Assembly: GCF_033366695.1 (NCBI RefSeq)
Contig: NZ_JAOBTQ010000001.1
Coordinates: 744,001-808,000 of the forward strand
Reading direction: 5' to 3'
From: Streptomyces sp. SCL15-4
Lineage (GTDB): Bacteria > Actinomycetota > Actinomycetes > Streptomycetales > Streptomycetaceae
DNA length: 64,000 nucleotides
Shown: positions 1 through 64,000 of the stretch, piece by piece
Position numbering within the stretch: position 1 is the stretch's first letter
How the letters are laid out: each line of letters opens with the position of its first letter
Notes under the pieces: model-generated
The model's input: the letters and a program-made list of their open reading frames with translations, nothing else
Told to the model about the DNA's origin: nothing
Databases searched by the model: none
Position numbers and translations under genes: made by a program

Positions 1-2
1 CC

Positions 3-679
3 GAACGTTACGGCCCGTGGAAGACGGTCTACGAACGCTTCCGCCGCTGGTCCGCCGACGGCACCTGGGACCGGCTCCTGGCCCATGTCCAGCAGCACTC
101 GGATGCCGTCGGCACGGTCGACTGGACGGTCGTGTGTGTCGACTCCACCACCGTGCGGGCCCACCAGCATGCGGCCGGGGCCCGAAAAGGGGGCTCTGGC
201 CGGGTGAGGCGATCGGCCGGTCCCGCGGCGGGCTGACCACGAAGATCCACCTCGCCTGCGACGGGCGGGGCCGGCCACTGGCCTTCACCATCACCGCCGG
301 AAACGTCAACGACTGCACCCAGTTCGAGCAGGTCATGGCCCGCATCAGCGTCCGCCGGCGCGGGCCCGGACGGCCCCGTACCAGGCCTGAGCGGGTCGTC
401 GCCGACAAGGGCTACTCGTCCATGAAGATTCGCTCCTACCTGCGCAGGCGCGGCATCAAGGCGGTGATCCCGGAGCGGATCGACCAGATCAACGGCCGCC
501 TGCGCCGAGGCGAGAGTCTGTGCCGGCTGGACCGGGCCGCCTACCGGCGCCGCAACGTCGTCGAGCGCTGCTTCAACCGGCTCAAGCATCACAAGGCCCT
601 GGCCACCCGCTACGACAAACGCGCCCGCCACTACCAAGCCCTGGTCACCCTCGCCTGCCTACAACTCTGGCTGCCCTGA
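3..679 (+). CDS. IS5-family DDE transposase, 5' end outside window, frame change near 185-195
   Basis: The enzyme would cut and join the ends of the surrounding element. Reading frame 3 gives the first part (ERYGPWKTVYERFRRW, then CVDSTTVRAH with the first catalytic Asp at 141-143). Near the run gaaaaggggg (184-193) the coding sense moves to frame 2, a -1 change, and continues through TTKIHLACDGRGRPL, VVADKGYSS (second Asp, 404-406) and NVVERCFNRLKHHKALATRYDK (Glu at 563-565) to the stop at 677-679. The purine run could be a programmed frameshift site, as used by many IS5 relatives with two overlapping frames, or a damaging mutation; the sequence alone does not decide. All three catalytic acidic residues are present. 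Confidence 0.82.
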   Translation, partial: TLRPVEDGLRTLPPLVRRRHLGPAPGPCPAALGCRRHGRLDGRVCRLHHRAGPPACGRGPKRGLWPGEAIGRSRGGLTTKIHLACDGRGRPLAFTITAGNVNDCTQFEQVMARISVRRRGPGRPRTRPERVVADKGYSSMKIRSYLRRRGIKAVIPERIDQINGRLRRGESLCRLDRAAYRRRNVVERCFNRLKHHKALATRYDKRARHYQALVTLACLQLWLP

Positions 680-680
680 C

Positions 681-695
681 TTTGCGGACACGACC
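681..695 (+). repeat. Right terminal inverted repeat of the IS element
   Basis: The 15 bases tttgcggacacgacc follow the transposase stop directly and match the usual position and style of an IS5-family right end (the inward-facing form reads ggtcgtgtccgcaaa). The partner repeat lies outside the window, so the match cannot be confirmed here. Confidence 0.65.
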
Positions 696-742
696 TAGGC
701 ATACGGCGGCGGGCGGAGGGGTTCCGTGCCCGCACGGGTACG

Positions 743-1660
743 GTGCGGAGGGTGAACCGTCAGCAGCTGGAGTACTTTCTCGCGGTCGCCGAACACGGCA
801 GCCTCGGTCACGCGGCGGTGGCCGCCGGGGTGAGTCAGCCGTCGCTGTCGCAGGCTCTGGGGACGCTGGAGAAGGAGCTGGGCGCGGCCCTGGTGCGCCG
901 GGTACGGCGAGGGGCCGTACTCACGCCCGCCGGGCGCGCGTTCGTGCCCCATGCGCGGCTGCTGCTGCGGGAGCTGCGCCGGACGGGCGAAGTGCTCGAC
1001 CAGCTGGACGGCAGGCCGGCCGGAGAGCTGGACCTGGTCACCACGCCGGTGCTGGCGGTCGATCCGTGCGCCCTCCTGCTCGGGCGGTTCCGCGGGCTCC
1101 ATCCCGAGGTGCGGGTGCGGGTGCGGGTCACCGACCGCGACGCGGAGGTGCGCGACATACTGGCCGACGGCCGGGCCGAGGTGGGCGTGGGCTATCTGCC
1201 CCTGGACGCGGACGGCATCGTGGTGCGGGCCTGGGCGGAGCACGAGATCATGGCCGTCTTCCCGCCCGACGAGCCGCCCCTGCCCGATCCGTTGCCGGTG
1301 CGGTTGCTGGCCGGCCGGGAGACGGTGGGGGTCACCGGACACAGCCGGCAGCGGGAACTGGTGGGCGATCACCTGGCGGTCCACGGGGTGCGTCCGCGGA
1401 TCACGGTGGAGGTGGCGCACCGGGAGATGGTGATTCCCCTGGTGCTGGCCGGCGCGGGCATGTCCTTTGTCGCCGGGAGGGCGGCGCGCTGGGCCGCCGG
1501 GCAGGGGGCGCGGGTTTGCCGGCTCGATCCGCCGCTGCGCCAGCCTTATGGGCTGGCGTACGTGCCGGGCCGGCTGTCCCCGGCCGCCCGGGCGCTGGCC
1601 GGCCTGGCCATGGCGCCGGAGCACACCGAGCGCGTGGACGGTGGGTCCGTTGACGGGTGA
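743..1660 (+). CDS. LysR-family transcriptional regulator (first of a pair)
   Basis: A 305-residue LysR-type regulator. The N-terminal winged helix-turn-helix is clear (LEYFLAVAEHGSLGHAA then GVSQPSLSQALGTLEKELG, about residues 8-48), followed by a co-inducer-binding domain. The start is uncertain: GTG at 743 gives the full HTH but has a weak ribosome binding site, and GTG at 752 has ggagg directly against it. The gene lies 48 bp from an IS end and its 3' end overlaps the next LysR gene by 20 bp, so the two are probably co-transcribed and arose by duplication. They run toward the CoA-transferase / acyl-CoA dehydrogenase operon. Regulation of that operon is an inference from position only. Confidence 0.87.
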   Translation: MRRVNRQQLEYFLAVAEHGSLGHAAVAAGVSQPSLSQALGTLEKELGAALVRRVRRGAVLTPAGRAFVPHARLLLRELRRTGEVLDQLDGRPAGELDLVTTPVLAVDPCALLLGRFRGLHPEVRVRVRVTDRDAEVRDILADGRAEVGVGYLPLDADGIVVRAWAEHEIMAVFPPDEPPLPDPLPVRLLAGRETVGVTGHSRQRELVGDHLAVHGVRPRITVEVAHREMVIPLVLAGAGMSFVAGRAARWAAGQGARVCRLDPPLRQPYGLAYVPGRLSPAARALAGLAMAPEHTERVDGGSVDG

Positions 1661-2633
1661 ACCGGGGCGGGGATCGCCGTTCACCGGGCTGCGGCAGGCC
1701 GAGTACTTCCTGGCCGTGGTCGACAGCGGCGGCATCACCGCGGCGGCGCGGCGGCTGCGCGTGGCACAGCCGTCCCTGTCGCAGACCATGCGCGCGATCG
1801 AACGGCAGGCGGGCACCGAGCTGTTCGAGCGGACGCCGCGCGGAGTCGTGCCCACCCCGGCGGGCCGGGCCCTGGTGGAACCGGCGCGGCGGCTGCTGGC
1901 GGCCCGCCGGGCGGCCGGCCGGGCGGTCTCGGACGTGGCGTCGCTGCGCGCCGGACGCCTGGAACTGGTGGCGCACGCCTCGGTGACGGCCGATCCGCTG
2001 GCCCGGGCGGTGGGCGCGTTCCGCCGGGCCCATCCGGGGGTGGGCGTCCTGGTCGAGGACGCGCCGGGCGACGACGAGCTGGTGTACGCGCTCACCGACG
2101 GACGCCATGAACTGGCCGTGGTCTCGCTCCCGTTGCCTCCGGCGCCCGCCCTGGTGACGGAGGAACTGGGCCACCACGACATCTGGCTGGCGACGGCTCC
2201 GGGCACCGCCTTCGCTCCGGGACCGGTGTCGCCGGCCGAGGTGGCCGCGATGCCGCTGGTGGCGGTGTTGCACGGCGGCTCCGCCCGGCACGCGATCCGC
2301 CGGGCCCTCGCCGGCGCCGGACACGACGCGGACGGCCCGGAGCCGGTGGAGCGGTGGCACCGGGCCGGTGTGGTGACGCCGCATCTGGGTTCGGTGATCC
2401 CGCTGGTGCTGACCGGCGCGGGGGCGGCTCTGGTGGACCGCTGGTACGCCGAGCGCATCGCGGAACAGGGCGGGGTCGTACGCCCGCTCGGCCCCGCCGT
2501 GCGCGCCCCGTTCGGCGTGGCCCGCCGCCGCGAGCCCCTCTCGCCGGCCTGCCGGGCGTTCCTGGACGTCCTGCGGGAGACGTGTGCCGCGCGGACCGCC
2601 CACGAGCCGGAGCGGGAAGTGCCGGAGGTGTGA
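1641..2633 (+). CDS. LysR-family transcriptional regulator (second of a pair)
   Basis: A 330-residue LysR regulator starting at GTG 1641 inside the end of the upstream LysR gene; a longer frame to 1467 exists but its extra residues are a shadow of the first gene. The HTH reads LRQAEYFLAVVDSGGITAAARRLRVAQPSLSQT and is followed by a type 2 periplasmic-binding-like effector domain. The 20-bp overlap suggests translational coupling. The two proteins share the same architecture and similar motifs (VIPLVLAGAGMSFV in the first, VIPLVLTGAGAALV here), which supports tandem duplication with divergence. The gene converges on the CoA-transferase gene with 14 bp between the stop codons. Confidence 0.87.
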   Translation: MGPLTGEPGRGSPFTGLRQAEYFLAVVDSGGITAAARRLRVAQPSLSQTMRAIERQAGTELFERTPRGVVPTPAGRALVEPARRLLAARRAAGRAVSDVASLRAGRLELVAHASVTADPLARAVGAFRRAHPGVGVLVEDAPGDDELVYALTDGRHELAVVSLPLPPAPALVTEELGHHDIWLATAPGTAFAPGPVSPAEVAAMPLVAVLHGGSARHAIRRALAGAGHDADGPEPVERWHRAGVVTPHLGSVIPLVLTGAGAALVDRWYAERIAEQGGVVRPLGPAVRAPFGVARRREPLSPACRAFLDVLRETCAARTAHEPEREVPEV

Positions 2634-2647
2634 GTGCGCTCCGCCGG

Positions 2648-3844
2648 TCAGCGGTCCGCGCCGGTCACCGCGGCCACCTGCTCGGGGGTGTAGCCGATCT
2701 CGGCCAGGACGGACGCGGTGTCCTCGCCGAGTTCGGGGCAGGGACGGCGTACGCCGGAGGGAGAGCCGGAGTAGCGGACGGGGTCGCCGATCACCCGGTA
2801 GGCGCCGACGTGCGGGTGCCGCTGCACGTCGAGCATGTGCCCGGCGGCCCAGTAGGGGTGCTCGCCGGCGTGGTCGAGGTTCATGACCGGCGCGAACGGG
2901 ATGGAGTGCGCGGAGCAGAACGCCTCCCACTCGGCGGTGGTGTGCCCGTCGGTGTAGTGGGCGAGCAGCTCGTACAGCTCCCCGATCTTCGACTGGAAGT
3001 TCTCGGGGGTGAAGCCCTCCAGTGCCTCGGGATGCCCGACGAACGTGAAGAAGGCCTCGGCGTCGCGGTAGTTGTAGGGCAGGACGCAGGCGTAGCCGTC
3101 CTTGGTCGGGAACGCGGCGTGTCCCGGTTCCAGGGAGCGCGGGAAGCCCACGGGACCGGCCGGGGGCTCGTACGCCTGGCCGCCGATGTGCTCGACGAGG
3201 GTGAAGGCGAACATCGTGTCCGCCATGGGCACCTCGACGTGCTGGCCCTTGCCGGTGCGTTCCCGGCCCAGCAGTGCGGCGAGCACGGCGTAGGCGATGG
3301 TCATGCCGCAGACCTTGTCGGCCATGGCCGTGGGGACGTAGTAGGGGCGGCCGGTGACCCGCCGCATCAGGTCGACCATGCCGGAGGCCGCCTGGATGAC
3401 CTCGTCGTAGGCGGCGTAGTCGGCGGCCGGCGAATCGGAGCGGAAGCCCTGGGCGTTGCAGTAGACCAGGCGCGGGTTGCTCTCGACGAGGTCCTCGTAG
3501 GTGAGGCCCAGCTTGCGCAGGGCCCGCGGGCGCATGTTGGTGATCAGCGCGTCGGCCGTGCCGATCAGCGCGAGCGCGGCCTGCCTGCCTTCCGGGGTCT
3601 TCAGGTCCAGGCGGACGCTGCGCTTGTTGCGGTTGAGGTTGAGCGCCAGCGCCCCGATGGTGTCGGTGTCCCGCCGGTGCACGTGGCGCATCACGTCGCC
3701 GACGGGTGATTCGATCTTGATGACGTCGGCGCCGAGGTCGCCGAGGATCTGGCAGGCGTAGGGCCCCATGATGACGCCGGCCAGGTCGATGACGCGCAGG
3801 CCGTCGAGGGGCCGGGTGCCGGATGCCGGGGTGGAGTGGCTCAT
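2648..3844 (-). CDS. Family III (CaiB/BaiF) acyl-CoA transferase
   Basis: The 398-residue protein has the usual length and motifs of class III CoA-transferases: the N-terminal LDGLRVIDLAGVIMGPYACQ, LGADVIKIESP, NRNKRSVRLDL, and the segment MADKVCGMTIAYAVLAALL that carries the likely catalytic Asp. These enzymes move CoA between carboxylic acids through an Asp-anchored mixed anhydride. It lies 90 bp downstream of a glutaryl-CoA-dehydrogenase-like gene on the same strand and is probably in one operon with it. In known pathways this pairing activates glutarate with CoA from succinyl-CoA before oxidation, so a glutarate or related dicarboxylate role is a reasonable inference, but the substrate cannot be read from the sequence. 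Confidence 0.9.
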   Translation of the reverse strand: MSHSTPASGTRPLDGLRVIDLAGVIMGPYACQILGDLGADVIKIESPVGDVMRHVHRRDTDTIGALALNLNRNKRSVRLDLKTPEGRQAALALIGTADALITNMRPRALRKLGLTYEDLVESNPRLVYCNAQGFRSDSPAADYAAYDEVIQAASGMVDLMRRVTGRPYYVPTAMADKVCGMTIAYAVLAALLGRERTGKGQHVEVPMADTMFAFTLVEHIGGQAYEPPAGPVGFPRSLEPGHAAFPTKDGYACVLPYNYRDAEAFFTFVGHPEALEGFTPENFQSKIGELYELLAHYTDGHTTAEWEAFCSAHSIPFAPVMNLDHAGEHPYWAAGHMLDVQRHPHVGAYRVIGDPVRYSGSPSGVRRPCPELGEDTASVLAEIGYTPEQVAAVTGADR

Positions 3845-3934
3845 GAACGTCTCATCCCCTTGCGGAATGTCTTACCGGGTGCGGAACGCGGAGGTGTGCG
3901 GTGCGGGGCTCGGGAGGGTGCGGGAGCCGCGGGC

Positions 3935-5134
3935 TCAGACGAAGGCGCTGATGCCGGTGGCCGCCCGGCCGACGATCAGGGAGTTCATGTCGCGGGTGCC
4001 CTCGTAGGAGTAGAGGGCCTCGGCGTCGGCGAAGAAGCGGGCCGCCTTGTACTCCAGCAGGATGCCGTTGCCGCCGAAGACCTCGCGGGCCCAGGCGACG
4101 GTCTCGCGCATCCGGGTGGTGCAGAACATCTTGGCCATGGCCGCCTGGGCCTCGCTCAGCGCGTCCTCGGCGTGCAGCTGGGCCATCCGTACCGCCAGCG
4201 CCTGGGAGGCGGTGATGTTGCCGAGCATGCGGGACAGCAGGTCCTGGACGAGCTGGAAGCTCGCGATCGGCTTGCCGAACTGCTCGCGCTCCACCGCGTA
4301 GGCGCGGGCCGCCTCGAAGGCGCCGATCGAGCAGCCGATGGCCTGCCAGGCGACACCGCCGCGGGTGACCTTCAGTACGCGCGCGGTGTCGCGGAAGGAG
4401 TCGGCCCGCTGGAGGCGGTTGTCCTCCGGCACGCGGACGTCGTCCAGGACGATGTGGGCGTTCTGCACGCCGCGCAGAGCGATCTTGCCTTCCAGTTTGC
4501 GGGCGCTGAAGCCGGGGGTGCCCTTCTCCACGACGAAGCCCTTGACCTGTCCGTCCGCCTCGTCGCGTGCCCAGATCACCACCAGGTCGGCGAACGTGCC
4601 GTTGCCGATCCACTTCTTCTCGCCGTTGAGCACCCAGCCGTCGCCGTCCCGGCGGGCCGTGGTCAGCAGTCCGCCGGCCGTGCCCGAACCCACCAGCGGC
4701 TCGGTCAGACCGAACGCGCCGATCTTGCGCCATTCGACCATCTGCGGCAGCCAGCGCCGTCGCTGTTCGTCGGAGCCGCACTCGCGGACGGAGCCCATGC
4801 CCAGCCCGCTGTGCACGCCGAAGAAAGTGGCGAAGGACGGGTCGACACGCGCCATCTCCATGCTGATGAGGCCGCTCAGCAGCGGGCTGCGGGCGGTGAT
4901 GCCGGGCGCGTCGCCGGGGATGCCGGTGATGCCCAGGTCACGGATCGCGTCCACCAGGTGCACGGGGGACTCGGCGCGGGCCCACAGCTCTCCCGCGGAC
5001 GGTTCCACCTTGTCGGCGAGGAAGGAGCGGATGCGCTCCAGCGTCTGCCGTTCCCCGGGTTCGAGCAGGTCCTTGATCCGGAAGAAGTCGCCTTCGACGG
5101 CGAACGGGTCCACCTTCTTGTGGTGCGCGGCCAT
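3935..5134 (-). CDS. Acyl-CoA dehydrogenase, glutaryl-CoA dehydrogenase-like
   Basis: A 399-residue flavin acyl-CoA dehydrogenase. Seen motifs are IGAFGLTEPLVGSG (flavin/substrate region), WVLNGEKKWIGNG, AYAVEREQFGKPIASFQLVQ, and YEGTRDMNSLIVGR at the C-terminus, in which the Glu of YEGT is the catalytic base position used by glutaryl- and isovaleryl-type enzymes. The start is ATG 5134; the open frame runs about 1.4 kb further upstream but only as a shadow of the repeat protein on the other strand. It precedes the CoA-transferase in a two-gene operon. Oxidation or oxidative decarboxylation of a CoA thioester feeding electrons to ETF is the family role; glutaryl-CoA as substrate is inferred. 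Confidence 0.9.
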   Translation of the reverse strand: MAAHHKKVDPFAVEGDFFRIKDLLEPGERQTLERIRSFLADKVEPSAGELWARAESPVHLVDAIRDLGITGIPGDAPGITARSPLLSGLISMEMARVDPSFATFFGVHSGLGMGSVRECGSDEQRRRWLPQMVEWRKIGAFGLTEPLVGSGTAGGLLTTARRDGDGWVLNGEKKWIGNGTFADLVVIWARDEADGQVKGFVVEKGTPGFSARKLEGKIALRGVQNAHIVLDDVRVPEDNRLQRADSFRDTARVLKVTRGGVAWQAIGCSIGAFEAARAYAVEREQFGKPIASFQLVQDLLSRMLGNITASQALAVRMAQLHAEDALSEAQAAMAKMFCTTRMRETVAWAREVFGGNGILLEYKAARFFADAEALYSYEGTRDMNSLIVGRAATGISAFV

Positions 5135-5356
5135 GATCGCCCTTTCTGTCGGTGACACATGCGGGGCACCGGTCCCGGGTTCCCCGGATACCGGGCGAGC
5201 GAGTCCTGCTCTTCCAGTGCACGCCCGGCAGCCGCATAGGTCAAAGACGAAATGACGACCACTGTCCAAGGGAATTCCTATGGAGGCCGCACCGCGCGCC
5301 TGCGGGCACATCGCAGCAGAATGGAACGAAATGTCCGGCGAACCAGCGGAGGCCCG

Positions 5357-6493
5357 GTGATACGCGACAGCGCCGAGGACGACGAGGAGCCGATCGAGGA
5401 GCGGTTCGGCCTTCCCGACGAGGACGAGGGCACTCCCGAGGACGAGCTCTACGAGCAGACGGCCGGCTCCGACGACGAGGTCTACGACGGCACGGCCGGC
5501 CCGGGCGGAGAGCCCGCCGGCCGGAGGAGCGCGGCCGACGCCGAGCCCGACGTCTTCCTGGACGTCCCGCTGCTCAAGGTCGACCAGATCGACCTGGACG
5601 TCGAGGACCTGCGGGCACACGTCTCGCTCCAGGCCGAGGTGCTGGACCTGCTGAAGCTGAACGTGGGCGCCGACGTCGCACTGGGCCGGGTGCACCTGGG
5701 CATCTCGGGGGTGGAGGCGCGGGCCCGGCTGGAGGTGCGGCTCGACAACGTGGCACTGATCATCAACCGGGTGCTCACCACGCTCGACCGCAATCCGCAG
5801 ATCCTGGAGGAGCTGACCCGTGGAGTGGGGGCCGCCGTACAGGACGTCGGGGCCGGGGCGCGACAGGCCGTCGGCGAGCTGGGCACGGGCGCGAGCAGGG
5901 CCGTCGGCGACATCGGCAGCGGAGCCGGTGCCGCCGTACGGGACGTGGGCGCGGGCGCCGGCCGCGGGGTCGAGCGGGTGGGCCGCGGGGCCGAGCGGGC
6001 CGTGGAGGGTGTGGGCCGTGGCGCCGGTGCGGCGGTGGAAGGCGTGGGCCGTGGCGCCGGCGCGGCCGTGGAAGGCGTGGGCCGTGGCGCCGCGAGCACC
6101 GTGGAGGGTGTGGGCCGCGTGGCGGGGGGCGCCGTGGAGGATGCCGCGACCGGGGTGGGCCAAGTCGTCGAGGACGTACCGGCTGCCACCGAGGTGCCCG
6201 GGGTCGCCGGCGTACGGAAGGTGGCCGGCGTACCGGAGGTCGCCGACACACCAGAGGCCACCGACGTGCCGGAGGTCGCCGACGTGCCGGACCGGGCGGG
6301 CGGTGCCGTGCGACGGGCCGCGGCGCCCGGGCGGACCCGCCCGCGGAGGCCCGACGACGAGCACGGCGAGGACCCCGCCGTCCGGAGTCGCCGCGCCGCC
6401 CGCGCGCGCCGGGTCCGTGACAAGGAGGGGAAGCCGCCGCCTCGGGCCGGTCACCGCCGCACCACCGGCGAGCGGGACGGGCCGCCGCCATGA
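5357..6493 (+). CDS. Acidic protein with a conserved core domain and eleven 11-residue amphipathic repeats
   Basis: The function is not known. GTG 5357 is the preferred start because cggagg ends four bases before it; ATG at 5252 or 5321 would add 12-35 residues without a good ribosome binding site. The 378 residues fall into an acidic N-terminus, a conserved-looking core (DVFLDVPLLKVDQIDLDVED to LDNVALIINRVLTTLDRNPQ, about residues 64-150), then eleven tandem units of 11 residues (about 156-276, consensus G-A-x-x-A-V-x-x-V-G-x), a VPEVADVP-type repeat stretch and a basic tail rich in Arg and Pro. Undecad repeats of this kind form membrane-surface amphipathic helices in LEA proteins and synuclein. 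There is no signal peptide. The gene faces away from the acyl-CoA dehydrogenase gene and is followed 36 bp later by a small gene. Confidence 0.72.
   Translation: MIRDSAEDDEEPIEERFGLPDEDEGTPEDELYEQTAGSDDEVYDGTAGPGGEPAGRRSAADAEPDVFLDVPLLKVDQIDLDVEDLRAHVSLQAEVLDLLKLNVGADVALGRVHLGISGVEARARLEVRLDNVALIINRVLTTLDRNPQILEELTRGVGAAVQDVGAGARQAVGELGTGASRAVGDIGSGAGAAVRDVGAGAGRGVERVGRGAERAVEGVGRGAGAAVEGVGRGAGAAVEGVGRGAASTVEGVGRVAGGAVEDAATGVGQVVEDVPAATEVPGVAGVRKVAGVPEVADTPEATDVPEVADVPDRAGGAVRRAAAPGRTRPRRPDDEHGEDPAVRSRRAARARRVRDKEGKPPPRAGHRRTTGERDGPPP
5822..6184 (+). repeat. Eleven tandem 33-bp units encoding 11-residue repeats
   Basis: The units run without interruption and encode, for example, GAERAVEGVGR, GAGAAVEGVGR (twice) and GAASTVEGVGR. 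The central four are nearly identical at the DNA level, which suggests recent unequal exchange; outer units are diverged (GARQAVGELGT, GASRAVGDIGS, VAGGAVEDAAT). Confidence 0.88.
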
Positions 6494-6529
6494 ACGGCCG
6501 ACGGCCCGGGGCCGGAAGCCGGGCACCCG

Positions 6530-6814
6530 GTGTGGGACATCGCGTTCCGGGCGACCGTCCACGCCGATCGCCTCCGCTTCGAGGAGGAACCGCGAACGGC
6601 CGTCCGCTTCACCGGCGTTGGGAAGCGGACGTCGATGTCCCGGAGTGAGCGCGCGAACCTCCCGGGAAAGGTCGTCGCCGGCCGGGACTACCCGGACGCC
6701 CTGGTCGACTACCGCCTGGCGACCCGGCTCACCGGGTCACCGGAGGCGGGACGGGACGACGATGACGGCACGGACGGCACGGACGACGAGGACGGCCGGG
6801 GGCTTACGACTTGA
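6530..6814 (+). CDS. Small conserved hypothetical protein
   Basis: A 94-residue protein starting at GTG 6530 (MWDIAFRATVHADRLRFEEE), with ggaag upstream. It has no signal peptide or membrane segment; the C-terminus is very acidic (RDDDDGTDGTDDEDG). It follows the undecad-repeat gene by 36 bp on the same strand and may be co-expressed. It overlaps the convergent zinc-ribbon gene by 11 bp at the 3' end. I do not recognise a function. The residue pattern before the acidic tail looks like a real folded domain rather than a shadow frame. Confidence 0.6.
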   Translation: MWDIAFRATVHADRLRFEEEPRTAVRFTGVGKRTSMSRSERANLPGKVVAGRDYPDALVDYRLATRLTGSPEAGRDDDDGTDGTDDEDGRGLTT

Positions 6815-7028
6815 CGCGGTGCAACTCGATGTCCCGGTTGACGAAGAGGTGCACGTATCCGCAGTTCCAGCAGATCAGCCCCGTCGCCGTCTCGTCGGCC
6901 CAGGCCAGTTTCACGAACTCCATGCCGGTGCTGTTGAGCTTCACGCCGCGCTCGCGGAAGAGATCGCCCCGGCAGACCTGACAGGTGATCCACGTGTCGC
7001 CCAGCAAGGCGCGCACCGCCTTCGCCAT
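6804..7028 (-). CDS. Small zinc-ribbon protein
   Basis: A 74-residue protein with two CxxC knuckles, CQVCRG and CWNCGY, spaced about 32 residues apart, the pattern of a treble-clef or zinc-ribbon fold. It starts at ATG 7028 behind a strong ggagggcggag sequence. Between the knuckles is a beta-rich stretch (LNSTGMEFVKLAWADE). Its role is unknown; such small ribbons bind nucleic acid or act as metal-dependent structural modules. The gene is divergent from the GAPDH gene, sharing a promoter region of 259 bp. Confidence 0.75.
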   Translation of the reverse strand: MAKAVRALLGDTWITCQVCRGDLFRERGVKLNSTGMEFVKLAWADETATGLICWNCGYVHLFVNRDIELHRVKS

Positions 7029-7287
7029 CTCCGCCCTCCGTGTGCTCTCGCGCCCTGGACAGGGCGGTGTGCGGCATGATCCGCGCCGTCCGTGATCGTT
7101 CGGCGCCAAGGTGAACGACACCACACCTGCGACCGGAACGGGCGGTAACTGAGCGAGATCTGAGGAAGTGTGCCGACTCCGGCCGGCCGACGGCCTGGCG
7201 TGATCCTTGCGAACCATGGCGTTCGCGCCGTGGTCATGGGCGGGCCGGGCGGACCACGATGTTGGTGAACGGAAGGAGAGCACACTC

Positions 7288-8286
7288 ATGACCCGCATCG
7301 CCATCAACGGTTTCGGCCGCATCGGACGCAACGTGCTGCGCGCGCTGCTCGAACGCGACAGCGCCCTGGAGGTCGTGGCCGTCAACGACCTCACGGAGCC
7401 CGCCACCCTGGCGCGGCTGCTCGCCTACGACACGACGGCCGGCCGGCTGGGCCGCCCGGTGAGCGCCGACGGGGACACGCTCGTCGTCGACGGCCGGCGC
7501 ATCAAGGTGCTGGCCGAGCGCGAACCGGCGCGGCTGCCGTGGGCCGAACTCGAAGTCGACATCGTCCTGGAGTCGACCGGCCGTTTCACCTCGGCCAAGG
7601 CGGCCCGCGCGCACCTGGACGCGGGCGCGAGGAAGGTGCTCGTCAGCGCTCCGTCGGACGGCGCCGATGTCACGCTCGCGTACGGGGTCAACACCGAGGT
7701 GTACGACGCGGCCCTGCACACGATCGTGTCGAACGCCTCGTGCACCACGAACGCGCTGGCGCCGCTGGCCTCGGTGCTGGATGAACTCGCCGGTATCGAG
7801 CACGGTTTCATGACCACGGTGCACGCCTACACCCAGGAGCAGAACCTCCAGGACGGTCCGCACCGCGACGCCCGCCGTGCCCGTGCCGCCGCCGTGAACA
7901 TCGTGCCGACCACGACGGGTGCCGCGAAGGCGATCGGTCTGGTGCTGCCGAACCTGGACGGCAAGCTCTCGGGTGACTCGATCCGTGTGCCGGTTCCGGT
8001 GGGCTCGATCGTGGAACTCAACACGACCGTCAGCCGGGAGGTGTCGCGGGACGAGGTGCTGGCGGCGTACCGTGCCGCCGCCGAGGGACCGCTCGCCGGC
8101 ATCCTCGAATACTCGGAGGACCCGCTCGTGTCGTCCGACATCACCGGCAATCCGGCCTCGTCCATCTTCGACTCGGCCCTCACCCGCGTCGACGGCCGCC
8201 ATGTCAAGGTGGTCGCCTGGTACGACAACGAGTGGGGCTTCTCGAACCGCGTGCTCGACACGCTCGACCTGCTCGCCGCGCGCTGA
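7288..8286 (+). CDS. gap: Type I glyceraldehyde-3-phosphate dehydrogenase
   Basis: A 332-residue cytoplasmic glycolytic enzyme that converts glyceraldehyde 3-phosphate, phosphate and NAD into 1,3-bisphosphoglycerate. The Rossmann start INGFGRIGRNVLRAL, the active-site SNASCTTNALAP with Cys152, VPTTTGAAKAIG and WYDNEWGFSNR are all intact. VNDLTEP, which has Asp after the second strand, points to NAD use. ATG 7288 is chosen because ggaaggagag lies 7-10 bases upstream; the open frame extends 27 codons further without support. It stands alone, ending in a strong hairpin shared with the convergent tectonin gene, so it may be one of several GAPDH paralogues. Confidence 0.97.
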   Translation: MTRIAINGFGRIGRNVLRALLERDSALEVVAVNDLTEPATLARLLAYDTTAGRLGRPVSADGDTLVVDGRRIKVLAEREPARLPWAELEVDIVLESTGRFTSAKAARAHLDAGARKVLVSAPSDGADVTLAYGVNTEVYDAALHTIVSNASCTTNALAPLASVLDELAGIEHGFMTTVHAYTQEQNLQDGPHRDARRARAAAVNIVPTTTGAAKAIGLVLPNLDGKLSGDSIRVPVPVGSIVELNTTVSREVSRDEVLAAYRAAAEGPLAGILEYSEDPLVSSDITGNPASSIFDSALTRVDGRHVKVVAWYDNEWGFSNRVLDTLDLLAAR

Positions 8287-8310
8287 CCTCGCCACGAGGG
8301 CCGCACGGCC

Positions 8311-8350
8311 GCGGCGCCCCGGACTCCCCGCCTGGTGTCCGGGGCGCCGC
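8311..8350. terminator. Hairpin terminator between gap and the tectonin gene
   Basis: A perfect 14-bp inverted repeat (gcggcgccccggac, 8311-8324, with its complement at 8337-8350) separated by 12 bases lies between two convergent genes. There is no U-tract, as is common in streptomycetes. It probably works in both directions. Confidence 0.75.
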
Positions 8351-8359
8351 CATGCCCGG

Positions 8360-8827
8360 TCAGCCGGGCAGGTCGCCCGTGTAACGGTAGATGTTCCCGG
8401 CGGAGTTCACGCCCCACACGGTCCCGTCCGCGCCCGCGCCGATGTCGGAGAGCCCACCGGGAATCTGCACCCACGGACTCGCGTCGTTGTTCGAGTAGTG
8501 GTAGATGTTCCCGGCCGAGTTCACACCCCACACCGTGGTGCGGGAGCCCGAGGCGATCGCCTTCAGTCCGCCGCTGATCTGCTTCCAGTGGCCGGATTCC
8601 TGGTCACCGGTGTACCGGTAGATATTGCCCCCGGAGTTCACACCCCACACCGTGCCGTCCGCGCCCGCCCCGATGTCGGAGAGCCCACCGGGAATCTGCA
8701 CCCACGGACTCGCGTCGTTGTTCGTGTAACGGTAGATGTTCCCCGCCGAGTTCACACCCCACACGTTCGTACGCGACCCCACCGCGATCCGCACCAACGC
8801 ACCGGAGATCTGCTTCCAGTCGGCCAT
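8360..8827 (-). CDS. Tectonin-repeat (beta-propeller lectin-like) protein
   Basis: The 155-residue protein is almost wholly four tectonin units of 38-39 residues, each built as W-x-Q-I-x-G-x-L, then A/G-x-G-x-x-x-x-V-W-G-V-N-S-x-G-N-I-Y-x-Y. Units 1 and 3 (WKQISG) and units 2 and 4 (WVQIPGGLSDIGAGADGTVW) match in pairs, so the gene grew by duplication of a two-blade segment (231-bp offset). Tectonin propellers of animals, fungi and bacteria bind methylated or other glycans, LPS or glycolipids. There is no signal peptide. ATG 8827 is preceded by aaaggag. Four blades are fewer than the usual six, so it may assemble from subunits. Carbohydrate recognition is a family inference. Confidence 0.88.
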   Translation of the reverse strand: MADWKQISGALVRIAVGSRTNVWGVNSAGNIYRYTNNDASPWVQIPGGLSDIGAGADGTVWGVNSGGNIYRYTGDQESGHWKQISGGLKAIASGSRTTVWGVNSAGNIYHYSNNDASPWVQIPGGLSDIGAGADGTVWGVNSAGNIYRYTGDLPG

Positions 8828-9189
8828 ACCGCCGACTCCTTTCCGCTCGGGAAGTGCTGCCTCCGCATGCTCTCCGAGAGGAACGATTCACCATGTGAAC
8901 CGATTTAAGGAGTGGTCTTCTTTATTGTCCTGAAGGATGCGTTTCCCGGGGTGATCGCCGGTCACCACTGGCCCCCACCGGCACTCCAATGAGTCGATGT
9001 GACGCGAATCAACATCATCCTCATAGGTTATGCACCGATGAGACGTTGACGCGCCTATAAGATCAACCGCTCTATGGATTCACGCGGCCGGCCGAGGACC
9101 CGCGCTCTTCCCTCACCTCCGAGCAAGGGGTGACACGCGCCTCGGCCCGGTTCCGGGCCCCGTCGGCTATGCCGCTGCCGGCGCCGCGC
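8828..9189. other. Gene-free, unusually AT-rich stretch upstream of the tectonin gene
   Basis: This 362-bp region has no credible gene. The part at about 8880-9080 is clearly richer in A and T than its surroundings (for example cgatttaagg, cttctttattg, cctataagatc). A short inverted repeat, TTCAC-cat-GTGAA, lies at about 8887-8899. It probably holds the promoter of the tectonin gene and the tail region of the DinB gene; nothing more specific can be supported. Confidence 0.45.
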
Positions 9190-9717
9190 TCACGCGCCGG
9201 TGGTCCCGTCGATCCGCTCACGGATGAGGTCCGCGTGACCGTTGTGGCGTGCGTACTCCTCGATCATGTGCGCCAGGATCCAGCGCAGGGGGACCTCCTG
9301 GGAGCCGACGCGAGCCGCCTGCTGTTCGGGCAGGCGGGCGCAGTCGTCCGGTGACGCGCTGACGATCAGCCCTCGACCCCGGGCGACCTCCGCCTGCCAG
9401 GCGGTCATCGCCTCGCCTAGTCCTCGCTCCGGCAGCAGGGCGAAACCGTCCGGGTTGTTCTCGCCCCAGACCGGCGGCAGGTCCCGGCCGGCGAACACCC
9501 GCTGGAACCAGTTGCGTTCCACCTCGGCCATGTGCTGCACGAGACCGAGCAGCGTCATCGGCGACGGTGGGACCGCGGCCAGCCGCAACTGATAGTCCGT
9601 GAGGCCGGAGCACTTCAGGGCGAGAGTCGCGCGGTGGAAGTCCAGCCAGGCTTCCAGCGTGGCGCGCTCGTCGGCGTGCGCGGGCGGGACGGGCCGTCCG
9701 TCCGGTGTCGTCTTCAT
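9190..9717 (-). CDS. DinB-family (DUF664) protein
   Basis: A 175-residue four-helix DinB-fold protein. The likely metal ligands are the His of [16 protein letters not shown] and the His residues in [22 protein letters not shown], the typical signature of DUF664/mycothiol-dependent transferase-like members. Such proteins are soluble and often act as thiol-S-transferases or maleylpyruvate-isomerase-like enzymes; the substrate here is unknown. ATG 9717 (with ggtgagc upstream) is chosen over an 11-codon extension to 9750. It stands alone between intergenic regions. Confidence 0.86.
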
Positions 9718-9831
9718 GCGCTCACCCTGACCGCGTTCACCGCGGTTCACGCCCGTCTTCGCCGCCGACGAACACCCGCGAGGTACGAACTCCCGCGAGG
9801 CGCGATTCCGGCCCTCCTCGACGCGACACCC

Positions 9832-10482
9832 TCACGCCCCTTTGCCGCCGGGCGCGGCCGCCTCCAGGTCCGTGATGGTGCCCGACATGATCGTGCGGAC
9901 GTGTGCGGTGATGTGTTCGGCGGGCCAGTCCCACCAGGCCAGCGCCAGGAGCCGGGCGACGTCCTGCGCGGAGTAACGGGTGCGGATGAGGCGGGCGGGG
10001 TTGCCGCCGACGATGCCGTAGTCGGGGACGTCGCGGGTGACGACGGCGCCGGAGCCGATGACGGCGCCGTGGCCGATCCGTACGCCCGGCATGACGGTCG
10101 TGCCGTGACCGAACCAGACGTCGTTGCCGACGACGGTGTCCCCTCGGTTCGGCAGCCCGGTGAGCAGGTCGAAGTGGTCGGCCCAGGAACCGCCCATGGT
10201 GGGGAACGGGAAGGTCGAGGGGCCGTCCATACGGTGGTTGGCGCCGTTCATGATGAACCGCACCCCCGTGCCCAGCGCACAGAACTTACCGATGATCAGT
10301 TTCTCCGGGCCGTAGTGGTAGAGCACGTTGCGCGTCTCGAACGTGGTCGGGTCGTCCGGGTCGTCGTAGTACGAGTACTCCCCGACCTCGATCAGCGGGG
10401 ACTTCACGAGGGGCTTGAGCAGGACCACCCGCGGCTGTTCGGGCATCGGGTGCAGGACCGTCGGGTCGGCGGGCACAGGCAT
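9832..10482 (-). CDS. CatB/Vat-type hexapeptide-repeat O-acetyltransferase
   Basis: A 216-residue left-handed beta-helix acetyltransferase of the xenobiotic (CatB, Vat) group. It shows LIIGKFCALGTGVRFIMNGANHRMDG, with the His of NGANH at the catalytic position, then the hexapeptide array GNDVWFGHGTTVMPGVRIG and AVIGSGAVVTRDVPDYGIVGGNPARLI. Relatives acetylate chloramphenicol or streptogramin A, but many homologues in soil bacteria have no proven drug substrate. ATG 10482 follows gaggaaccgcc; a 65-codon extension upstream is low quality. It is divergent from the lanthipeptide operon across 278 bp, so it could belong to that locus or be an independent resistance-type gene. Confidence 0.9.
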   Translation of the reverse strand: MPVPADPTVLHPMPEQPRVVLLKPLVKSPLIEVGEYSYYDDPDDPTTFETRNVLYHYGPEKLIIGKFCALGTGVRFIMNGANHRMDGPSTFPFPTMGGSWADHFDLLTGLPNRGDTVVGNDVWFGHGTTVMPGVRIGHGAVIGSGAVVTRDVPDYGIVGGNPARLIRTRYSAQDVARLLALAWWDWPAEHITAHVRTIMSGTITDLEAAAPGGKGA

Positions 10483-10760
10483 GGCAGGCGGTTCCTCGGT
10501 GGTGGAGAAGCGGTGGCGAACCGCTCCATGATCGCGTCGGCGGGCCGTCCGGGGACACCGGTTTTCCGGCGCCGCCGGGTGCCCGGTGGTCCTCAGCGGC
10601 GGCGCCGGTGGGAGAGCGGCGCGCCGGACGCGCTGTCGCCGCTTGCGGCATACCTCCCGCGCACTCCTGTTGATCATATGACCAATTGGCTTTGGCGCTT
10701 CGGTCCGGGCGTGGCAGGGACATCACAGGGGTGGATTTCCCTTCCCGGTGAGGAGGCCGC
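10483..10760. promoter_or_regulatory. Divergent promoter region: acetyltransferase / lanthipeptide operon
   Basis: The two divergent genes share this 278-bp space. A low-GC patch at about 10669-10692 (tgttgatcatatgaccaatt) contains short palindromes such as tgatca and ccaattgg, making it the best candidate for promoter or operator sequence. No convincing -35/-10 pair with consensus spacing was found. Confidence 0.4.
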
Positions 10761-11726
10761 ATGGTGCGGGTCGAGCGTTTACTGGCCGACTGCCTGGACG
10801 ACGCACGTGCCCAGCCGCTGGGCTCCGTTCCCCTCGCGGCGCAGGACCCCGGTTACCCGGCGGCCCGCCGGACGTTCCTCGCGGCCGGTCTCGATGCCCT
10901 GCGCGCCCACGCTCCCGAGGCCGGCTGGGTGCAGCTCGGCCTGGACACCACGCCGTCACCACCCTACGACCGACTCGCCGCCGCCGCGCGTGAGTTGCTC
11001 GGCACCGGACAGGCCCGCGACTTCTTCTTCATGCACAAACCGCCGGGGCTGCGCGTACGGTTCCGCGCGGCGGAGCCGGCCCGGACGCCGGAACTGCGCG
11101 CCGCCCTGCTGCGGCACCTGGAGCCGCGACGGACCGAGGACACCCGGGCGCGGCCCGTGGCCGGTGTGTACGAGCCGGAGACCTATCTCTTCGGCGGCCC
11201 CCGCTCCATGCCCTGGGTGCACGCGTTGTTCACCGCCGACTCCCGGGCCTGGCTGGACGTGCACACCGCCGTGGCCGGTGCTCCGGCACCCGTCGGCTGG
11301 CGGGTGTCCCTGGCACTGCTGCACGCCGTGTTCGACGGGCTGGACATCGTCGGCTGGGAGCACCGGGGGGTCTGGCAGGTCGTACGGGAGGAGACCGGCC
11401 GGCGGCTGCCGGGCGGCCTCGGCGACCCGGACCTGCGCCGGGCCGCCGCCGGAATCCGCGCCTACTGGGACCAGAGCCCCGAGGACCGGCTCCAGGCTCT
11501 GCCCAAGGCCTGGCGGGACGTAGTCGGCGAACACTTGGCGGCGGTGGGACGGGCCGCGGAGCGCTGGCGCACCCACTACTTCGCCTCCGGTGACGCCACG
11601 GTCGGCCCGCGCCGGGCCGCCGCCCATCACGTGATCTTCCACTGGAACCGGGGCGCGCTCCCCACGGCACGCCAGTGCCTGCTCACCGAGGCGCTCGCCG
11701 CCGACGGCCGGGAGGGGGCGAACTGA
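10761..11726 (+). CDS. Lanthipeptide/thiopeptide dehydratase elimination subunit (SpaB C-terminal-type)
   Basis: The 321-residue protein matches the separate 'thiopeptide-type bacteriocin biosynthesis' domain that eliminates glutamate from glutamylated Ser/Thr to give dehydroamino acids. Seen motifs include FFFMHKPPGLRVRF, VYEPETYLFGG and the end motif HHVIFHWNRG. It is the C-terminal half of a LanB dehydratase carried as its own gene and sits 5' of the glutamylation half. ATG 10761 follows gtgaggagg by four bases. Codon 7 is TTA (10779-10781), the rare leucine codon that needs the bldA tRNA in Streptomyces, so expression of the operon is probably tied to development. The next gene starts 3 bp after its stop. 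Confidence 0.9.
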   Translation: MVRVERLLADCLDDARAQPLGSVPLAAQDPGYPAARRTFLAAGLDALRAHAPEAGWVQLGLDTTPSPPYDRLAAAARELLGTGQARDFFFMHKPPGLRVRFRAAEPARTPELRAALLRHLEPRRTEDTRARPVAGVYEPETYLFGGPRSMPWVHALFTADSRAWLDVHTAVAGAPAPVGWRVSLALLHAVFDGLDIVGWEHRGVWQVVREETGRRLPGGLGDPDLRRAAAGIRAYWDQSPEDRLQALPKAWRDVVGEHLAAVGRAAERWRTHYFASGDATVGPRRAAAHHVIFHWNRGALPTARQCLLTEALAADGREGAN

Positions 11727-11728
11727 GC

Positions 11729-14374
11729 ATGGAGCACGTACCGGCACAGGCGGCCCAGCCCACCGGCGCACCCGGCGTGGCGCTCGGGGCCACGGCGCTG
11801 CTGCGGCTGGGCGGCATGCCCGGCGCCGCGTGGACGGCCGGCGCCGCAGGGCACCTCTTCGAAGGCGCCGCCCGGCACGCCGACACCACCGAGCGGCTCG
11901 CCGTACAGGCCCGGGCGCTGGCCGACCGGCTGGGTGCCGAGGTCGTGCCGCACCCGTCGCTGGCCCCCGCCGACCGGGGCGCCGTACTCGCCCTGCGGCG
12001 GCGGCTGCACTCCGGCGCGGCACCCGGGGCACCGGACTGTGCGCTGCTGGAGCGCTCGGCCGCCGTGCCCGCCGACCTCGCCGGGCAGGCCCGCGCCCTG
12101 CTGCGCGGCGCCGAGGCCGCCGAGGCGGCGCTGACCCGGCTGCGGCAGGCGGTCACGGCCGAGCAGCAGCGGGTCGCCGAGCAGGGGTGGCGTACGGCGT
12201 GCTCCAGCCCGGTGATGCGCGCGTTCCTGGACAGCGCCGCGCCGGGACTCGCCGGCGACATCGAACGACGGCTCGCCGAGGGCCAGTCGTGGTCCGGGAA
12301 GCAGCTGCGCAAACGTACCGCCTATCTGTGGCGCATCGTGGGGCGGGCCGCCGTGAAGACCACGCCGCGCGGCTGGGCGGGCCAGATCGCCGCGCTCCCG
12401 GTGGCCGACGGACCGGACGACCGCCCACCGCTCCTCGCACCCGGCACTCCCCTCGGAGACCTCGCCGCGATCGCCGTGGAGAACGTGCACCTGCTGCGGG
12501 CCGGCTCCGCCCCCGCCGATCTGCGCACCGCCGGCCCGGCGACCCTGCTGGCGCCGACGCCCCTGCACTTCGCCGAACCGTCCACCATCGCCCCCGGCGG
12601 CCCGCCCGGCCAGGTGCGCTGTTACGTCGTGGACCCCCGTGAACCCGGCCGGCTCCGGCAGATCGTGCTGCGCCGCACCCGTGTACTGGAAAGCGTGCTG
12701 GCCCTCCTCGCCAACGGGCCGCGCACACTCGGCGAACTGGACCGCGTGCTGCCGCCGCTGAGCGCCCCGCCCGGCCGGCCGCCCGTGGCCGCGGCGGTGC
12801 TGCGCGGATTCCTCCAGCACCTGCACGGGCTCGGCGTCGTACAGATCTGCCGGGCGCCCCGGCAGCACTGCTCCGGCTGGGTGCCGGCCGAGACGGTCAC
12901 CGCCGCCGGTGCCCTGCCGCCGGCGCCGGCGGGCGCGGCGGACGACTGGTTCCTCGACTCCTACCGCCGGCTCGGCACCGACGCCGCCGTGCCCGCCGCA
13001 GCCGTCGCACGCGTCCTGCGCGGGCTGCGGATCGCGGCCCGGATCGCCGCCCTCCAAGAGGCCGACCGGCCTGCCGAACCACCGGAGCGGCAGTCCTGGT
13101 TCGCCGGGCTGACCGAGCGGGCGCGCCCCATCGGCCAGATCCTCGCCGACCGGCTGAGCGCCGACGAACCACCGCCCCCGGCCCGTCGCTACACGGGCTG
13201 GCCACCGGCCCACGACCCCGCCGGCGGCTACGCCCGGCTGCTGGACCACCTCGACGCCGCCGCCCGCTCCGGCACGGCCCGCCTCGACCTGGACGACGCG
13301 CTGCTGGACTCGCTGGGCGCACCGCCCGGCGACGCCGTGCTGCCGCCCTGGCCGGTCGACTGCCTGCTGCGTCCGCTGGTCCCGTCCGCCCACGGCGGCC
13401 CGGTGGCCGTGCTGGAGACCGCCTCGTCCGCCGGGGTGCTCGACGCCCGGTTCGCCGACGGACTGCGCACCCTGCACGGCGGCTACGGCAACGGCGACGC
13501 CTACCGCGCGTTCCTCGCCGCCGTCGAGGAACGCACCGGGGTCCGCTTCGTCGACCTGCTGGTGCCGCCGCTCGCCGAGCGGTCCGCCAACGCCGTACGC
13601 CGTCCGGTGCTGACCCGCTGGTGGACCGGCGACCCGGATCCCACGCCGTACTACGGCACGCCCGGCCGGCACGCGCGCTACCTCCCGCTGGACCGCATCA
13701 GCCTGCGGCGCGCGCACGGCCGGATCGTCGCCGAGGCGGACGGCCGGCGCGTCCTGCCCGTCTACCTGGCCACCCGCTCCCCCGCCCCGCCCTACGACAC
13801 CCTGGTGCGGCTGCTGCTCGCGGCGAGCCATCCGGCGTCCTCGTACCTGGTGCGCCTGGACGCGCTGGACGCGGCGCTGCCCGACCGGGACCGGCTGCCC
13901 CGGCTGACCGCGGGCGGCGACCTCGTCCTCACCCCGGCCACCTGGCGGATCGACCGCGGCCGGCTGTGGGAGCCGGGCGACGACCTGCTCGCCAAGGTCC
14001 GCGTCCTCGCTCTGCTGCGCCGGTCCGCGGGCCTGCCCCGGCACGCGTTCGTACGCACCGCCCCCGGCGCGAAACCGGTCCCGGTGGACCTCGCGTCGCT
14101 GACGGCCGTCCAGCTGATCGAGCGGCTGTGCGCCCGGGATGCGGGCTCCGCGCTGCTGGTGGAGGAGATGCTGCCGGCCCCCGAAGACCTGCTGTTGCGT
14201 GACCCGCTGCACGGCGGCGCGAGCGTCGCCGCGCAGCTCCTGCTCCGGCTCCCCCACGACCAGAGCGCCGGCCGCCTCGCCGAGGCCGCCGCCGACGCCC
14301 TGTTCCGCGGCGGCCGGCACGACGTCCCCGGCCCGTCCGCCAGACGGCCCGCCGGGGCGGCCCACACCCGATGA
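11729..14374 (+). CDS. lanB: Class I lanthipeptide dehydratase, glutamylation subunit (split LanB N-terminal part)
   Basis: An 881-residue LanB N-terminal-type enzyme that activates precursor Ser/Thr by transferring glutamate from Glu-tRNA. Recognisable elements are KTTPRGWAGQIA, the FADGLRTLHGGYGNGDAYRAF stretch split over about residues 575-595, RFVDLLVPPLAERSANAVRRP, the DPTPYYGTPGRHARYLPLD region and LVEEMLPAPEDLLL near the end. The usual fused elimination domain is missing and is supplied by the gene immediately upstream. ATG 11729 is chosen because ggaggggg lies about 10 bases upstream and it begins 3 bp after the previous stop; an 18-codon extension overlaps that gene. It is the second gene of a four-gene operon. 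Confidence 0.93.
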   Translation: MEHVPAQAAQPTGAPGVALGATALLRLGGMPGAAWTAGAAGHLFEGAARHADTTERLAVQARALADRLGAEVVPHPSLAPADRGAVLALRRRLHSGAAPGAPDCALLERSAAVPADLAGQARALLRGAEAAEAALTRLRQAVTAEQQRVAEQGWRTACSSPVMRAFLDSAAPGLAGDIERRLAEGQSWSGKQLRKRTAYLWRIVGRAAVKTTPRGWAGQIAALPVADGPDDRPPLLAPGTPLGDLAAIAVENVHLLRAGSAPADLRTAGPATLLAPTPLHFAEPSTIAPGGPPGQVRCYVVDPREPGRLRQIVLRRTRVLESVLALLANGPRTLGELDRVLPPLSAPPGRPPVAAAVLRGFLQHLHGLGVVQICRAPRQHCSGWVPAETVTAAGALPPAPAGAADDWFLDSYRRLGTDAAVPAAAVARVLRGLRIAARIAALQEADRPAEPPERQSWFAGLTERARPIGQILADRLSADEPPPPARRYTGWPPAHDPAGGYARLLDHLDAAARSGTARLDLDDALLDSLGAPPGDAVLPPWPVDCLLRPLVPSAHGGPVAVLETASSAGVLDARFADGLRTLHGGYGNGDAYRAFLAAVEERTGVRFVDLLVPPLAERSANAVRRPVLTRWWTGDPDPTPYYGTPGRHARYLPLDRISLRRAHGRIVAEADGRRVLPVYLATRSPAPPYDTLVRLLLAASHPASSYLVRLDALDAALPDRDRLPRLTAGGDLVLTPATWRIDRGRLWEPGDDLLAKVRVLALLRRSAGLPRHAFVRTAPGAKPVPVDLASLTAVQLIERLCARDAGSALLVEEMLPAPEDLLLRDPLHGGASVAAQLLLRLPHDQSAGRLAEAAADALFRGGRHDVPGPSARRPAGAAHTR

Positions 14375-14398
14375 GTGAACAGTGAAAGGGGAAGTCCC

Positions 14399-14554
14399 AT
14401 GCCCGCACACGAGATCACCGAACTCGACACGCTGATCAGCGACTTGGAGGAGCGGATCACCGACGAGGACCTGCCGACCGCCGCGGCGTACAGCGAGGGA
14501 TGCAGCGGTCTGTGCACGATCATCGTCTGTGCCACGGTCATCATCTGTGCATGA
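14399..14554 (+). CDS. lanA: Lanthipeptide precursor peptide (LanA), 51 residues
   Basis: A short gene between the dehydratase and cyclase genes, starting at ATG 14399 behind aaaggggaag. The leader (residues 1 to about 30, MPAHEITELDTLISDLEE...) is acidic and helical, with an ELDTL motif like the FNLD box of class I leaders. The core from about residue 31 has four Cys (35, 39, 44, 50) and four Ser/Thr (S32, S36, T40, T46) in strict order S-x2-C, S-x2-C, T-x3-C, T-x3-C. This predicts four non-overlapping lanthionine/methyllanthionine rings and no unpaired donor or acceptor. After Glu33 the core has no charge and ends in a hydrophobic stretch (TIIVCATVIICA), so the product should be membrane-seeking. 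The exact cleavage site is unknown. Confidence 0.92.
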   Translation: MPAHEITELDTLISDLEERITDEDLPTAAAYSEGCSGLCTIIVCATVIICA

Positions 14555-14561
14555 CCCTCCC

Positions 14562-14593
14562 GGAGCCGCCCGCCCGCCCGGGCGGGTGGCTCC
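14562..14593 (+). terminator. Attenuating hairpin between lanA and lanC
   Basis: A 15-bp stem (left arm 14562-14576, right arm 14579-14593, one G-U pair) with a minimal loop follows the lanA stop by seven bases. It has no U-tract. Such hairpins after precursor genes usually stabilise the short transcript and reduce read-through, giving more precursor than cyclase message. Confidence 0.7.
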
Positions 14594-14621
14594 GTCCCGC
14601 CCGCACGACGTCAGGAGGACG

Positions 14622-15809
14622 ATGCCGCACGACACGGCGCCACCGGCCGCCCCGCCGGACGAGGACGTCCACGGGCTCGCCGTCCGCTACCTGCTGGAGT
14701 GGGCCGGAGCGCCCGAACGGGGCGGACACCGCTGCGACCCCGGGATCCCGGTGCTGGCACATCTGGTCGCGGACGAACGGGCGGCGCCCGCCGCCGTGGC
14801 CGTGTGGTCCCGCACGGCCGGACGCGGGCCGTCCCACCCCGCGCTGTACGACGGGGGCCTGGCCGGCACGCTCGTCGGGCTGCGCCTCGGCGCCCGGGTG
14901 CTGCCCGGGCTCGGGGCCGCGGCGGACCGGCTCGGCGCCCACCTGGCCGGGCGCCCGGCCCGCTACCGCACCCACGAGGTCGCGTTCGTCGACTACGACC
15001 TGATCTCCGGCCCGTCCGGACTGCTGCTCGCCCTGTGCGCGACGGAACCGGCGCGGCCCCTGCCGCGTCCGCTCGCCGCCCACCTGGCGCTGCTGTGCGA
15101 CGAGGAGGAACTGGGACGGCTGCGCGCGGGCCAGTACGCGGACCATCCTCTCCTGGCCTGGATGCAGGGCCGGGTCAACACCGGTATGGGGCACGGTGTC
15201 GCCGGACTGGTCGCCGCGCTCACCGCGGCACTGCGCCGCTCCGCCGCTGACCCGGACCCGGCCGTCGACCTCGCCGGGGCGCTCGGCCGGGCCACCCGCT
15301 GGCTGGTGCGCCAGGCGTACGACGACGAGCGGGGCATCCGCACCTGGCCCGGCGCCGGACCCGCGCGCCCGCCCTCCCCCGAGGCCAACCCCCGCCAGGC
15401 GTGGTGCTACGGCACGCCGGGAGTCGCCTGGGCGCTGTGGGACGCCGCCGACGCCCTCGGGGACGGTGCCGCCGCCGACTGGGCGGCGACCGCCTTCACC
15501 ACGCTCGCCGAGCACTACGACGAGACCTTCCACCTCTTCGGCGACGCTCCGGGCGACCGCCTCGGGCTGTGCCACGGGGCGGCGGGCGTGCTGGCCGTCG
15601 CCGACGCCTTCGACCGCCACGCCCGGCTGCCTGCGGCCGGCACGCTGAAGGACCGGCTCGCCGGCCATCTGACGGCCCGGCTCGCCGCCCACCCGCTCGC
15701 CGAATGGCCCGCGGACCTTCTCACCGGCCTGCCGGGAGCGCTGGCCGCCCTGCTGACCGCCGTCCACGGGGCACCCCGCGGCTGGCTTCCGTGTCTGGGG
15801 CTGCGCTGA
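14622..15809 (+). CDS. lanC: Lanthionine synthetase C-like cyclase
   Basis: A 395-residue LanC cyclase that adds Cys thiols to dehydrated residues to close thioether rings. The alpha-toroid GxxG-type motifs recur (YDGGLAGTLVG, GMGHGVAGL, YGTPGVAWAL, GAAGVLAVADAF, GLPGALAAL). The zinc ligands are seen as WCYGTPG (Cys) and LCHGAAG (Cys-His). The start ATG 14622 sits six bases after caggagg; a 31-codon extension overlaps the hairpin and is rejected. It is the last gene of the operon; no protease or dedicated transporter gene follows, so export and leader removal must use enzymes coded elsewhere. Confidence 0.94.
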   Translation: MPHDTAPPAAPPDEDVHGLAVRYLLEWAGAPERGGHRCDPGIPVLAHLVADERAAPAAVAVWSRTAGRGPSHPALYDGGLAGTLVGLRLGARVLPGLGAAADRLGAHLAGRPARYRTHEVAFVDYDLISGPSGLLLALCATEPARPLPRPLAAHLALLCDEEELGRLRAGQYADHPLLAWMQGRVNTGMGHGVAGLVAALTAALRRSAADPDPAVDLAGALGRATRWLVRQAYDDERGIRTWPGAGPARPPSPEANPRQAWCYGTPGVAWALWDAADALGDGAAADWAATAFTTLAEHYDETFHLFGDAPGDRLGLCHGAAGVLAVADAFDRHARLPAAGTLKDRLAGHLTARLAAHPLAEWPADLLTGLPGALAALLTAVHGAPRGWLPCLGLR

Positions 15810-15894
15810 CCGTCGGCCGCGGCGCCGGGCCGCACCCTCACTCCTCCCACCACGGGCGGCGGCCGGCGACCCGTCTCTTCGCGGCGAGGCTCCC

Positions 15895-15933
15895 GCCATC
15901 CGGCGGGGGTGGTCCGGCCACCTGCCGGATGGC
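15895..15933 (+). terminator. Candidate terminator after the lanthipeptide operon
   Basis: A perfect 10-bp inverted repeat, gccatccggc (15895-15904) and gccggatggc (15924-15933), lies 86 bp after lanC and about 100 bp before the next gene. It lacks a U-tract. It could also be an operator for the downstream gene, but its position favours termination. Confidence 0.5.
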
Positions 15934-16030
15934 TGAGCCGCCCGTGCTTCCCGGAGTGTGGGGACTGGACCAGTACCACCCCGCTCACCGGGCCGGTGAG
16001 GAGCCGCCTCGTGCGGAGAAGGAGGTTCGG

Positions 16031-16681
16031 ATGGTGACCGTGCGACTGACGATGCTGTGCGCGACCGCCACGCCGGGCAGCCCCGGCCGGGTCTTCGGGG
16101 ACGGTCTTCCGGGCGAAGACGGCCGGAGCGGGGCCACCGCGGCCCTCCCGCCGTACGCGCGGGCCCTGCGGGCGCCCTCCGTCCGCTGCGCGCGGATCGC
16201 CGAGGCCCTGGCGGTCGAGGCCGCGCCGGAGGACGCCCTGCGCGATCTGGACTACGGCGCGTGGGAGGGCCGCCTGCTCCAGGACATCGCGGCCGAGGAC
16301 CCGCACGGTCTGTCCACCTGGCTGCGCGATCCGCGGGCCGCGCCGCACGGCGGCGAGTCCGTCGCCCGGCTCTGCGCCCGCACGGCGGCATGGCTGACGG
16401 CGCTGCCGGCCGGCCCGGGGCGGGTACTCGCGATCACCGAAGCCCCGGTCGTCCGGGCCGCGCTGGTCCACGCCCTGGCCGTACCGGCCCGCGCCTTCTG
16501 GCAGCTGCGGGTGCCGCCCCTGTCGACGGTGACGCTGACGCTGAGCGAGGGCCACTGGACGGCCCGGCTCGGCCGGCCCGCGGCACCGCGGCGGCCGTCG
16601 ACGGCCGAGGAGGCCGTCCCCGTGGCCGCCCTCACCCTGCGTCCGGGCCGGGAGCGGCTGTGTCTCGCCGCACGGTCCTGA
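16031..16681 (+). CDS. Degenerate histidine-phosphatase-fold protein
   Basis: A 216-residue protein with the general layout of the phosphoglycerate mutase/histidine phosphatase family: an N-terminal strand (VRLTMLCATATPG), LDYGAWEGR, GGESVARLCART and VLAITEAPVVRAALVHALAVPARAFW. The catalytic RHG motif is replaced by L-C-A-T-A and the second His position (family 'SHG') reads TEA, so ordinary phosphatase chemistry is unlikely. Actinobacteria hold many such family members without RHG; their function is unsettled. ATG 16031 follows aaggagg with five-base spacing. It lies between the lanthipeptide operon and a two-component system and is probably transcribed on its own. Confidence 0.75.
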   Translation: MVTVRLTMLCATATPGSPGRVFGDGLPGEDGRSGATAALPPYARALRAPSVRCARIAEALAVEAAPEDALRDLDYGAWEGRLLQDIAAEDPHGLSTWLRDPRAAPHGGESVARLCARTAAWLTALPAGPGRVLAITEAPVVRAALVHALAVPARAFWQLRVPPLSTVTLTLSEGHWTARLGRPAAPRRPSTAEEAVPVAALTLRPGRERLCLAARS

Positions 16682-16810
16682 CCTGACCTCGACCGCACGG
16701 CCGCGGCGGCGGGCGGCCACGCTCCGGCCTTCCCGTGGGTGCCGGGCGGCGCGGTCGCGTCCGGCGTGGTACGAATCGGACACAGTACTCCCACAGAGGC
16801 TGGAGCACAC

Positions 16811-17464
16811 GTGATCCGGGTACTGGTGGTCGACGACGAAGCCCTGATCCGCACGGGCTTCCAGCGCATCCTGGACGCCGCCGACGGTATCGAGGTGGTC
16901 GGCGCGGTCTCCGGCGGCCAGGCCCTGCGGGCGGTACGGGAGAAGCGCCCCGATGTCGTCCTGCTGGACATCCGCATGCCGGACGTGGACGGGCTCACCG
17001 TACTGAGCGACATCCGGCGGCTGCCGCAGCCCCCGGTGGTCGCCATGCTGACCACGTTCGACATGGACGAGTACGTGGAGACGGCGCTGCGCTCGGGCGC
17101 CGCCGGCTTCCTGCTGAAGGACACCGATCCGGAGGCGCTGCCGCCGGCGGTGCAGAGCCTGGCCCGCGGCGGCACGGTGCTGTCGCCCAAGGTCACGCGC
17201 ACGGTGGTGGACGGCTATCTGAACAGCGGGGCGCAGGAGCGCCCGCCCAAGGCGCTGGGACGGCTGACCGAGCGCGAGCGCGAGGTGCTGGTCCTGATCG
17301 CCGAGGGCCTGTCGAACACCGACATCGCGGCCCGGATGCATCTGAGCACCGGCACCGTCAAGGACCACGTCAGCGCGATCCTGACCAAGCTGGAGGTCAG
17401 CGGCCGGGTCCAGGCGGCCCTTCTCGCCCAGCGGGCGGGGCTCCTCGCCGAGGGCACGGGATGA
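16811..17464 (+). CDS. NarL/FixJ-type response regulator
   Basis: A 217-residue regulator. The receiver begins VIRVLVVDDEALIRTGFQRI with the acidic pair, has phospho-Asp in VVLLDIRMPDVDGL, and the conserved Thr and Lys regions (MLTTFDMDEYV, GFLLKDTDPEALP). The C-terminal LuxR HTH reads LTEREREVLVLIAEGLSNTDIAARMHLSTGTVKDHV across about residues 150-190. The start GTG 16811 follows ggagcacac; a 24-codon extension is not supported. It overlaps the kinase start by four bases (ATGA), so the pair is co-translated. It is about 1 kb downstream of the lanthipeptide operon; control of that operon is only a positional inference. Confidence 0.95.
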   Translation: MIRVLVVDDEALIRTGFQRILDAADGIEVVGAVSGGQALRAVREKRPDVVLLDIRMPDVDGLTVLSDIRRLPQPPVVAMLTTFDMDEYVETALRSGAAGFLLKDTDPEALPPAVQSLARGGTVLSPKVTRTVVDGYLNSGAQERPPKALGRLTEREREVLVLIAEGLSNTDIAARMHLSTGTVKDHVSAILTKLEVSGRVQAALLAQRAGLLAEGTG

Positions 17465-18561
17465 CCCGCCGCCCGTCCCCGCTGCTCCTGGACGGCGTGG
17501 CCGTGGCCATGGCGCTCCTCGACGTGTGGGCGCACTGGGACATCGACGAGCCGTTGCGGATGGCCTGCGCGCTGGCCGCCGCGGTCGCCCTGCTCCTGCG
17601 CCGGCGGCAGCCGCTGCTCACCTTCCTGCTCACGCTGCCCGCCGTGCTGCTGTCCGACGCGGTCTTCGCCTGCCTGGCCGCGCTGTACACGCTCGCCTCG
17701 TTCAACCGCCCGCGGGCGCTGCTGGTCGGGTGCGCCCTGGCGTTCGCGTTCAGCGACACGACGTCGCTGCCGTCGCCGCGGCTGGATCTGACCCGCACCC
17801 CGACGCTGATCGCGCTCGGCTACAGCGCGGCCACGGCGGCGGCGGCCGTCTTCCTGGGGCAGCTGGTGCGGACCCGCCACGATCTGTCGCTGCGGCTGGC
17901 CGAGATCTCGGAGGCGCGGGACCACCAGCAGTTGCTGACCGCGCAGGCCGTCCTCGCCAAGGAGCGCGCCCAGCTCGCCCGGGAGATGCACGATGTCGTC
18001 TCCCACCAGGTCAGTCTGATCGCCGTGCGCGCCGGAGCGCTGCAAGTGGGCGCGGGCGATCCGGAGACGAGGGAGGCGGCGGCGACGATCCGGCGGCTGA
18101 GCGTGCAGACGCTGGACGAGCTGCGCCACATGGTCGGTGTGCTGCGTGCGTCCAGCGGCCATCCCACGGAACTCACCCCGCAGCCGGCGCTCAGCGACAT
18201 CCGGCGGCTGGCCGACAACTGCGGCCTCAGGACCGAGCTGCGCATGGCCCTGCCGGACGGTCTTCCGCCCACCGTCCAGCGCGCGGTCTACCGCACGGTC
18301 CAGGAGGCGCTGACGAACACCCGCAAGCACGCTCCCGGGGCGACCGCGCGCATCGACCTGAGCCATGCCGACGGTTCCGTGCGGGTCAGGATCACCAACA
18401 CGGCGCCGACCCAGCCGCCGCTGCCCCTGCCCGGCGCCCACCACGGTCTGCTCGGGCTGCGTCAGCGCGCCGAACTCCTGGGCGGCACGATGACCTCGGG
18501 CCCGACCGGCGACGGCGGCTACGAGCTGTGCGTCGTGCTTCCGGCCGAGGACACGCGGTGA
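17461..18561 (+). CDS. Sensor histidine kinase (HPK7/NarX-type)
   Basis: A 366-residue membrane kinase paired with the upstream response regulator (ATGA overlap). About the first 135 residues form four or five hydrophobic helices (MALLDVWAHWDI, LAAAVALLLRRR, LLTFLLTLPAVLLS, LVGCALAFAF, AAAAVFLGQLV) with little extracellular loop, so it may sense membrane state or an integral ligand. The dimerisation helix carries the phospho-His in LAREMHDVVSHQVSLIAVRAG, and the ATPase domain shows VYRTVQEALTNTRKHAPG and HHGLLGLRQRAELLGG. This class often responds to cell-envelope stress in actinobacteria; the signal here is unknown. Confidence 0.94.
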   Translation: MTRRPSPLLLDGVAVAMALLDVWAHWDIDEPLRMACALAAAVALLLRRRQPLLTFLLTLPAVLLSDAVFACLAALYTLASFNRPRALLVGCALAFAFSDTTSLPSPRLDLTRTPTLIALGYSAATAAAAVFLGQLVRTRHDLSLRLAEISEARDHQQLLTAQAVLAKERAQLAREMHDVVSHQVSLIAVRAGALQVGAGDPETREAAATIRRLSVQTLDELRHMVGVLRASSGHPTELTPQPALSDIRRLADNCGLRTELRMALPDGLPPTVQRAVYRTVQEALTNTRKHAPGATARIDLSHADGSVRVRITNTAPTQPPLPLPGAHHGLLGLRQRAELLGGTMTSGPTGDGGYELCVVLPAEDTR

Positions 18562-18580
18562 CCGTGCGCGTCGGAGGGGT

Positions 18581-19588
18581 TCATGTCGCGGCGACGAGTG
18601 TGTTGTCGCCGGAGCGGCCGGCGAGGTAGTCCTCGACGTTGGACACGGTGGTGCGGACGATCTGGCCGACGGCGTCCTCGGTGAAGTACGCCTGGTGCGA
18701 GGTGAGCAGGACGTTGTTGAAGGTCATCAGCCGGGCCAGGCGTTCGTCGGTCATCACCTCCAGCGACTTGTCCAGGAAGAACACCCCGGCCTCCTCCTCG
18801 TACACGTCGAGGCCGACGCCGGTGAGCCGGCCGGCGCGCAGCGTCGCCAGCAGGGCGTCGGTGTCGACGAGGCCGCCCCGGCTGGAGTTGACCAGGATCG
18901 CGTCGTCCTTCATCAGGCCCAGCGCCTCGGCGTCGACGAGGTGATGGGTCTCCGGGAGCAGCGGCACGTGCAGGCTGACCAGGTCCGCTTCGGCGAACAG
19001 CCGCTCGCGGGGAACGTACTCCATGCCGAGCGCGAGGCAGTCCGGATTCTCCGCGATGTCCCAGCCCAGCAGCCGCATCCCGAATCCGTGGGCGATCGCG
19101 GTGAACGCGGAACCGATCTTTCCGGTGCCGACCACGCCGGCCGTCCGGCCGCGCAGGTCGCGGCCCATCAGCCCGTCGAGCCGGAAGTCGAACTCGCGGG
19201 TACGGTGCGCGGCGCGGACGATCCGGCGGTTGACCGCGAGAGCCAGGGTCCAGGCGAACTCGGCGACCGAGTACGGCGAGTAGGACGAGACGCGGGCGAC
19301 CGTGACACCGAGTTCCCTCGCGGTGGCGAGGTCGATGTTGTTGTAGCCGGTGGACCGCTGGGCGATCATCCGGGTGCCGCCCCCGGCCAGGGAGCGCAGC
19401 ACGCCGGCGTCCAGCGTGTCGTTGACACTGCTGAGCACGATCTCGTGGCCGGCGGCGGTGGGCACGGTGTCGCGGTCCAGGAACAGCCCCAGGCAGCGCA
19501 ACTCGTGCCGCCCGTCGAGCACCTTGTCGAATTCCGTCCTGAGCAGGGGCTCCTCGTCGGAGAGAACACCGTACGCGATGATCTCCAC
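18581..19588 (-). CDS. D-2-hydroxyacid dehydrogenase, D-lactate dehydrogenase-like
   Basis: A 335-residue NAD-dependent enzyme of the LdhA group. It shows AGVVGTGKIGSAFTAIAHGFGMRLLGWD (Rossmann), and the catalytic Arg in VNSSRGGLVDTDALL, Glu in GLDVYEEEAGVFF and His in LTSHQAYFTEDAV. The insertion EEEAGVFFLDKSLEVMTDERLARL is typical of D-lactate dehydrogenases, which reduce pyruvate to D-lactate in the cytoplasm. The GTG start at 19588 has gggaggag upstream; a 130-codon extension is spurious. The gene converges with the two-component kinase gene (19 bp apart). Confidence 0.92.
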   Translation of the reverse strand: MEIIAYGVLSDEEPLLRTEFDKVLDGRHELRCLGLFLDRDTVPTAAGHEIVLSSVNDTLDAGVLRSLAGGGTRMIAQRSTGYNNIDLATARELGVTVARVSSYSPYSVAEFAWTLALAVNRRIVRAAHRTREFDFRLDGLMGRDLRGRTAGVVGTGKIGSAFTAIAHGFGMRLLGWDIAENPDCLALGMEYVPRERLFAEADLVSLHVPLLPETHHLVDAEALGLMKDDAILVNSSRGGLVDTDALLATLRAGRLTGVGLDVYEEEAGVFFLDKSLEVMTDERLARLMTFNNVLLTSHQAYFTEDAVGQIVRTTVSNVEDYLAGRSGDNTLVAAT

Positions 19589-19621
19589 GTGCACTCCTCC
19601 CGTCGGATCCCCCCACCGTAG

Positions 19622-19810
19622 GCCGCGCCGCCCCGGAACAGGCTCTCGCACACGCGGTACGAGGCGGACAACCACGCGTACGCCGACGTGGCCCACCGCT
19701 TCGGCGGCGACGCCGTCCTCGACGGTCACCTGCCGTTGCTCGACCTGATCGGCGTGGTCGCGCGGTCCTGCGCGGACCGCCCGGATCACCGCGAGGACTG
19801 GCGTCCTTGA
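19622..19810 (+). pseudogene. Possible gene remnant (C-terminal fragment)
   Basis: A 62-codon open stretch begins right after an in-frame TAG and ends in TGA at 19808-19810. From about 19649 it reads TRYEADNHAYADVAHRFGG then DAVLDGHLPLLDLIGVVARS, which looks like coding sequence with protein-like composition, yet it has no start codon with a ribosome binding site. I do not recognise the parent family. It overlaps the 3' end of the convergent HxlR gene by 25 bp. It could be the tail of a deleted gene or a chance frame; confidence is low. Confidence 0.3.
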
Positions 19811-20292
19811 ACCGTCGTGGGGGTGGCGGTGGCTTGCCGGGCCTCGCGTGGGGCCGGGTGCGGGGAGGCGGACGGTCCGGTCGGCGGCTGAGCCTGGCGG
19901 GCTTTGCCGTCCTGCTCGGCGCGGGTGTCGTACGCGGCGCGGGCCGCGTCGATGTGCGGGAGGTTCAGCAGGCTCCACTCCAGCAGGGGCGCCGTGGCCT
20001 CGCGGAGGGTTGTGCCCATGGGAGTGAGGGCGTAACTGACGTGCGGCGGCATGACGTTGTGGACGGTTCGGGTGAGGATGCCGTCGCGTTCCAGGCCGCG
20101 CAGGGTGACGGTCAGCATGCGCTGGCTGATTCCGTCGACGGCGCGCTTGAGTTCAATGAAGCGGCGCGGACCCCGGCTGAGCTGGCGCACGACCAGCAGT
20201 GACCACTTGTCCCCGACGATGTCGAGTACTTCGCGGGTCCGGCACGGCTCCTGCGCGCGTGCCCGCCGCGGCTCGCCGTCCGCTGTGCTCAT
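19786..20292 (-). CDS. HxlR-family transcriptional regulator
   Basis: A 168-residue winged-helix regulator of the HxlR/MarR-like type. The core reads PCRTREVLDIVGDKWSLLVVRQL, PRRFIELKRAVDGISQRMLTVTLRGLERDGILTR and HVSYALTPMGTTLREATAPLLEW (about residues 16-118); the C-terminal 50 residues are Pro/Gln-rich and look disordered. Some members sense aldehydes or redox through a Cys near the N-terminus, and Cys17 is in that position. It is divergent from an alpha/beta hydrolase gene, the usual arrangement for HxlR proteins and their targets. ATG 20292 follows gggaggtaacc. Confidence 0.92.
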   Translation of the reverse strand: MSTADGEPRRARAQEPCRTREVLDIVGDKWSLLVVRQLSRGPRRFIELKRAVDGISQRMLTVTLRGLERDGILTRTVHNVMPPHVSYALTPMGTTLREATAPLLEWSLLNLPHIDAARAAYDTRAEQDGKARQAQPPTGPSASPHPAPREARQATATPTTVQGRQSSR

Positions 20293-20463
20293 GGTTACCT
20301 CCCGGGAACCGGGGCACCGCGAAGTGCCTTATTGATCGGGGTGCGACGGGTGCACCACGATGATGACGGTTCTCAAAGAGTACCGAGGCACGAAAGGGAA
20401 CCGGCGGTCCGCGGTACGTCCGCGCCCTGTGCCTCCGCCCCGAACAGGAAAGGGCCGTTCCCC
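20293..20463. promoter_or_regulatory. Divergent hxlR / hydrolase promoter region with inverted repeats
   Basis: Two candidate operators are visible: GGCAC-cgcgaa-GTGCC at 20313-20328 and the palindrome ggtgcacc near 20349-20356. HxlR proteins bind dyad sites between their own gene and a divergent target, so either could serve, but no binding consensus can be fixed from one locus. Confidence 0.45.
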
Positions 20464-21192
20464 ATGTCGACATTCCTGCTGGTACACGGTGCCTGGCACA
20501 GCGGCCGGTGCTGGGAGCGGGTGGTCCCGCTGCTGGAGTCGGCCGGGCATCGTGTGCTCGCGCCGTCGCTGACCGGCTACGGCGACAAGGCACACCTGGC
20601 CGGCCCCGAGGTGGGTCTCGACACACATGTCGGGGACGTCGTCGGTCTGATCCGCGAGGCGGGCCTGACCGAGGTGGTCCTGGTGGGCCACAGCTACGCC
20701 GGGCTGGTCGTCTCCGGCGCGGCCAACGAGGTCCCGGAGCGGATCGCGCATCTGGTGTACCTGGACGCGATGGTGCCGGAGCACGGTGAGTCCGCCGTCG
20801 ACGTGATGCCGGTGACCCGGCAGCTGATCGACCTGGCCGCCGGGTCGGGAGGCGGCTGGCGCGTGCCGCCCCCGCCCGAACTGCCCGCTCCGCTGGGCCT
20901 GTTCGGGGTCACCGACCCCGCGGACGTCGCATGGCTGCGCACGCTGCTGTCGGATCAGCCGGTGCGCTGCCTGGAGCAGCCGGTCCGGCTGGACGACCCG
21001 GCCCTGAACGCGATCCCGCGCACCCACATCCACTGCACCGGCGCCCGGCCGGAAGGCATCACACGCCGGCCGGTCCCACCCGTCCAGCCCAACGGCACCC
21101 CGGCCCGCGTCCTGGAACTCCCCACCGGTCACGACTGCATGATCACCATGCCGGCGGAGCTGAGCGAACTCCTGCTCGGGCTCGTCCCGTAA
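20464..21192 (+). CDS. Alpha/beta-fold hydrolase
   Basis: A 242-residue cytoplasmic hydrolase. It begins FLLVHGAWHSGRCWERVVPLL (oxyanion region), has the nucleophile elbow LVGHSYAGLVVSGAA, and the catalytic His in LPTGHDCMITMP. This is the salicylate-esterase/methylesterase-like group of small hydrolases common in streptomycetes. ATG 20464 follows aggaaagggc. It is the likely target of the divergent HxlR regulator, suggesting a detoxification or ester-cleaving role induced by a small molecule; the substrate is unknown. Confidence 0.9.
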   Translation: MSTFLLVHGAWHSGRCWERVVPLLESAGHRVLAPSLTGYGDKAHLAGPEVGLDTHVGDVVGLIREAGLTEVVLVGHSYAGLVVSGAANEVPERIAHLVYLDAMVPEHGESAVDVMPVTRQLIDLAAGSGGGWRVPPPPELPAPLGLFGVTDPADVAWLRTLLSDQPVRCLEQPVRLDDPALNAIPRTHIHCTGARPEGITRRPVPPVQPNGTPARVLELPTGHDCMITMPAELSELLLGLVP

Positions 21193-21252
21193 CCCGGTCG
21201 AGGAGGCGGGGGCCGGGCAGGCGGGCGGGGGCACGCCACCGCCCCGTCCGGC

Positions 21253-21639
21253 TCATGTGGTGTGCACGAGCTGGATCAGGTTCCCGCAGGTGTCGTCCAG
21301 GACGGCCGTGGTGACCGTGCCCGTCTCCAGCGGCTCCTGGGTGAAACGCACCCCCAGCCCGCGCAGCCGGTCGAACTCGGCCCGCACGTCGTCCACGGCG
21401 AAGGAGGCCGCGGGGATGCCGTCCTGCACCAGCGCGGTCTTGTACGGCTGCACCGCCGGATGGCCGGAGGGCTCCAGCAGCAGTTCGGTCCCGTGGGGAT
21501 CCTCCGGCGAGACCACGGTCAGCCACCGGTCCTCGCCGAAGGGAACGTCGTGCTTCGTCACGAAGCCCAGTACGTCCGTGTAGAAGCGCAGGGCCTTGTC
21601 CTGATCGTCGACGAAGACGCTGGTGAGGTGGATCTTCAT
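21253..21639 (-). CDS. VOC-superfamily (glyoxalase/bleomycin-resistance fold) protein
   Basis: A 128-residue single-domain VOC protein starting at ATG 21639 behind ggggagaac. Paired beta-alpha-beta-beta-beta modules are seen: MKIHLTSVFVDDQDKALRFYTDVLGF, then GTELLLEPSG, and ASFAVDDVRAEFDRLRGLGVRF with DDTCGNLIQLVH at the end. The possible metal ligands His4 and Glu52 are in family positions. Members act as glyoxalases, dioxygenases or drug-binding proteins; nothing here decides between them. The gene is divergent from a DinB-like gene over 290 bp. Confidence 0.9.
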   Translation of the reverse strand: MKIHLTSVFVDDQDKALRFYTDVLGFVTKHDVPFGEDRWLTVVSPEDPHGTELLLEPSGHPAVQPYKTALVQDGIPAASFAVDDVRAEFDRLRGLGVRFTQEPLETGTVTTAVLDDTCGNLIQLVHTT

Positions 21640-21929
21640 GGAGTTCTCCCCGGTGTGGCGGGTGTCGGGGCGGGGAGCCGGCGGCGGCCCCTGCGGTGAG
21701 CGACGACGTGGTCTCGAGGCCATCGTCCGCCAAGAGCGCGAGGCGCGCAGCGGCGTGGCGGCGCTCCGGGTCCGGCGGCCGGTCGGCCGCGCCCGGTGAT
21801 CAGCGGCCCGGGACCCGGAGACAGCCGGTGGGCGTCCGGGGCGGCGCCGGAGAAAATGAGGACGCGGCTCCGGGCCCGGTCTGCCACTCTGACGGATCAC
21901 GCGAACCGGTTGCGACTCAGGAGCCTTTG

Positions 21930-22562
21930 ATGACGGTGCCGCCCCGCCTGCTGCCCCTTCTAGAGCAGTTCGACTTCGCCCGCGAGCGCCTGGCCGGCCG
22001 CATGGCGGGGCCCGTCATGGACAGCGGCGACGGGACGGACACCCCGGTCGGTCCCATGACGGACGCCGAGTACCTCTGGGAGCCGGTGCCGGGCTGCTGG
22101 TCGGTACGGCGGCGCGGGGACGGGCCGGGACCGCGCGCCACCGCCCTGGCGGGCGCCGGCGACTGGGGACGCGACACCGCCGCCTACCCGCATCCTTGGC
22201 CGCCGCCCTTCACCACCATCGCGTGGCGTCTGAGCCACCTCAGCGAAATGCTCACCCTGCGCGCGGACCACACGGCCGGCGATCACCGGCTCACCCGGGA
22301 CGACTACCGGACCGGCGGGGACGCGGCGACGGCGGTGGCGGCGTTCGACACCGGCGCCGAGGCCTGGCGGAAGGCCCTGCTCGGCGCCGCCGACGGCGCG
22401 CTCGACACCGTGGGGTACTGCACCTATCCGCACGGCAGCGACCCGGAGGAGCCGTTCATCGACATCGTGTGGTGGGTCAACCAGGAACTGCTGCACCACG
22501 GAGCCGAGATCGGCCTGCTGCGCGACCTCTACCACGCCCGCGCCCGGGCCGACGGCCGCTGA
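21930..22562 (+). CDS. DinB-superfamily protein
   Basis: A 210-residue DinB-fold protein. The helical core includes LLPLLEQFDFARERLAGRM, TTIAWRLSHLSEMLTLRADHT and DIVWWVNQELLHHGAEIGLLRDLY, where the spaced His residues (LSH, LLHHG) match DinB metal ligands. The segment LWEPVPGCWSVRRR resembles the longer DinB group in which the loop shapes a substrate pocket. Start ATG 21930 follows caggag. The role is probably a metal-dependent transferase or unknown enzyme. It has no close partner other than the divergent VOC gene. Confidence 0.85.
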   Translation: MTVPPRLLPLLEQFDFARERLAGRMAGPVMDSGDGTDTPVGPMTDAEYLWEPVPGCWSVRRRGDGPGPRATALAGAGDWGRDTAAYPHPWPPPFTTIAWRLSHLSEMLTLRADHTAGDHRLTRDDYRTGGDAATAVAAFDTGAEAWRKALLGAADGALDTVGYCTYPHGSDPEEPFIDIVWWVNQELLHHGAEIGLLRDLYHARARADGR

Positions 22563-22696
22563 GGACACCGGGGAAGAGCGGCCCGGGGCGCGGCCCGAGG
22601 GGGCCGAAAGGCCCTGGGGGCGGGACGGGCGGCCCGTGGTGGTGCGGTGGGGCGCGGCGCAGAGTGGTGGCAGACCACACGAAGGGAGCCGGCGTG

Positions 22697-23155
22697 ATGA
22701 CTTCCGCCACCACCATGAACGCGGTCCTCCCCGTCGAGCACCGTGAGCGGCTGATGCGGCTGGCCGACGGGGTGTCCTTCGCGGCCGGGACCCGGCTGTT
22801 CGAGGAGGGCCGGCGCGCCGACCGGCTGTGGATCATCCGCACCGGCACGGTCGCCCTCGACGTCCGTGTCCCGGGCCGGCGGCCCGCCGTCGTCGCGACG
22901 CTCGGGCACGGCCAGCTGGTCGGCTGGTCCTGGTACCACCCGCCGTACCTCTGGCACCTGGGCGCCGAGGCCACGAGTCCGGTCCGGGCGTGGGAGCTGG
23001 ACGGCGGCACGGTCCGGACGATGTGCGCCGAGGACCCCGAGTTCGGCCGCGCGATGGCGGTCTGGGTCGGCCGCGTGCTCGTGGAGCGGCTGCACGCCTC
23101 CCGCGTCCGGCTGCTCGACCTGTACGCCCCCTACGGCAGCGGAAGCCTGATCTGA
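22697..23155 (+). CDS. Stand-alone cyclic-nucleotide-binding domain protein
   Basis: A 152-residue protein with one cNMP-binding beta-barrel (VSFAAGTRLFEEGRRADRLW, IRTGTVALDVRVPGRRPAVV, VATLGHGQLVGWSWYHPPYLW) followed by a C-helix (AMAVWVGRVLVERLHASRVRLLDLY). It has no helix-turn-helix, kinase or channel part, so it cannot act as a normal Crp protein. The phosphate-binding cassette lacks the usual G-E-L/I-A-L-x(3)-R-A motif, so ligand binding is uncertain. ATG 22697 is chosen over GTG 22694; gaagggag lies upstream. It precedes a universal stress protein and an XRE-PPOX gene, a grouping typical of actinobacterial dormancy-type loci. Confidence 0.82.
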   Translation: MTSATTMNAVLPVEHRERLMRLADGVSFAAGTRLFEEGRRADRLWIIRTGTVALDVRVPGRRPAVVATLGHGQLVGWSWYHPPYLWHLGAEATSPVRAWELDGGTVRTMCAEDPEFGRAMAVWVGRVLVERLHASRVRLLDLYAPYGSGSLI

Positions 23156-23278
23156 CCGCGCGGAAAGGGCGCTCGCTCCTCCGCTCCGCCGTGCGGCGGA
23201 GACGGCTCCCCGGCTGGCACAGTTCCGTCGGCCCGGGCAGCGTGGAGAGTACCGACAACGACTGCTGGTGAGGTGCCC

Positions 23279-23731
23279 ATGCAACCCCCTGAACCGAAGA
23301 TCCGCGTGGTCGCGGGTGTGGACGGCTCCCCGTCGTCGTACGCGGCGCTGCGCTGGGCGGCGCGGTACGCGGATATGGTCGGCGGTTTCGTGGAGGCCGT
23401 GTGCGCCTGGGACACACCGTCGGCCATCGGCTGGACCGGGCCCGCGATCGACCCCGAGTTCGACCTGGAGCAGGCGCAGGAGCGGTTCGCGGAGGAGATG
23501 CGCACGGTCTTCCCGGACGTGCGGCCCGCCGGTCTGCGGGAGATCCTGGTGGAGGGCGACCCTTCCGACGTGCTGATCGCCGCCTCGGAGGGGGCGGAAC
23601 TCCTCGTCGTGGGCCGCCGGGGCCGGGGCGGCTTCGCCCGGGCGATCCTGGGGTCCGTGAGCCTGCGCTGCGCTCAGCACGCGGCCTGCCCGGTCGTCGT
23701 GGTCCGGGAGGACCAGGACCGGCCGCACTGA
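23279..23731 (+). CDS. Universal stress protein (UspA family)
   Basis: A 150-residue single-domain Usp. It starts KIRVVAGVDGSPSSYAALRWAARYA and ends with the ATP-binding signature LVVGRRGRGGFARAILGSVSLRCAQHAACPVVVV, matching G-x2-G-x9-G-S, so it probably binds ATP. ATG 23279 has ggtgagg five bases upstream. Such proteins help during hypoxia, stationary phase or other stress. It lies 123 bp after the cNMP-domain gene and converges with the XRE-PPOX gene across a long inverted repeat. Confidence 0.93.
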   Translation: MQPPEPKIRVVAGVDGSPSSYAALRWAARYADMVGGFVEAVCAWDTPSAIGWTGPAIDPEFDLEQAQERFAEEMRTVFPDVRPAGLREILVEGDPSDVLIAASEGAELLVVGRRGRGGFARAILGSVSLRCAQHAACPVVVVREDQDRPH

Positions 23732-23760
23732 CCGGACGTGACGCCAGGTAACGGCCTCGG

Positions 23761-23824
23761 ATGGGTTCCGCGCACATGTGTCCGGCCCTCAGCAGGGTGT
23801 CGGGCACATGTGCGCGGAGCCCAT
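23761..23824. terminator. Long inverted repeat, probable bidirectional terminator
   Basis: Two 24-bp arms (23761-23784 and 23801-23824) pair with only two mismatches around a 16-base loop. It lies between the stops of two convergent genes, which favours a two-way terminator. The inner arms contain the palindrome cacatgtg, so protein binding is a second possibility. Confidence 0.7.
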
Positions 23825-23837
23825 AAGGCAGGACGGC

Positions 23838-24518
23838 TCACCAGGTGTCGATGCGGCGGCCGGTCAGCGCGGTCATCCCGACGCGGACCCAGACGTCGCG
23901 CTCCCCGCCCGCCCAAGGAGCGCTGTAGGCCTGCTCGGCGATGCGCCGTACGGCGTCGGGATCGGTCACCTGTTCGGCGGCGCCGTGCACCACTACGCTC
24001 CAGCCCTGGCTGAGCGCGTCGTCCACCCGGTCGACCTCGAACGCCACCTCCCGGCCGAGTCCCTGGAGGGAGACGGTCCCGGCCTGCGTCCGGAAGACGA
24101 TGGCGTCGTCGACGACGCTGTAGTTGACTGGTACGACGACCGGGGCGGCGTCGGTGGACACCGCGATCCTGCCCACGCCGTGGGTCGACAGCAGCCGGCG
24201 GCACTCCTCCTCGCCCAGTTCGGTGAAGCGGGGAGCCCGGGCGGCGTGCCCGAGGCCCGGCGGCAGGCCGACGTTGCCGCCGCCGAGTTCCGCGGGGCTG
24301 GTCCGCAGGGCCCCGGCCAGCCGGAGCAGCGTGCCGGCCTCGGGTGCGGCGGTGCTGTGCTTCTCCAGGTGCTCGATGTAGGCCGGGGCCATGGCCGCCC
24401 GGAACGCCAGTTCCTCCACGGTGAGGCCCAGTTCCGCGCGGCGCTGTTCGATGCGGCGCCCGAGGTCGCCCTGCGGGGGCCGGCCGGCCGTCGGCCCCGG
24501 TGGTCTCTGCTCGGCCAT
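23838..24518 (-). CDS. XRE helix-turn-helix fused to a pyridoxamine-5'-phosphate-oxidase-like domain
   Basis: The 226-residue protein joins an N-terminal XRE DNA-binding domain (LGRRIEQRRAELGLTVEELA, then MAPAYIEHLEKHSTAAPEAG, about residues 19-75) to a PNPOx split-barrel domain (LLSTHGVGRIAVSTDAAPVV, VVPVNYSVVDDAIVFRTQAG, VAFEVDRVDDALSQGWSVVV). Split barrels of this type bind FMN, F420 or heme-like ligands. The pairing suggests a redox- or flavin-sensing regulator. ATG 24518 follows gtgagga. It converges on the Usp gene and fits the dormancy/hypoxia-type neighbourhood. Whether it is an enzyme or a sensor is not clear. Confidence 0.9.
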   Translation of the reverse strand: MAEQRPPGPTAGRPPQGDLGRRIEQRRAELGLTVEELAFRAAMAPAYIEHLEKHSTAAPEAGTLLRLAGALRTSPAELGGGNVGLPPGLGHAARAPRFTELGEEECRRLLSTHGVGRIAVSTDAAPVVVPVNYSVVDDAIVFRTQAGTVSLQGLGREVAFEVDRVDDALSQGWSVVVHGAAEQVTDPDAVRRIAEQAYSAPWAGGERDVWVRVGMTALTGRRIDTW

Positions 24519-24886
24519 GGTTCCTCACTCCTCGGGCTGCGGAACTCCTCGGGTCGCGGACCGTCGGCCCGTCCGTCCACCATGACCGATCCCCCCGGGC
24601 CGGGCCCGGCCAAACGGTCCCCGGTCCCGGTGGGCTACGGCCGTTCGGCCCCCTTCGCTGCTCCGCTCGGGTGAACCGGGCGCGACGGCGGGCAACCGGA
24701 CGCCGGACGCCACGTCACCGTCTGCCCGGCCCCGCTCACCCGCCTCACGTCGGTTCGCGCCGCGCAACTTCCCGGAAGGCGTGCAGCCGCTGGCATGAAC
24801 GCCCGCAGTCACCGCAGACTGCGGCTCTCCCACGCCTGGGTGCCGGAGCGGTTCCGCGTCGCCGGGCGGCATGCGGACGATGGCGC
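24519..24886. other. Gene-free interval between XRE-PPOX and the amidohydrolase
   Basis: This 368-bp region shows no gene with a ribosome binding site or protein-like composition. It holds the promoter of the XRE-PPOX gene at one end and the end of the amidohydrolase transcript at the other. Nothing else is visible apart from a short repeat, cgcagtcaccgcagactgcg, near 24812-24831 that can fold into a small hairpin. Confidence 0.4.
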
Positions 24887-27800
24887 TCAAGCGGGCGTCG
24901 TGACCGCGCTCCCGACAGCGTCCACGAGGTCGCTCTGGTAGTGGGCGACGCCGTCCCGGAGGACCAGCGGAGTGCGCGCGAGACTGGCGAAGTCGGTGAA
25001 GGGATCACCGTCGACGACGGTCAGGTCCGCGATCTTTCCCGGCTCCACGGTGCCCAGATCGCGCTCGACGCCGAACAGCCGCGCGGGGACGGCGGTGGCG
25101 CACTGGAGGGCCTGGGCCGGGGTGAAACCGTGGGCGTGCAGGGCGCGCAGGGCGAGGTGGAGGGAGAGACCGGCCGGGACCAGGGGCGCGTCCGTGCCCA
25201 CCGCGAGCACGGCGCCCTCGGCGGCGAGGCGGCGGTAGGCGGCCATCTCGGTGGAAAGGGCCCGTCGTTGCTCGTCGGTGGGCGCGGTGCGGGCGCGTTC
25301 GCGGACGGCGGCGACGTCCCAGGGCGGCATGAGGGTGAGTACGCGTGGGTCGTCGGCCAGGGCGGGGTCGGCGCCGAGCAGCGACTGCGCGGTGAACGGG
25401 GTCATGATCAGCGCGAAGCGGCCGTCGGCGTACTGCTGGACGACGTCCTGGTGGATGTGGCCGGTGGGAGTGGTGGCGTGGCCGTAGGGCAGGCGCTGGG
25501 TGGCCTGGAGGTGCGTGGTGAGGTCCTGCCCGGCGGCCCGGCCCGGTGCGCACAGGTGGCTGCCGCTGGGCACGCCCAGCCGGTGCGCGGCCTCGGCGGC
25601 CTGCGCCATGACCCGGCCGGGGGCGCGGACATAGGTCTTGACGAAGTCCACCCGCAGGGCGGTGGCCCGCTCCAGGGTGCGCCGCACACCGGCGCCGGTG
25701 CGGTGGGCGCGGCCCATGGCGTACGCGGTGCGGGCGCCGTCGACGAGTTCGGCGCAGGCCAGCAGGCGCGGCCCGGTGCTGTGCCCGGAGGCCAGGGACT
25801 CGCGCAGCCGGATCGCCTCGTACAGGGACGCGCCGAGGCAGGCCGTGGTGGTGATGCCGTAGGCGAGCGCGGTGAGGCTGTGCCGGGCGCCGTAGGTGGC
25901 GCTGTAGGGGTGGGTGTGGCTGTCGAACAGGCCGGGCAGGACCGTGTGTCCGGAGGCGTCGACGGTGCGGTGGCCGGGGCGGCGCGGGCGGTGCGGTTCG
26001 ACGGCCGTGATCCGGCGGCCGTCGGTGAGGATGTCGACGTCCTGGCGCGGGGTGGTGCCGGTGCCGTCCCACAACTGCCCGGCGTGGACGCGCAGTCGCT
26101 GCCGGGGGCGGACCGGGCGGTGGGCGAGCGGCACGGGCAGCGTGCGGGGCCCGGACGGAGCCGGGTCGAGGAGGCGGAGCCGGCCCGAGGACAGGTAGAG
26201 CAGGGTGTTCGTCTCGCGCGCCCAGGTGGGATGGTCGGCCGGTTCGTCGGTGATCCGGCGGGCGGGGCCGGTCGGGGTGCCGTCGCCGGCGACGGGCAGC
26301 AGCCAGAGCGCCGACTCGGCGACCAGCGCCATCCAGCGGCCGTCGGGCGACCACACGGGTCCGGCGGCGGCGCGGTCGGACAGGGACTGGTGGGCGGCGG
26401 GCAGGTGGCGCTTCTCGGTGCCGGTGCGGGTGTCGAGGACCCGGATGAGGTGGTAGCCCTCGCGGAAGCGGTGGTTGAGCCGGTTGCGGTCGCAGAAGGC
26501 CACGTACCGGCCGTCCGGCGACCAGGTCGGGGCGCCCGGCGGCCCGTCGGCGGCCAGCGGCCGGGCGAGCAGCCGCTCCGCGCCGGTGGCCAGGTCGCGC
26601 AGCAGGACGTTGCCGCTGGTGTCCTGGCAGGCGAGGCGGGTGCCGTCCGGTGACGGCGCCGGGTACAGCCGGCCCGGACCGGTGACCGGTTCGTCGTGCC
26701 CGCTGTCCGGACGGAGCCGGCGTACGGCCGTCAGCCCGTCCCGGTCGGTGCAGTACAGCAGGCTGCGACCGTCCGGTGCCCAGGCGGGCATCTGCACATG
26801 GTGGACGGCGGCGGCCTGGAGCACCTTGCGGGGCGTGCCGTCGACGGGCAGCACCCACAGGGCGTTCAGCGCCGCGAAGGCCACGCTGCCGCCGTCGGGC
26901 GCGAGGGCCGGAAGGTGGATGCCGCGCACCGGTCCGGCGGCTTCCAGGGAGGGCGGCCTGGGGCGTCGCCGGGGTCGCGGGACCGTCATCCGGGCGGTGA
27001 AGGGGATGTCCCGGACCGCGCCGGGGGTGCCGAGGGTGCGGACGCGGATCCGGCCGTCGGCCACGTACAGGAGCCGGTCGTCGTCGAGCCAGCACGGCGG
27101 TGCCGCCGCCGGATCCTCGTCCTCGGTCACCACGCGGCCGTCCACCAGGAGCGCGGCCCGCGCGGCCGGCAGGGACGGGGAGGCCGTGGTGCCGGTCAGG
27201 TGCAGGTGGGCGATCCGGCCCGAGGGGGACACGGACGGGCACAGCAGCCGGCCCTCCGTCACCTCACGGAGCACCTGCCCGCGACCGCCGTCGGCGGGCA
27301 CCCGGACCAGTGCCAGACCCCCGTCGCTGCCGCCGTCGGGCGTGTGGGCGGCGCGGACGCACACCACCGAGCGCCCGTCCGGCCACCACACTGGGTCGAT
27401 GTCCTCGTAGGGACCGCCGGTCAGCCGGACGGCCGAGCCGCCGTCCGCGGCCACGGTCCACAGCCCGAACGACGCACCGGTCACCGCGTCGCCGCCGCGT
27501 TCGGAGGCGAAGACCAGGCGGCTGCCGTCGGGCGACCAGGCCAGGCCCCGGTCGTCCCAGGGTCCGTCGGTGATCTGGCGCAGCTCGCTGCCGTCGGTCC
27601 TGAGCGTCCACAGGTGGAAGCCGCCGCCCCGGTAGCCTCCGACCGCCAGCCGTCTGCCGTCCGGGGACAGGACCGGCCGGGTCGCCTCCAGGTCCCAGTC
27701 GGTGATCCGCACCGCCTCCCCGCCCTCCGGCGGCACGCGCCACAGGACGCCCTGCACCTCGGCGATCAGCACGGACCCGTCCCGGGAGGAGGTCACCGAT

Positions 27801-27955
27801 CCGCCCGTCATCTCCCGGTAGCGCAGGGTCTGCCGGTCCACGGCGGTGGACGCGGCCCTGGCCGGGGGTGCCATCGGGGACGCCGCCGCCGTCAGTCCGG
27901 CGGCGGACGCCCGCAGCAGGCCCCGGCGGCCGACCCAACCCTGATCCGTCGCCAT
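24887..27955 (-). CDS. Secreted TolB-like beta-propeller fused to an amidohydrolase
   Basis: The 1022-residue protein starts at ATG 27955 after gaggagagcg with a twin-arginine-type signal (GRRGLLRASAAGLTAAAS), so folded export is likely. Residues about 45-620 hold repeated WD40/PD40 blades (LSPDGRRLAVGG, WSPDGSRLVFAS, WSPDGRYVAFCD, WSPDGRWMALVAE). Residues about 640-1022 are a metal-dependent amidohydrolase with FDSHTHPYS (HxH), GSHLCAPG, YGHATTP and VGTDAPLVPAGLSLH, ending in PGKIADLTVVDGDP. Members of this fused family are thought to hydrolyse cyclic amides, imidazolones or peptides; the substrate is unknown. Catalytic residues look intact. Confidence 0.92.
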   Translation of the reverse strand: MATDQGWVGRRGLLRASAAGLTAAASPMAPPARAASTAVDRQTLRYREMTGGSVTSSRDGSVLIAEVQGVLWRVPPEGGEAVRITDWDLEATRPVLSPDGRRLAVGGYRGGGFHLWTLRTDGSELRQITDGPWDDRGLAWSPDGSRLVFASERGGDAVTGASFGLWTVAADGGSAVRLTGGPYEDIDPVWWPDGRSVVCVRAAHTPDGGSDGGLALVRVPADGGRGQVLREVTEGRLLCPSVSPSGRIAHLHLTGTTASPSLPAARAALLVDGRVVTEDEDPAAAPPCWLDDDRLLYVADGRIRVRTLGTPGAVRDIPFTARMTVPRPRRRPRPPSLEAAGPVRGIHLPALAPDGGSVAFAALNALWVLPVDGTPRKVLQAAAVHHVQMPAWAPDGRSLLYCTDRDGLTAVRRLRPDSGHDEPVTGPGRLYPAPSPDGTRLACQDTSGNVLLRDLATGAERLLARPLAADGPPGAPTWSPDGRYVAFCDRNRLNHRFREGYHLIRVLDTRTGTEKRHLPAAHQSLSDRAAAGPVWSPDGRWMALVAESALWLLPVAGDGTPTGPARRITDEPADHPTWARETNTLLYLSSGRLRLLDPAPSGPRTLPVPLAHRPVRPRQRLRVHAGQLWDGTGTTPRQDVDILTDGRRITAVEPHRPRRPGHRTVDASGHTVLPGLFDSHTHPYSATYGARHSLTALAYGITTTACLGASLYEAIRLRESLASGHSTGPRLLACAELVDGARTAYAMGRAHRTGAGVRRTLERATALRVDFVKTYVRAPGRVMAQAAEAAHRLGVPSGSHLCAPGRAAGQDLTTHLQATQRLPYGHATTPTGHIHQDVVQQYADGRFALIMTPFTAQSLLGADPALADDPRVLTLMPPWDVAAVRERARTAPTDEQRRALSTEMAAYRRLAAEGAVLAVGTDAPLVPAGLSLHLALRALHAHGFTPAQALQCATAVPARLFGVERDLGTVEPGKIADLTVVDGDPFTDFASLARTPLVLRDGVAHYQSDLVDAVGSAVTTPA

Positions 27956-28004
27956 CGCTCTCCTCGCCAGGTCGCCCGACGGCCGTGCCCGGCGCACCAC
28001 CACG

Positions 28005-28460
28005 GTGGGCCGGCGGCACGGCCGGGTCCATGGTGGCGGCGGACGGGACCGGATGGGGGACGACGCGCTGGGCTTCGGACACCGCGCGCGGGATTTCGGC
28101 CGTGTCCGGTCCGGGCCACGGCCCGGGCGTGCTCCCGCCGATCACGTACGCGAAAGGGCCGTCGCCTCAGGCCTCACCGCGGCCCAGGCGACCGCGTTGA
28201 GAGAGATGACGGGCCCGATGACCATGCGCGAGCTGTCCGAGCGGATGAGCCGCGAGCCCTCCGACGCCACGTTCGTCGTCGACAAGCTGGAGAAGCAGGG
28301 CCTGGTCGAGCGGCGCCCGCACCCCGCCGACCGCCGCGCCAAGCACCAGCGACGGCATCGGCATCGGCATCGGCATCGGCAGGCCGCGCGGGTGCCACGC
28401 AGCCGAAACCGGCGCCCCACCAGGGGTTTCCCGGCGATTCACGAACGGCTGATGGGCTGA
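28005..28460 (+). pseudogene. Decayed MarR-family regulator
   Basis: A MarR winged-helix core is clear at 28170-28349 (GLTAAQATALREMTGPMTMR, ELSERMSREPSDATFVVDKL, EKQGLVERRPHPADRRAK). The N-terminal dimer helix is unreadable in this frame and the C-terminal helix is lost where four tandem GGCATC copies (28354-28377) begin, after which the frame encodes His/Arg repeats. The gene is therefore probably inactive. It lies between the amidohydrolase and the alkaline phosphatase gene. Confidence 0.72.
28354..28377 (+). repeat. GGCATC microsatellite, four copies
   Basis: Four perfect hexamer copies followed by a partial one (ggc) interrupt the MarR remnant exactly where its conserved wing ends. Repeat expansion or slippage here is the likely cause or a later mark of the gene's decay. 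Confidence 0.8.
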
Positions 28461-28512
28461 CGCCTGTTGACGCCCGCCCATCCCGGACGGGCTGCCCCAA
28501 GGAGTCGCTTCC

Positions 28513-29877
28513 ATGCACAGACCGTCCCGCCGCCACCTCACCCTCGCCACCGCGCTGGTGGCGTCCACCGCCGCCGCCGTCGCCTTCACGACCGGCGCCG
28601 GTGCGACCGACACCAAGCAGCAGGCCGAGGACGCCATCAAGGGCGGCAAGGCGAAGAACGTCATCCTGCTGATCGGTGACGGCATGGGAGACTCGGAGAT
28701 CACGCTCGCCCGTGACTACACCGTCGGCGCCAACGGCCGTCTGAACATGGACAGGTTCCCGCTGACCGGCGAGTACACCACGTACGCCGTGCACAAGGAC
28801 GGCACGCCGGACTACGTCACCGACTCCGCCGCGAGCGGCAGCGGCTGGGCGACCGGTGTGAAGACGATCAACGGCCGCATCTCCAAGACGCCGGCCTCCG
28901 ACAAGGCCGTCCGTACGATCCTGGAGCTGGCGCAGAAGAACGGTTACGCCACCGGCAGCGTCACCACCGCCGAGCTGACCGACGCCACCCCGGCCGTGCT
29001 CGCCTCGCACGTCACCGACCGCTCCTGCCAGGGCCCGGCCGACATGGCCAAGTGTCCCGCCGACACGATCGCGGCGGGCGGTCCGGGCTCGATCGCCGAG
29101 CAGTCCGTCAACCACAAGGTGGACGTCCTCTTCGGCGGCGGCAAGCAGCGCTTCGAGCAGAAGGTCACCAACGGCGCGTACAAGGGGCTGACCGTCACCG
29201 AGCAGGCGAAGAAGCTCGGCTACCAGGTCGTCACCGACAAGACGTCGATGAAGGCCGCGAAGTCCGGCAGGCCCGTCCTCGGCCTCTTCGCCTCCGGGAA
29301 CGTGCCGGTCGAGTGGACCGGCAAGCCGGCCGCCGTCGGCGGCACCGACCCGCAGCGCTGCGTCACCTCCAACCCGAACCGGCCCTCCAGCACGCCGAGC
29401 CTGGCGGACTCCGCCACCAAGGCGATCCAGCTGCTGGAGGACAAGCAGCGCCGGAAGCACTCCAAGAACGGCTTCTTCCTGCAGATCGAGGGCGCCTCCA
29501 TCGACAAGCAGGACCACGCCGCCGACCCCTGCGGCCAGATCGGCGAGACCGCCGCCTTCGACCGCGCGGTGAAGGTCGCCCGCGCCTACGCGGCCAAGCA
29601 CCCGGACACGCTCGTCGTCACCACCGCCGACCACGGCCACACCAGCCAGATCGTCCCGCTGGAGGCCACCCCGCCCGGCCTGTCGTCCACCCTGGTGACC
29701 AACGAGGGCCAGCAGCTGAAGGTCAACTACTCGACCAACACGCCGGGTCAGTCCCAGGAGCACACCGGCACCGAGGTCCGCATCGCCGCGCAGGGCCCGC
29801 TGGCCTACCGCGTGCTCGGCGTCACCAACCAGACCGACCTGTTCACCACCCTCCGCGAGGCCCTGCGCCTGCGCTGA
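28513..29877 (+). CDS. phoA: Secreted alkaline phosphatase (PhoA family)
   Basis: A 454-residue exported phosphomonoesterase. It begins with a signal peptide (MHRPSRRHLTLATALVASTA then AAAVAF). The metal and nucleophile motifs are AKNVILLIGDGMGDSEIT (Asp), YVTDSAASGSGWATG (catalytic Ser in DSA), IEGASIDKQDHAADPC (Asp and His) and VVTTADHGHTSQI (Asp, His), with a final His in QEHTGTEV. ATG 28513 follows ccaaggag. It releases phosphate from organic esters outside the cell; PhoP control would be expected, but no convincing PHO box of GTTCACC repeats was seen in the upstream region. An excellent intrinsic terminator follows. Confidence 0.95.
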   Translation: MHRPSRRHLTLATALVASTAAAVAFTTGAGATDTKQQAEDAIKGGKAKNVILLIGDGMGDSEITLARDYTVGANGRLNMDRFPLTGEYTTYAVHKDGTPDYVTDSAASGSGWATGVKTINGRISKTPASDKAVRTILELAQKNGYATGSVTTAELTDATPAVLASHVTDRSCQGPADMAKCPADTIAAGGPGSIAEQSVNHKVDVLFGGGKQRFEQKVTNGAYKGLTVTEQAKKLGYQVVTDKTSMKAAKSGRPVLGLFASGNVPVEWTGKPAAVGGTDPQRCVTSNPNRPSSTPSLADSATKAIQLLEDKQRRKHSKNGFFLQIEGASIDKQDHAADPCGQIGETAAFDRAVKVARAYAAKHPDTLVVTTADHGHTSQIVPLEATPPGLSSTLVTNEGQQLKVNYSTNTPGQSQEHTGTEVRIAAQGPLAYRVLGVTNQTDLFTTLREALRLR

Positions 29878-29892
29878 GCCCGGTAACGGAAG

Positions 29893-29931
29893 AAGGGGAG
29901 ACCGAGCCGTCGGTCTCCCCTTCTCCTTTTT
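29893..29931 (+). terminator. Intrinsic terminator after the alkaline phosphatase gene
   Basis: A perfect 13-bp stem (aaggggagaccga, 29893-29905, and its complement 29910-29922) with loop gccg is followed by ctccttttt. It is the only terminator in the window with a real U-tract. Confidence 0.92.
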
Positions 29932-30050
29932 CGCGTTCCCGCTCCGAGGCGACCGCGGCGGCGGCCTGCGGCCCGGCGCTCACCCCGGGTGCTCCTCCCG
30001 TACACGGCGGGTCCCACGGTGGTGCGGCGGTACCGGACGCCTCGATCCGC

Positions 30051-33000
30051 TCAGGATTGGCCGACGGTCTGCCCGGCCTGCTCCACCAGGCGGGCCAGTT
30101 CCACCCGGGAGCGGACGCCGAGGGCGGCGAAGACCTTGCGCAGGTGGTAGTCGACGGTGCGGGTGCTGACCGACAGGCTCAGGGCCACCTCGCGGTTGGT
30201 GAGCCCCTGGGCGACGCGCCGGGCGATGCGCAACTGCTGCGGAGTCAGCCGCGCCAGCCCGTCCGGCGGCACGGCGCCCTCGGACACGGCCCCTCCCGGC
30301 CCGTCCGCGCCGAGCGCACCGGCCGCCCCGATCACGCCGTTCGCCCGGAGTTCCGCCGCCGCCTGCTGGGCCCACGGTCCGGCACCGCAGCGCTCGAAGC
30401 CGAGCAGCGCGGCCCGCAGATGGGTCCGTGCCTCGCGCAGCCGGCGGCGTCTGCGCAGCCACTTGCCGTAGAGCAACTCGGTGCGGGCCCGTTCGAAGTC
30501 GCCGGCGGCCTCGTCGTGGCGTCGCAGCGCCTGCCGGTACAGCGCGTCGGCGGCCTCGGGCGGGGCCAGCAGGGCGCGGCAGCGCAGTAGTTGGGCGGGG
30601 GCCTGGGCATCGGCCTCGCAGGCCACCCAGAGCGCGAAGTCCTCGACCGCGTCCCCGGCGCCCTCCGGCTGCCGGGCGAGCGCGCATGCCTCCACGTAGC
30701 ACGGTACGGCGAGCATCCAGACGGCGAAGTGGCCGCGTTCCGAACCGGGCCGGACGAGGGGCGCCAGCCGTTCGGCGGCCTCGCGGGGCCGGCCGTGGCC
30801 CAGGTCGGCGCGGGCCAGCGCCCACTGGGCCAGCGCGGCGGCCTGGGCCAGGCCGTGCCGGCGCGCGATGGTCATCGCCGCCGTCGCGTGCTCGGCCACG
30901 GTGTGCGCCTCGCCGGCGATCGACGCGGCCAGGGCCAGTACGGCGTGGTGGTGGGCGGCGGTGTTGCGCTGCCCGCTGCGGGCGGCGCTGCGCACTCCCT
31001 CCTCGGCGTGTGCCCGGGCCAGCGCGTGCCGTCCGGCGCGGAGTTCGCCGTAGGCCAGGTACTCCAGGGCCCGCGCCTCGTGCAGGGCGGCGCCGTGCGT
31101 ACGGGCCACCGCGAGCGCCCGGGCACCGGCCCGCCGGGCGGCGGCGGTGTCCCCGAGCAGCAGGGCCGCGGAGGCCGCCCGCAGCAGTTCCTCCGGGCCG
31201 TCCGCCGTCCACGCGCGCTCCACGACCCGCCGCAACGGAGCCACGGCCCGGTCGAACCGCCCTTGCAGCACGGCACGCATCCCCGCGCGGTGATCGCGCA
31301 GGGCCGCCGCGGCACCGGGATCCCGCGCGGCCGTGAGGGGTCCGGCCGACACGGGCGGTGACTGGCCCACGAGCCCGGCGCCAACGGCCTCCGCGGCACC
31401 GGCATCCCGCTCGGCCGTGAGCGCTCCGGTGAGCGGGGACGAGGTCCCGGAGGGCGGCTGCCCCACACGACCGGCACCGGAGGCTTCCCGCGCACCGAGA
31501 TCCAGGCCGGCCAAGGGCCGGCCGGCGGGCATGGGCGGACCACCGGACGGTGACTGGCCGGAGGGACCGGCACCGGAAGCCTCGTCCACCGCACCGAGAT
31601 CCCGCCCGGGCAGAGGCAGACCGGCGGGCACAGGCGGGCTCGCGGACGGTGCCCGCCCGAAGAGACCCGCGCCGGCATCCTCCTCCACCGCACCGAGATC
31701 CCGCCCGGACAGAGGCAGGCCAGTGGGCATGGGCGGATCGCCGGACGGTGACTGGCCCAGGAGACCGGCGTCGGAAGTCTCCGTGCGGTGGGTCCCGGTC
31801 CACCAGCCTCCCTGTGCCAGGGCGCGCAGGCACGCGGTGACGTCGCCCGCCGACCAGGCGGCGTCCGCGGCGGCCAGAGCGGCCTCGGCGGACCGCTCCG
31901 GGTCGTACGGAGCGGCCAGGGCCGCGGCGAGCAGCAGGGTTTCGCGGGCGTCGTCGACCGGGCCGTCCCAGCGCAGCGCGGTGCCGCGCAGCAGCTCGGC
32001 ACGCGCGCGTTCCGGCGCGGGGGCCGGTCGGCAGCGGGCCGTGTCGAGCAGGCGCAACGCCCGGGCCGACTGGCCGGCCAGCAGCGCCTGTTCGGCGGCG
32101 GCCGTGTACCAGCGGACGCGGTCGGCGCCGTCGGGGGCGAGTTCGGCGGCGCGGGTGTGGGCCGTGCAGCGCAGGGCGGGCGGGGCCGCCGACGCCGGGT
32201 CCGCCGCGGCGGACGCGAGGGCGGCGGCGAGCGCGGGGGCGGGAGCGGTGGCGGCCCAGGCGCGGTGCAACAGCGCCGGGAGGCCGTGCGCGTCGGGCAG
32301 CGCCCGGGCCAGCGCCTCGTGGGCGGCACGGCGCCGCTCGGGCGCCGCGCCTGCGTACACCGCGCGGCACAGCACCGTACTGCGGAAGCCCAGCCGGCCC
32401 CCGGCGGCGAACAGCGCCTCCGGCAGCGCACCACCGCCCCCCGGGGGCCGGTCGACGCCGGTGCCGTGCGAAACAGTGCCGTGGCGTGGCGTGGAGCCGC
32501 CGTCGGCGTACGGCTCCGGGAGCGGATCGCGGCCGCCGCCCGGCACAGGCCCTCCGTCGGCGCGCGCACTCGGCAGGGAGTCGGGTCCCCGGCCCGACCC
32601 GGCCCCACGCACGACACGCGAACTCCGCACCGCCTCGGACCCGAAGCCCGACACGACCCCGCCCCCGGCATCCGGACCCGGCACCGCGTCAGAACCACGG
32701 ACCGGCACGGCCCAGCCCTCGCCATCCGCCTCCCCCGGCGAACCGAAGCCACGGCCCGGCACGACCCCGCCCCCGGCACGCGAACCCGGCACCGCGTCAG
32801 AACCGCTGTCCGGCAAGGCACCATCGTCAGCACGCCGCTCCGGCAGCGGACGCGAAGGTGTTCCGTCGTCAGCGAGCGACCTCGTCGCGCGCGCCACGAC
32901 CTGGGCCTCCACGGTCGGCTCCTCCGAGGCGTGCAGGGCAGCGGCGGTCACGAGCAGCAGGTCCCGTTCGGCCGGGGGCAGGCCGGTCAGGTGGGAGGCC

Positions 33001-33704
33001 GTCAGTGCGGTGAGGGCCTCGGCGTCGACCAGGGGACACGGCAGGGGCGCGAGGCCGCCGAGCTGGGCCGCAGTCAGGCGGTGCACCACGCCGAGCAGCA
33101 GGCCGGGGTTGCCTTCGGCGGCGGCCGTGATCTCGTCGCGTACCCGGGGGTCGAGGGCGCCCGGCGCGGCGTCGTCCAGCAGGGCGGCGGCGTCCGCCGT
33201 CGACAGCGGGGCGAGGCGGAGCAGCGGCAGTCCGGCGAACTCCGGGTCCACCGGCCGGTGTCCGGCCACGGTGAGCACCAGGGAGACTCCGTCGCCCGGG
33301 GAGAGACGCGCGGCCAGCCGGCCGAGGGCGGTCCGGGAGGCGGCGTCCCACAGATCGGCGTCGTCGGCACAGAGCAGGACGGTCCCGGGCGCGGCGGTCC
33401 TCCGCAGCGCGCCGATCAGGTCTCCGACCGGGCCGGCGGCGTCGGCGGCGGGCACTCCGGCCGCCCGGCACAGCGCCCGGAGCCCGGCCAGTGGCTGTCG
33501 GCAGCGCTCGGGAAGGGCGGGCACGACGACGGCGGGACCGGCGTCGAACGCGCGGGCCACCCGGGCGAGGACGGTCGAGCGGCCGCCGCCGGGCTCACCG
33601 GTCAGGACGCACGCGCCGCCCTCGCGCAGCCGCTCCCCCAGCGCCGCGACCGGGCCGGGCCGGTACCGCTCCGCGCCGGTCCCCGGAGTCGTCTGTCCGC
33701 TCAT
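30051..33704 (-). CDS. Large LuxR-family (LAL-type) ATP-binding regulator with repeat insertions
   Basis: A 1217-residue regulator. The N-terminus has a P-loop-like VLTGEPGGGRSTVLARVARAF (Arg replaces the usual Lys) and a Walker B-like VLLCADDADLWD, then a helical TPR-type sensor region, and a C-terminal LuxR HTH (LTPQQLRIARRVAQGLTNRE, then VALSLSVSTRTVDYHLRKVF). Two low-complexity stretches interrupt the middle: 36-residue repeats (GSDAVPGSRAGGGVVPGRGF...) near 32400-32870 and 33-residue repeats (PMPTGLPLSGRDL...) near 31320-31790. These are unusual for LAL proteins and probably form flexible loops. ATG 33704 is the chosen start; the upstream SD (aagg) is weak. LAL proteins commonly activate secondary-metabolite or carbon-use genes; the target is unknown. 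Confidence 0.88.
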   Translation of the reverse strand: MSGQTTPGTGAERYRPGPVAALGERLREGGACVLTGEPGGGRSTVLARVARAFDAGPAVVVPALPERCRQPLAGLRALCRAAGVPAADAAGPVGDLIGALRRTAAPGTVLLCADDADLWDAASRTALGRLAARLSPGDGVSLVLTVAGHRPVDPEFAGLPLLRLAPLSTADAAALLDDAAPGALDPRVRDEITAAAEGNPGLLLGVVHRLTAAQLGGLAPLPCPLVDAEALTALTASHLTGLPPAERDLLLVTAAALHASEEPTVEAQVVARATRSLADDGTPSRPLPERRADDGALPDSGSDAVPGSRAGGGVVPGRGFGSPGEADGEGWAVPVRGSDAVPGPDAGGGVVSGFGSEAVRSSRVVRGAGSGRGPDSLPSARADGGPVPGGGRDPLPEPYADGGSTPRHGTVSHGTGVDRPPGGGGALPEALFAAGGRLGFRSTVLCRAVYAGAAPERRRAAHEALARALPDAHGLPALLHRAWAATAPAPALAAALASAAADPASAAPPALRCTAHTRAAELAPDGADRVRWYTAAAEQALLAGQSARALRLLDTARCRPAPAPERARAELLRGTALRWDGPVDDARETLLLAAALAAPYDPERSAEAALAAADAAWSAGDVTACLRALAQGGWWTGTHRTETSDAGLLGQSPSGDPPMPTGLPLSGRDLGAVEEDAGAGLFGRAPSASPPVPAGLPLPGRDLGAVDEASGAGPSGQSPSGGPPMPAGRPLAGLDLGAREASGAGRVGQPPSGTSSPLTGALTAERDAGAAEAVGAGLVGQSPPVSAGPLTAARDPGAAAALRDHRAGMRAVLQGRFDRAVAPLRRVVERAWTADGPEELLRAASAALLLGDTAAARRAGARALAVARTHGAALHEARALEYLAYGELRAGRHALARAHAEEGVRSAARSGQRNTAAHHHAVLALAASIAGEAHTVAEHATAAMTIARRHGLAQAAALAQWALARADLGHGRPREAAERLAPLVRPGSERGHFAVWMLAVPCYVEACALARQPEGAGDAVEDFALWVACEADAQAPAQLLRCRALLAPPEAADALYRQALRRHDEAAGDFERARTELLYGKWLRRRRRLREARTHLRAALLGFERCGAGPWAQQAAAELRANGVIGAAGALGADGPGGAVSEGAVPPDGLARLTPQQLRIARRVAQGLTNREVALSLSVSTRTVDYHLRKVFAALGVRSRVELARLVEQAGQTVGQS
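31320..31790 (-). repeat. Tandem ~99-bp repeats encoding 33-residue units inside the LAL gene
   Basis: About five degenerate units follow each other, e.g. GAVEEDAGAGLFGRAPSASP and GAVDEASGAGPSGQSPSGGP, each continuing with P-x-P-x-G-L/R-P-L-x-G-x-D-L. Two middle units are exactly 33 residues; the outer ones are 28-32. All keep reading frame. Confidence 0.8.
32400..32870 (-). repeat. Degenerate 36-residue (108-bp) repeats inside the LAL gene
   Basis: Related units such as GSDAVPGSRAGGGVVPGRGF and GSDAVPGPDAGGGVVSGFGS recur in a Gly/Pro/Ser/Arg-rich segment. Longer DNA matches (for example near 32650-32700 and 32757-32806) are spaced about 108 bp, which keeps the frame. Confidence 0.7.
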
Positions 33705-34002
33705 TCCCAAAACCTTACTGACGCGTAAGGACGGGCGGAAGCCGTACGTCCGCGCCCCTCGGGCCGGCCCTGTTCTCCCGGAGCCACGGCGAGGTGACGA
33801 GCAGCGCCGACCGGCGGGCCCCGGCCCCGCTGTTCCGGACCCACGTCAACTCCTTCTCGTACGGCTGCCTGATCCTCCTCCCGGGCGCATCCCCCGCGAG
33901 AGCTACCGGAGTTGTCCATGTGCGGGTGACTCGCGGACGGCGCCGGATTCCTAGCGTGGTTGTCAGGTCGCAGCCTGTGCGACCGCGGCAGGGGAGGCCA
34001 CG

Positions 34003-34737
34003 ATGAGTACAACGTCCACCGCACGGCACGACGCCGGAGGCCCCGGCCCGGACACGGGCCCCGACGGTCCCGGCGCTCGCGGCGGTCGTCTCGGCCGGAT
34101 CGTCCGTTCTCCGCTCGGCCGGATGCTGACGGGTCTGATCGGCGTCGGCGTGGTCTCGGGCCTGACCGCCACGGGTCCCGGTCCGGGCCGCCGGGCGCCT
34201 GCGTCCCGACGTGGTGGTATGGACATCCGGATGCCCCTGCTGGGCGGCATCGAGGCGACCCGGCAACTGGCCGGTCCCGACGCCGAGGCACCGCCGAAGG
34301 TGCTGGTCGTCACCATCTTCAACGTCGACGCGTATGTCTACGACGCGCTGCGTGCCGGGGCCAGCGGCTTCCTCCTCGAGGACGCGCCCCCGGCGGAGCT
34401 GGTCAACGGCATTCGGACGGTCGCCAGGGGCGAGGCCCTGCTGGCCCCCGCCGTCACCCGCCACCTCATCGGCCGCTTCGCCGAACACCTGCGCCCGGCC
34501 GATACGTCCCGGCCGGCCAGGGAGGACGTGGTACGGGCACTGACCCCGTGCGAGCTGGAGGTGCTCCGGCAGATCGCCGAGGGGCTGTCGAACGCGGAGA
34601 TCGCCGCGAAGCTCTTCATCACCCCGGAGACGGTCAAGACCTACGTGTCGAGGTTCCTGGCCGAACTCGGCCTGCGCGACCTGGTCCAGGCCGTCGTCCT
34701 CGCCTACCGGGTCGGGCTGGTGTCCTCCACCGGCTGA
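34003..34737 (+). CDS. Chimeric protein: unrelated N-terminus joined to a truncated LuxR response regulator
   Basis: The 244-residue frame starts well (ATG 34003 after ggggagg) with a soluble Gly/Pro-rich segment and a membrane-like helix (SPLGRMLTGLIGVGVVSGLTA), resembling the start of a small membrane protein. At about residue 60 it passes into a NarL-type receiver that lacks roughly its first 50 residues. Near 34200-34221 the bases also read LRPDVVV in another frame, the normal lead-in to MDIRMPLLGG, so one base has been lost and the frame restored. The phospho-Asp remains, but the acidic pair is gone and the usual FLLKD Lys is Glu (FLLEDAPP). The LuxR HTH (LTPCELEVLRQIAEGLSNAE, IAAKLFITPETVKTYVSRFL) is intact. 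This looks like a deletion fusion; it may still bind DNA without phospho-control. Confidence 0.78.
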   Translation: MSTTSTARHDAGGPGPDTGPDGPGARGGRLGRIVRSPLGRMLTGLIGVGVVSGLTATGPGPGRRAPASRRGGMDIRMPLLGGIEATRQLAGPDAEAPPKVLVVTIFNVDAYVYDALRAGASGFLLEDAPPAELVNGIRTVARGEALLAPAVTRHLIGRFAEHLRPADTSRPAREDVVRALTPCELEVLRQIAEGLSNAEIAAKLFITPETVKTYVSRFLAELGLRDLVQAVVLAYRVGLVSSTG

Positions 34738-35047
34738 ATCCACGCGCTCGTGGGCCTGGACACCGAGGTGGGTACGACGCACGCCGGCCGGCCGGACCCT
34801 TGCGGCCGGCCGCGCGGCCGGACTGACCGGAGCCTCGCGCGGGCGGCGCGGGCCGCGCCGCCGGACGGCACCACGGCCGCCCCACTCCGCCCGGCTCCGG
34901 GCCCGCCTCCCGCCGTGTGTGCGGCACCACACCCGCATGCTCGGCTTGTCTTCCTTCCAACTGCCCCGCCTGCCCGACGCGTTGTGACCTCGGCGCGCTT
35001 GGGCGCTCCTGACGAGGAATGACCGTGCGGACGCCGCTACGGCCTGC
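34738..35047. other. Gene-free interval before the ThrRS leader
   Basis: About 310 bp follow the chimeric regulator with no credible gene on either strand; the open frames have arginine/proline-rich shadow composition and no ribosome binding site. The last part contains the promoter of the ThrRS leader. Confidence 0.4.
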
Positions 35048-35053
35048 TAGCGT
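35048..35053 (+). promoter_or_regulatory. Candidate -10 element (TAGCGT) of the ThrRS leader transcript
   Basis: TAGCGT ends seven bases before the ATG of the leader peptide, the spacing expected when transcription starts at or next to the start codon, so the leader message may be leaderless. No strong -35 is visible at 17-18 bp, which is common in streptomycetes. Confidence 0.5.
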
Positions 35054-35060
35054 CTCCGGC

Positions 35061-35111
35061 ATGAAGCGCGCTGCCATGACGACGACGCCGGAGAGTGTCC
35101 CGGCGCGCTGA
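35061..35111 (+). CDS. Threonine-rich leader peptide of the ThrRS gene
   Basis: A 16-codon open frame, MKRAAMTTTPESVPAR, carries three successive Thr codons (acg acg acg at 35079-35087), just before a hairpin and a strong terminator-like stem, and 85 bp before a threonyl-tRNA synthetase gene. This is the layout of ribosome-mediated attenuation: a ribosome that stalls at Thr codons when charged tRNA-Thr is scarce would change the RNA folding downstream. A similar leader controls the auxiliary tryptophanyl-tRNA synthetase of S. coelicolor. The peptide itself probably has no other role. Confidence 0.72.
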   Translation: MKRAAMTTTPESVPAR

Positions 35112-35156
35112 CAGATGTCTTTGTCCGAAGCCCCGGGGCGAGTGCCCCGGGGCTTC
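35086..35156 (+). promoter_or_regulatory. Attenuator: pause hairpin and terminator stem upstream of thrS
   Basis: Directly after the Thr codons is a 6-bp hairpin (cgccgg 35086-35091 with ccggcg 35100-35105). Then a perfect 13-bp stem (gaagccccggggc, 35127-35139, with its complement 35144-35156) with loop gagt precedes the ThrRS start by 40 bp. A self-complementary gcgcgc occurs at both 35066-35071 and 35103-35108, offering an alternative pairing that would span the leader. The stem lacks a clear U-tract. Confidence 0.65.
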
Positions 35157-35196
35157 GCCTTGCGGTCACTCGCCCGATGTCCGCGAGGAGACCGCC

Positions 35197-36423
35197 ATGC
35201 ATGACCACCGCAAGCTCGGACGTGAACTGGGCCTGTTCGACACCGACCCGCTCATCGGCGCCGGCCTGCCGTACTGGCTGCCCGACGGTGCGACCGTACG
35301 GCACACCCTGGAGGAGTACATCCGTGCCGCCGAGCGGCGGGCCGGGTACCGCCACGTGTACTCACCGGTCCTCGGCAAACGGGAGTTGTACGAGATCTCC
35401 GGGCACTGGGCGCACTACAGCGACGACATGTTTCCCCCGATGGACCTCGGTGGTGAGCAGGTCGTCCTGCGGCCGAGCCTGTGCCCTCACCACGCGGTGA
35501 TCTACCGCTCCCGCTCCCGCAGTTACCGCGAACTGCCCCTGCGCATGGCCGAGCTGGGGGGCATGTACCGCTCCGAACTCTCGGGCGTGCTCGGCGGGTT
35601 GACCCGGGTGCGGGCCATCCAGCTCAACGACGCGCACATCTTCTGCACCCTGGAGCAGGTCGCCGAGGAGGCGCGGGCGGCGCTGGAGCTGATCCGCCGG
35701 GCGTACGAGGCGCTCGGCATCACCCCGGCCCGCTACCGGCTCTCCCTCCCGGGCCCCGGTGGCAAGTACGTCGCCGCACCCGAGAAGTGGCGCCGGTCCA
35801 CCGCCCTGCTGACCGACGTCCTCGACCGCTCCGGCCTGCCCTACGAGGCGGCCGAGGGAGAGGCCGCCTTCTACGGCCCCAAGATCGACGTTCAGGTCAC
35901 CGACGGCGCCGGCCGGGAGTCCACTCTCTCCACCGTCCAGGTCGACTTCCACCAGCCCGAGCGGTTCGAGCTGCACTACATCGGCGCGGACGGCGCCAGG
36001 CACCGCCCGGTCATGATCCACCGCAGCATCATCGGCAGTGTGGAACGGGCCGTCGCCCATCTCGTCGAACGGCACGGCGGCGCCTTCCCCGCCTGGCTCG
36101 CCCCCACTCAGCTGGTGATCCTCCCGGTCTCCGGCGCCGAACTGCCGAACGCCGCGGCCCTCGCCCGACGCTGCACCCGTCTCGGACTGCGTGCCGAGAT
36201 CGCGGGACCGGACCGCGGCAGCCTGGGCGCCCGTATCCGAGAGGCCCGCCTGGTTCCCTACCAAGCCGTCATCGGCGCCGAGGAAGCCGCCGACGAGTCC
36301 GTCGCGCTGCGCCTGCGCGACGGACGCCGGCTCGAACCGCAGCCGGTCAGTGAGGTACTGACCCGCATCAGCGCTCTCGTCGAGGCTCACAGCACCGACC
36401 TGTGGGCCGGCCCCGCCTCATAG
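35197..36423 (+). CDS. thrS: Short threonyl-tRNA synthetase without TGS and editing domains
   Basis: A 408-residue class II synthetase that charges tRNA-Thr. It contains only the catalytic and anticodon-binding domains; full bacterial ThrRS is about 640-660 residues with N-terminal TGS and editing domains, absent here. The zinc ligands are present (Cys in RPSLCPHHAVIY, His in NDAHIFCTLEQV, His in MIHRSIIGSVERAV), as are motif 2 (MAELGGMYRSELSG) and the anticodon domain (APTQLVILPVSGAELP onward). ATG 35197 follows gaggagaccgcc. The lack of editing and the leader-controlled expression suggest an auxiliary enzyme, perhaps one that resists natural ThrRS inhibitors such as borrelidin or obafluorin; this is inference. 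Confidence 0.94.
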   Translation: MHDHRKLGRELGLFDTDPLIGAGLPYWLPDGATVRHTLEEYIRAAERRAGYRHVYSPVLGKRELYEISGHWAHYSDDMFPPMDLGGEQVVLRPSLCPHHAVIYRSRSRSYRELPLRMAELGGMYRSELSGVLGGLTRVRAIQLNDAHIFCTLEQVAEEARAALELIRRAYEALGITPARYRLSLPGPGGKYVAAPEKWRRSTALLTDVLDRSGLPYEAAEGEAAFYGPKIDVQVTDGAGRESTLSTVQVDFHQPERFELHYIGADGARHRPVMIHRSIIGSVERAVAHLVERHGGAFPAWLAPTQLVILPVSGAELPNAAALARRCTRLGLRAEIAGPDRGSLGARIREARLVPYQAVIGAEEAADESVALRLRDGRRLEPQPVSEVLTRISALVEAHSTDLWAGPAS

Positions 36424-36549
36424 CGAGCGCCGCGATCAGCGCATGCTGTCGCCGGGCCGCGAGGAGGCTCGCGGCGGTGTGCCCGGAACGGGGCATGGTC
36501 CGTCCCACCGGCACGAGTACGGGGTGCCGGGAGCCGGCACGGCACGGCT

Positions 36550-36585
36550 CCGGCGGCGACCGCCGCGAGGGGCGGTCGCCGCCGG
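36550..36585. terminator. Hairpin terminator between thrS and the lipase gene
   Basis: A perfect 15-bp stem (36550-36564 with 36571-36585) and six-base loop gcgagg lies between two convergent genes. It has no U-tract and probably works in both directions. Confidence 0.8.
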
Positions 36586-36600
36586 CTTCCGGGCGGTCGG

Positions 36601-37530
36601 TCAGGAGGTGTGCGGGCAGTTGCCCCGGTACTCCTCGATGGTCAGGCTCGGCCGCGGCAGCGGGCAGAGGAACTGCTCGTAGCGGGTGTCGTCGTCGATG
36701 AACCGCTTCAGCCAGGAGATGCTGTACTTCGCGATCGTCGTGTTCGAGGTGTTGGGCGTGAAGTGGGTGGCGCCGTTCAGCTCCAGGTACGCCCGGTCGA
36801 GGGCCGTCGGGAGCGTGTTGTAGAAGGGCTCGGCGTGGCTGAGGACGGGGGCGATCGTGTCACCGTCGGCGCCGAAGATCAGGGTGGGGGTCTTGATCTC
36901 GGACCACGTCTTGTCCAGGTTCCACGGGGTCAGCGGGATCGCCGCCTGGAGCGAGGGACGGGACTTGGCGGCCTCCAGGCTGCCGCCGCCGCCCATCGAG
37001 TGGCCCATGACGCCGAGACGGCTGGAGTCGATGCGGTTGCGGACGGAGCTGCTCCGGGTGAGGTAGTCGAGCGCGGCGAGCAGCTGGTTGCCCCGGGAGT
37101 CGGGCTGGTCCAGCGTGGTCAGCGTGTCGATGGTGAAGACCACGAAGCCCTGGGACGCCAGCCGGGGGCCGAGCCAGGCGATGGAGGACTGGGTGCCGGT
37201 GTAGCCGGGCGAGACGGCCACGGCGCCGAAGGTGCCGTCGGCGGTGCTGGTCGGGTAGTAGATGGTGCCTCCGCCGAAGCCGCTGACGGCGAGCCGGGAG
37301 ACGCTGGTCTCCGCGACGGAGTACGGGCCGCGGAGCGCCTCGATGCTGGATTCGGTGGGCGCCGGTCCGCGCTCGTAGGGGTTGTCCGCGCCATGGGCCG
37401 CCGGCCCGCCGAGCATGGTCAGGCCGACGGCGGCGGTGACCGCCGTGGCGAGGGCCGCGAGCCGTCCGGTACGACGGGTGGGGCGCGGGCGGGTGGCCGG
37501 TGCGGTGGTGCTGGTGCGCGGGTGCTGCAC
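36601..37530 (-). CDS. Secreted polyester-hydrolase/cutinase-like lipase (PET-hydrolase family fold)
   Basis: A 309-residue exported alpha/beta hydrolase with a signal peptide ([20 protein letters not shown], then [13 protein letters not shown]) that marks the mature start. It matches actinobacterial cutinase/lipase sequences: Tyr of the oxyanion loop in [20 protein letters not shown], nucleophile [13 protein letters not shown], the Trp in [13 protein letters not shown], catalytic Asp in [13 protein letters not shown] and His in [12 protein letters not shown], and a C-terminal Cys pair ([17 protein letters not shown]). The GTG start at 37530 has gagagga upstream. Relatives hydrolyse cutin, triglycerides and sometimes PET; activity on PET is not shown by the sequence. 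Confidence 0.92.
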
Positions 37531-37846
37531 GACGAGTCGTCCTCTCTGTCGTGGCGAGCCGTCCGCCGGGCCGAAGGGCACGCACGAGCGCGCCGGCCGG
37601 CGGGCTCCGCCAGTGGGGTGAGCAGTGCCACTGTCGGCTCCGCGCGGCACGACCGGACCGGCAATGTCACCGGTCTTGTGAGGACACCCGCCGGCGAAAC
37701 CGCATCGTCCCGCCACGAAACCGCACCATAGAGGTCCCGGCATCCCGTGCGTCGGCATGCGAAGGCCGGCCCGCCCCGGCCCGCCACCCGCCGGCGGCGA
37801 AGGCGCGCCACCGCGGTCAGAACCGCCCGCGGCCAGGCGCCCGCGG
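37531..37846. other. Gene-free interval between lipase and P450
   Basis: These 316 bp contain the lipase promoter and the tail region of the P450 gene. There is no credible gene, and no clear promoter hexamers or operators were identified. A short dyad (gcagtgccactgtc, 37621-37634) is visible but unremarkable. Confidence 0.4.
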
Positions 37847-39075
37847 TCAGGCCGGCCGGCCGCCGGCGGTGAACGTGACGGGGAGCCGCGCCGGGCCGCG
37901 CAGGCCGCCCGGCCGCCAGGTCAGCTCGGCCGGCGGCACCGCCAGGGCCAGGCCGGGAAGGCGGCGCAGCACCGCCGCGACGGCGATCCGGCCCTCCAGC
38001 CGGGCGAGCGGCGCGCCCAGGCAGTAGTGGATGCCGTGCCCGAAGGCGAGGTGGCCGCTGTCGCCACGGGTGATGTCCAGCCGGTCGGGGTCGGCGAACC
38101 GGGCCGGGTCGCGGTCGGCGATCGCGGACGCGATCACCACGGTGGCGCCGCGCGGAATGGTCACGCCCGCGATCCGGACGTCCTCGCGCGCGAACCGGGC
38201 GATGCCCGGGTTGACCGGTCCGTCGTGGCGCAGGAACTCCTCGACGGCGTCCGGCAGCAGCTCGGGGCGCTCCCGCAGCAGGGACAGCTGCGCGGGGTGG
38301 GTGAGCAGCGCGGCGATGCCGCCGCCGATCAGGTTGACCGTCGTGACGTACCCGGCCACCAGCAGCAGGAACGTCATGGCGATCAGCTCGTCGTGGCTCA
38401 GCCGCCGCTCCTCGTCGTGGGCGCTGATCAGGGCGCTGAGGAGGTCGTCGCCGGGGCGGGCGCGCTTGGTCCGCAGATGCTTCGTCAGATAGGCGTGCAT
38501 CCGCTGCCACGCCTCGTCGACGACGGCCGGGTCGGGCAGGGTCTCGCCGCGTACGAGCATGGCGTCGGTCCACCGCTGGAAGTCCCGGCGGTCGTCCACC
38601 GGCACGCCGAGCAGTTCGCCGATGACGGTGACCGGGAGCGGCAGCGCGAAGTCCGCCACGAGGTCGGCGCGGCCGGCCGGTGCCACCGCGTCGAGCAGCC
38701 GGTCGGCGATCTCCTGGACGCGGGGCCGCAGCGCGGCGACCCGGCGCGCGGTGAACGCCTTCGCCACCAGGCGGCGCAGCCGGGTGTGGTCGGGCGGGTC
38801 GGAGCGCAGCATGGTGCTCATCATCGACTCGCGCTCGAAGCGGGGCAGCTGTGCGGTGATGCGGGGGTCCGAGGCGTCGCGGACATCGCTGCTAGCCGGG
38901 GGTCGGACAGCGCGGCGAGCGCGTCCGCGTAGCGTGTGACCAGCCAGGCTTCCAGGCCGCCGGCGATCACGGCGCGCCGGACCGGGCCCTCCTCGCGCAG
39001 CCGCCGGTAGAGCGGGAAGGGGTCCGCCAGGAAGGCCGGGTCGGAGTAGGGCAGAAGGACTGGCTGCTGGCTCAT
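37847..39075 (-). pseudogene. Cytochrome P450, disrupted by a frameshift near codon 61
   Basis: A P450 reads from ATG 39075 (after gggaga) as [20 protein letters not shown]...ALSDPRLA, then needs a -1 change at about 38892 to continue as [20 protein letters not shown] to the stop at 37847. The remainder is a normal actinobacterial class I (ferredoxin-using) P450: ExxR in EEFLRHDGPV, the PxxF-like DPARFADPDRLD, and the heme-binding FGHGIHYCLGAPLAR. The I-helix reads LVAGYVTTVNLI, with Val in place of the usual acidic residue before Thr. The frameshift makes it a likely pseudogene unless it is a sequencing error. Full length would be about 409 residues. No ferredoxin gene is adjacent. Confidence 0.85.
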
Positions 39076-39343
39076 CGTGTCTCCCGGGCCGACGCCGACC
39101 GCAGATGCCGCTTTGCCGACATCGGGAGGCATATACCCGGAATGAGAGTGGCGGCACCGGCCGACGCCCCGCCCGGTGACCGGAAGGCGCCGGCAGACGG
39201 CCGGAGGCGGCCGGAGGACTTCCCTTCCGGCCGCCGGAAGGATAGGTTCCGGCTACCCCGCGCCAGCGCCGCGAGGCGTCGGCCCGCCCGTCCCGGGGGG
39301 CGGGCCGCGCGGGGTCCAGTCGTCCGCCCGCGCGGCGGCCGTC

Positions 39344-39907
39344 CTACCAGGAGTGCGCCACGTCGACCACGAGCTGGTCGGGCAGCTGGACCACGCGGAA
39401 CGGCAGGCGGGCGCGGACGCCGAGACCGATCTGCGTCTCGCCCTCGAAGCTGCCGGCGAACCGGGTGTCCCTGAAGGTGCTGTAACCGCTGACGTCCACG
39501 CCCGGGAGGGGCCGGCCGGCCCGGCCGGGGTACGCGGGCGCGCCGCTCGCCGGGTCGTAGGCGGGCGCCCCCACCCGGACGTCGAGCACGGCGCCGCCGC
39601 CCACCGGGATGTAGTCGCCGGTGGCCGTCTGCGAGAGCCGGTCGACGTAACGCACGGAGTAGCCGAGGGTGCCGCCGCCGGGCACGTCGAAGACCAGACG
39701 GTCGTAGCAGTCGTGCCGGCCGGCTCGGATGTTCTCCAGCGGCACGGCTCCCGCCGTGGCACCGCCCTTGTCGCCGCTGCCCCAGCCGGTCGGGCAGGCC
39801 GTCGCGCGGCCGGTGGCCGCCGTGGCGGTGCCGGCGGCGGCCGTCGCCAGCCCCAGTCCGCTCGCCGCCAGCACGAGCGCCGCCATCGCCGCCGCTGCTC
39901 GTCGCAT
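39344..39907 (-). CDS. Secreted AMIN-like domain protein
   Basis: A 187-residue exported protein. It begins with a signal peptide (MRRAAAAMAALVLAASGLGL, cut near ATAAT-GRATA) and shows the features of the AMIN-like group found in streptomycetes: ENIRAGRHDCYDRLVFDVPG, GYSVRYVDRL, STFRDTRFAGSFEGETQIGL and the terminal RVVQLPDQLVVDVAHSW. Two Cys (positions about 38 and 66) may form a disulfide. AMIN domains bind peptidoglycan or cell-surface partners; the function of this group is unknown. ATG 39907 follows gaggggg. It is divergent from the next secreted protein. Confidence 0.85.
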   Translation of the reverse strand: MRRAAAAMAALVLAASGLGLATAAAGTATAATGRATACPTGWGSGDKGGATAGAVPLENIRAGRHDCYDRLVFDVPGGGTLGYSVRYVDRLSQTATGDYIPVGGGAVLDVRVGAPAYDPASGAPAYPGRAGRPLPGVDVSGYSTFRDTRFAGSFEGETQIGLGVRARLPFRVVQLPDQLVVDVAHSW

Positions 39908-40115
39908 GAAGTCCCCCTCGGTCGAGTGTCACGCCGTCGGGAGTGAGACACACGGGCCCGGCGGAGGGTTGCCCGCCGCTGCCCGTCCGTACCCGTGTTG
40001 CGAGGTCATGAACAATCCTCACGTTTCCTTGGACCTCTCCATGGCCCGCTCCTATGGTCACGGCGGCGCGATCACCCGACGCACGCGTTCGGACGCACAC
40101 ACCCGAAGGAGCCGT

Positions 40116-41696
40116 ATGTCCAGAAGGACGCTCAGCCGGGCCCTGGCCTTCGCCCTGGCCCTGACCGCGGGCACCGCCGTCGCCGCGCCGTCTCCCGCGC
40201 CGGCCGGCCCGATCCCGAAGGCGCCGGGCCACCGCCTGGTCGACGCCTACTCCGGTGCCCCGGCCGCCGCGCAGCCGCTGCCCGGCCCGCAGCCGCCCCG
40301 GCACCCCTACCTCGCGCCCGACGGCCGGTCCGGGATGCACGCCGACGGCTGGGGCAGCGCCACCTCCTCGTGGTCCGGTCCGCTCGGCGACCATCCGGAG
40401 GTGAGCAGCGAGCAGATGGCACCGCTGGGCGGAGAGTGCGCCACCGTCACCTTCGACCGGGCGGGGCGCATCGTCACCGTGTGCGGGACGTTCACCGGGT
40501 TCCTGGTCAAGCTGCTCGACCCGCGCACCCTCGCCACCCTGGCCGAGTACGAGCTGCCCCAACGCCCGTCCACGGTCGAGGCGATCACCCGGCTCGACTT
40601 CTCCCGGATCTTCAAGGACACCTCGGGCGGTGCCTATGCGTACCTGGACGACGAGGACCGGCTGGTCCTCGCGGACTCCCGGCAGCACATCGTCCGCCTC
40701 GCCCACCGGCAACGACCCGACGGCGCGTGGGAGTTCACCGTCACCGACGACTGGGACCCGGGCCGGCAGGTGCCCCACGACTGCGCCACCTGGGCCGATC
40801 CCCACCCCGACGGAAGCTGCGACCCGGTCACCTCCGTCATGCCGGACTGGCAGGGCCGGATCTGGTGGGTCACCCGGCAGGGCCGGGTCGGCACCGTCGA
40901 TCCCGCCACCGGCACCATCCGCTCCGTCCGACTGGCCGGCGAGGAGATCCAGAACTCCTTCTCCGTCGCCGCCGACGGCGTGTCCATCGTCTCCGACCAC
41001 GCGCTGTACGAGTTCACCGCGACGGCGGACGGTATCCCCGCCGTGGTGTGGCGGCAGACCTACGACCGGGGCACCGGCACCAAGCCCGGCTCGGTGAACC
41101 AGGGTTCGGGCACCACACCGGACGTCTTCGGCGACGGCGGCCGGTACGTGGCGATCACCGACAACGCCGACGACCGCATGCACGTCCTGGTCTACCGGCG
41201 CGGCGCGGACGTCCCCGCCGACCGGCGCCTGGTGTGCGAGGTCCCCGTCTTCGCCTCCGGTGCCTCCACGACCGACAACTCCCTGATCAGCTGGGGCGAC
41301 AGCCTGGTGGTCGAGAACAACTACGGCTACGAGAACATCTCGTCGCTCACGTTCGGGCGGAGCGTCGCCGGCGGGGTCGCCCGGATCGACGTCCGCCCGG
41401 ACGGCAGCGGCTGCGACACCGTGTGGGAGAGCGCCGAGCGGTCGCCGTCCGTGGTACCGAAACTGTCCACCGGCAACGGGCTGATCTACCTGTACACCAA
41501 GGACCCCGACGCCCTCGGTGTCGACGCCTGGTACCTGACCGCCGTCGACTTCCGTACGGGACGGACTCGTTGGAAGCAACTCGTCGGCACCGGAGTCGCG
41601 TACGACAACAACTGGGCGCCGATCACCCTGGGTCCGGACGGCACCGCCTACGTCGGCGTGTTCAACGGCCTGGCCGCCGTACGCGACGGCGGCTGA
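40116..41696 (+). CDS. Secreted beta-propeller protein of unknown function
   Basis: A 526-residue exported protein starting at ATG 40116 behind gaagga with a signal peptide (MSRRTLSRALAFALALTAGT, AVAAPSPAPA). The sequence has repeated WD/PQQ-like strands such as DRAGRIVTVCGTFTGFLVKLL, MPDWQGRIWWVTRQGRVGTV, FGDGGRYVAITDNADDRMHVL, NGLIYLYTKDPDALGVDAWY and LGPDGTAYVGVFNGLAAVRD, consistent with a propeller. It has four to six Cys that may form disulfides. I do not recognise an enzyme motif. A GGGAGCGCTCCC site lies 22 bp after its stop. Confidence 0.83.
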   Translation: MSRRTLSRALAFALALTAGTAVAAPSPAPAGPIPKAPGHRLVDAYSGAPAAAQPLPGPQPPRHPYLAPDGRSGMHADGWGSATSSWSGPLGDHPEVSSEQMAPLGGECATVTFDRAGRIVTVCGTFTGFLVKLLDPRTLATLAEYELPQRPSTVEAITRLDFSRIFKDTSGGAYAYLDDEDRLVLADSRQHIVRLAHRQRPDGAWEFTVTDDWDPGRQVPHDCATWADPHPDGSCDPVTSVMPDWQGRIWWVTRQGRVGTVDPATGTIRSVRLAGEEIQNSFSVAADGVSIVSDHALYEFTATADGIPAVVWRQTYDRGTGTKPGSVNQGSGTTPDVFGDGGRYVAITDNADDRMHVLVYRRGADVPADRRLVCEVPVFASGASTTDNSLISWGDSLVVENNYGYENISSLTFGRSVAGGVARIDVRPDGSGCDTVWESAERSPSVVPKLSTGNGLIYLYTKDPDALGVDAWYLTAVDFRTGRTRWKQLVGTGVAYDNNWAPITLGPDGTAYVGVFNGLAAVRDGG

Positions 41697-41717
41697 CCCG
41701 GCGCCGGGCGGGCATCC

Positions 41718-41729
41718 GGGAGCGCTCCC
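41718..41729. promoter_or_regulatory. Second, imperfect CebR-like site
   Basis: The 12-bp palindrome GGGAGCGCTCCC is identical to the core of the CebR operator; only the outer T and A are changed (c...c). It lies 112 bp upstream of the perfect operator and could add to repression by looping, or be incidental. Confidence 0.5.
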
Positions 41730-41794
41730 CCGCGCGGCCGCACCCGTCCCCGCCCGGATGACCTGCTGGTTCGAAATTCCTTCGACAGATCACC

Positions 41795-41823
41795 TTGTCA
41801 GGCCGCGGCCCTGTCTCTACAGT
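41795..41823 (+). promoter_or_regulatory. Sigma-70-type promoter of the beta-glucosidase gene
   Basis: TTGTCA (41795-41800) and TACAGT (41818-41823) are separated by exactly 17 bp and lie upstream of the GH3 gene. The CebR operator begins 17 bases after the -10 box, so a bound repressor would block the start of transcription. Confidence 0.7.
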
Positions 41824-41840
41824 CCCCACCGAGCCGTTGA

Positions 41841-41854
41841 TGGGAGCGCTCCCA
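41841..41854. promoter_or_regulatory. CebR operator (TGGGAGCGCTCCCA)
   Basis: This perfect 14-bp palindrome is the known CebR binding sequence, which controls cellobiose/cellulose-use genes in Streptomyces and is released by cellobiose. It lies between the promoter and the beta-glucosidase gene. Confidence 0.88.
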
Positions 41855-41908
41855 CCTTGTGCGGGACCCTTCCCGCACGCTCCTCCCGTCTCCCCGGAGA
41901 GGACCCGC

Positions 41909-44161
41909 ATGCGACTGTCACCGCACCACCATGGCGCCGCCAGGCGCTTCCCGTCCGCCCGCCGCCGGGTGACGGCGGCCGCGGCCCTGTGCGTGGCGGG
42001 CCTGGTCCTCTCCGGGCCGGCCGCGGCCGTTCCGGAGCGGGCCGCCGCCGCGCCGGCCGCGGCTCTCCCCTACCAGGACGCCTCGCTGCCCGTCACCGAC
42101 CGGGTGAACGACCTGCTGTCCCGGATGACGCTGGACGACAAGCTCGGCCAGATGACCCAGATCGAGAAGGACGCCCTCGTCCCGCAGTCCGACCTCGCCG
42201 CCTACCGCATCGGGTCCGTGCTGTCCGGCGGCGACTCCACGGTCGTCCCCAACAACGCCCAGACCTGGGCGGACACCTACGACTCGCTGCAACGCACCGC
42301 GCTGACCACACCGCTCGGTATCCCCATGATCTACGGCATCGACGCCGTGCACGGCCACAACGCGGTGCGCGGGGCCACGCTCTACCCGCACAACATCGGA
42401 CTCGGCGCCACCCGCGACCCCGCCCTGGTCCAGCGGGTGGGACGCGCCGTCGCCGAGGAGATCTCGGGCACCGGCATCGACTGGGACTTCGCCCCCTGCC
42501 TGTGCGTCGCCCGCGACGACCGGTGGGGCCGCACCTACGAGTCGTACGGCGAGACTCCCGAACTGCCGTCCGCCATGACGACGTTCATCACCGGCCTGCA
42601 GGGTGACACGCTCGGCTCGGGCCCGGCGTCGGTGCTGGCCACCGCCAAGCACTACCTCGGCGACGGCGGCACCGCCGGCGGCACGGACCAGGGCGACACC
42701 CGGCTGTCCGAGGCCGAGTTGCGGGCGATCCACCTGCCGCCGTTCAAAGAGGCGGTGCGCCGCGGGGTCGGCTCGGTGATGCTGTCGTACAGCAGCTGGA
42801 ACGGGGTCCGGTCGCACGCCAACACCCACCTCGTCACCGACGTGCTCAAGGGCGAACTGGGCTTCACCGGTTTCGTCGTGTCCGACTGGGCCGCGGTGGA
42901 CCAGCTCGACGGGCAGAGCGGTTTCACCGGCGCCGAGATCTCCACGGCCGTCAACGCGGGCGTCGACATGGTGATGGTCCCGCACGACTACAAGAAGTTC
43001 CTCGGCCTGCTGCGCGGCGAGGTGACCGCCGGGCGCATCCCGCAGGCCCGGATCGACGACGCCAACCGCCGCGTCCTCACCAAGAAGTTCCAGCTGGGCC
43101 TGTTCGAACACCCGCTCACCGACCGGTCGTACACCGGCACGGTCGGCTCGGCGGCACACCGGGCGCTGGCCCGGCAGGCGGTGCGCGAGTCCCAGGTGCT
43201 GCTGAAGAACGACGGCGGGGTGCTGCCGCTGGCGAAGTCGGCCAAGCTGTTCGTCGCCGGCAAGTCCGCCGACGACATCGGCAACCAGAGCGGCGGCTGG
43301 ACCGTGGGCTGGCAGGGCCGCAGCGGTCCCGTCACCGACGGCACCACCGTGCTCCAGGGCATCCGCGCCGCCGTCACCGACACCTCCCGGGTCACCTACG
43401 ACCGCTACGGCAACGGCATCGACTCGAGCTACACCGCCGCCGTCGCCGTCGTCGGCGAGACGCCGTACGCCGAGGGCCGCGGCGACCGGCCGGGCGGCAT
43501 GGGACTGGACCAGGAGGACCTGCAGACCCTCGCCCGGCTCAAGGCGAGCGGAGTACCGGTCGTGGTCGTGCTGGTCTCCGGCCGGCCGCTCGACATCGCC
43601 GCCCAACTGCCGGAGTGGAAAGCGCTGTTGGCGGCCTGGCTGCCCGGCACGGAGGGCGCCGGCGTCTCCGACGTCCTGTTCGGCGACCACGCGCCCACCG
43701 GCAGGCTGCCGATGAGCTGGATGCGCTCCGCCTCGCAGGAGCCCGTCAACGACGGCGACGGCAAGAGCCCGCTGTTCCCGTACGGGTACGGGCTGACCTA
43801 CGACGACACACCCCAACCGGCCCCGACGCCCACTCCGACTCCGACGCCCACTCCGGTCCCGACGGCGGGCGCGTGCACGGCGACCTTCCGTACCGCCTCC
43901 TCCTGGCAGGGCGGCTACCAGGCCGAGGTCACCGTGGAGAACACCGGTTCCGGCGCGCTGACGGGCTGGTCGGTCGACTGGGACCTGGCCGGGTCCACCG
44001 TCACCAGTCTGTGGAACGGCGATCTGACCACGGCTCAGGGCCGGGCGACCGTCCGCAGCACCGCCTTCAACGGCGCCCTCTCCCCCGGCGCCAGGGCCAC
44101 GTTCGGTTTCACCGCGAACGGCACCGCGGGCACACCGGCCCCGCACTGCGCCGGAACGTGA
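41909..44161 (+). CDS. Secreted GH3 beta-glucosidase with a CBM2-type C-terminal domain
   Basis: A 750-residue exported glycoside hydrolase family 3 enzyme. After a signal peptide (about residues 1-40) comes the N-terminal (alpha/beta)8 domain, with the substrate Asp in IPMIYGIDAVHGHNAVRG, KHYLGDGGTAGGTDQGDT and the nucleophile Asp in FTGFVVSDWAAVDQ. The second domain has VLLKNDGGVLPLAKSAKLFV and AWLPGTEGAGVSDVLFGDHA. A Pro/Thr linker (APTPTPTPTPTPVPT) leads to a carbohydrate-binding module (CTATFRTASSWQGGYQAEVT, about residues 650-750) with Cys at both ends. It releases glucose from cello-oligosaccharides. Control by CebR is supported by the operator and promoter upstream. ATG 41909 follows gagaggaccc. 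Confidence 0.94.
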   Translation: MRLSPHHHGAARRFPSARRRVTAAAALCVAGLVLSGPAAAVPERAAAAPAAALPYQDASLPVTDRVNDLLSRMTLDDKLGQMTQIEKDALVPQSDLAAYRIGSVLSGGDSTVVPNNAQTWADTYDSLQRTALTTPLGIPMIYGIDAVHGHNAVRGATLYPHNIGLGATRDPALVQRVGRAVAEEISGTGIDWDFAPCLCVARDDRWGRTYESYGETPELPSAMTTFITGLQGDTLGSGPASVLATAKHYLGDGGTAGGTDQGDTRLSEAELRAIHLPPFKEAVRRGVGSVMLSYSSWNGVRSHANTHLVTDVLKGELGFTGFVVSDWAAVDQLDGQSGFTGAEISTAVNAGVDMVMVPHDYKKFLGLLRGEVTAGRIPQARIDDANRRVLTKKFQLGLFEHPLTDRSYTGTVGSAAHRALARQAVRESQVLLKNDGGVLPLAKSAKLFVAGKSADDIGNQSGGWTVGWQGRSGPVTDGTTVLQGIRAAVTDTSRVTYDRYGNGIDSSYTAAVAVVGETPYAEGRGDRPGGMGLDQEDLQTLARLKASGVPVVVVLVSGRPLDIAAQLPEWKALLAAWLPGTEGAGVSDVLFGDHAPTGRLPMSWMRSASQEPVNDGDGKSPLFPYGYGLTYDDTPQPAPTPTPTPTPTPVPTAGACTATFRTASSWQGGYQAEVTVENTGSGALTGWSVDWDLAGSTVTSLWNGDLTTAQGRATVRSTAFNGALSPGARATFGFTANGTAGTPAPHCAGT

Positions 44162-44249
44162 CCCCTCCTCGGCCCGCCGGCGCCCGGCCCCGTCCGCTTC
44201 GCGTCCCCGTTCCGTCCCGCACACCCGCCGATCGCACCGAGGAGGCCCC

Positions 44250-44558
44250 GTGACGCACCGCACCGGCCGGACCGCACCCGCCTACCGGCCCGGACCGGAC
44301 CGGCCACGCCTGCGGAGGTCCGCGGTCGCCGCGGGGATCGCCGTGCTGACCCTGGGACTGGCGGGCCAGCTCGGCACCGGGCAGCGCGCCGCGGCGGCCG
44401 AGGCACGCGTCGGCCGCCCGCCCGCGACGGCTTCCGTCCACGTCGACCGCGCTCGCACCGACCCGGACGAGGCCGGCGCCCGGGGCCGGAGAACCGGCAC
44501 CGCGCGCGCCGCCGCCCCGGCGCACGGCACGGCCGTACGGCACGCCCCGTCGGCCTGA
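44250..44558 (+). CDS. Small secreted or membrane-anchored hypothetical protein
   Basis: A 102-residue frame beginning at GTG 44250 behind gaggaggcccc, 88 bp after the beta-glucosidase stop. It has one hydrophobic stretch (SAVAAGIAVLTLGLAGQLG, about 24-42) with Arg before it, typical of a signal peptide or anchor. The rest is Ala/Arg/Pro-rich and looks disordered. No family is recognised. The strong ribosome binding site is the main support. Confidence 0.5.
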   Translation: MTHRTGRTAPAYRPGPDRPRLRRSAVAAGIAVLTLGLAGQLGTGQRAAAAEARVGRPPATASVHVDRARTDPDEAGARGRRTGTARAAAPAHGTAVRHAPSA

Positions 44559-44607
44559 TCCCTCCTCCTCCGCGCCGGAGCCGTCCCGGCGCGGGCCGCC
44601 TCGTCCT

Positions 44608-44641
44608 CGCCCGCCCGGGTGGCACGATCCCCGGGCGGGCG
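44608..44641. terminator. Hairpin between the small secreted ORF and anmK
   Basis: A perfect 12-bp stem (cgcccgcccggg, 44608-44619, with 44630-44641) and ten-base loop lie between convergent genes. It has no U-tract. Confidence 0.7.
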
Positions 44642-44670
44642 GGGCTCCCAGCGTGCCGCCGGCGGCCGGG

Positions 44671-45840
44671 TCAGCGGGTGATCCGCAGCAGGCGCGGCGA
44701 CCGTGCGGCCGGCTCGGGCAGGCGCAGCGGTGACCGGCCGGGAGTGATGCTGCCGAGCACCGTGGCACGGCGGGCGCCGGTGCCCGAGGGCAGGGCTCCG
44801 GGCAGGCCGTGGACGGTCAGGAAGCCCAGGACGGCGAAGGCCAGCGCCTCCTTGGCGGCCGACGGCAGGCCGAGGTCGTCGCTGGGGCGCAGCGGCACGC
44901 CCGGGAGTTCCTCGGCGAGCAGGCGCATCAGCACCGGGTTGCGGGTGCCGCCGCCGGAGACGACGAGCTGGGTGACGCCGTGGGCGCGGCAGGCGTCCGC
45001 CACGGTGACGGCGGTCAGCCGGGTCAGGGTGGCCAGGACGTCGGCCGCGGACGGCACGGGCACGGTGTCGAGCGCGCGCCGCAGATAGGGCAGGTGGAAG
45101 TGTTCCTTGCCGGTGCTCTTCGGGGCGGGCCTGCGGTAGTAGGGGTCGTCCAGCAGGACGCGCAGCAGTGCGGGGCTGACCCGGCCGGCGGCGGCCCGGC
45201 GGCCGTCCTCGTCGTAGGCGGCGGCGCCGTCGGTGAAGTGGTGGACGGCCGCGTCCAGCAGGGCGTTGGCGGGGCCGGTGTCGAAGGCCAGGGGCTCGGC
45301 GCCGGGTGCGAGGACGGTGATGTTGGCGATGCCGCCGAGGTTGAGCGCGGCGGGGGTGCCGGGCAGGCCGGACAGCAGCAGGGTGTCGGTCAGGGCCACG
45401 AGGGGCGCGCCCTGGCCGCCGGCGGCGACGTCCCGGCCGCGCAGGTCGGAGACGACGGGGAGTCCGGTCGCCTCGGCGATCCAGGCGGGCTGGCCCAGTT
45501 GGAGGGTGCCGCGGACCGTGCCGTCCTCCACCCAGTGGTGCAGGGTCTGGCCGTGCGAGACCACGAGGCCGGCGCTGCCGGCGCACAGCTCGCGCAGGGC
45601 ACGCGTGGCCGCGCCGGCGAAGGCCTGGCCGATGCCGGTGTCCAGGACGCAGACGGTGCGCGTGGTGGTGCCGGCGGGGGGCAGGGTGGCGGCGATGAGG
45701 TCCCGGAGTTCGTCCGGGTAGGGGACGCGGAGGTGTCCGAGGGGCCGCAGGAGGAGCGTGTCGTCATCCAGCGCGAGGTCCGCCGCGGCGGCCTCGATGG
45801 CGTCGAACGAGGTGCCCGACATCAGGCCGATCACGCGCAC
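44671..45840 (-). CDS. anmK: Anhydro-N-acetylmuramic acid kinase
   Basis: A 389-residue sugar kinase that opens and phosphorylates 1,6-anhydro-MurNAc from peptidoglycan turnover, giving MurNAc-6-phosphate. It begins VRVIGLMSGTSFDAIEAAAADL and has VVSHGQTLHHWV, TLQLGQPAWIAEATGLPVVSDLRGRDVAAGGQGAPL read in sections, PAALNLGGIANITVL, AFDTGPANALLDAA and VVSGGGTRNPVLM, the AnmK hallmarks. GTG 45840 follows aaggagg with five-base spacing. It is the second gene after a sodium:solute symporter (83 bp apart), so import and first catabolic step form one operon. murQ is not in the window. Confidence 0.95.
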   Translation of the reverse strand: MRVIGLMSGTSFDAIEAAAADLALDDDTLLLRPLGHLRVPYPDELRDLIAATLPPAGTTTRTVCVLDTGIGQAFAGAATRALRELCAGSAGLVVSHGQTLHHWVEDGTVRGTLQLGQPAWIAEATGLPVVSDLRGRDVAAGGQGAPLVALTDTLLLSGLPGTPAALNLGGIANITVLAPGAEPLAFDTGPANALLDAAVHHFTDGAAAYDEDGRRAAAGRVSPALLRVLLDDPYYRRPAPKSTGKEHFHLPYLRRALDTVPVPSAADVLATLTRLTAVTVADACRAHGVTQLVVSGGGTRNPVLMRLLAEELPGVPLRPSDDLGLPSAAKEALAFAVLGFLTVHGLPGALPSGTGARRATVLGSITPGRSPLRLPEPAARSPRLLRITR

Positions 45841-45923
45841 GGCGCCTCCTTGCCGGTCGCCGCCGGCTGTGGCTGGTGCATGGTTCCTCCCGTGCTGCGT
45901 CGCGCCGCCGGGCGCGTGCCCGG

Positions 45924-47489
45924 TCACTCCGGGGCGACGGCGGCCGCCGTACGGTCGGTGCCGCCCTCGTCCAGCGGGGCCGGGACACTCTCGGGTGCCC
46001 GGTGGAAGAGGCTGGTCAGGCCGCCCACGGCCAGGGTGACGGCCACCCCTAGGGGGACGAGCCACTGGGCGGCGATCGCGGTGGGGACGGTGGTGCCGCC
46101 CGCGCTGACGTCGATCTTGACGCCGCGCACGAGGTACGTCATGACGCCCACCGTCACCAGGAACGCCACGACGGCGTCGGTCTCGCGCGCCCGGCGGACC
46201 AGCCGCCCGAGGAGGAACGCGCCGAGGAGCGCGCCGTAGGTGTATCCGGCGATGGTCAGGCCGGTGAGGTAGACGTTGCCGGTGCTGGTGCTGAACGCGC
46301 AGGCGAACAGGGCCATCAGCGCCGCCCACACCAGGGTCGTCAGCCGGGCGAGCCGCAGCAGGAACTCCTCGGTGGGCACGCTCCGGAAGAAGCTGTGGAT
46401 GAGGTCGGCGACGGTCGAGTTCGACATGGAGTTGAGCGCGGAGGACAGCGAGCCCATCGCCGCGCCGAGGATGCCGGCCACGAGCAGGCCGGAGACCACC
46501 ACGGGCAGTCCGTGCAGGACGAAGTCCGGGTAGAGGTTGTCGGAACTGCCGAGGCCCAGTTCCCGGAACGTCCTGCCCTGGTTGTAGGACCACAGCAGCG
46601 CGCCGACGAGGGAGAAGGCGGCGAACTGGAGGGTGACGAAGACACCGGACGCGATCATGGCTTTCTGGCCGTCGCGCAGTGAGCGGGTGGCCAGGACGCG
46701 CTGGACGATGAGCTGGTCGGAGCCGTGGCTGGCCATGGCGAAGATGGCGCCGCCGATGATCGCGGTGGGCAGGGCGAACGGGCTGGTGAGGATGTGCGCC
46801 AGGCCGAAGTCGGTGTCGAAGAGCCGGAACCGGCCCGCGTCCAGGGCGCGCCGGACGCCGTCGCCGCCGACGTGGGCGGCGAGCACGCCGATGGCGAGGA
46901 GGGCGCCGCCCAGGTACAGGCCCATCTGGATGGCGTCCGTCCAGATGACCGCCCGGATGCCGCCGAGGTAGGTGTAGACGACGGTGATCGCCGTGAGCAC
47001 GATGATGACGAGGCGGTAGCCCGCGTGCACGCCGAACTCGTCGAGCAGCAGCTTGATCGGGATGGCGGAGGCGAACAGCCGGACGCCCTCGGCGAGCAGC
47101 CGGGTGCAGACGAACGTCACCGAGGCGAGGCCCTGGAGCCGGAGTCCGAATCTGCTGCCCAGGTACTGGTAGGCGCTCACGAAGCCGCCGCGCTTGTACA
47201 GCGGGATGAGCAGGGTCGCCACGACGACGCGTCCGATGACGTAGCCGAGGGCCAGTTCGACGTTGCCGAAGCCCTGTCCGCTGTAGGCGCCGCCCGGCAG
47301 GCTGATGACGGTGAGCACGCTGGTCTCGGTGGCCACGACGGAGAAGGAGACGGTCCACCACGGCATGTGGCCTTCGCCGACGAAGTAGTCCTTGGCCGTC
47401 TTCTGCCGTCCGGCCAGACGCAGTCCGATCACGGCGATCGCCACGAGGTAGACGACGACCACCAGCAGGTCGAGCTGACGCACGCTCAC
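45924..47489 (-). CDS. Sodium:solute symporter (SSS family)
   Basis: A 521-residue transporter with about 13 membrane helices (LLVVVVYLVAIAVIGLRLAG, VVATLLIPLYKR, YRLVIIVLTAITVVYTYLGG, LLVAGILGAAMGSLSSALNS, and more). Family signatures are TSVLTVISLPGGAYSGQGFG (Na-site region), IYTYLGGIRAVIWTD-like YTYLGGIRAVIWTDAIQ and GSLSSALNSMSNSTVADL. SSS members next to AnmK are thought to import cell-wall sugars such as anhydro-MurNAc or GlcNAc-anhydro-MurNAc; this is a context inference. GTG 47489 (or 47483) starts just below a perfect palindromic operator; there is no strong ribosome binding site. Confidence 0.93.
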   Translation of the reverse strand: MSVRQLDLLVVVVYLVAIAVIGLRLAGRQKTAKDYFVGEGHMPWWTVSFSVVATETSVLTVISLPGGAYSGQGFGNVELALGYVIGRVVVATLLIPLYKRGGFVSAYQYLGSRFGLRLQGLASVTFVCTRLLAEGVRLFASAIPIKLLLDEFGVHAGYRLVIIVLTAITVVYTYLGGIRAVIWTDAIQMGLYLGGALLAIGVLAAHVGGDGVRRALDAGRFRLFDTDFGLAHILTSPFALPTAIIGGAIFAMASHGSDQLIVQRVLATRSLRDGQKAMIASGVFVTLQFAAFSLVGALLWSYNQGRTFRELGLGSSDNLYPDFVLHGLPVVVSGLLVAGILGAAMGSLSSALNSMSNSTVADLIHSFFRSVPTEEFLLRLARLTTLVWAALMALFACAFSTSTGNVYLTGLTIAGYTYGALLGAFLLGRLVRRARETDAVVAFLVTVGVMTYLVRGVKIDVSAGGTTVPTAIAAQWLVPLGVAVTLAVGGLTSLFHRAPESVPAPLDEGGTDRTAAAVAPE

Positions 47490-47490
47490 T

Positions 47491-47507
47491 GAAGGAAAGT
47501 TTCCTTC
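47491..47507. promoter_or_regulatory. Perfect palindrome GAAGGAAAGTTTCCTTC, operator of the symporter-anmK operon
   Basis: The 17-bp dyad abuts the symporter start codon and lies downstream of a clear promoter, at about +15 to +31. Palindromes with a GAAA-n-TTTC core are bound by RpiR/MurR-type sugar-phosphate regulators in other bacteria; the regulator for this locus is not next to it. Confidence 0.75.
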
Positions 47508-47528
47508 GTGTCTTCATCCATGCGGGGA

Positions 47529-47557
47529 AAAGTAGTTTCACCCGTTCCCGTCGTCAA
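47529..47557 (-). promoter_or_regulatory. Sigma-70-type promoter of the symporter-anmK operon
   Basis: On the minus strand TTGACG (47552-47557) and TACTTT (47529-47534) are separated by exactly 17 bp. Transcription would start near 47522, just upstream of the palindromic operator. Confidence 0.72.
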
Positions 47558-47665
47558 CAACCCCGTACGCACAGCACGGCGGGATGGTTCGGACGCCCAC
47601 CCGTTTTCCCTCGGACGGACGGGGCAGTGTCCGCGGCAGCGACCGCCGGCCCTGAGGGAGCCCGT

Positions 47666-49354
47666 ATGGACTACTACGACCTCGGCAGTCACGGCCGGAC
47701 CGTGACGACGACGTCCGCCGAGGCGCAGACCTGGTTCGACCGCGGGCTGAACTGGACGTACGCCTTCCACCACGAGGAGGCCGTGCGCTGTTTCGAGGCC
47801 GCCGGCGCGGCGGACCCCGGCTGTGCCATGGCCGACTGGGGCCTGGCCTACGCGCTCGGCCCCAACTACAACAAGCCCTGGGACGCCTTCGACGAGCGGG
47901 ATCTCGGGCGGACGGTGGAGCGTGCGCACGCCGCCGTGCGACGCGCGCACGCGAAGGCGGCCGGCGCCGCCCCGGTCGAGCGGGCCCTCATCGACGCGCT
48001 GGCAGCCCGCTACCCGCGCGCCGCGTCCCCGGACGCCGAGGAGGGCCCGGTGTGGAACGCCGCCTACGCCGACGGCATGCGGGCCGCGTACCGGCTGGCG
48101 CCCGACGACCCCGACGTGGCCGCCCTGTACGCCGACGCCCTGATGAGCCTGACGCCGTGGCGGCTGTGGGACATCCGCACGGGCGAGCCGGCCCCGGGCT
48201 CGCGCACCGCCGAGGCCGGGGCGGTGCTGGAGCGGGCGCTCGCCACGGAGGCGGGCGCACGGCATCCGGGCCTGCTGCACCTGTACGTCCACCTGATGGA
48301 GATGTCCCCCGCCCCCGAGGCCGCGCTGCCCGCGGGCGACCGGCTGCGTGATCTGGTGCCGGACGCGGGACACCTCCTGCACATGCCGTCCCACCTGGAG
48401 GTGCTCTGCGGTGACTACCGCCGGGTCGTCTCCGACAACACGGCGGCGATCGCGGCCGACGAGAAGTTCCACGCCCGGGCCGGCGCGATGAACTTCTACA
48501 CCCTGTACCGGTGTCACAACCTGCACTTCAAGATCTACGGCGCGATGTTCCTCGGCCGCTTCCGGGACGCCGTCGAGACGGCGGAGCGGCTCGAAGCGGC
48601 GGTGCCCGAGGAGTTGCTGCGCGTGGACAGCCCGCCGATGGCGGACTGGCTGGAGGGGTTCGTCGCGATGCGGGTGCACGTGCTCGTCCGCTTCGGCCGC
48701 TGGGACGACATCCTGCGCCTGCCGCTGCCCGCCGACGCGCGGCTGTACTGCGTGACCACGGCCATGCTGCGCTACGCGCGCGGGGTCGCGCTCTCGGCCC
48801 TCGGCCGCACCGAGGAGGCCGCGAGGGAACGCGAGCTGTTCCGCGCCGCGGCCGTCCGGGTCCCCGGGACCCGGACGCTGTTCAACAACACCTGTACGGA
48901 CATCCTGGCGATCGCCGCGGCCATGCTCGACGGGGAACTGGAGTACCGCAAGGGCCGTTACGACGCGGCGTTCGCGGCCCTGCGCCGGTCGGTCGAGCTG
49001 AGCGACGGCCTGGCGTACGACGAGCCGTGGGGATGGATGCAGCCGGCCCGGCACGCGTACGGCGCGCTGCTCCTCGAACAGGGCCGTGTCGAGGAGGCCG
49101 AGGCCGTCTACCGCGCCGACCTGGGCCTCGACGACACGCTGCCGCGCCCGCTCCAGCACCCGAACAACGTCTGGGCGCTGCACGGCCTGCACGAGTGCCT
49201 CGTACGGCTCGGCAAGGAGGGCGAGGCCCGGCTCGTGGCGCGGCAGTTGAGGCTCGCCGCCGCGCTGGCGGACGTACCGGTCGAGGCGTCCTGCTTCTGC
49301 CGGCTGGAGACCGCCGCGCACCGCACGCCTCCGCACGAGTGCTGTGCCGGCTGA
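47666..49354 (+). CDS. Tetratricopeptide-repeat protein of unknown function
   Basis: A 562-residue soluble helical repeat protein. TPR-like helices include AQTWFDRGLNWTYAFHHEEA, CAMADWGLAYALGPNYNKPW, LSALGRTEEAARERELFRAA and GALLLEQGRVEEAEAVYRAD. The central segment LLHLYVHLMEMS and AGHLLHMPSHLEVL, plus NFYTLYRCHNLHFKIYGAMF, is His-rich and may bind a metal. It ends with a Cys cluster (ASCFCRLETAAHRTPPHECC). ATG 47666 follows gaggga. It is divergent from the symporter operon but has its own short promoter region. No enzyme motif is recognised. Confidence 0.87.
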   Translation: MDYYDLGSHGRTVTTTSAEAQTWFDRGLNWTYAFHHEEAVRCFEAAGAADPGCAMADWGLAYALGPNYNKPWDAFDERDLGRTVERAHAAVRRAHAKAAGAAPVERALIDALAARYPRAASPDAEEGPVWNAAYADGMRAAYRLAPDDPDVAALYADALMSLTPWRLWDIRTGEPAPGSRTAEAGAVLERALATEAGARHPGLLHLYVHLMEMSPAPEAALPAGDRLRDLVPDAGHLLHMPSHLEVLCGDYRRVVSDNTAAIAADEKFHARAGAMNFYTLYRCHNLHFKIYGAMFLGRFRDAVETAERLEAAVPEELLRVDSPPMADWLEGFVAMRVHVLVRFGRWDDILRLPLPADARLYCVTTAMLRYARGVALSALGRTEEAARERELFRAAAVRVPGTRTLFNNTCTDILAIAAAMLDGELEYRKGRYDAAFAALRRSVELSDGLAYDEPWGWMQPARHAYGALLLEQGRVEEAEAVYRADLGLDDTLPRPLQHPNNVWALHGLHECLVRLGKEGEARLVARQLRLAAALADVPVEASCFCRLETAAHRTPPHECCAG

Positions 49355-49463
49355 GCACGGCCGGCCGCCGGACCGGGCCCGCGTCGGGCCGGCCGGGACC
49401 GGACATCTGCGCTCGGTGTCCGGCGGGCGCGGCGATCGCGCCGGACGGGTTCGAGCGGGGAGT

Positions 49464-49613
49464 GTGCGGCTCGGCACCGGCTACGCGTATGACGACGTGC
49501 TCGGCTCCCGGACGGTGTCGGCCCTGTTCCGGGCGTACGTCGACGACATCGCCGAGCGCAGGGGCTGCACGCATGTGACGTACCCGGACGCGGCGGACTT
49601 CCGCCATCTGTGA
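49464..49613 (+). CDS. Small ORF or gene fragment
   Basis: A 49-residue frame (VRLGTGYAYDDVLGSRTVSA then LFRAYVDDIAERRGC) with a protein-like pattern, starting at GTG 49464, where gcgggga lies directly against the start. It could be the end of a deleted gene, since the first residues look like the inside of a domain. It ends 12 bp before the convergent metal-ATPase gene. No family is recognised. Confidence 0.35.
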   Translation: MRLGTGYAYDDVLGSRTVSALFRAYVDDIAERRGCTHVTYPDAADFRHL

Positions 49614-49625
49614 GGTTCGTCCAGG

Positions 49626-51617
49626 TCACTCCGGCGCGTCCGCAAGGGCCCTTCGCCAGGCGGCCTCGCGCAGCAGCCGCAGCCCGTTGAGGCCGACGAG
49701 GACGGTGGACCCCTCGTGGCCCGCGACACCGAGCGGCAGCGGCAGGTCGCCGGCCAGGTCCCAGACCACCAGTCCGGCGATGAAGACACCGGCGACGACG
49801 AGGTTCTGGACGACCAGGGCGCGGGCCCGGCGGGACAGGGAGACCACGGCGGGCACGGTGATGAGTTCGTCGCGGACCACGACCGCGTCGGCGGTCTCCA
49901 GCGCCAGGTCGGAGCCCGCCCGGCCCATGGCGACGCCGGTGTGGGCGGCGGCCAGCGCGGGTGCGTCGTTGACGCCGTCGCCGACCACCATCACCTTGCG
50001 GCCGGCGGCCTGGAGTTCCCGGACCGCGCGCACCTTGTCCTCGGGCAGCAGCCCGGCCCGGACGTCCTCGATGCCGGCCTCGGCGGCGAGGCGGGCGGCG
50101 GCGCGCGGGTTGTCGCCGGTCAGCAGCACGGGAGCGGTGCCGGTGCGGGCGGTCAGGGCGCCGACGGTGCGCGCCGCGTCCGGGCGGAGCCGGTCGGCGA
50201 TGCCGAGCAGGCCCGCCGGGCCGCCGTCCACGATGACCAGCACGGCCGTCCGGCCGCCCTCCTCCAGTTCGGCGGCGAGGACGGCCGCCCGGGCGGCCTC
50301 CGCTGCCGTGGCCCCGGCCGGCGGCCGGGAAGGCCGGCCGACCGCGACCGACCGCCCGTCCACGGTGGCGGTGACACCGATACCCGGAGTGGAGGCGAAG
50401 CCGTCCGCGGCCGGCAGGTCCGTACCCCGCTCCCGTGCCGCGTCCACGACGGCCCGCGCCAGCGGATGCTCGCTCGGGCGCTCGGCGGCGGCCGCGAGGC
50501 GCAGCAGCGTGTCCGCGTCGACGCCGGAGCCGGTCAGCGGCCGTACGTCGGTGACGCGCGGAGTGCCCTCGGTGAGGGTGCCGGTCTTGTCGAACGCCAC
50601 CGCGTCCACCTGTGCCAGCTGTTCCATCACCACGGCGGACTTGACGAGGACTCCGTGCCGTCCGGCGTTGGCGATGGCCGACATCAGCGGCGGCATGGTG
50701 GCCAGCACCACCGCGCACGGCGAGGCGACGATCATGAAGGTCATGGCCCGCAGCAGGGCGCCGGTGAGGTCGTCTCCGAGGGCGAGCGGGACGAGGAACA
50801 CCGCGAGGGTCGCCGCCACCATGCCCAGCGAGTAGCGCTGTTCGACCTTCTCGATGAACAGCTGTGTCGGTGCCTTGGTCTGCGAGGCCTCCTCGACCAT
50901 GCGCACGATCCGGGCGATGACCGTGTCGGACGCGTCCCGCTCGACGCGGACGCGCAGGGCGCCGCTGCCGTTGAGGGTCCCGGCGAAGACCTCGTCGCCC
51001 TGTTCCTTGGTCACCGGCAGCGGTTCGCCCGTGATGGTCGCCTGGTCGACGTCGCTGCGCCCGTCGAGCACCCGCCCGTCGGCGCCCACGCGTTCTCCGG
51101 GCCGTACGAGGACGATGTCGCCGACGGTGAGGTCCGCGACGGCGACGGTCTCCTCGCCGTCGCCGTCGCCGAGGCGGGTCGCCGTGGCGGGCGCGAGGTC
51201 GAGCAGTCCGCGCACGGAGTCGGCGGTGCGGGCGGTGGCCAGGGCCTCCAGCGCGCCGGAGGTGGTGAAGATGACGATCAGCAGCGCGCCGTCCATGACC
51301 TGCCCGATCGCCGCCGCCCCGAGCGCGGCCACGACCATCAGCAGGTCGACGTCGAGGCTCTTCTCGCCGAGGGCGCGCAGGCCCGCCCAGCCGGGTTCCC
51401 AGCCGCCGGCCGCGTAGGTGAGCGCGTACAGCGGGCCCCAGAGCCAGGCGGGGGCGCCGGTCAGGTGCAGGGGCAGCGCGAGCAGGAAGCAGACGGTGGC
51501 CGCGGCGGCCCAGCGGGCCTCGGGCAGGGAGAGGAAGGGGGTGCGGCGCCGCGGGGCGGTCCCGCCGGGCGCGGGTGCCGCGTGGCCGGCCGGGGCCGGG
51601 GCGAGTGCGGAGGTCAT
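49626..51617 (-). CDS. P1B-4-type heavy-metal-exporting ATPase (cobalt/iron/nickel class)
   Basis: A 663-residue metal pump. It has paired membrane helices near the start (TVCFLLALPLHLTG, LLMVVAALGAAAIGQVMDGA), the actuator motif ATITGEPLPVTK, the membrane metal motif IVASPCAVVLATMPP (SPC rather than CPC), the phospho-Asp in AFDKTGTLTEGTP, and GDGVNDAPALA. The SPC motif and the late helix HEGSTVLVGLNGLRLL mark subclass P1B-4 (CoaT/CtpD-like), which exports Co2+ and sometimes Fe2+ or Ni2+. The N-terminus has no CxxC metal domain. It is divergent from an NmtR-like ArsR gene. Confidence 0.94.
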   Translation of the reverse strand: MTSALAPAPAGHAAPAPGGTAPRRRTPFLSLPEARWAAAATVCFLLALPLHLTGAPAWLWGPLYALTYAAGGWEPGWAGLRALGEKSLDVDLLMVVAALGAAAIGQVMDGALLIVIFTTSGALEALATARTADSVRGLLDLAPATATRLGDGDGEETVAVADLTVGDIVLVRPGERVGADGRVLDGRSDVDQATITGEPLPVTKEQGDEVFAGTLNGSGALRVRVERDASDTVIARIVRMVEEASQTKAPTQLFIEKVEQRYSLGMVAATLAVFLVPLALGDDLTGALLRAMTFMIVASPCAVVLATMPPLMSAIANAGRHGVLVKSAVVMEQLAQVDAVAFDKTGTLTEGTPRVTDVRPLTGSGVDADTLLRLAAAAERPSEHPLARAVVDAARERGTDLPAADGFASTPGIGVTATVDGRSVAVGRPSRPPAGATAAEAARAAVLAAELEEGGRTAVLVIVDGGPAGLLGIADRLRPDAARTVGALTARTGTAPVLLTGDNPRAAARLAAEAGIEDVRAGLLPEDKVRAVRELQAAGRKVMVVGDGVNDAPALAAAHTGVAMGRAGSDLALETADAVVVRDELITVPAVVSLSRRARALVVQNLVVAGVFIAGLVVWDLAGDLPLPLGVAGHEGSTVLVGLNGLRLLREAAWRRALADAPE

Positions 51618-51694
51618 CGGCAGAGTCCTTCACGGGGCGTGACGAGTCAGCGGCCGGCGCGGGGCGGTGCCGCTCCTCCACCGTACAGGATCAA

Positions 51695-51710
51695 ATGAAG
51701 ACCTATTCAT
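51695..51710. promoter_or_regulatory. Candidate ArsR operator ATGAA-N6-TTCAT
   Basis: An inverted repeat lies between the divergent ATPase and ArsR genes, in an AT-rich patch. ArsR-family sensors bind imperfect dyads of this size, and one site here could control both genes. Confidence 0.6.
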
Positions 51711-51752
51711 GTATTCGCTTCCGGCCTGCCCTGCCTCCGTAGGATGGAGGGC

Positions 51753-52133
51753 ATGGGCCACGGAGTCGACGCCAAGAACACCGCCACCGCGCGCCAGCGC
51801 CTGGAGACCGTGGGCGCCGCCGATGTGGCCGCGACCCTCCAGGCCCTGGCGACGCCGTCCCGGCTGCGGATCCTGGCCCGCCTCCAGGAAGGCCCGTGCG
51901 CCGCGACCGAGCTGGCCGACGCCGTCGGCATGGAACAGTCCGCCTGCTCCCACCAGCTGCGCCTGCTGCGCAACCTCGGCCTGGTGGCCGGGGAGCGCCG
52001 GGGCCGCTCGGTCATCTACGCCCTCTACGACAACCACGTGGCCGAACTCCTGGAACAGGCCCTTTACCACGTCGAACACCTGCGCCTCGGCTTGCGCGAC
52101 ACGTCACCGACGGCGGTCGCCGCGGCTCGCTGA
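51753..52133 (+). CDS. ArsR-family metal sensor, NmtR-like (Ni/Co)
   Basis: A 126-residue winged-helix repressor (VAATLQALATPSRLRILARL, ATELADAVGMEQSACSHQLR, LLRNLGLVAGERRGRSVIYA). Helix alpha-5 reads YDNHVAELLEQALYHVEHLRLG; the D-x-H and H-x2-H pattern is that of the NmtR site, which binds Ni2+ or Co2+. This matches a P1B-4 efflux pump as target. ATG 51753 lies seven bases after a TAGGAT -10-like box (51740-51745), so the message may be leaderless; ATG 51744 overlaps that box and is less likely. Binding of metal would free the shared operator. Confidence 0.92.
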   Translation: MGHGVDAKNTATARQRLETVGAADVAATLQALATPSRLRILARLQEGPCAATELADAVGMEQSACSHQLRLLRNLGLVAGERRGRSVIYALYDNHVAELLEQALYHVEHLRLGLRDTSPTAVAAAR

Positions 52134-52196
52134 GAACCGCTCGCGGGTGACCGGAGCCGGCGGTCCGACGAGCCGGCGAAGACGGCCGTACCGGTT

Positions 52197-53258
52197 TCAG
52201 AGGCCGAAGAGGAAGGCCGCGTATCCGCACTCCTCCTCGACCCAGTGCCGCCGGCAGCGCATCCCGTGTTCGCCGAGCGCGCGCACGATGCCGTCCACCG
52301 TGAACTTGCGCACCACGTCGTGGAGGAGCAGCTCGCCGGCGTCGAAGTCCACCGTCAGCCCCAGCCCGGGCAACGTCACCCGCTGCCGTCGCAGGCTGCG
52401 GATGCCGCCGAGCACCTCGCGCCGTGCCACGTCGTAGGCGAGTTCCGGCTCGAAGGCGTCGACGTCGAAGTCGGCGTCGTAGCGGCGGTTGAGGTGGAGG
52501 AGGGTGTTCAGGGCGAACATCCGGCGGACGGGGCGCGGCCCGGTGTACCCGGCCCCGTAGGCACGCCGCACCGCCTCGGCCGGTTCGGACAGGTCCACGC
52601 AGACCAGCAGGTGATCGTTCGGGGCGCAGCCGGCGCGCACGGCCCGCAGGAAGCGCGCCTGCTCGGATGCGGACAGGTTGCCGAGCGTGTTGCCGAGCAA
52701 CGCCAGGAGGCGGCCGCCCGTGCCGTCGCCCGCGGTCGCGGAGCCGTTCGCGACGGCGACCCGCCGCGCGCGGCGCAGCCAGGGCAGGGCGGTCAGGAAG
52801 TCGCCGTGCACGGCGGTGACCCGGGCTTGCGGCCAGCGCCGCCGGATACGGGCGGCGGCCTGCCGCATCGGCTCGGGGCTGACGTCCACGCCCGTGTACG
52901 CCCGCAGCAGGCCGTGCCCGTCCATGGCCGCGAGCAGGATCTCGGCCTTGCGCGCACTGCCCGCCCCGAGGTCCACCAGCTCGGCCGGCTTCGCCAGGCC
53001 GACCAGGTCGTCGCCGTGCTCGGTCAGCAGCCACCGTTCGGCCCGGGGCGGGTAGTAGTCGGGCAGGCGCGTGATCTCCTCGAAGAGTCGCGAACCGGTC
53101 TCGTCGTAGCCGAAGACCGACGGAATCCTGCGGTGCCGTGCCGGAGCGGGCGCGGTGAGCCCGGCCCGGAGTTCCTCCTCCGGCGTACCGGCCTCACCGT
53201 CGGCCGCCGACGGCAGTTCGACCTCCGTGACCGGCGCCGCCGTGCGTGACTCGGTCAT
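52197..53258 (-). CDS. EgtD-like SAM-dependent methyltransferase
   Basis: A 353-residue protein of the EgtD (histidine N-alpha-methyltransferase) superfamily. It shows YDETGSRLFEEITRLPDYYP and RAERWLLTEHGDDL, the SAM motif LVDLGAGSARKAEILLAAM, and LALLGNTLGNLSASEQARFL. In known EgtD the C-terminal E-x-S pair that holds histidine lies in an EIS-x-KF-like stretch; here the region reads LLLHDVVRKFTVDGIVRAL, so these residues differ. No egtA, egtB or egtC gene is near, so ergothioneine synthesis is not supported. Methylation of another amine is possible. ATG 53258 follows gaggaggacggg. Confidence 0.82.
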   Translation of the reverse strand: MTESRTAAPVTEVELPSAADGEAGTPEEELRAGLTAPAPARHRRIPSVFGYDETGSRLFEEITRLPDYYPPRAERWLLTEHGDDLVGLAKPAELVDLGAGSARKAEILLAAMDGHGLLRAYTGVDVSPEPMRQAAARIRRRWPQARVTAVHGDFLTALPWLRRARRVAVANGSATAGDGTGGRLLALLGNTLGNLSASEQARFLRAVRAGCAPNDHLLVCVDLSEPAEAVRRAYGAGYTGPRPVRRMFALNTLLHLNRRYDADFDVDAFEPELAYDVARREVLGGIRSLRRQRVTLPGLGLTVDFDAGELLLHDVVRKFTVDGIVRALGEHGMRCRRHWVEEECGYAAFLFGL

Positions 53259-53429
53259 CCCGTCCTCCTCGCCGGCGACGAGTCGCCGAAGGGTGCTTCC
53301 TCACGGAAGGCATCCCGATAAAAGGCATATGGAGTATGACTCTCATACATACAACATTTCATGGTCGGCGGCAGCTTCGAGGATGCGCCGCGGCCCCGGC
53401 CCGGCAGGACCGCCGGGCCGGAAGCGGGC

Positions 53430-54026
53430 TCATTCGCCGACCGGTTCTCCCACGTTCGCCCGGAACTTGCCGATGACGTTCCCTGCCGGGCCGTAGCCGC
53501 AGACGATGTACGTCTCGTACGCCTCGCCGCCGGCCGGTCGTCCCGCGGCCCGGCCGCAGCCGAGCACGCTGGTGGACTTCCACACGACCTGGGTGAAGGA
53601 GCCGGTGTCGGGCGAGTAGCCGGGCCGGTCCCAGTCGTAGCCGCCCGTCCAGCGGGCCTCGTACCAGAGCCGCACCGCCTCCTCGCAGGACGCCGGCTCG
53701 TCCTCGTACGTCGCGAACCAGAAGCGGTTCTCCCCATAGCCCCGCGTCCCCGGTGACGGTGTGCGGCCCTCCTGCGCCGAGGCATCCCGGGCACGGCGCA
53801 CGGCGTGCGCGATGGCCGCGTCGTCCAGGACGAGCGGCGGGGCGCCGTGCCGGGCGCGGTAGGAGTTGTGCGCCGCGAGGCACTCCTCGTTGAACGCCTC
53901 GTCCGTGGTGTCGGGCAGGACCGGACGGCCGTCCGACGCCTGCGACGCGTGTACGGGCTGCCCCGTGACGACCGCGGTCGACGCCGCCGCCGCGAGCGCC
54001 AGAACTCCCTTTGTGAGCCGGCCCAT
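53430..54026 (-). CDS. Secreted CAP-domain (SCP/PR-1-like) protein
   Basis: A 198-residue exported protein with a signal peptide (LTKGVLALAAAASTAVVTGQ, PVHASQAS) and one CAP domain: FNEECLAAHNSYRARHGAPPL, GYGENRFWFATYEDE, FTQVVWKSTSVLGCGRA and YIVCGYGPAGNVIGKFRANV. The possible metal-binding pattern (His in AHNSYR, Glu in GYGENR) is present, but the second CAP His (often 'HFTQVVW') is replaced by GSFTQVVW. Bacterial CAP proteins bind sterols or peptides or act as proteases; the role is unknown. ATG 54026 follows gaggag. Confidence 0.92.
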   Translation of the reverse strand: MGRLTKGVLALAAAASTAVVTGQPVHASQASDGRPVLPDTTDEAFNEECLAAHNSYRARHGAPPLVLDDAAIAHAVRRARDASAQEGRTPSPGTRGYGENRFWFATYEDEPASCEEAVRLWYEARWTGGYDWDRPGYSPDTGSFTQVVWKSTSVLGCGRAAGRPAGGEAYETYIVCGYGPAGNVIGKFRANVGEPVGE

Positions 54027-54336
54027 TGCTCCTCCTCGTACGTACGCCGCGAGTGCCGGGGCCGCTCGGCCGCCGGGCAGGTCCCATCAAAGAGCCCCGA
54101 TCCACCCGCGCGTCGCCGCGCCTCGCGCGCCATCACCCGTTCGCGGGACACGGTGACCCGGTGCCGCGCACGACCGTGCCGTCCGGCGCGTGGGATGACG
54201 GTCGTCGGCGCGTGGGATGACGGTCGCCGTCGTGTCGGCGGCTCGCCTAGGGCGCGCGGGTCGTGGAGGAGGAGAGGCGCCGCTGAGCCGCCGAGGACAG
54301 CCCGGACACGGCGGGCCCGTCGGTGCCGTACGGCGG
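54027..54336. other. Gene-free interval with a 22-bp tandem repeat
   Basis: This 310-bp region has no credible gene. Two direct 22-bp copies, core gcgcgtgggatgacggtcg, lie at 54184-54205 and 54206-54227. They may be an operator pair or a chance duplication; no regulator is adjacent. Confidence 0.45.
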
Positions 54337-55191
54337 TCAGGTCGGGTCGGAGACGCCTTCCGGCGCGTCCAGGCCCTCGCCGCCGGTACGGGGTTGCCCG
54401 GTGTCCGGCCGGTCCTGCGGGGAGCGGGCGCCACCGCTGCCGGAGGCGCCCGGACGGCGGCGGACGCGGACCGTGCGCGGCAAGGCCGTGGTGGCGGCCG
54501 GGGCCGGTCCGCCCAGGGCCTCGGTCACGGCTATCTCGACGCCGCCGCTGTACAGCGCCGACAGGTTGTAGAGGAAGGCCCCCAGCGTCACCAGGCCGGT
54601 GCCCAGGACGACTTCCACGATGACGACGCCGACCGCGACGGCCAGGAAGGTGCCGAAGGCGGGCAGGACGTCCGGGGCCATGGCGTTCACCATGATCCAG
54701 GAGACGCCCGCCGTGGCGACCACCAGCACACCGAGGCCGGCCAGCAGAAGGAAGCTCGTCACCATCGTCGACCAGGGGTCGGCCTCCTCCAGACGCAGCC
54801 GTATCGGCCGCCTGCCGGAAGGCCTCGGCGACCCACCGCGCGGCATCCGTCGCGTCCAGGCACCGGGCACCGGGTGGGGCCGGGCCGCGTCGGCCGGCGC
54901 GAACTGCTTGGGCCGTCCGGGTGATTCCGGTGATGCAGGAGGTCCCGCTGGTCCGGGTGGCCCCACGGGAGCGGGATACCCCGGTGCCGGGTCCCGCACG
55001 TCCTCGGCGCGGCCGGACCGCTCCGGCGGCGGGGACGGCCCGTCGCCGGGTATCGGCCCGGGCTCTTCCGGCGGCACCGCGCGCCGGCGGCCGGTCGGCC
55101 CGGTCTTCGCGGAGGGGCCGGAACCGCCGTCCTGCCTGGGTGTCATCCGTCCGCGGAAGGTGCCGCTGGGCCTGCGCTTGGCTCGGCTCAT
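54337..55191 (-). CDS. DUF3566-type membrane protein with a long disordered N-terminus
   Basis: A 284-residue protein. The first 130 residues are Pro/Gly/Arg-rich. The conserved part IRLRLEEADPWSTMVTSFLL to VLGTGLVTLGAFLYNLSALYSGG (about 131-225) has two membrane helices and matches DUF3566 proteins, one copy of which normally sits beside gyrA in Streptomyces. This is a distant paralogue. It ends with a polar tail. The likely topology is both termini inside. ATG 55191 is chosen since MSRAKRR is a normal start; gggagacagg lies upstream. Function is unknown. Confidence 0.82.
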   Translation of the reverse strand: MSRAKRRPSGTFRGRMTPRQDGGSGPSAKTGPTGRRRAVPPEEPGPIPGDGPSPPPERSGRAEDVRDPAPGYPAPVGPPGPAGPPASPESPGRPKQFAPADAARPHPVPGAWTRRMPRGGSPRPSGRRPIRLRLEEADPWSTMVTSFLLLAGLGVLVVATAGVSWIMVNAMAPDVLPAFGTFLAVAVGVVIVEVVLGTGLVTLGAFLYNLSALYSGGVEIAVTEALGGPAPAATTALPRTVRVRRRPGASGSGGARSPQDRPDTGQPRTGGEGLDAPEGVSDPT

Positions 55192-55719
55192 GCCTGTCTC
55201 CCTGACTGGCCTGGCAGCCGGGCCGCGCCGTCCACCGTCGAACGGGCCTCCGTCGACCGCCAGGCGGCCTCTGGGGCCTGCTGGTCCGTGAATCCGACGG
55301 TATCGGCACTTTTGCCCGCATGCACCCGCGAGAGGTACGGCGGAGGACCGCGGCACGGAGGCGGTACTCGACGCCGTCGGCCGGTGCGGGAGGCGCCGAG
55401 GTACGGGAAGCCGGGGAGCGGATCGGTGCGCGGGCCGGTGTGGCCGGTGGCGGCCGGCTCACGGGAGGGCGGGCCCGGTCGCCGTTCGCTCCGTGGACGG
55501 TGACGGTCCGCCGTCCGTCCACGGACCGGGGAGAACACGAAGCCGAAGGCCACATCGGCCCGCCCCGCCACCGCTTGCGCCGGCAACGCCCGGCTGGACC
55601 TGACGGGACCCGTTCGCCGTCACCGCGGCCCACCGCATCAGCGTGGACACCGAGGCGGACCGCCGCCGGTCCCGGTGCGGTGCCGGGTGCCGGACGTTTC
55701 GACGGGGGTCGGCGGACGC
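55192..55719. other. Gene-free interval of about 530 bp
   Basis: No frame here has both a ribosome binding site and protein-like composition; those that are open are arginine/proline-rich shadow frames. No repeat, hairpin of note or RNA gene was recognised. It holds the promoter for the DUF3566 gene. Confidence 0.4.
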
Positions 55720-56496
55720 TCAGTGGCCGGAGCGGTCCGTCGCCCGGGACGCCGGTTGGCCGTGGCGGAGCCAGTCCTCGTAGCGAGTGGTCGCGCGGTG
55801 CGCGGTGTCGTCACCGATGAGCGCACCGTCCGGCATGCCCGCGAACAGGCCGGCGGTCTCGTCGGTGACGACACTGCGGCCGTCCGGCCGCACCGCCAGC
55901 GTGATCTCGCCGAGCCGGTCGAGGCGGTGCACCTCGGGACCGGCGATGTCGCGCACGCCGTACGACGGTTCGCCGAGGGCCGTCTCGGTGACGGCGGAGG
56001 CGACGTCGGCGGAGGCCATCGGGCGCAGCCGGGTGGACGGCAGGCGCACCCGGCCGTTCTCCGTCGACATGTCCATCACCGGAGCAACGAACTCGAAGAA
56101 CTGCGTGGCACGCACGATGCTGAACGGGACCCCGCCGTCCCGGACGGCCTCCTCCTGCGCGACCTTGGCCCGGTAGTAGCCGTAGTCGGGCACCCGGTCG
56201 ACGCCGACGATGGAGAGCGTGACATGGTGCCGGACGCCCGCCTCCTTCTCGGCCTCGCTCAGGTGCCGTGCCGAGCGGGTGAAGAAGTCCAGTGCGGGCT
56301 CGGTGTCGAAGGACGGGGAGTTCGACACGTCCACCACCACGTCGGCGCCGTCGAGGACCTGGGCCAGGCCCTGGCCGGTGACGGTGTCGACGCCCGTGGA
56401 AGGAGAGGCGGCCACGGCCTCGTGGCCTCGGTCGCGCACCAGCGCGACCACCTGCGAGCCGATGAGCCCGGTACCGCCGACGACCACGATCTTCAT
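55720..56496 (-). CDS. NAD(P)-binding atypical SDR (NmrA-like) protein
   Basis: A 258-residue protein. It begins MKIVVVGGTGLIGSQVVALV, the glycine-rich NAD(P) motif of atypical short-chain dehydrogenases, then GADVVVDVSNSPSFD, a YYRAKVAQEEAVR segment with Tyr and Lys, and VPFSIVRATQFFEF. Such proteins act as redox sensors or quinone/aldehyde reductases. ATG 56496 follows gagagagcg. It lies 143 bp downstream of a DHFR-like gene on the same strand and may be co-transcribed. The substrate is unknown. Confidence 0.88.
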   Translation of the reverse strand: MKIVVVGGTGLIGSQVVALVRDRGHEAVAASPSTGVDTVTGQGLAQVLDGADVVVDVSNSPSFDTEPALDFFTRSARHLSEAEKEAGVRHHVTLSIVGVDRVPDYGYYRAKVAQEEAVRDGGVPFSIVRATQFFEFVAPVMDMSTENGRVRLPSTRLRPMASADVASAVTETALGEPSYGVRDIAGPEVHRLDRLGEITLAVRPDGRSVVTDETAGLFAGMPDGALIGDDTAHRATTRYEDWLRHGQPASRATDRSGH

Positions 56497-56639
56497 CGCT
56501 CTCTCCGTTCGCTGTCCCGCTGTCCGACGGACACGGCGTCCACGCTCACCCGGCGGGCGGCCCCGCGCAAGACGGCGGCGGTTCGATGCCGGGGGCACGC
56601 GGCGGCGCGTCACCGGGGCCAGGGCGCCACCGGGGCGGG

Positions 56640-57212
56640 TCAGCGGACGACGTCGAAGACGTTCTTCTGGATGCCGTTGGCGTAGGCCTCGTGCTCGACC
56701 AGCCTCAGCTTCTGGGCGTCCTTGTCCGTGGCGCTGAACAGACGCTTGCCGGCGCCGAGCAGCAGCGGGAAGACGAGCAGGTGGTAACGGTCGATCAGGC
56801 CGGCGTCGGAAAGGCCCTGGTTCAGGGCGGCGCTGCCGTGGACGATGATCGGGCCGCCCTCGGTGGCCTTCAGCGCGGCGACCTCGTCGAGCGAGCGCAG
56901 GATCGTCGTCTCGCCCCAGTTCGACACCAGGTCGTCCTCGGTGAGCGTGGTGGACACGACGTACTTCGGCATCGCCTGGTAGTCCGCGAAGTCCGCCATG
57001 TCGGGCCACACCGGGCTGAACGCCTGGTAGCTGACCCGGCCCAGCAGCATCGCGGTGGCCTCCTCCTGCTCCCGGCCCTTGATCTCGAAGGCCTCGGGCA
57101 GGAACTCGACGTCCTTGAAGGTCCATCCGGAGTTCCGGTACCCGGGCTCGCCGCCCGGAGCCTCCACGACACCGTCGAGCGAGACGAAGGCGGTGCTGAT
57201 CAGGGTGCGCAT
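56640..57212 (-). CDS. Dihydrofolate-reductase-fold (RibD C-terminal-like) protein
   Basis: A 190-residue protein: MRTLISTAFVSLDGVVEAPG, ATAMLLGRVSYQAFSPVWPD, KYVVSTTLTEDDLVSNWGET, GPIIVHGSAALNQGLSDAGL, and YHLLVFPLLLGAGKRLFSAT are the typical RibD_C/DHFR-family blocks. Members reduce pterin-like substrates with NADPH, but most such streptomycete proteins have no known substrate and are probably not true folA. ATG 57212 follows gagga. It is divergent from an alpha/beta hydrolase gene. Confidence 0.9.
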   Translation of the reverse strand: MRTLISTAFVSLDGVVEAPGGEPGYRNSGWTFKDVEFLPEAFEIKGREQEEATAMLLGRVSYQAFSPVWPDMADFADYQAMPKYVVSTTLTEDDLVSNWGETTILRSLDEVAALKATEGGPIIVHGSAALNQGLSDAGLIDRYHLLVFPLLLGAGKRLFSATDKDAQKLRLVEHEAYANGIQKNVFDVVR

Positions 57213-57346
57213 CTGGGTTCCTCGGTATCTCGTGGTCGGTTGTGCCGGCCGGCGGGTCAGGACAGCCGCGGCACATCATTCGTGATCTTCGACCGTGCGT
57301 CACGCGAAAACTCATCGGCCGCCGCCCGTCTCCCTACGATGTCGCC

Positions 57347-58216
57347 ATGAAGATCATTGGGCCGGAACAGCCGCTGATACGCGTCCTGTACGACGACTCC
57401 CGCCCTGACCTGCGCAAACCCGATCAGCCGCGGCCCGTCCGACTGTACTCGTGGGAGCCGGACCGGCCGTCGGCCGCGCGCGTCCCGCTGGTCGTCGTCT
57501 CGCACGGCACCGGAGGTTCGGGCCGCACGATGGACTGGCTGGCCCGTCCGCTGCGCGCGGCCGGTTTCCGGGTCGTGGCCTTCGACCACCACGGCAACAA
57601 CTTCGTCGACGGCTACGAACCCGAGGGCTTCGTGCGCATATGGGACCGTCCCCGGGACGTGTCCTTCGCCCTCGACGCGCTCGCCCGGGAACGGCCTTTC
57701 GGCCCGGTCGGCGCGGCGGGCTTCTCCCTCGGCGGCTATACGGCGGCGGCCCTCGCCGGGGCCCGGCTCGACCCGCGCCTCCTGCGAGCCGTGCTCACAG
57801 GAGCGGTATCGCTGCCGGAGATCCCCGAGTTCCCCGGTGTGCTGGAGCGGGTGCGGAAGAAGTATCCGGACGAGGAGGCGGCGCGGCGCGCGCTGGACGG
57901 CGCCGGGGCCGACCTCTCGGACGACCGGGTGCGCGCGGTCTTCCAGGTGGCGCCGGGAGCCGGTCCGCTGGTGACCCCGCGGAGCCTGGCCGGCGTGCGG
58001 GTGCCGGTGGAGGTCCGCTGGGGCGGTGCGGACACGGTCGCCCCGTACGACAGCGACATCCGGCCGTACCTGGAGCACATCCCGACGGCGAGCGGCCGCT
58101 CGGCCGGTCCCGAGGTCCGTCACGACGACTTCTTCGCGCCGCGGCCCGCCGACCCGGCCGCCCGGGACCGGGTCGGCGCGGAGGCCGCCGCCTTCTTCCG
58201 CCGGCACCTGCGCTGA
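57347..58216 (+). CDS. Alpha/beta hydrolase, dienelactone/PAF-acetylhydrolase-like
   Basis: A 289-residue hydrolase. The oxyanion region is VPLVVVSHGTGGSGRTMDWL, the nucleophile elbow VGAAGFSLGGYTAAAL, and a catalytic Asp/His pair is likely in VRWGGADTVAPYDSD and VRHDDFFAPRP. No signal peptide is present. ATG 57347 lies seven bases after TACGAT (57335-57340), a -10-like box, so the transcript may be leaderless. A broad esterase role is inferred. It is divergent from the DHFR-like gene. Confidence 0.87.
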   Translation: MKIIGPEQPLIRVLYDDSRPDLRKPDQPRPVRLYSWEPDRPSAARVPLVVVSHGTGGSGRTMDWLARPLRAAGFRVVAFDHHGNNFVDGYEPEGFVRIWDRPRDVSFALDALARERPFGPVGAAGFSLGGYTAAALAGARLDPRLLRAVLTGAVSLPEIPEFPGVLERVRKKYPDEEAARRALDGAGADLSDDRVRAVFQVAPGAGPLVTPRSLAGVRVPVEVRWGGADTVAPYDSDIRPYLEHIPTASGRSAGPEVRHDDFFAPRPADPAARDRVGAEAAAFFRRHLR

Positions 58217-58427
58217 CCGCGGGCCCGTGCCCGGCCGAGAACGGCGGCCGCCCACGGGCTTTCCCGGCCGCACGGTCGTCACTCCCCCGTCAACGTCCGT
58301 CCAACGGGACGCGCCGGCGGGGGAATCCGGGCGACCGTGGAAGCCTCCGGTGCCGTCGTGTGCCAGGCTGCCACCGGGCGCGCCGCTTCGCCCGTCCGGG
58401 CCCGTCTCACCGCAGGAGGCACCGCTC

Positions 58428-59159
58428 TTGACCGACGAAGACCCGCTCGGCTGGGACACCACCACCGTCGCCGACGCCTACCGTGACCGTGACATGCGGC
58501 TGGCCGAGCAGCTGATCTTCCCCGCCGTGCTGCGCCGGCTCGCGGGGAGGGCCGGGCCCGGCCGGCTGGCGCTGGACGTCGGGTGCGGGACCGGCGCGGT
58601 CGCGGCGCGGCTCGCGGACGCCGGGGAGTGGGCGGTCCAGGGCCTCGACCCCTCGGCCGGCATGCTCCGCATCGCCCGCGCGGACCGCCCCCACCCCAGC
58701 GTCACCTACCGCCGGTTCGACGGCCGCGGCCTGGACTGGCTCGCCGACGGCAGTGCCGACGCCGCCGTGTGCTGCCTGGTGTACTGCACCGACCCGGACG
58801 ACGGCCGGCTGGCCGCCCTGACCGCCGAGATCCGCCGGGTGCTGCGGCCCGGTGCGCCGTATCTGCTGGCCGACCTCAACCCGGCGGCCACCGGCGTGCC
58901 CTTCTCCACGCTGCGCCACGGCGAGCCGGGCGCGGTCTACGCCGACGGCGACACCGTGCCCACGCTGCTGCGGCTGCGCGACGGCAGGACGATGACGAGC
59001 ACCACGTACCACCGCTCTCTCGACCGGTACCGGCGCTTCCTGACCGACGCCGGCTTCCCGCCCCCCGCCGTCGAGCTGCCCACGCTCCCCGCCCGCGCCC
59101 CCAACTCCCCGGCGGAGACCCGGACCGCGCCGTACATGATCCTCGCCACCCACGCGTGA
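58428..59159 (+). CDS. Class I SAM-dependent methyltransferase
   Basis: A 243-residue methyltransferase. Motif I reads LALDVGCGTGAVAARLADAG, followed by WAVQGLDPSAGMLRIARAD and the post-motif segment AAVCCLVYCTDPDDGRLAAL. The start is TTG 58428, supported by caggagg eight bases upstream; a longer frame has no support. The substrate is unknown. Cys residues at VCCLVYC are unusual but not catalytic in the family. The gene stands alone, 235 bp before an HxlR gene. Confidence 0.88.
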   Translation: MTDEDPLGWDTTTVADAYRDRDMRLAEQLIFPAVLRRLAGRAGPGRLALDVGCGTGAVAARLADAGEWAVQGLDPSAGMLRIARADRPHPSVTYRRFDGRGLDWLADGSADAAVCCLVYCTDPDDGRLAALTAEIRRVLRPGAPYLLADLNPAATGVPFSTLRHGEPGAVYADGDTVPTLLRLRDGRTMTSTTYHRSLDRYRRFLTDAGFPPPAVELPTLPARAPNSPAETRTAPYMILATHA

Positions 59160-59394
59160 CCCGGCCGGAGGCCCGCCGGTTCGGGGAGTGGGCGGCCGGT
59201 CAGGCCGATTTCCCGGCCGGCAGAGCGCTCTTGCGGACCGGGGGCGTCCCTCGCGCGCCCTCCCCGCCGCCGTCTCCCCTGGTGGCAGCGGCCGGTACGC
59301 ACACGTGGCGGGACCGTCTCCTCCTCCGGGTGCGCGATAGGACGCGGCCGGCTTCGGTAACGTGGGCGCCCACCCCGTGGAAGGAGGCACACCG

Positions 59395-59793
59395 ATGTCG
59401 CGGAGTACGCCCCGTCTTGCCGAGGCCATGCAGGTCGAAGCCTGTCCGGTCACCGAGGTGCTCGACCACGTGGCGGGCAAGTGGAGCATCGGCATCCTGA
59501 TCGCCGTCGCCCACGGGCCGCTCCGTTTCACCGAGATCGAACGTGCCGTCGGCGGCATCAGCCGGCGCATGCTCACGCTCAATCTGCGCCGGCTGGAGCG
59601 GGACGGGCTGCTCGTGCGCACCGTGTACCCGACCGTCCCGCCCAAGGTGGAGTACGACCTGACGCCCATGGCCCGCGAGCTGTACGCCTCGCTGACCGGC
59701 CTGGTCGACTGGGCCGAGCGCCACCGTTCCGCCATCGCCCGGGCCCGCGCCGCCTACGACACCACCGAGCAGCGGACGGCGGACGCCGTCTGA
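59395..59793 (+). CDS. HxlR-family transcriptional regulator
   Basis: A 132-residue winged-helix regulator: VEACPVTEVLDHVAGKWSIG, ILIAVAHGPLRFTEIERAVG, GISRRMLTLNLRRLERDGLL and EYDLTPMARELYASLTGLVD. Cys17 is in the position of the sensing Cys of some family members. ATG 59395 follows aaggagg. It converges on the ahcY gene 56 bp away and is probably unrelated to it in function. Its target is not evident; the methyltransferase upstream is a candidate. Confidence 0.92.
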   Translation: MSRSTPRLAEAMQVEACPVTEVLDHVAGKWSIGILIAVAHGPLRFTEIERAVGGISRRMLTLNLRRLERDGLLVRTVYPTVPPKVEYDLTPMARELYASLTGLVDWAERHRSAIARARAAYDTTEQRTADAV

Positions 59794-59849
59794 CCGAGGC
59801 CGGCCGCTACGGGATGCCGGGCGGCCGGGGCCGCTGTCGTGACGGTGGC

Positions 59850-62311
<2,462 letters not shown>

Positions 62312-62359
62312 AGCGGAACTCCTTTCGCTGTACGGGCGGTTACGGCCATGGGGTCGCCG

Positions 62360-64000
62360 CTAACGTGCGTTGAAGTACTTCGCTTCGGGGTGGTGGATCA
62401 CGATGGCGTCGGTGGACTGTTCGGGGTGGAGCTGGAATTCCTCGGAGAGGTGGACGCCGATGCGTTCGGGCTGGAGGAGGGCGGCGATCTTGGCGCGGTC
62501 CTCCAGGTCGGGACAGGCGCCGTAGCCGAGGGAGAACCGGGCGCCGCGGTATTTCAGGGCGAACATGTCCTCGATGCCGGCGGGGTCCTCGCCGGCGAAG
62601 CCGAGTTCGGCCCGTACCCGCGCGTGCCAGTACTCCGCCAGTGCCTCCGCCAGCTGCACGGACAGGCCGTGCAGTTCGAGGTAGTCGCGGTAGGCGTTGG
62701 CCTGGAACAGTTTCGCGGTCTCCTCGCCGATGCGCGAGCCGACGGTGACGACCTGGAAACCGACGACGTCCCTCTCGCCGGACTCCTGGGGGCGGAAGAA
62801 GTCGGCCAGACACAGCCGCCGGCCCCGGCGCTGGCGCGGGAAGGTGAAGCGGGTGCGTTCGTTGCCGTGCTCGTCCAGGATGATCAGGTCGTCGTCCTTG
62901 GACACGCACGGGAAGTAGCCGTAGACCACGGCCGCTTCGAGGAGGCTCTCGCTCTGGAGGCGGTCCAGCAGGCCCCGCAGCCGGGGCCGGCCCTCGCTCT
63001 CCACCAGTTCCTCATAGCTCGGGCCCTGCCCGGTGCGGGCCTGCTTCAGCCCCCACTGGCCCTTGAACAGCGCGCCTTCGTCCAGCCAGCTCGCGTACTC
63101 CTTCAGCTGGATGCCCTTGACGATCCGGGTGTCCCAGAACGGCGGGACGGGCACGGGGTTGTCGGTGGCGACGTCGGAGCGGACGGCGCCCTGCCGCGGG
63201 CTCTCCTCGGCTTCGACGACGGCCGTGGCGCGGACCCGGCGGGGGCGCAGTTCGGGGAGTTTCGCGCCGGGGACGCCGCGTTTGACGCCGATGAGGGCGT
63301 CCATCAGGTGCAGGCCCTCGAAGGCGTCGCGGGCGTAGCGGACCTCGCCGTCGTAGATTTCGTGCAGGTCCTGTTCGACGTAGGCGCGGGTCAGTGCGGC
63401 GCCGCCGAGGATGACGGGGAAGCGGGCGGCCAGGTTGCGCTGGTTGAGTTCCTGGAGGTTCTCCTTCATGATCACGGTGGATTTCACCAGCAGGCCGGAC
63501 ATGCCGATGACGTCCGCGCGGTGTTCCTCGGCGGCCTCCAGGATCGCCGAGACCGGCTGCTTGATCCCGAGGTTGACCACGTTGTAGCCGTTGTTGGACA
63601 GGATGATGTCGACCAGGTTCTTGCCGATGTCGTGCACGTCCCCGCGCACGGTGGCCAGCACGATCGTGCCCTTGCCCTCGGCGTCCGACTTCTCCATGTG
63701 CGGCTCCAGATAGGCCACCGCGCTCTTCATCACCTCCGCCGACTGCAGCACGAACGGCAGCTGCATCTGCCCGGAGCCGAACAGCTCACCGACGACCTTC
63801 ATGCCGTCCAGCAGGGTGTCGTTGACGATGTCCAGCGCCGGCCGGTCCTCGAGCGCCGCGTCGAGGTCGGCCTCCAGGCCGTTGCGCTCACCGTCGATGA
63901 TCCGCCGCTTGAGCCGCTCCCGCAGCGGCAGCGCCGCCAGTTCCTCGGCCTTGCCCGCCTTCAGCGACTTCGCCGTGGCACCCTCGAACAGCCGCATCAG
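62360..64000 (-). CDS. metH: Cobalamin-dependent methionine synthase, C-terminal part (continues beyond window)
   Basis: The open frame runs off the window end (first readable codon 63997), giving 545 residues of a roughly 1150-residue protein. Seen are the helical cap and B12-binding domain (MRLFEGATAKSLKAGKAEEL; GDVHDIGKNLVDIILSNNGY, with the cobalt-coordinating His), and the AdoMet-binding reactivation domain (WLDEGALFKGQWGLKQ; EYWHARVRAELGFAGEDPAG; RGARFSLGYGACPDLEDRAK). The homocysteine and folate domains lie outside. It transfers a methyl group from 5-methyl-THF to homocysteine. It is the first gene of the visible metH-metF-ahcY run. No cobalamin riboswitch can be tested because the 5' end is missing. 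Confidence 0.96.
   Translation of the reverse strand: MMRLFEGATAKSLKAGKAEELAALPLRERLKRRIIDGERNGLEADLDAALEDRPALDIVNDTLLDGMKVVGELFGSGQMQLPFVLQSAEVMKSAVAYLEPHMEKSDAEGKGTIVLATVRGDVHDIGKNLVDIILSNNGYNVVNLGIKQPVSAILEAAEEHRADVIGMSGLLVKSTVIMKENLQELNQRNLAARFPVILGGAALTRAYVEQDLHEIYDGEVRYARDAFEGLHLMDALIGVKRGVPGAKLPELRPRRVRATAVVEAEESPRQGAVRSDVATDNPVPVPPFWDTRIVKGIQLKEYASWLDEGALFKGQWGLKQARTGQGPSYEELVESEGRPRLRGLLDRLQSESLLEAAVVYGYFPCVSKDDDLIILDEHGNERTRFTFPRQRRGRRLCLADFFRPQESGERDVVGFQVVTVGSRIGEETAKLFQANAYRDYLELHGLSVQLAEALAEYWHARVRAELGFAGEDPAGIEDMFALKYRGARFSLGYGACPDLEDRAKIAALLQPERIGVHLSEEFQLHPEQSTDAIVIHHPEAKYFNAR

Follow-up and report, generated by a model that had tools for sequence, protein, structure and literature searches.

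A SapT-type class I lanthipeptide cluster in Streptomyces sp. SCL15-4 predicted to encode a biosurfactant morphogen with serine in its first ring

We analyzed a 64,000-nucleotide stretch of the Streptomyces sp. SCL15-4 genome (hereafter the window) and found a four-gene locus that is very probably a SapT-type class I lanthipeptide cluster, its likely product being a biosurfactant morphogen. SapT, a class I lanthipeptide, contains one Lan and three MeLan and is produced by SptA, SptBa, SptBb and SptC; its subtype, in which LanB is split and no protease is clustered, is rare, and the peptide restores morphogenesis of SapB-deficient S. coelicolor (PMC9011353). The spt cluster of S. lavenduligriseus Tu901 (formerly S. 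tendae) has the same four genes as the window, and the two are alike in having no clustered protease (for the window, in the neighbouring frames scanned), a Lys/Leu signature in the lyase, His191 in LanC, and four Lan/MeLan rings, those of the window being predicted. They differ in the first ring: SapT has Thr there, whereas Ser32 in the window precursor predicts two Lan and two MeLan. Because ring A would be formed from Ser, the window product is not SapT itself.

Table 1 Cluster genes and flanking features, in window coordinates.
Feature	Position	Strand	Details
Stand-alone glutamyl lyase, SptBb type, Lant_dehydr_C	10761-11726	+	321 aa; PF14028 E 1.4e-18; TIGR03891 E 3.9e-24
Stand-alone glutamyl transferase, SptBa type, Lant_dehydr_N	11729-14374	+	PF04738 E 6.2e-16
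SapT-type precursor	14399-14554	+	51 aa; leader 1-30, predicted core 31-51 YSEGCSGLCTIIVCATVIICA; putative cleavage point
Predicted core region	14489-14551	+	Predicted rings S32-C35, S36-C39 (Lan); T40-C44, T46-C50 (MeLan)
LanC cyclase, SptC type	14622-15809	+	395 aa; PF05147 (LANC_like) E 1.4e-18; His191, Cys262, Cys317, His318
Histidine phosphatase, flanking, probably outside cluster	16031-16681 (start by eye)	+	PF00300 E 5.7e-21
Response regulator (LuxR-type) and histidine kinase, flanking, probably outside cluster	16739-18561	+	PF00072, GerE; HisKA_3

Translation of the precursor gene gives MPAHEITELDTLISDLEERITDEDLPTAAAYSEGCSGLCTIIVCATVIICA followed by a stop, and bears out the initial annotation in its description of a 51-residue precursor with the Ser/Thr and Cys pairs in tandem. 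Its statement that every Ser, Thr and Cys of the core is used once holds from Y31 onward, and the core is indeed almost without charge, E33 being the single charged residue. The four-ring layout is predicted by analogy with SapT and its relative dmxorosin. Neither Pfam (E <=0.01) nor NCBIfam (E <=1) had a model matching the precursor. Ala directly precedes the predicted core in 47 of 58 SapT-type four-ring precursors (see below) and occupies position -3 in 33 of them, a hint that an unlinked protease may cut at a conserved site.

Dmxorosin, a second product of the SapT type, is dehydrated at T2, S6, T10 and T16, and its fragment ions b5, b9, b14, b15 and b20 fall between tandem rings (PMC11855644). 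By analogy, these ions support the earlier proposal of a class I lanthipeptide with four tandem, non-overlapping rings. The dmx cluster of S. thermolilacinus SPC6 encodes a split LanB and a LanC, and its donors at positions 2, 6, 10 and 16 are placed as in the window core. Dmxorosin has Thr at position 2 and the formula C88H141N21O23S4 (PMC11855644), whereas the predicted window core minus four waters has the computed formula C90H143N21O25S4 and a monoisotopic mass of 2045.9447 ([M+2H]2+ 1023.9796), assuming cleavage before Y31. Three typed SapT-like strings match the published formula and m/z of dmxorosin, a check of consistency only. S. eurythermus (locus L003) encodes the core YTQGCSGLCTIVICATVVICG, which we take to be that of SapT; six of the 21 residues of the window core are different. 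One point against the SapT-type reading is that the first ring donor is at position 32 in both the window precursor and L003, whereas the first modified Thr of SptA is number 35 (PMC9890492); SptA either has three extra residues ahead or is numbered otherwise.

A protein database search returned six candidates, all of them 78-86% identical to the precursor over 98-100% of its length and the four that carry a name all labelled Streptomyces, and a search with a 14-row precursor alignment found 106 family members among 1394 candidates. Sampling of 392 genomes of the genus found the precursor in 15, window genome included, and at 17 other loci a relative is flanked by the transferase gene and the LanC gene. 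The six close relatives, the 106 family members and these 17 loci together argue that the precursor is not due to chance. Five of the 17 loci are from named Streptomyces in a genome collection and twelve from the genus genomes, that is, 12 of the 14 other precursor-positive genomes (G181 and G192 were omitted, as their precursors duplicate the L003 and L005 ones). The precursor alignment was made without L016, L017, L019 and L020 (missed by the regular expression), L014, L018, L008 (identical to L005) and L005.

The four-ring pattern is present in 58 of 107 precursors (the 106 members and that of the window). Their first donor is Thr in 34 and Ser in 24, and a Ser/Thr swap at ring A is common in the SapT family; the 49 precursors outside the pattern are more variable. 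A fifth unit, at the C-terminal end, occurs in 12 of the 58 (for example P0017, P0029, P0037, P0061 and P0064). Two of these 12, P0061 and P0064, carry Kitasatospora labels, beyond the Streptomyces-only range of PMC9011353, which describes 41 precursors, all from Streptomyces, and six with a fifth ring unit placed at the N-terminus. P0068 and P0075 are also labelled Kitasatospora, and P0099 is labelled Actinospica. Leader residues, as well as active-site residues of the lyase and LanC, are conserved across species. The exact window core is found in no other representative among the 107 precursors, although clustering of the database at 90% identity may hide close copies of it. A set of more distant relatives (P0089, P0094, P0097, P0098, P0100 and P0104-P0108) has a similar leader and a core with endings such as GSTxCGSAINC, and thus a different arrangement of rings behind a common leader.

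A text search with the motif GCSGLC found no paper, and the papers listed by literature searches gave no described SapT-type product beyond SapT and dmxorosin. The initial annotation had not recognized the core and considered the product possibly new, a claim to be given up if a closely similar core had already been described. SapT and dmxorosin are such cores (PMC9011353, PMC11855644), and the claim falls. We likewise reject a core outside known families, given the database relatives, the 106-member family and the SapT and dmxorosin papers. The product is instead a new relative in the described SapT family, one whose ring A carries a common exchange of Ser for Thr, and not a new kind of peptide.

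Pfam places Lant_dehydr_C and Lant_dehydr_N on one side of the precursor gene and LANC_like on the other, in agreement with the flanking split LanB and LanC proposed at the outset. The two LanB domains are carried by separate genes, and since the lyase gene lies ahead of the transferase gene, the split LanB represents two separate enzymes and not a broken gene. The PF04738 match in the transferase covers only residues 520-814, in the numbering of a longer frame from 11675; the frame is open from that position, but translation more likely starts from the ATG at 11729. All four cluster frames are open. The order lyase-transferase-precursor-LanC on one strand recurs in 16 of the 17 other loci, and in the 17th, L006, the contig end falls before the lyase.

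PMC9011353 names Lys92 and Leu142 in SptBb and His191 in SptC. S. eurythermus has exactly Lys92 and Leu142 in its lyase and His191 in its LanC, whereas the window lyase has Lys93 and Leu143, together with the motif VIFHWNR; its numbering is shifted because it has one residue more than L003 ahead of the Lys. Both Lys and Leu are kept in 17 of 17 lyases (window and 16 loci), and LanC residues H191, C262, C317 and H318 are invariant in 18 of 18 aligned LanCs. The last three of these are presumably the zinc ligands. Aligned with a full-length LanB from another genome (L057), the window lyase has YLFGG for ERYGG and VIFHWNR for AHMHCNR: it has Leu in place of the canonical Arg, lacks the catalytic His and carries the SptBb-type Lys, which falls one column off the canonical Tyr. 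In the same lyase-domain alignment, where the L058 row was disregarded because it looks like a wrong frame, L059, L060 and L065 retain His at the catalytic-His column, and L066 and L069 have a Lys and HVIFH and resemble the window lyase; the L069 domain is apparently fused to a methyltransferase. A PDB sequence search with the lyase alone returned nothing at E <=10, and a 15-row lyase profile returned no LanB, only a globin-like chain (E 0.061) and TsrE (E 0.12), so our reading of the active site rests on alignment and published numbering. The transferase had no PDB match at E <=1, and LanC matched a LanC-like chain (E 3.2e-6), with NisC only at E 0.15.

SptBb gives (E)-Dhb via net syn-elimination, as determined by NMR (PMC9890492), and the three MeLan of SapT are D-allo-L (PMC9011353). 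Given the SptBb signature in the window lyase and His191 in LanC, (E)-Dhb formed by syn-elimination would be expected, and D-allo-L-MeLan is predicted in the product. An SptBb-like active site is also tied to D-allo-L-MeLan in coi clusters, where the lyase is fused to a methyltransferase (PMC9011353, PMC9486935). These clusters also have a full-length LanB with a canonical lyase, whereas the window genome has a single Lant_dehydr_C match, so that no canonical lyase is present to process the Thr residues.

We compared the neighbourhoods of the window and the 17 other loci using filtered ORFs of >=80 codons, a length that excludes the precursors. The LanC frame was recovered in 17 of 18 loci and the lyase and transferase in 15 of 18 each, the rest failing the codon filter. 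The families present in at least three loci were the three enzymes, a response regulator (window, L002, L003, and L022, where it is 40% identical), and genes or antisense frames confined to groups of relatives; no protease recurred across distant loci. Two groups of close relatives share neighbours, window/L002/L003 and L023/L028/L029, and one antisense frame inside the enzyme genes is common to L023, L024 and L026. The L023/L028/L029 group has in common an arylamine-type N-acetyltransferase, an MGDG-synthase-like glycosyltransferase, a short-chain dehydrogenase and a 2OG-Fe(II) oxygenase by Pfam, plus a fifth gene with no Pfam match. The histidine phosphatase, response regulator and histidine kinase of the window flank the cluster in only two of the 17 other loci (L002 and L003), and we rejected them as cluster genes. 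Among the selected window neighbour frames scanned with Pfam there were no transporter, protease or immunity families; this selection is not a complete gene list, and 5 of 10 frames in one set and 1 of 10 in another were unmatched and may be wrong frames. Elsewhere in the window, a 155-aa open frame (8360-8827, minus strand) has nearly identical tectonin (beta-propeller lectin) repeat units (PF19193, E 2.9e-41), and an EgtD-like histidine-specific methyltransferase gene (52197-53258, minus strand; PF10017) may mark an ergothioneine locus.

From the gene content, gene order, conservation and active-site signatures observed here, we infer the chemistry, cleavage site, export and function of the peptide in this strain. 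The SptBa-type transferase would load glutamate from Glu-tRNA on S32, S36, T40 and T46, and the separate SptBb-type lyase would eliminate it, syn at Thr, to give two Dha and two (E)-Dhb. LanC would then close four tandem rings as two DL-Lan and two D-allo-L-MeLan. Removal of the leader, probably before Y31, would fall to an unlinked protease, and the exported hydrophobic peptide would lower surface tension, allowing aerial hyphae to emerge. Published work on SapT has established the chemistry of its rings and their stereochemistry, the (E)-Dhb, and its activity in morphogenesis (PMC9011353, PMC9890492), and by analogy the window product is likely a biosurfactant morphogen rather than an antibiotic.

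A new antibacterial lantibiotic that permeabilizes membranes or binds lipid II would fit the class I enzymes and the hydrophobic multi-ring core. We consider it very improbable, because the close relative dmxorosin gave no antibacterial zones (PMC11855644), SapT is a biosurfactant (PMC9011353), the Pfam-scanned neighbour frames include no transporter, protease or immunity family, and, beyond sets of closely related loci, a response regulator is the one family besides the core enzymes that recurs around the cluster. With its split LanB, a single Lant_dehydr_C match in the genome and none of these families in the scanned neighbours, the cluster is not that of a classical nisin-type lantibiotic. 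Of the initial annotation's phrase "likely membrane-active", the part that stands, by analogy, is a hydrophobic and surface-active product; the activity is better read as that of a biosurfactant of aerial hyphae, in view of the rescue by SapT and of dmxorosin's lack of zones (PMC9011353, PMC11855644).

Characterized lyases of other class I systems use anti-elimination (PMC9890492), which would here give a canonical product with ordinary DL-MeLan. That outcome is scarcely credible for a lyase that has the SptBb-type Lys and lacks the canonical Arg and catalytic His, in a genome with no second Lant_dehydr_C match. In S. thermolilacinus SPC6, its native host, dmx is a silent cluster (PMC11855644), and the window cluster could in principle be decayed or silent and without function; four open frames and the conservation of leader, lyase and LanC active-site residues across species make this very improbable. 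A SapT-type biosurfactant morphogen is thus our preferred reading, and places the peptide among published morphogens whose thioether stereochemistry is unusual, and not on an unknown antibiotic scaffold. The family map, with 106 precursor clusters, four- and five-ring members, and Kitasatospora and Actinospica labels besides Streptomyces, together with the natural Ser/Thr swap in ring A, provides material for asking which of the rings and stereocentres are required for surfactant function.

The class III morphogens SapB and AmfS presumably do the same job, as hydrophobic surfactant peptides for aerial hyphae, but a single LanKC enzyme makes them, starting from an unrelated precursor, whereas the window uses separate LanB/LanC-type enzymes; the cluster does not have the LanKC and AmfS-family precursor of a class III system. 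In the host genome we detected no SapB/AmfS precursor at E <=1, with all 31 candidates scored, at a threshold loose enough to give chance matches in 4 of 14 control genomes, and its best LanKC scored 361 bits, below the class III cut-off of 575 bits. Across the genus, SapB/AmfS passed the cut-off in at least 204 of 392 genomes (up to 18 candidates scored in each) and in 8 of the 15 SapT-precursor-positive genomes, where independence would give ~7.8, and class III LanKC passed in 10 of the 15. We therefore reject mutual exclusion of SapT and SapB: in this sample, the presence of one morphogen neither favours nor excludes that of the other. The seven of 15 precursor-positive genomes without SapB/AmfS do not weaken the SapT-type identification and are compatible with a role as sole morphogen. 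That the SapT-type peptide is the only lanthipeptide surfactant for aerial growth in this strain (99.97% complete genome) is nevertheless a tentative idea that we regard as rather doubtful; if true, a class I pathway would take on the task that normally falls to the class III pathway. The lack of a detectable SapB precursor in the host is a twist of mild interest, and strains with SapT genes and no detectable SapB gene would permit a clean deletion test of the role of SapT in its own host. We also noted an enzyme with RamC_N, Pkinase and LANC_like domains (L033:1450-3996, minus strand; G000:C1:327146-329608) that is below the class III cut-off. Its gene adjoins a short frame with no Pfam match (L033:3999-4376, minus strand), which could encode a Cys-containing precursor unlike SapB.
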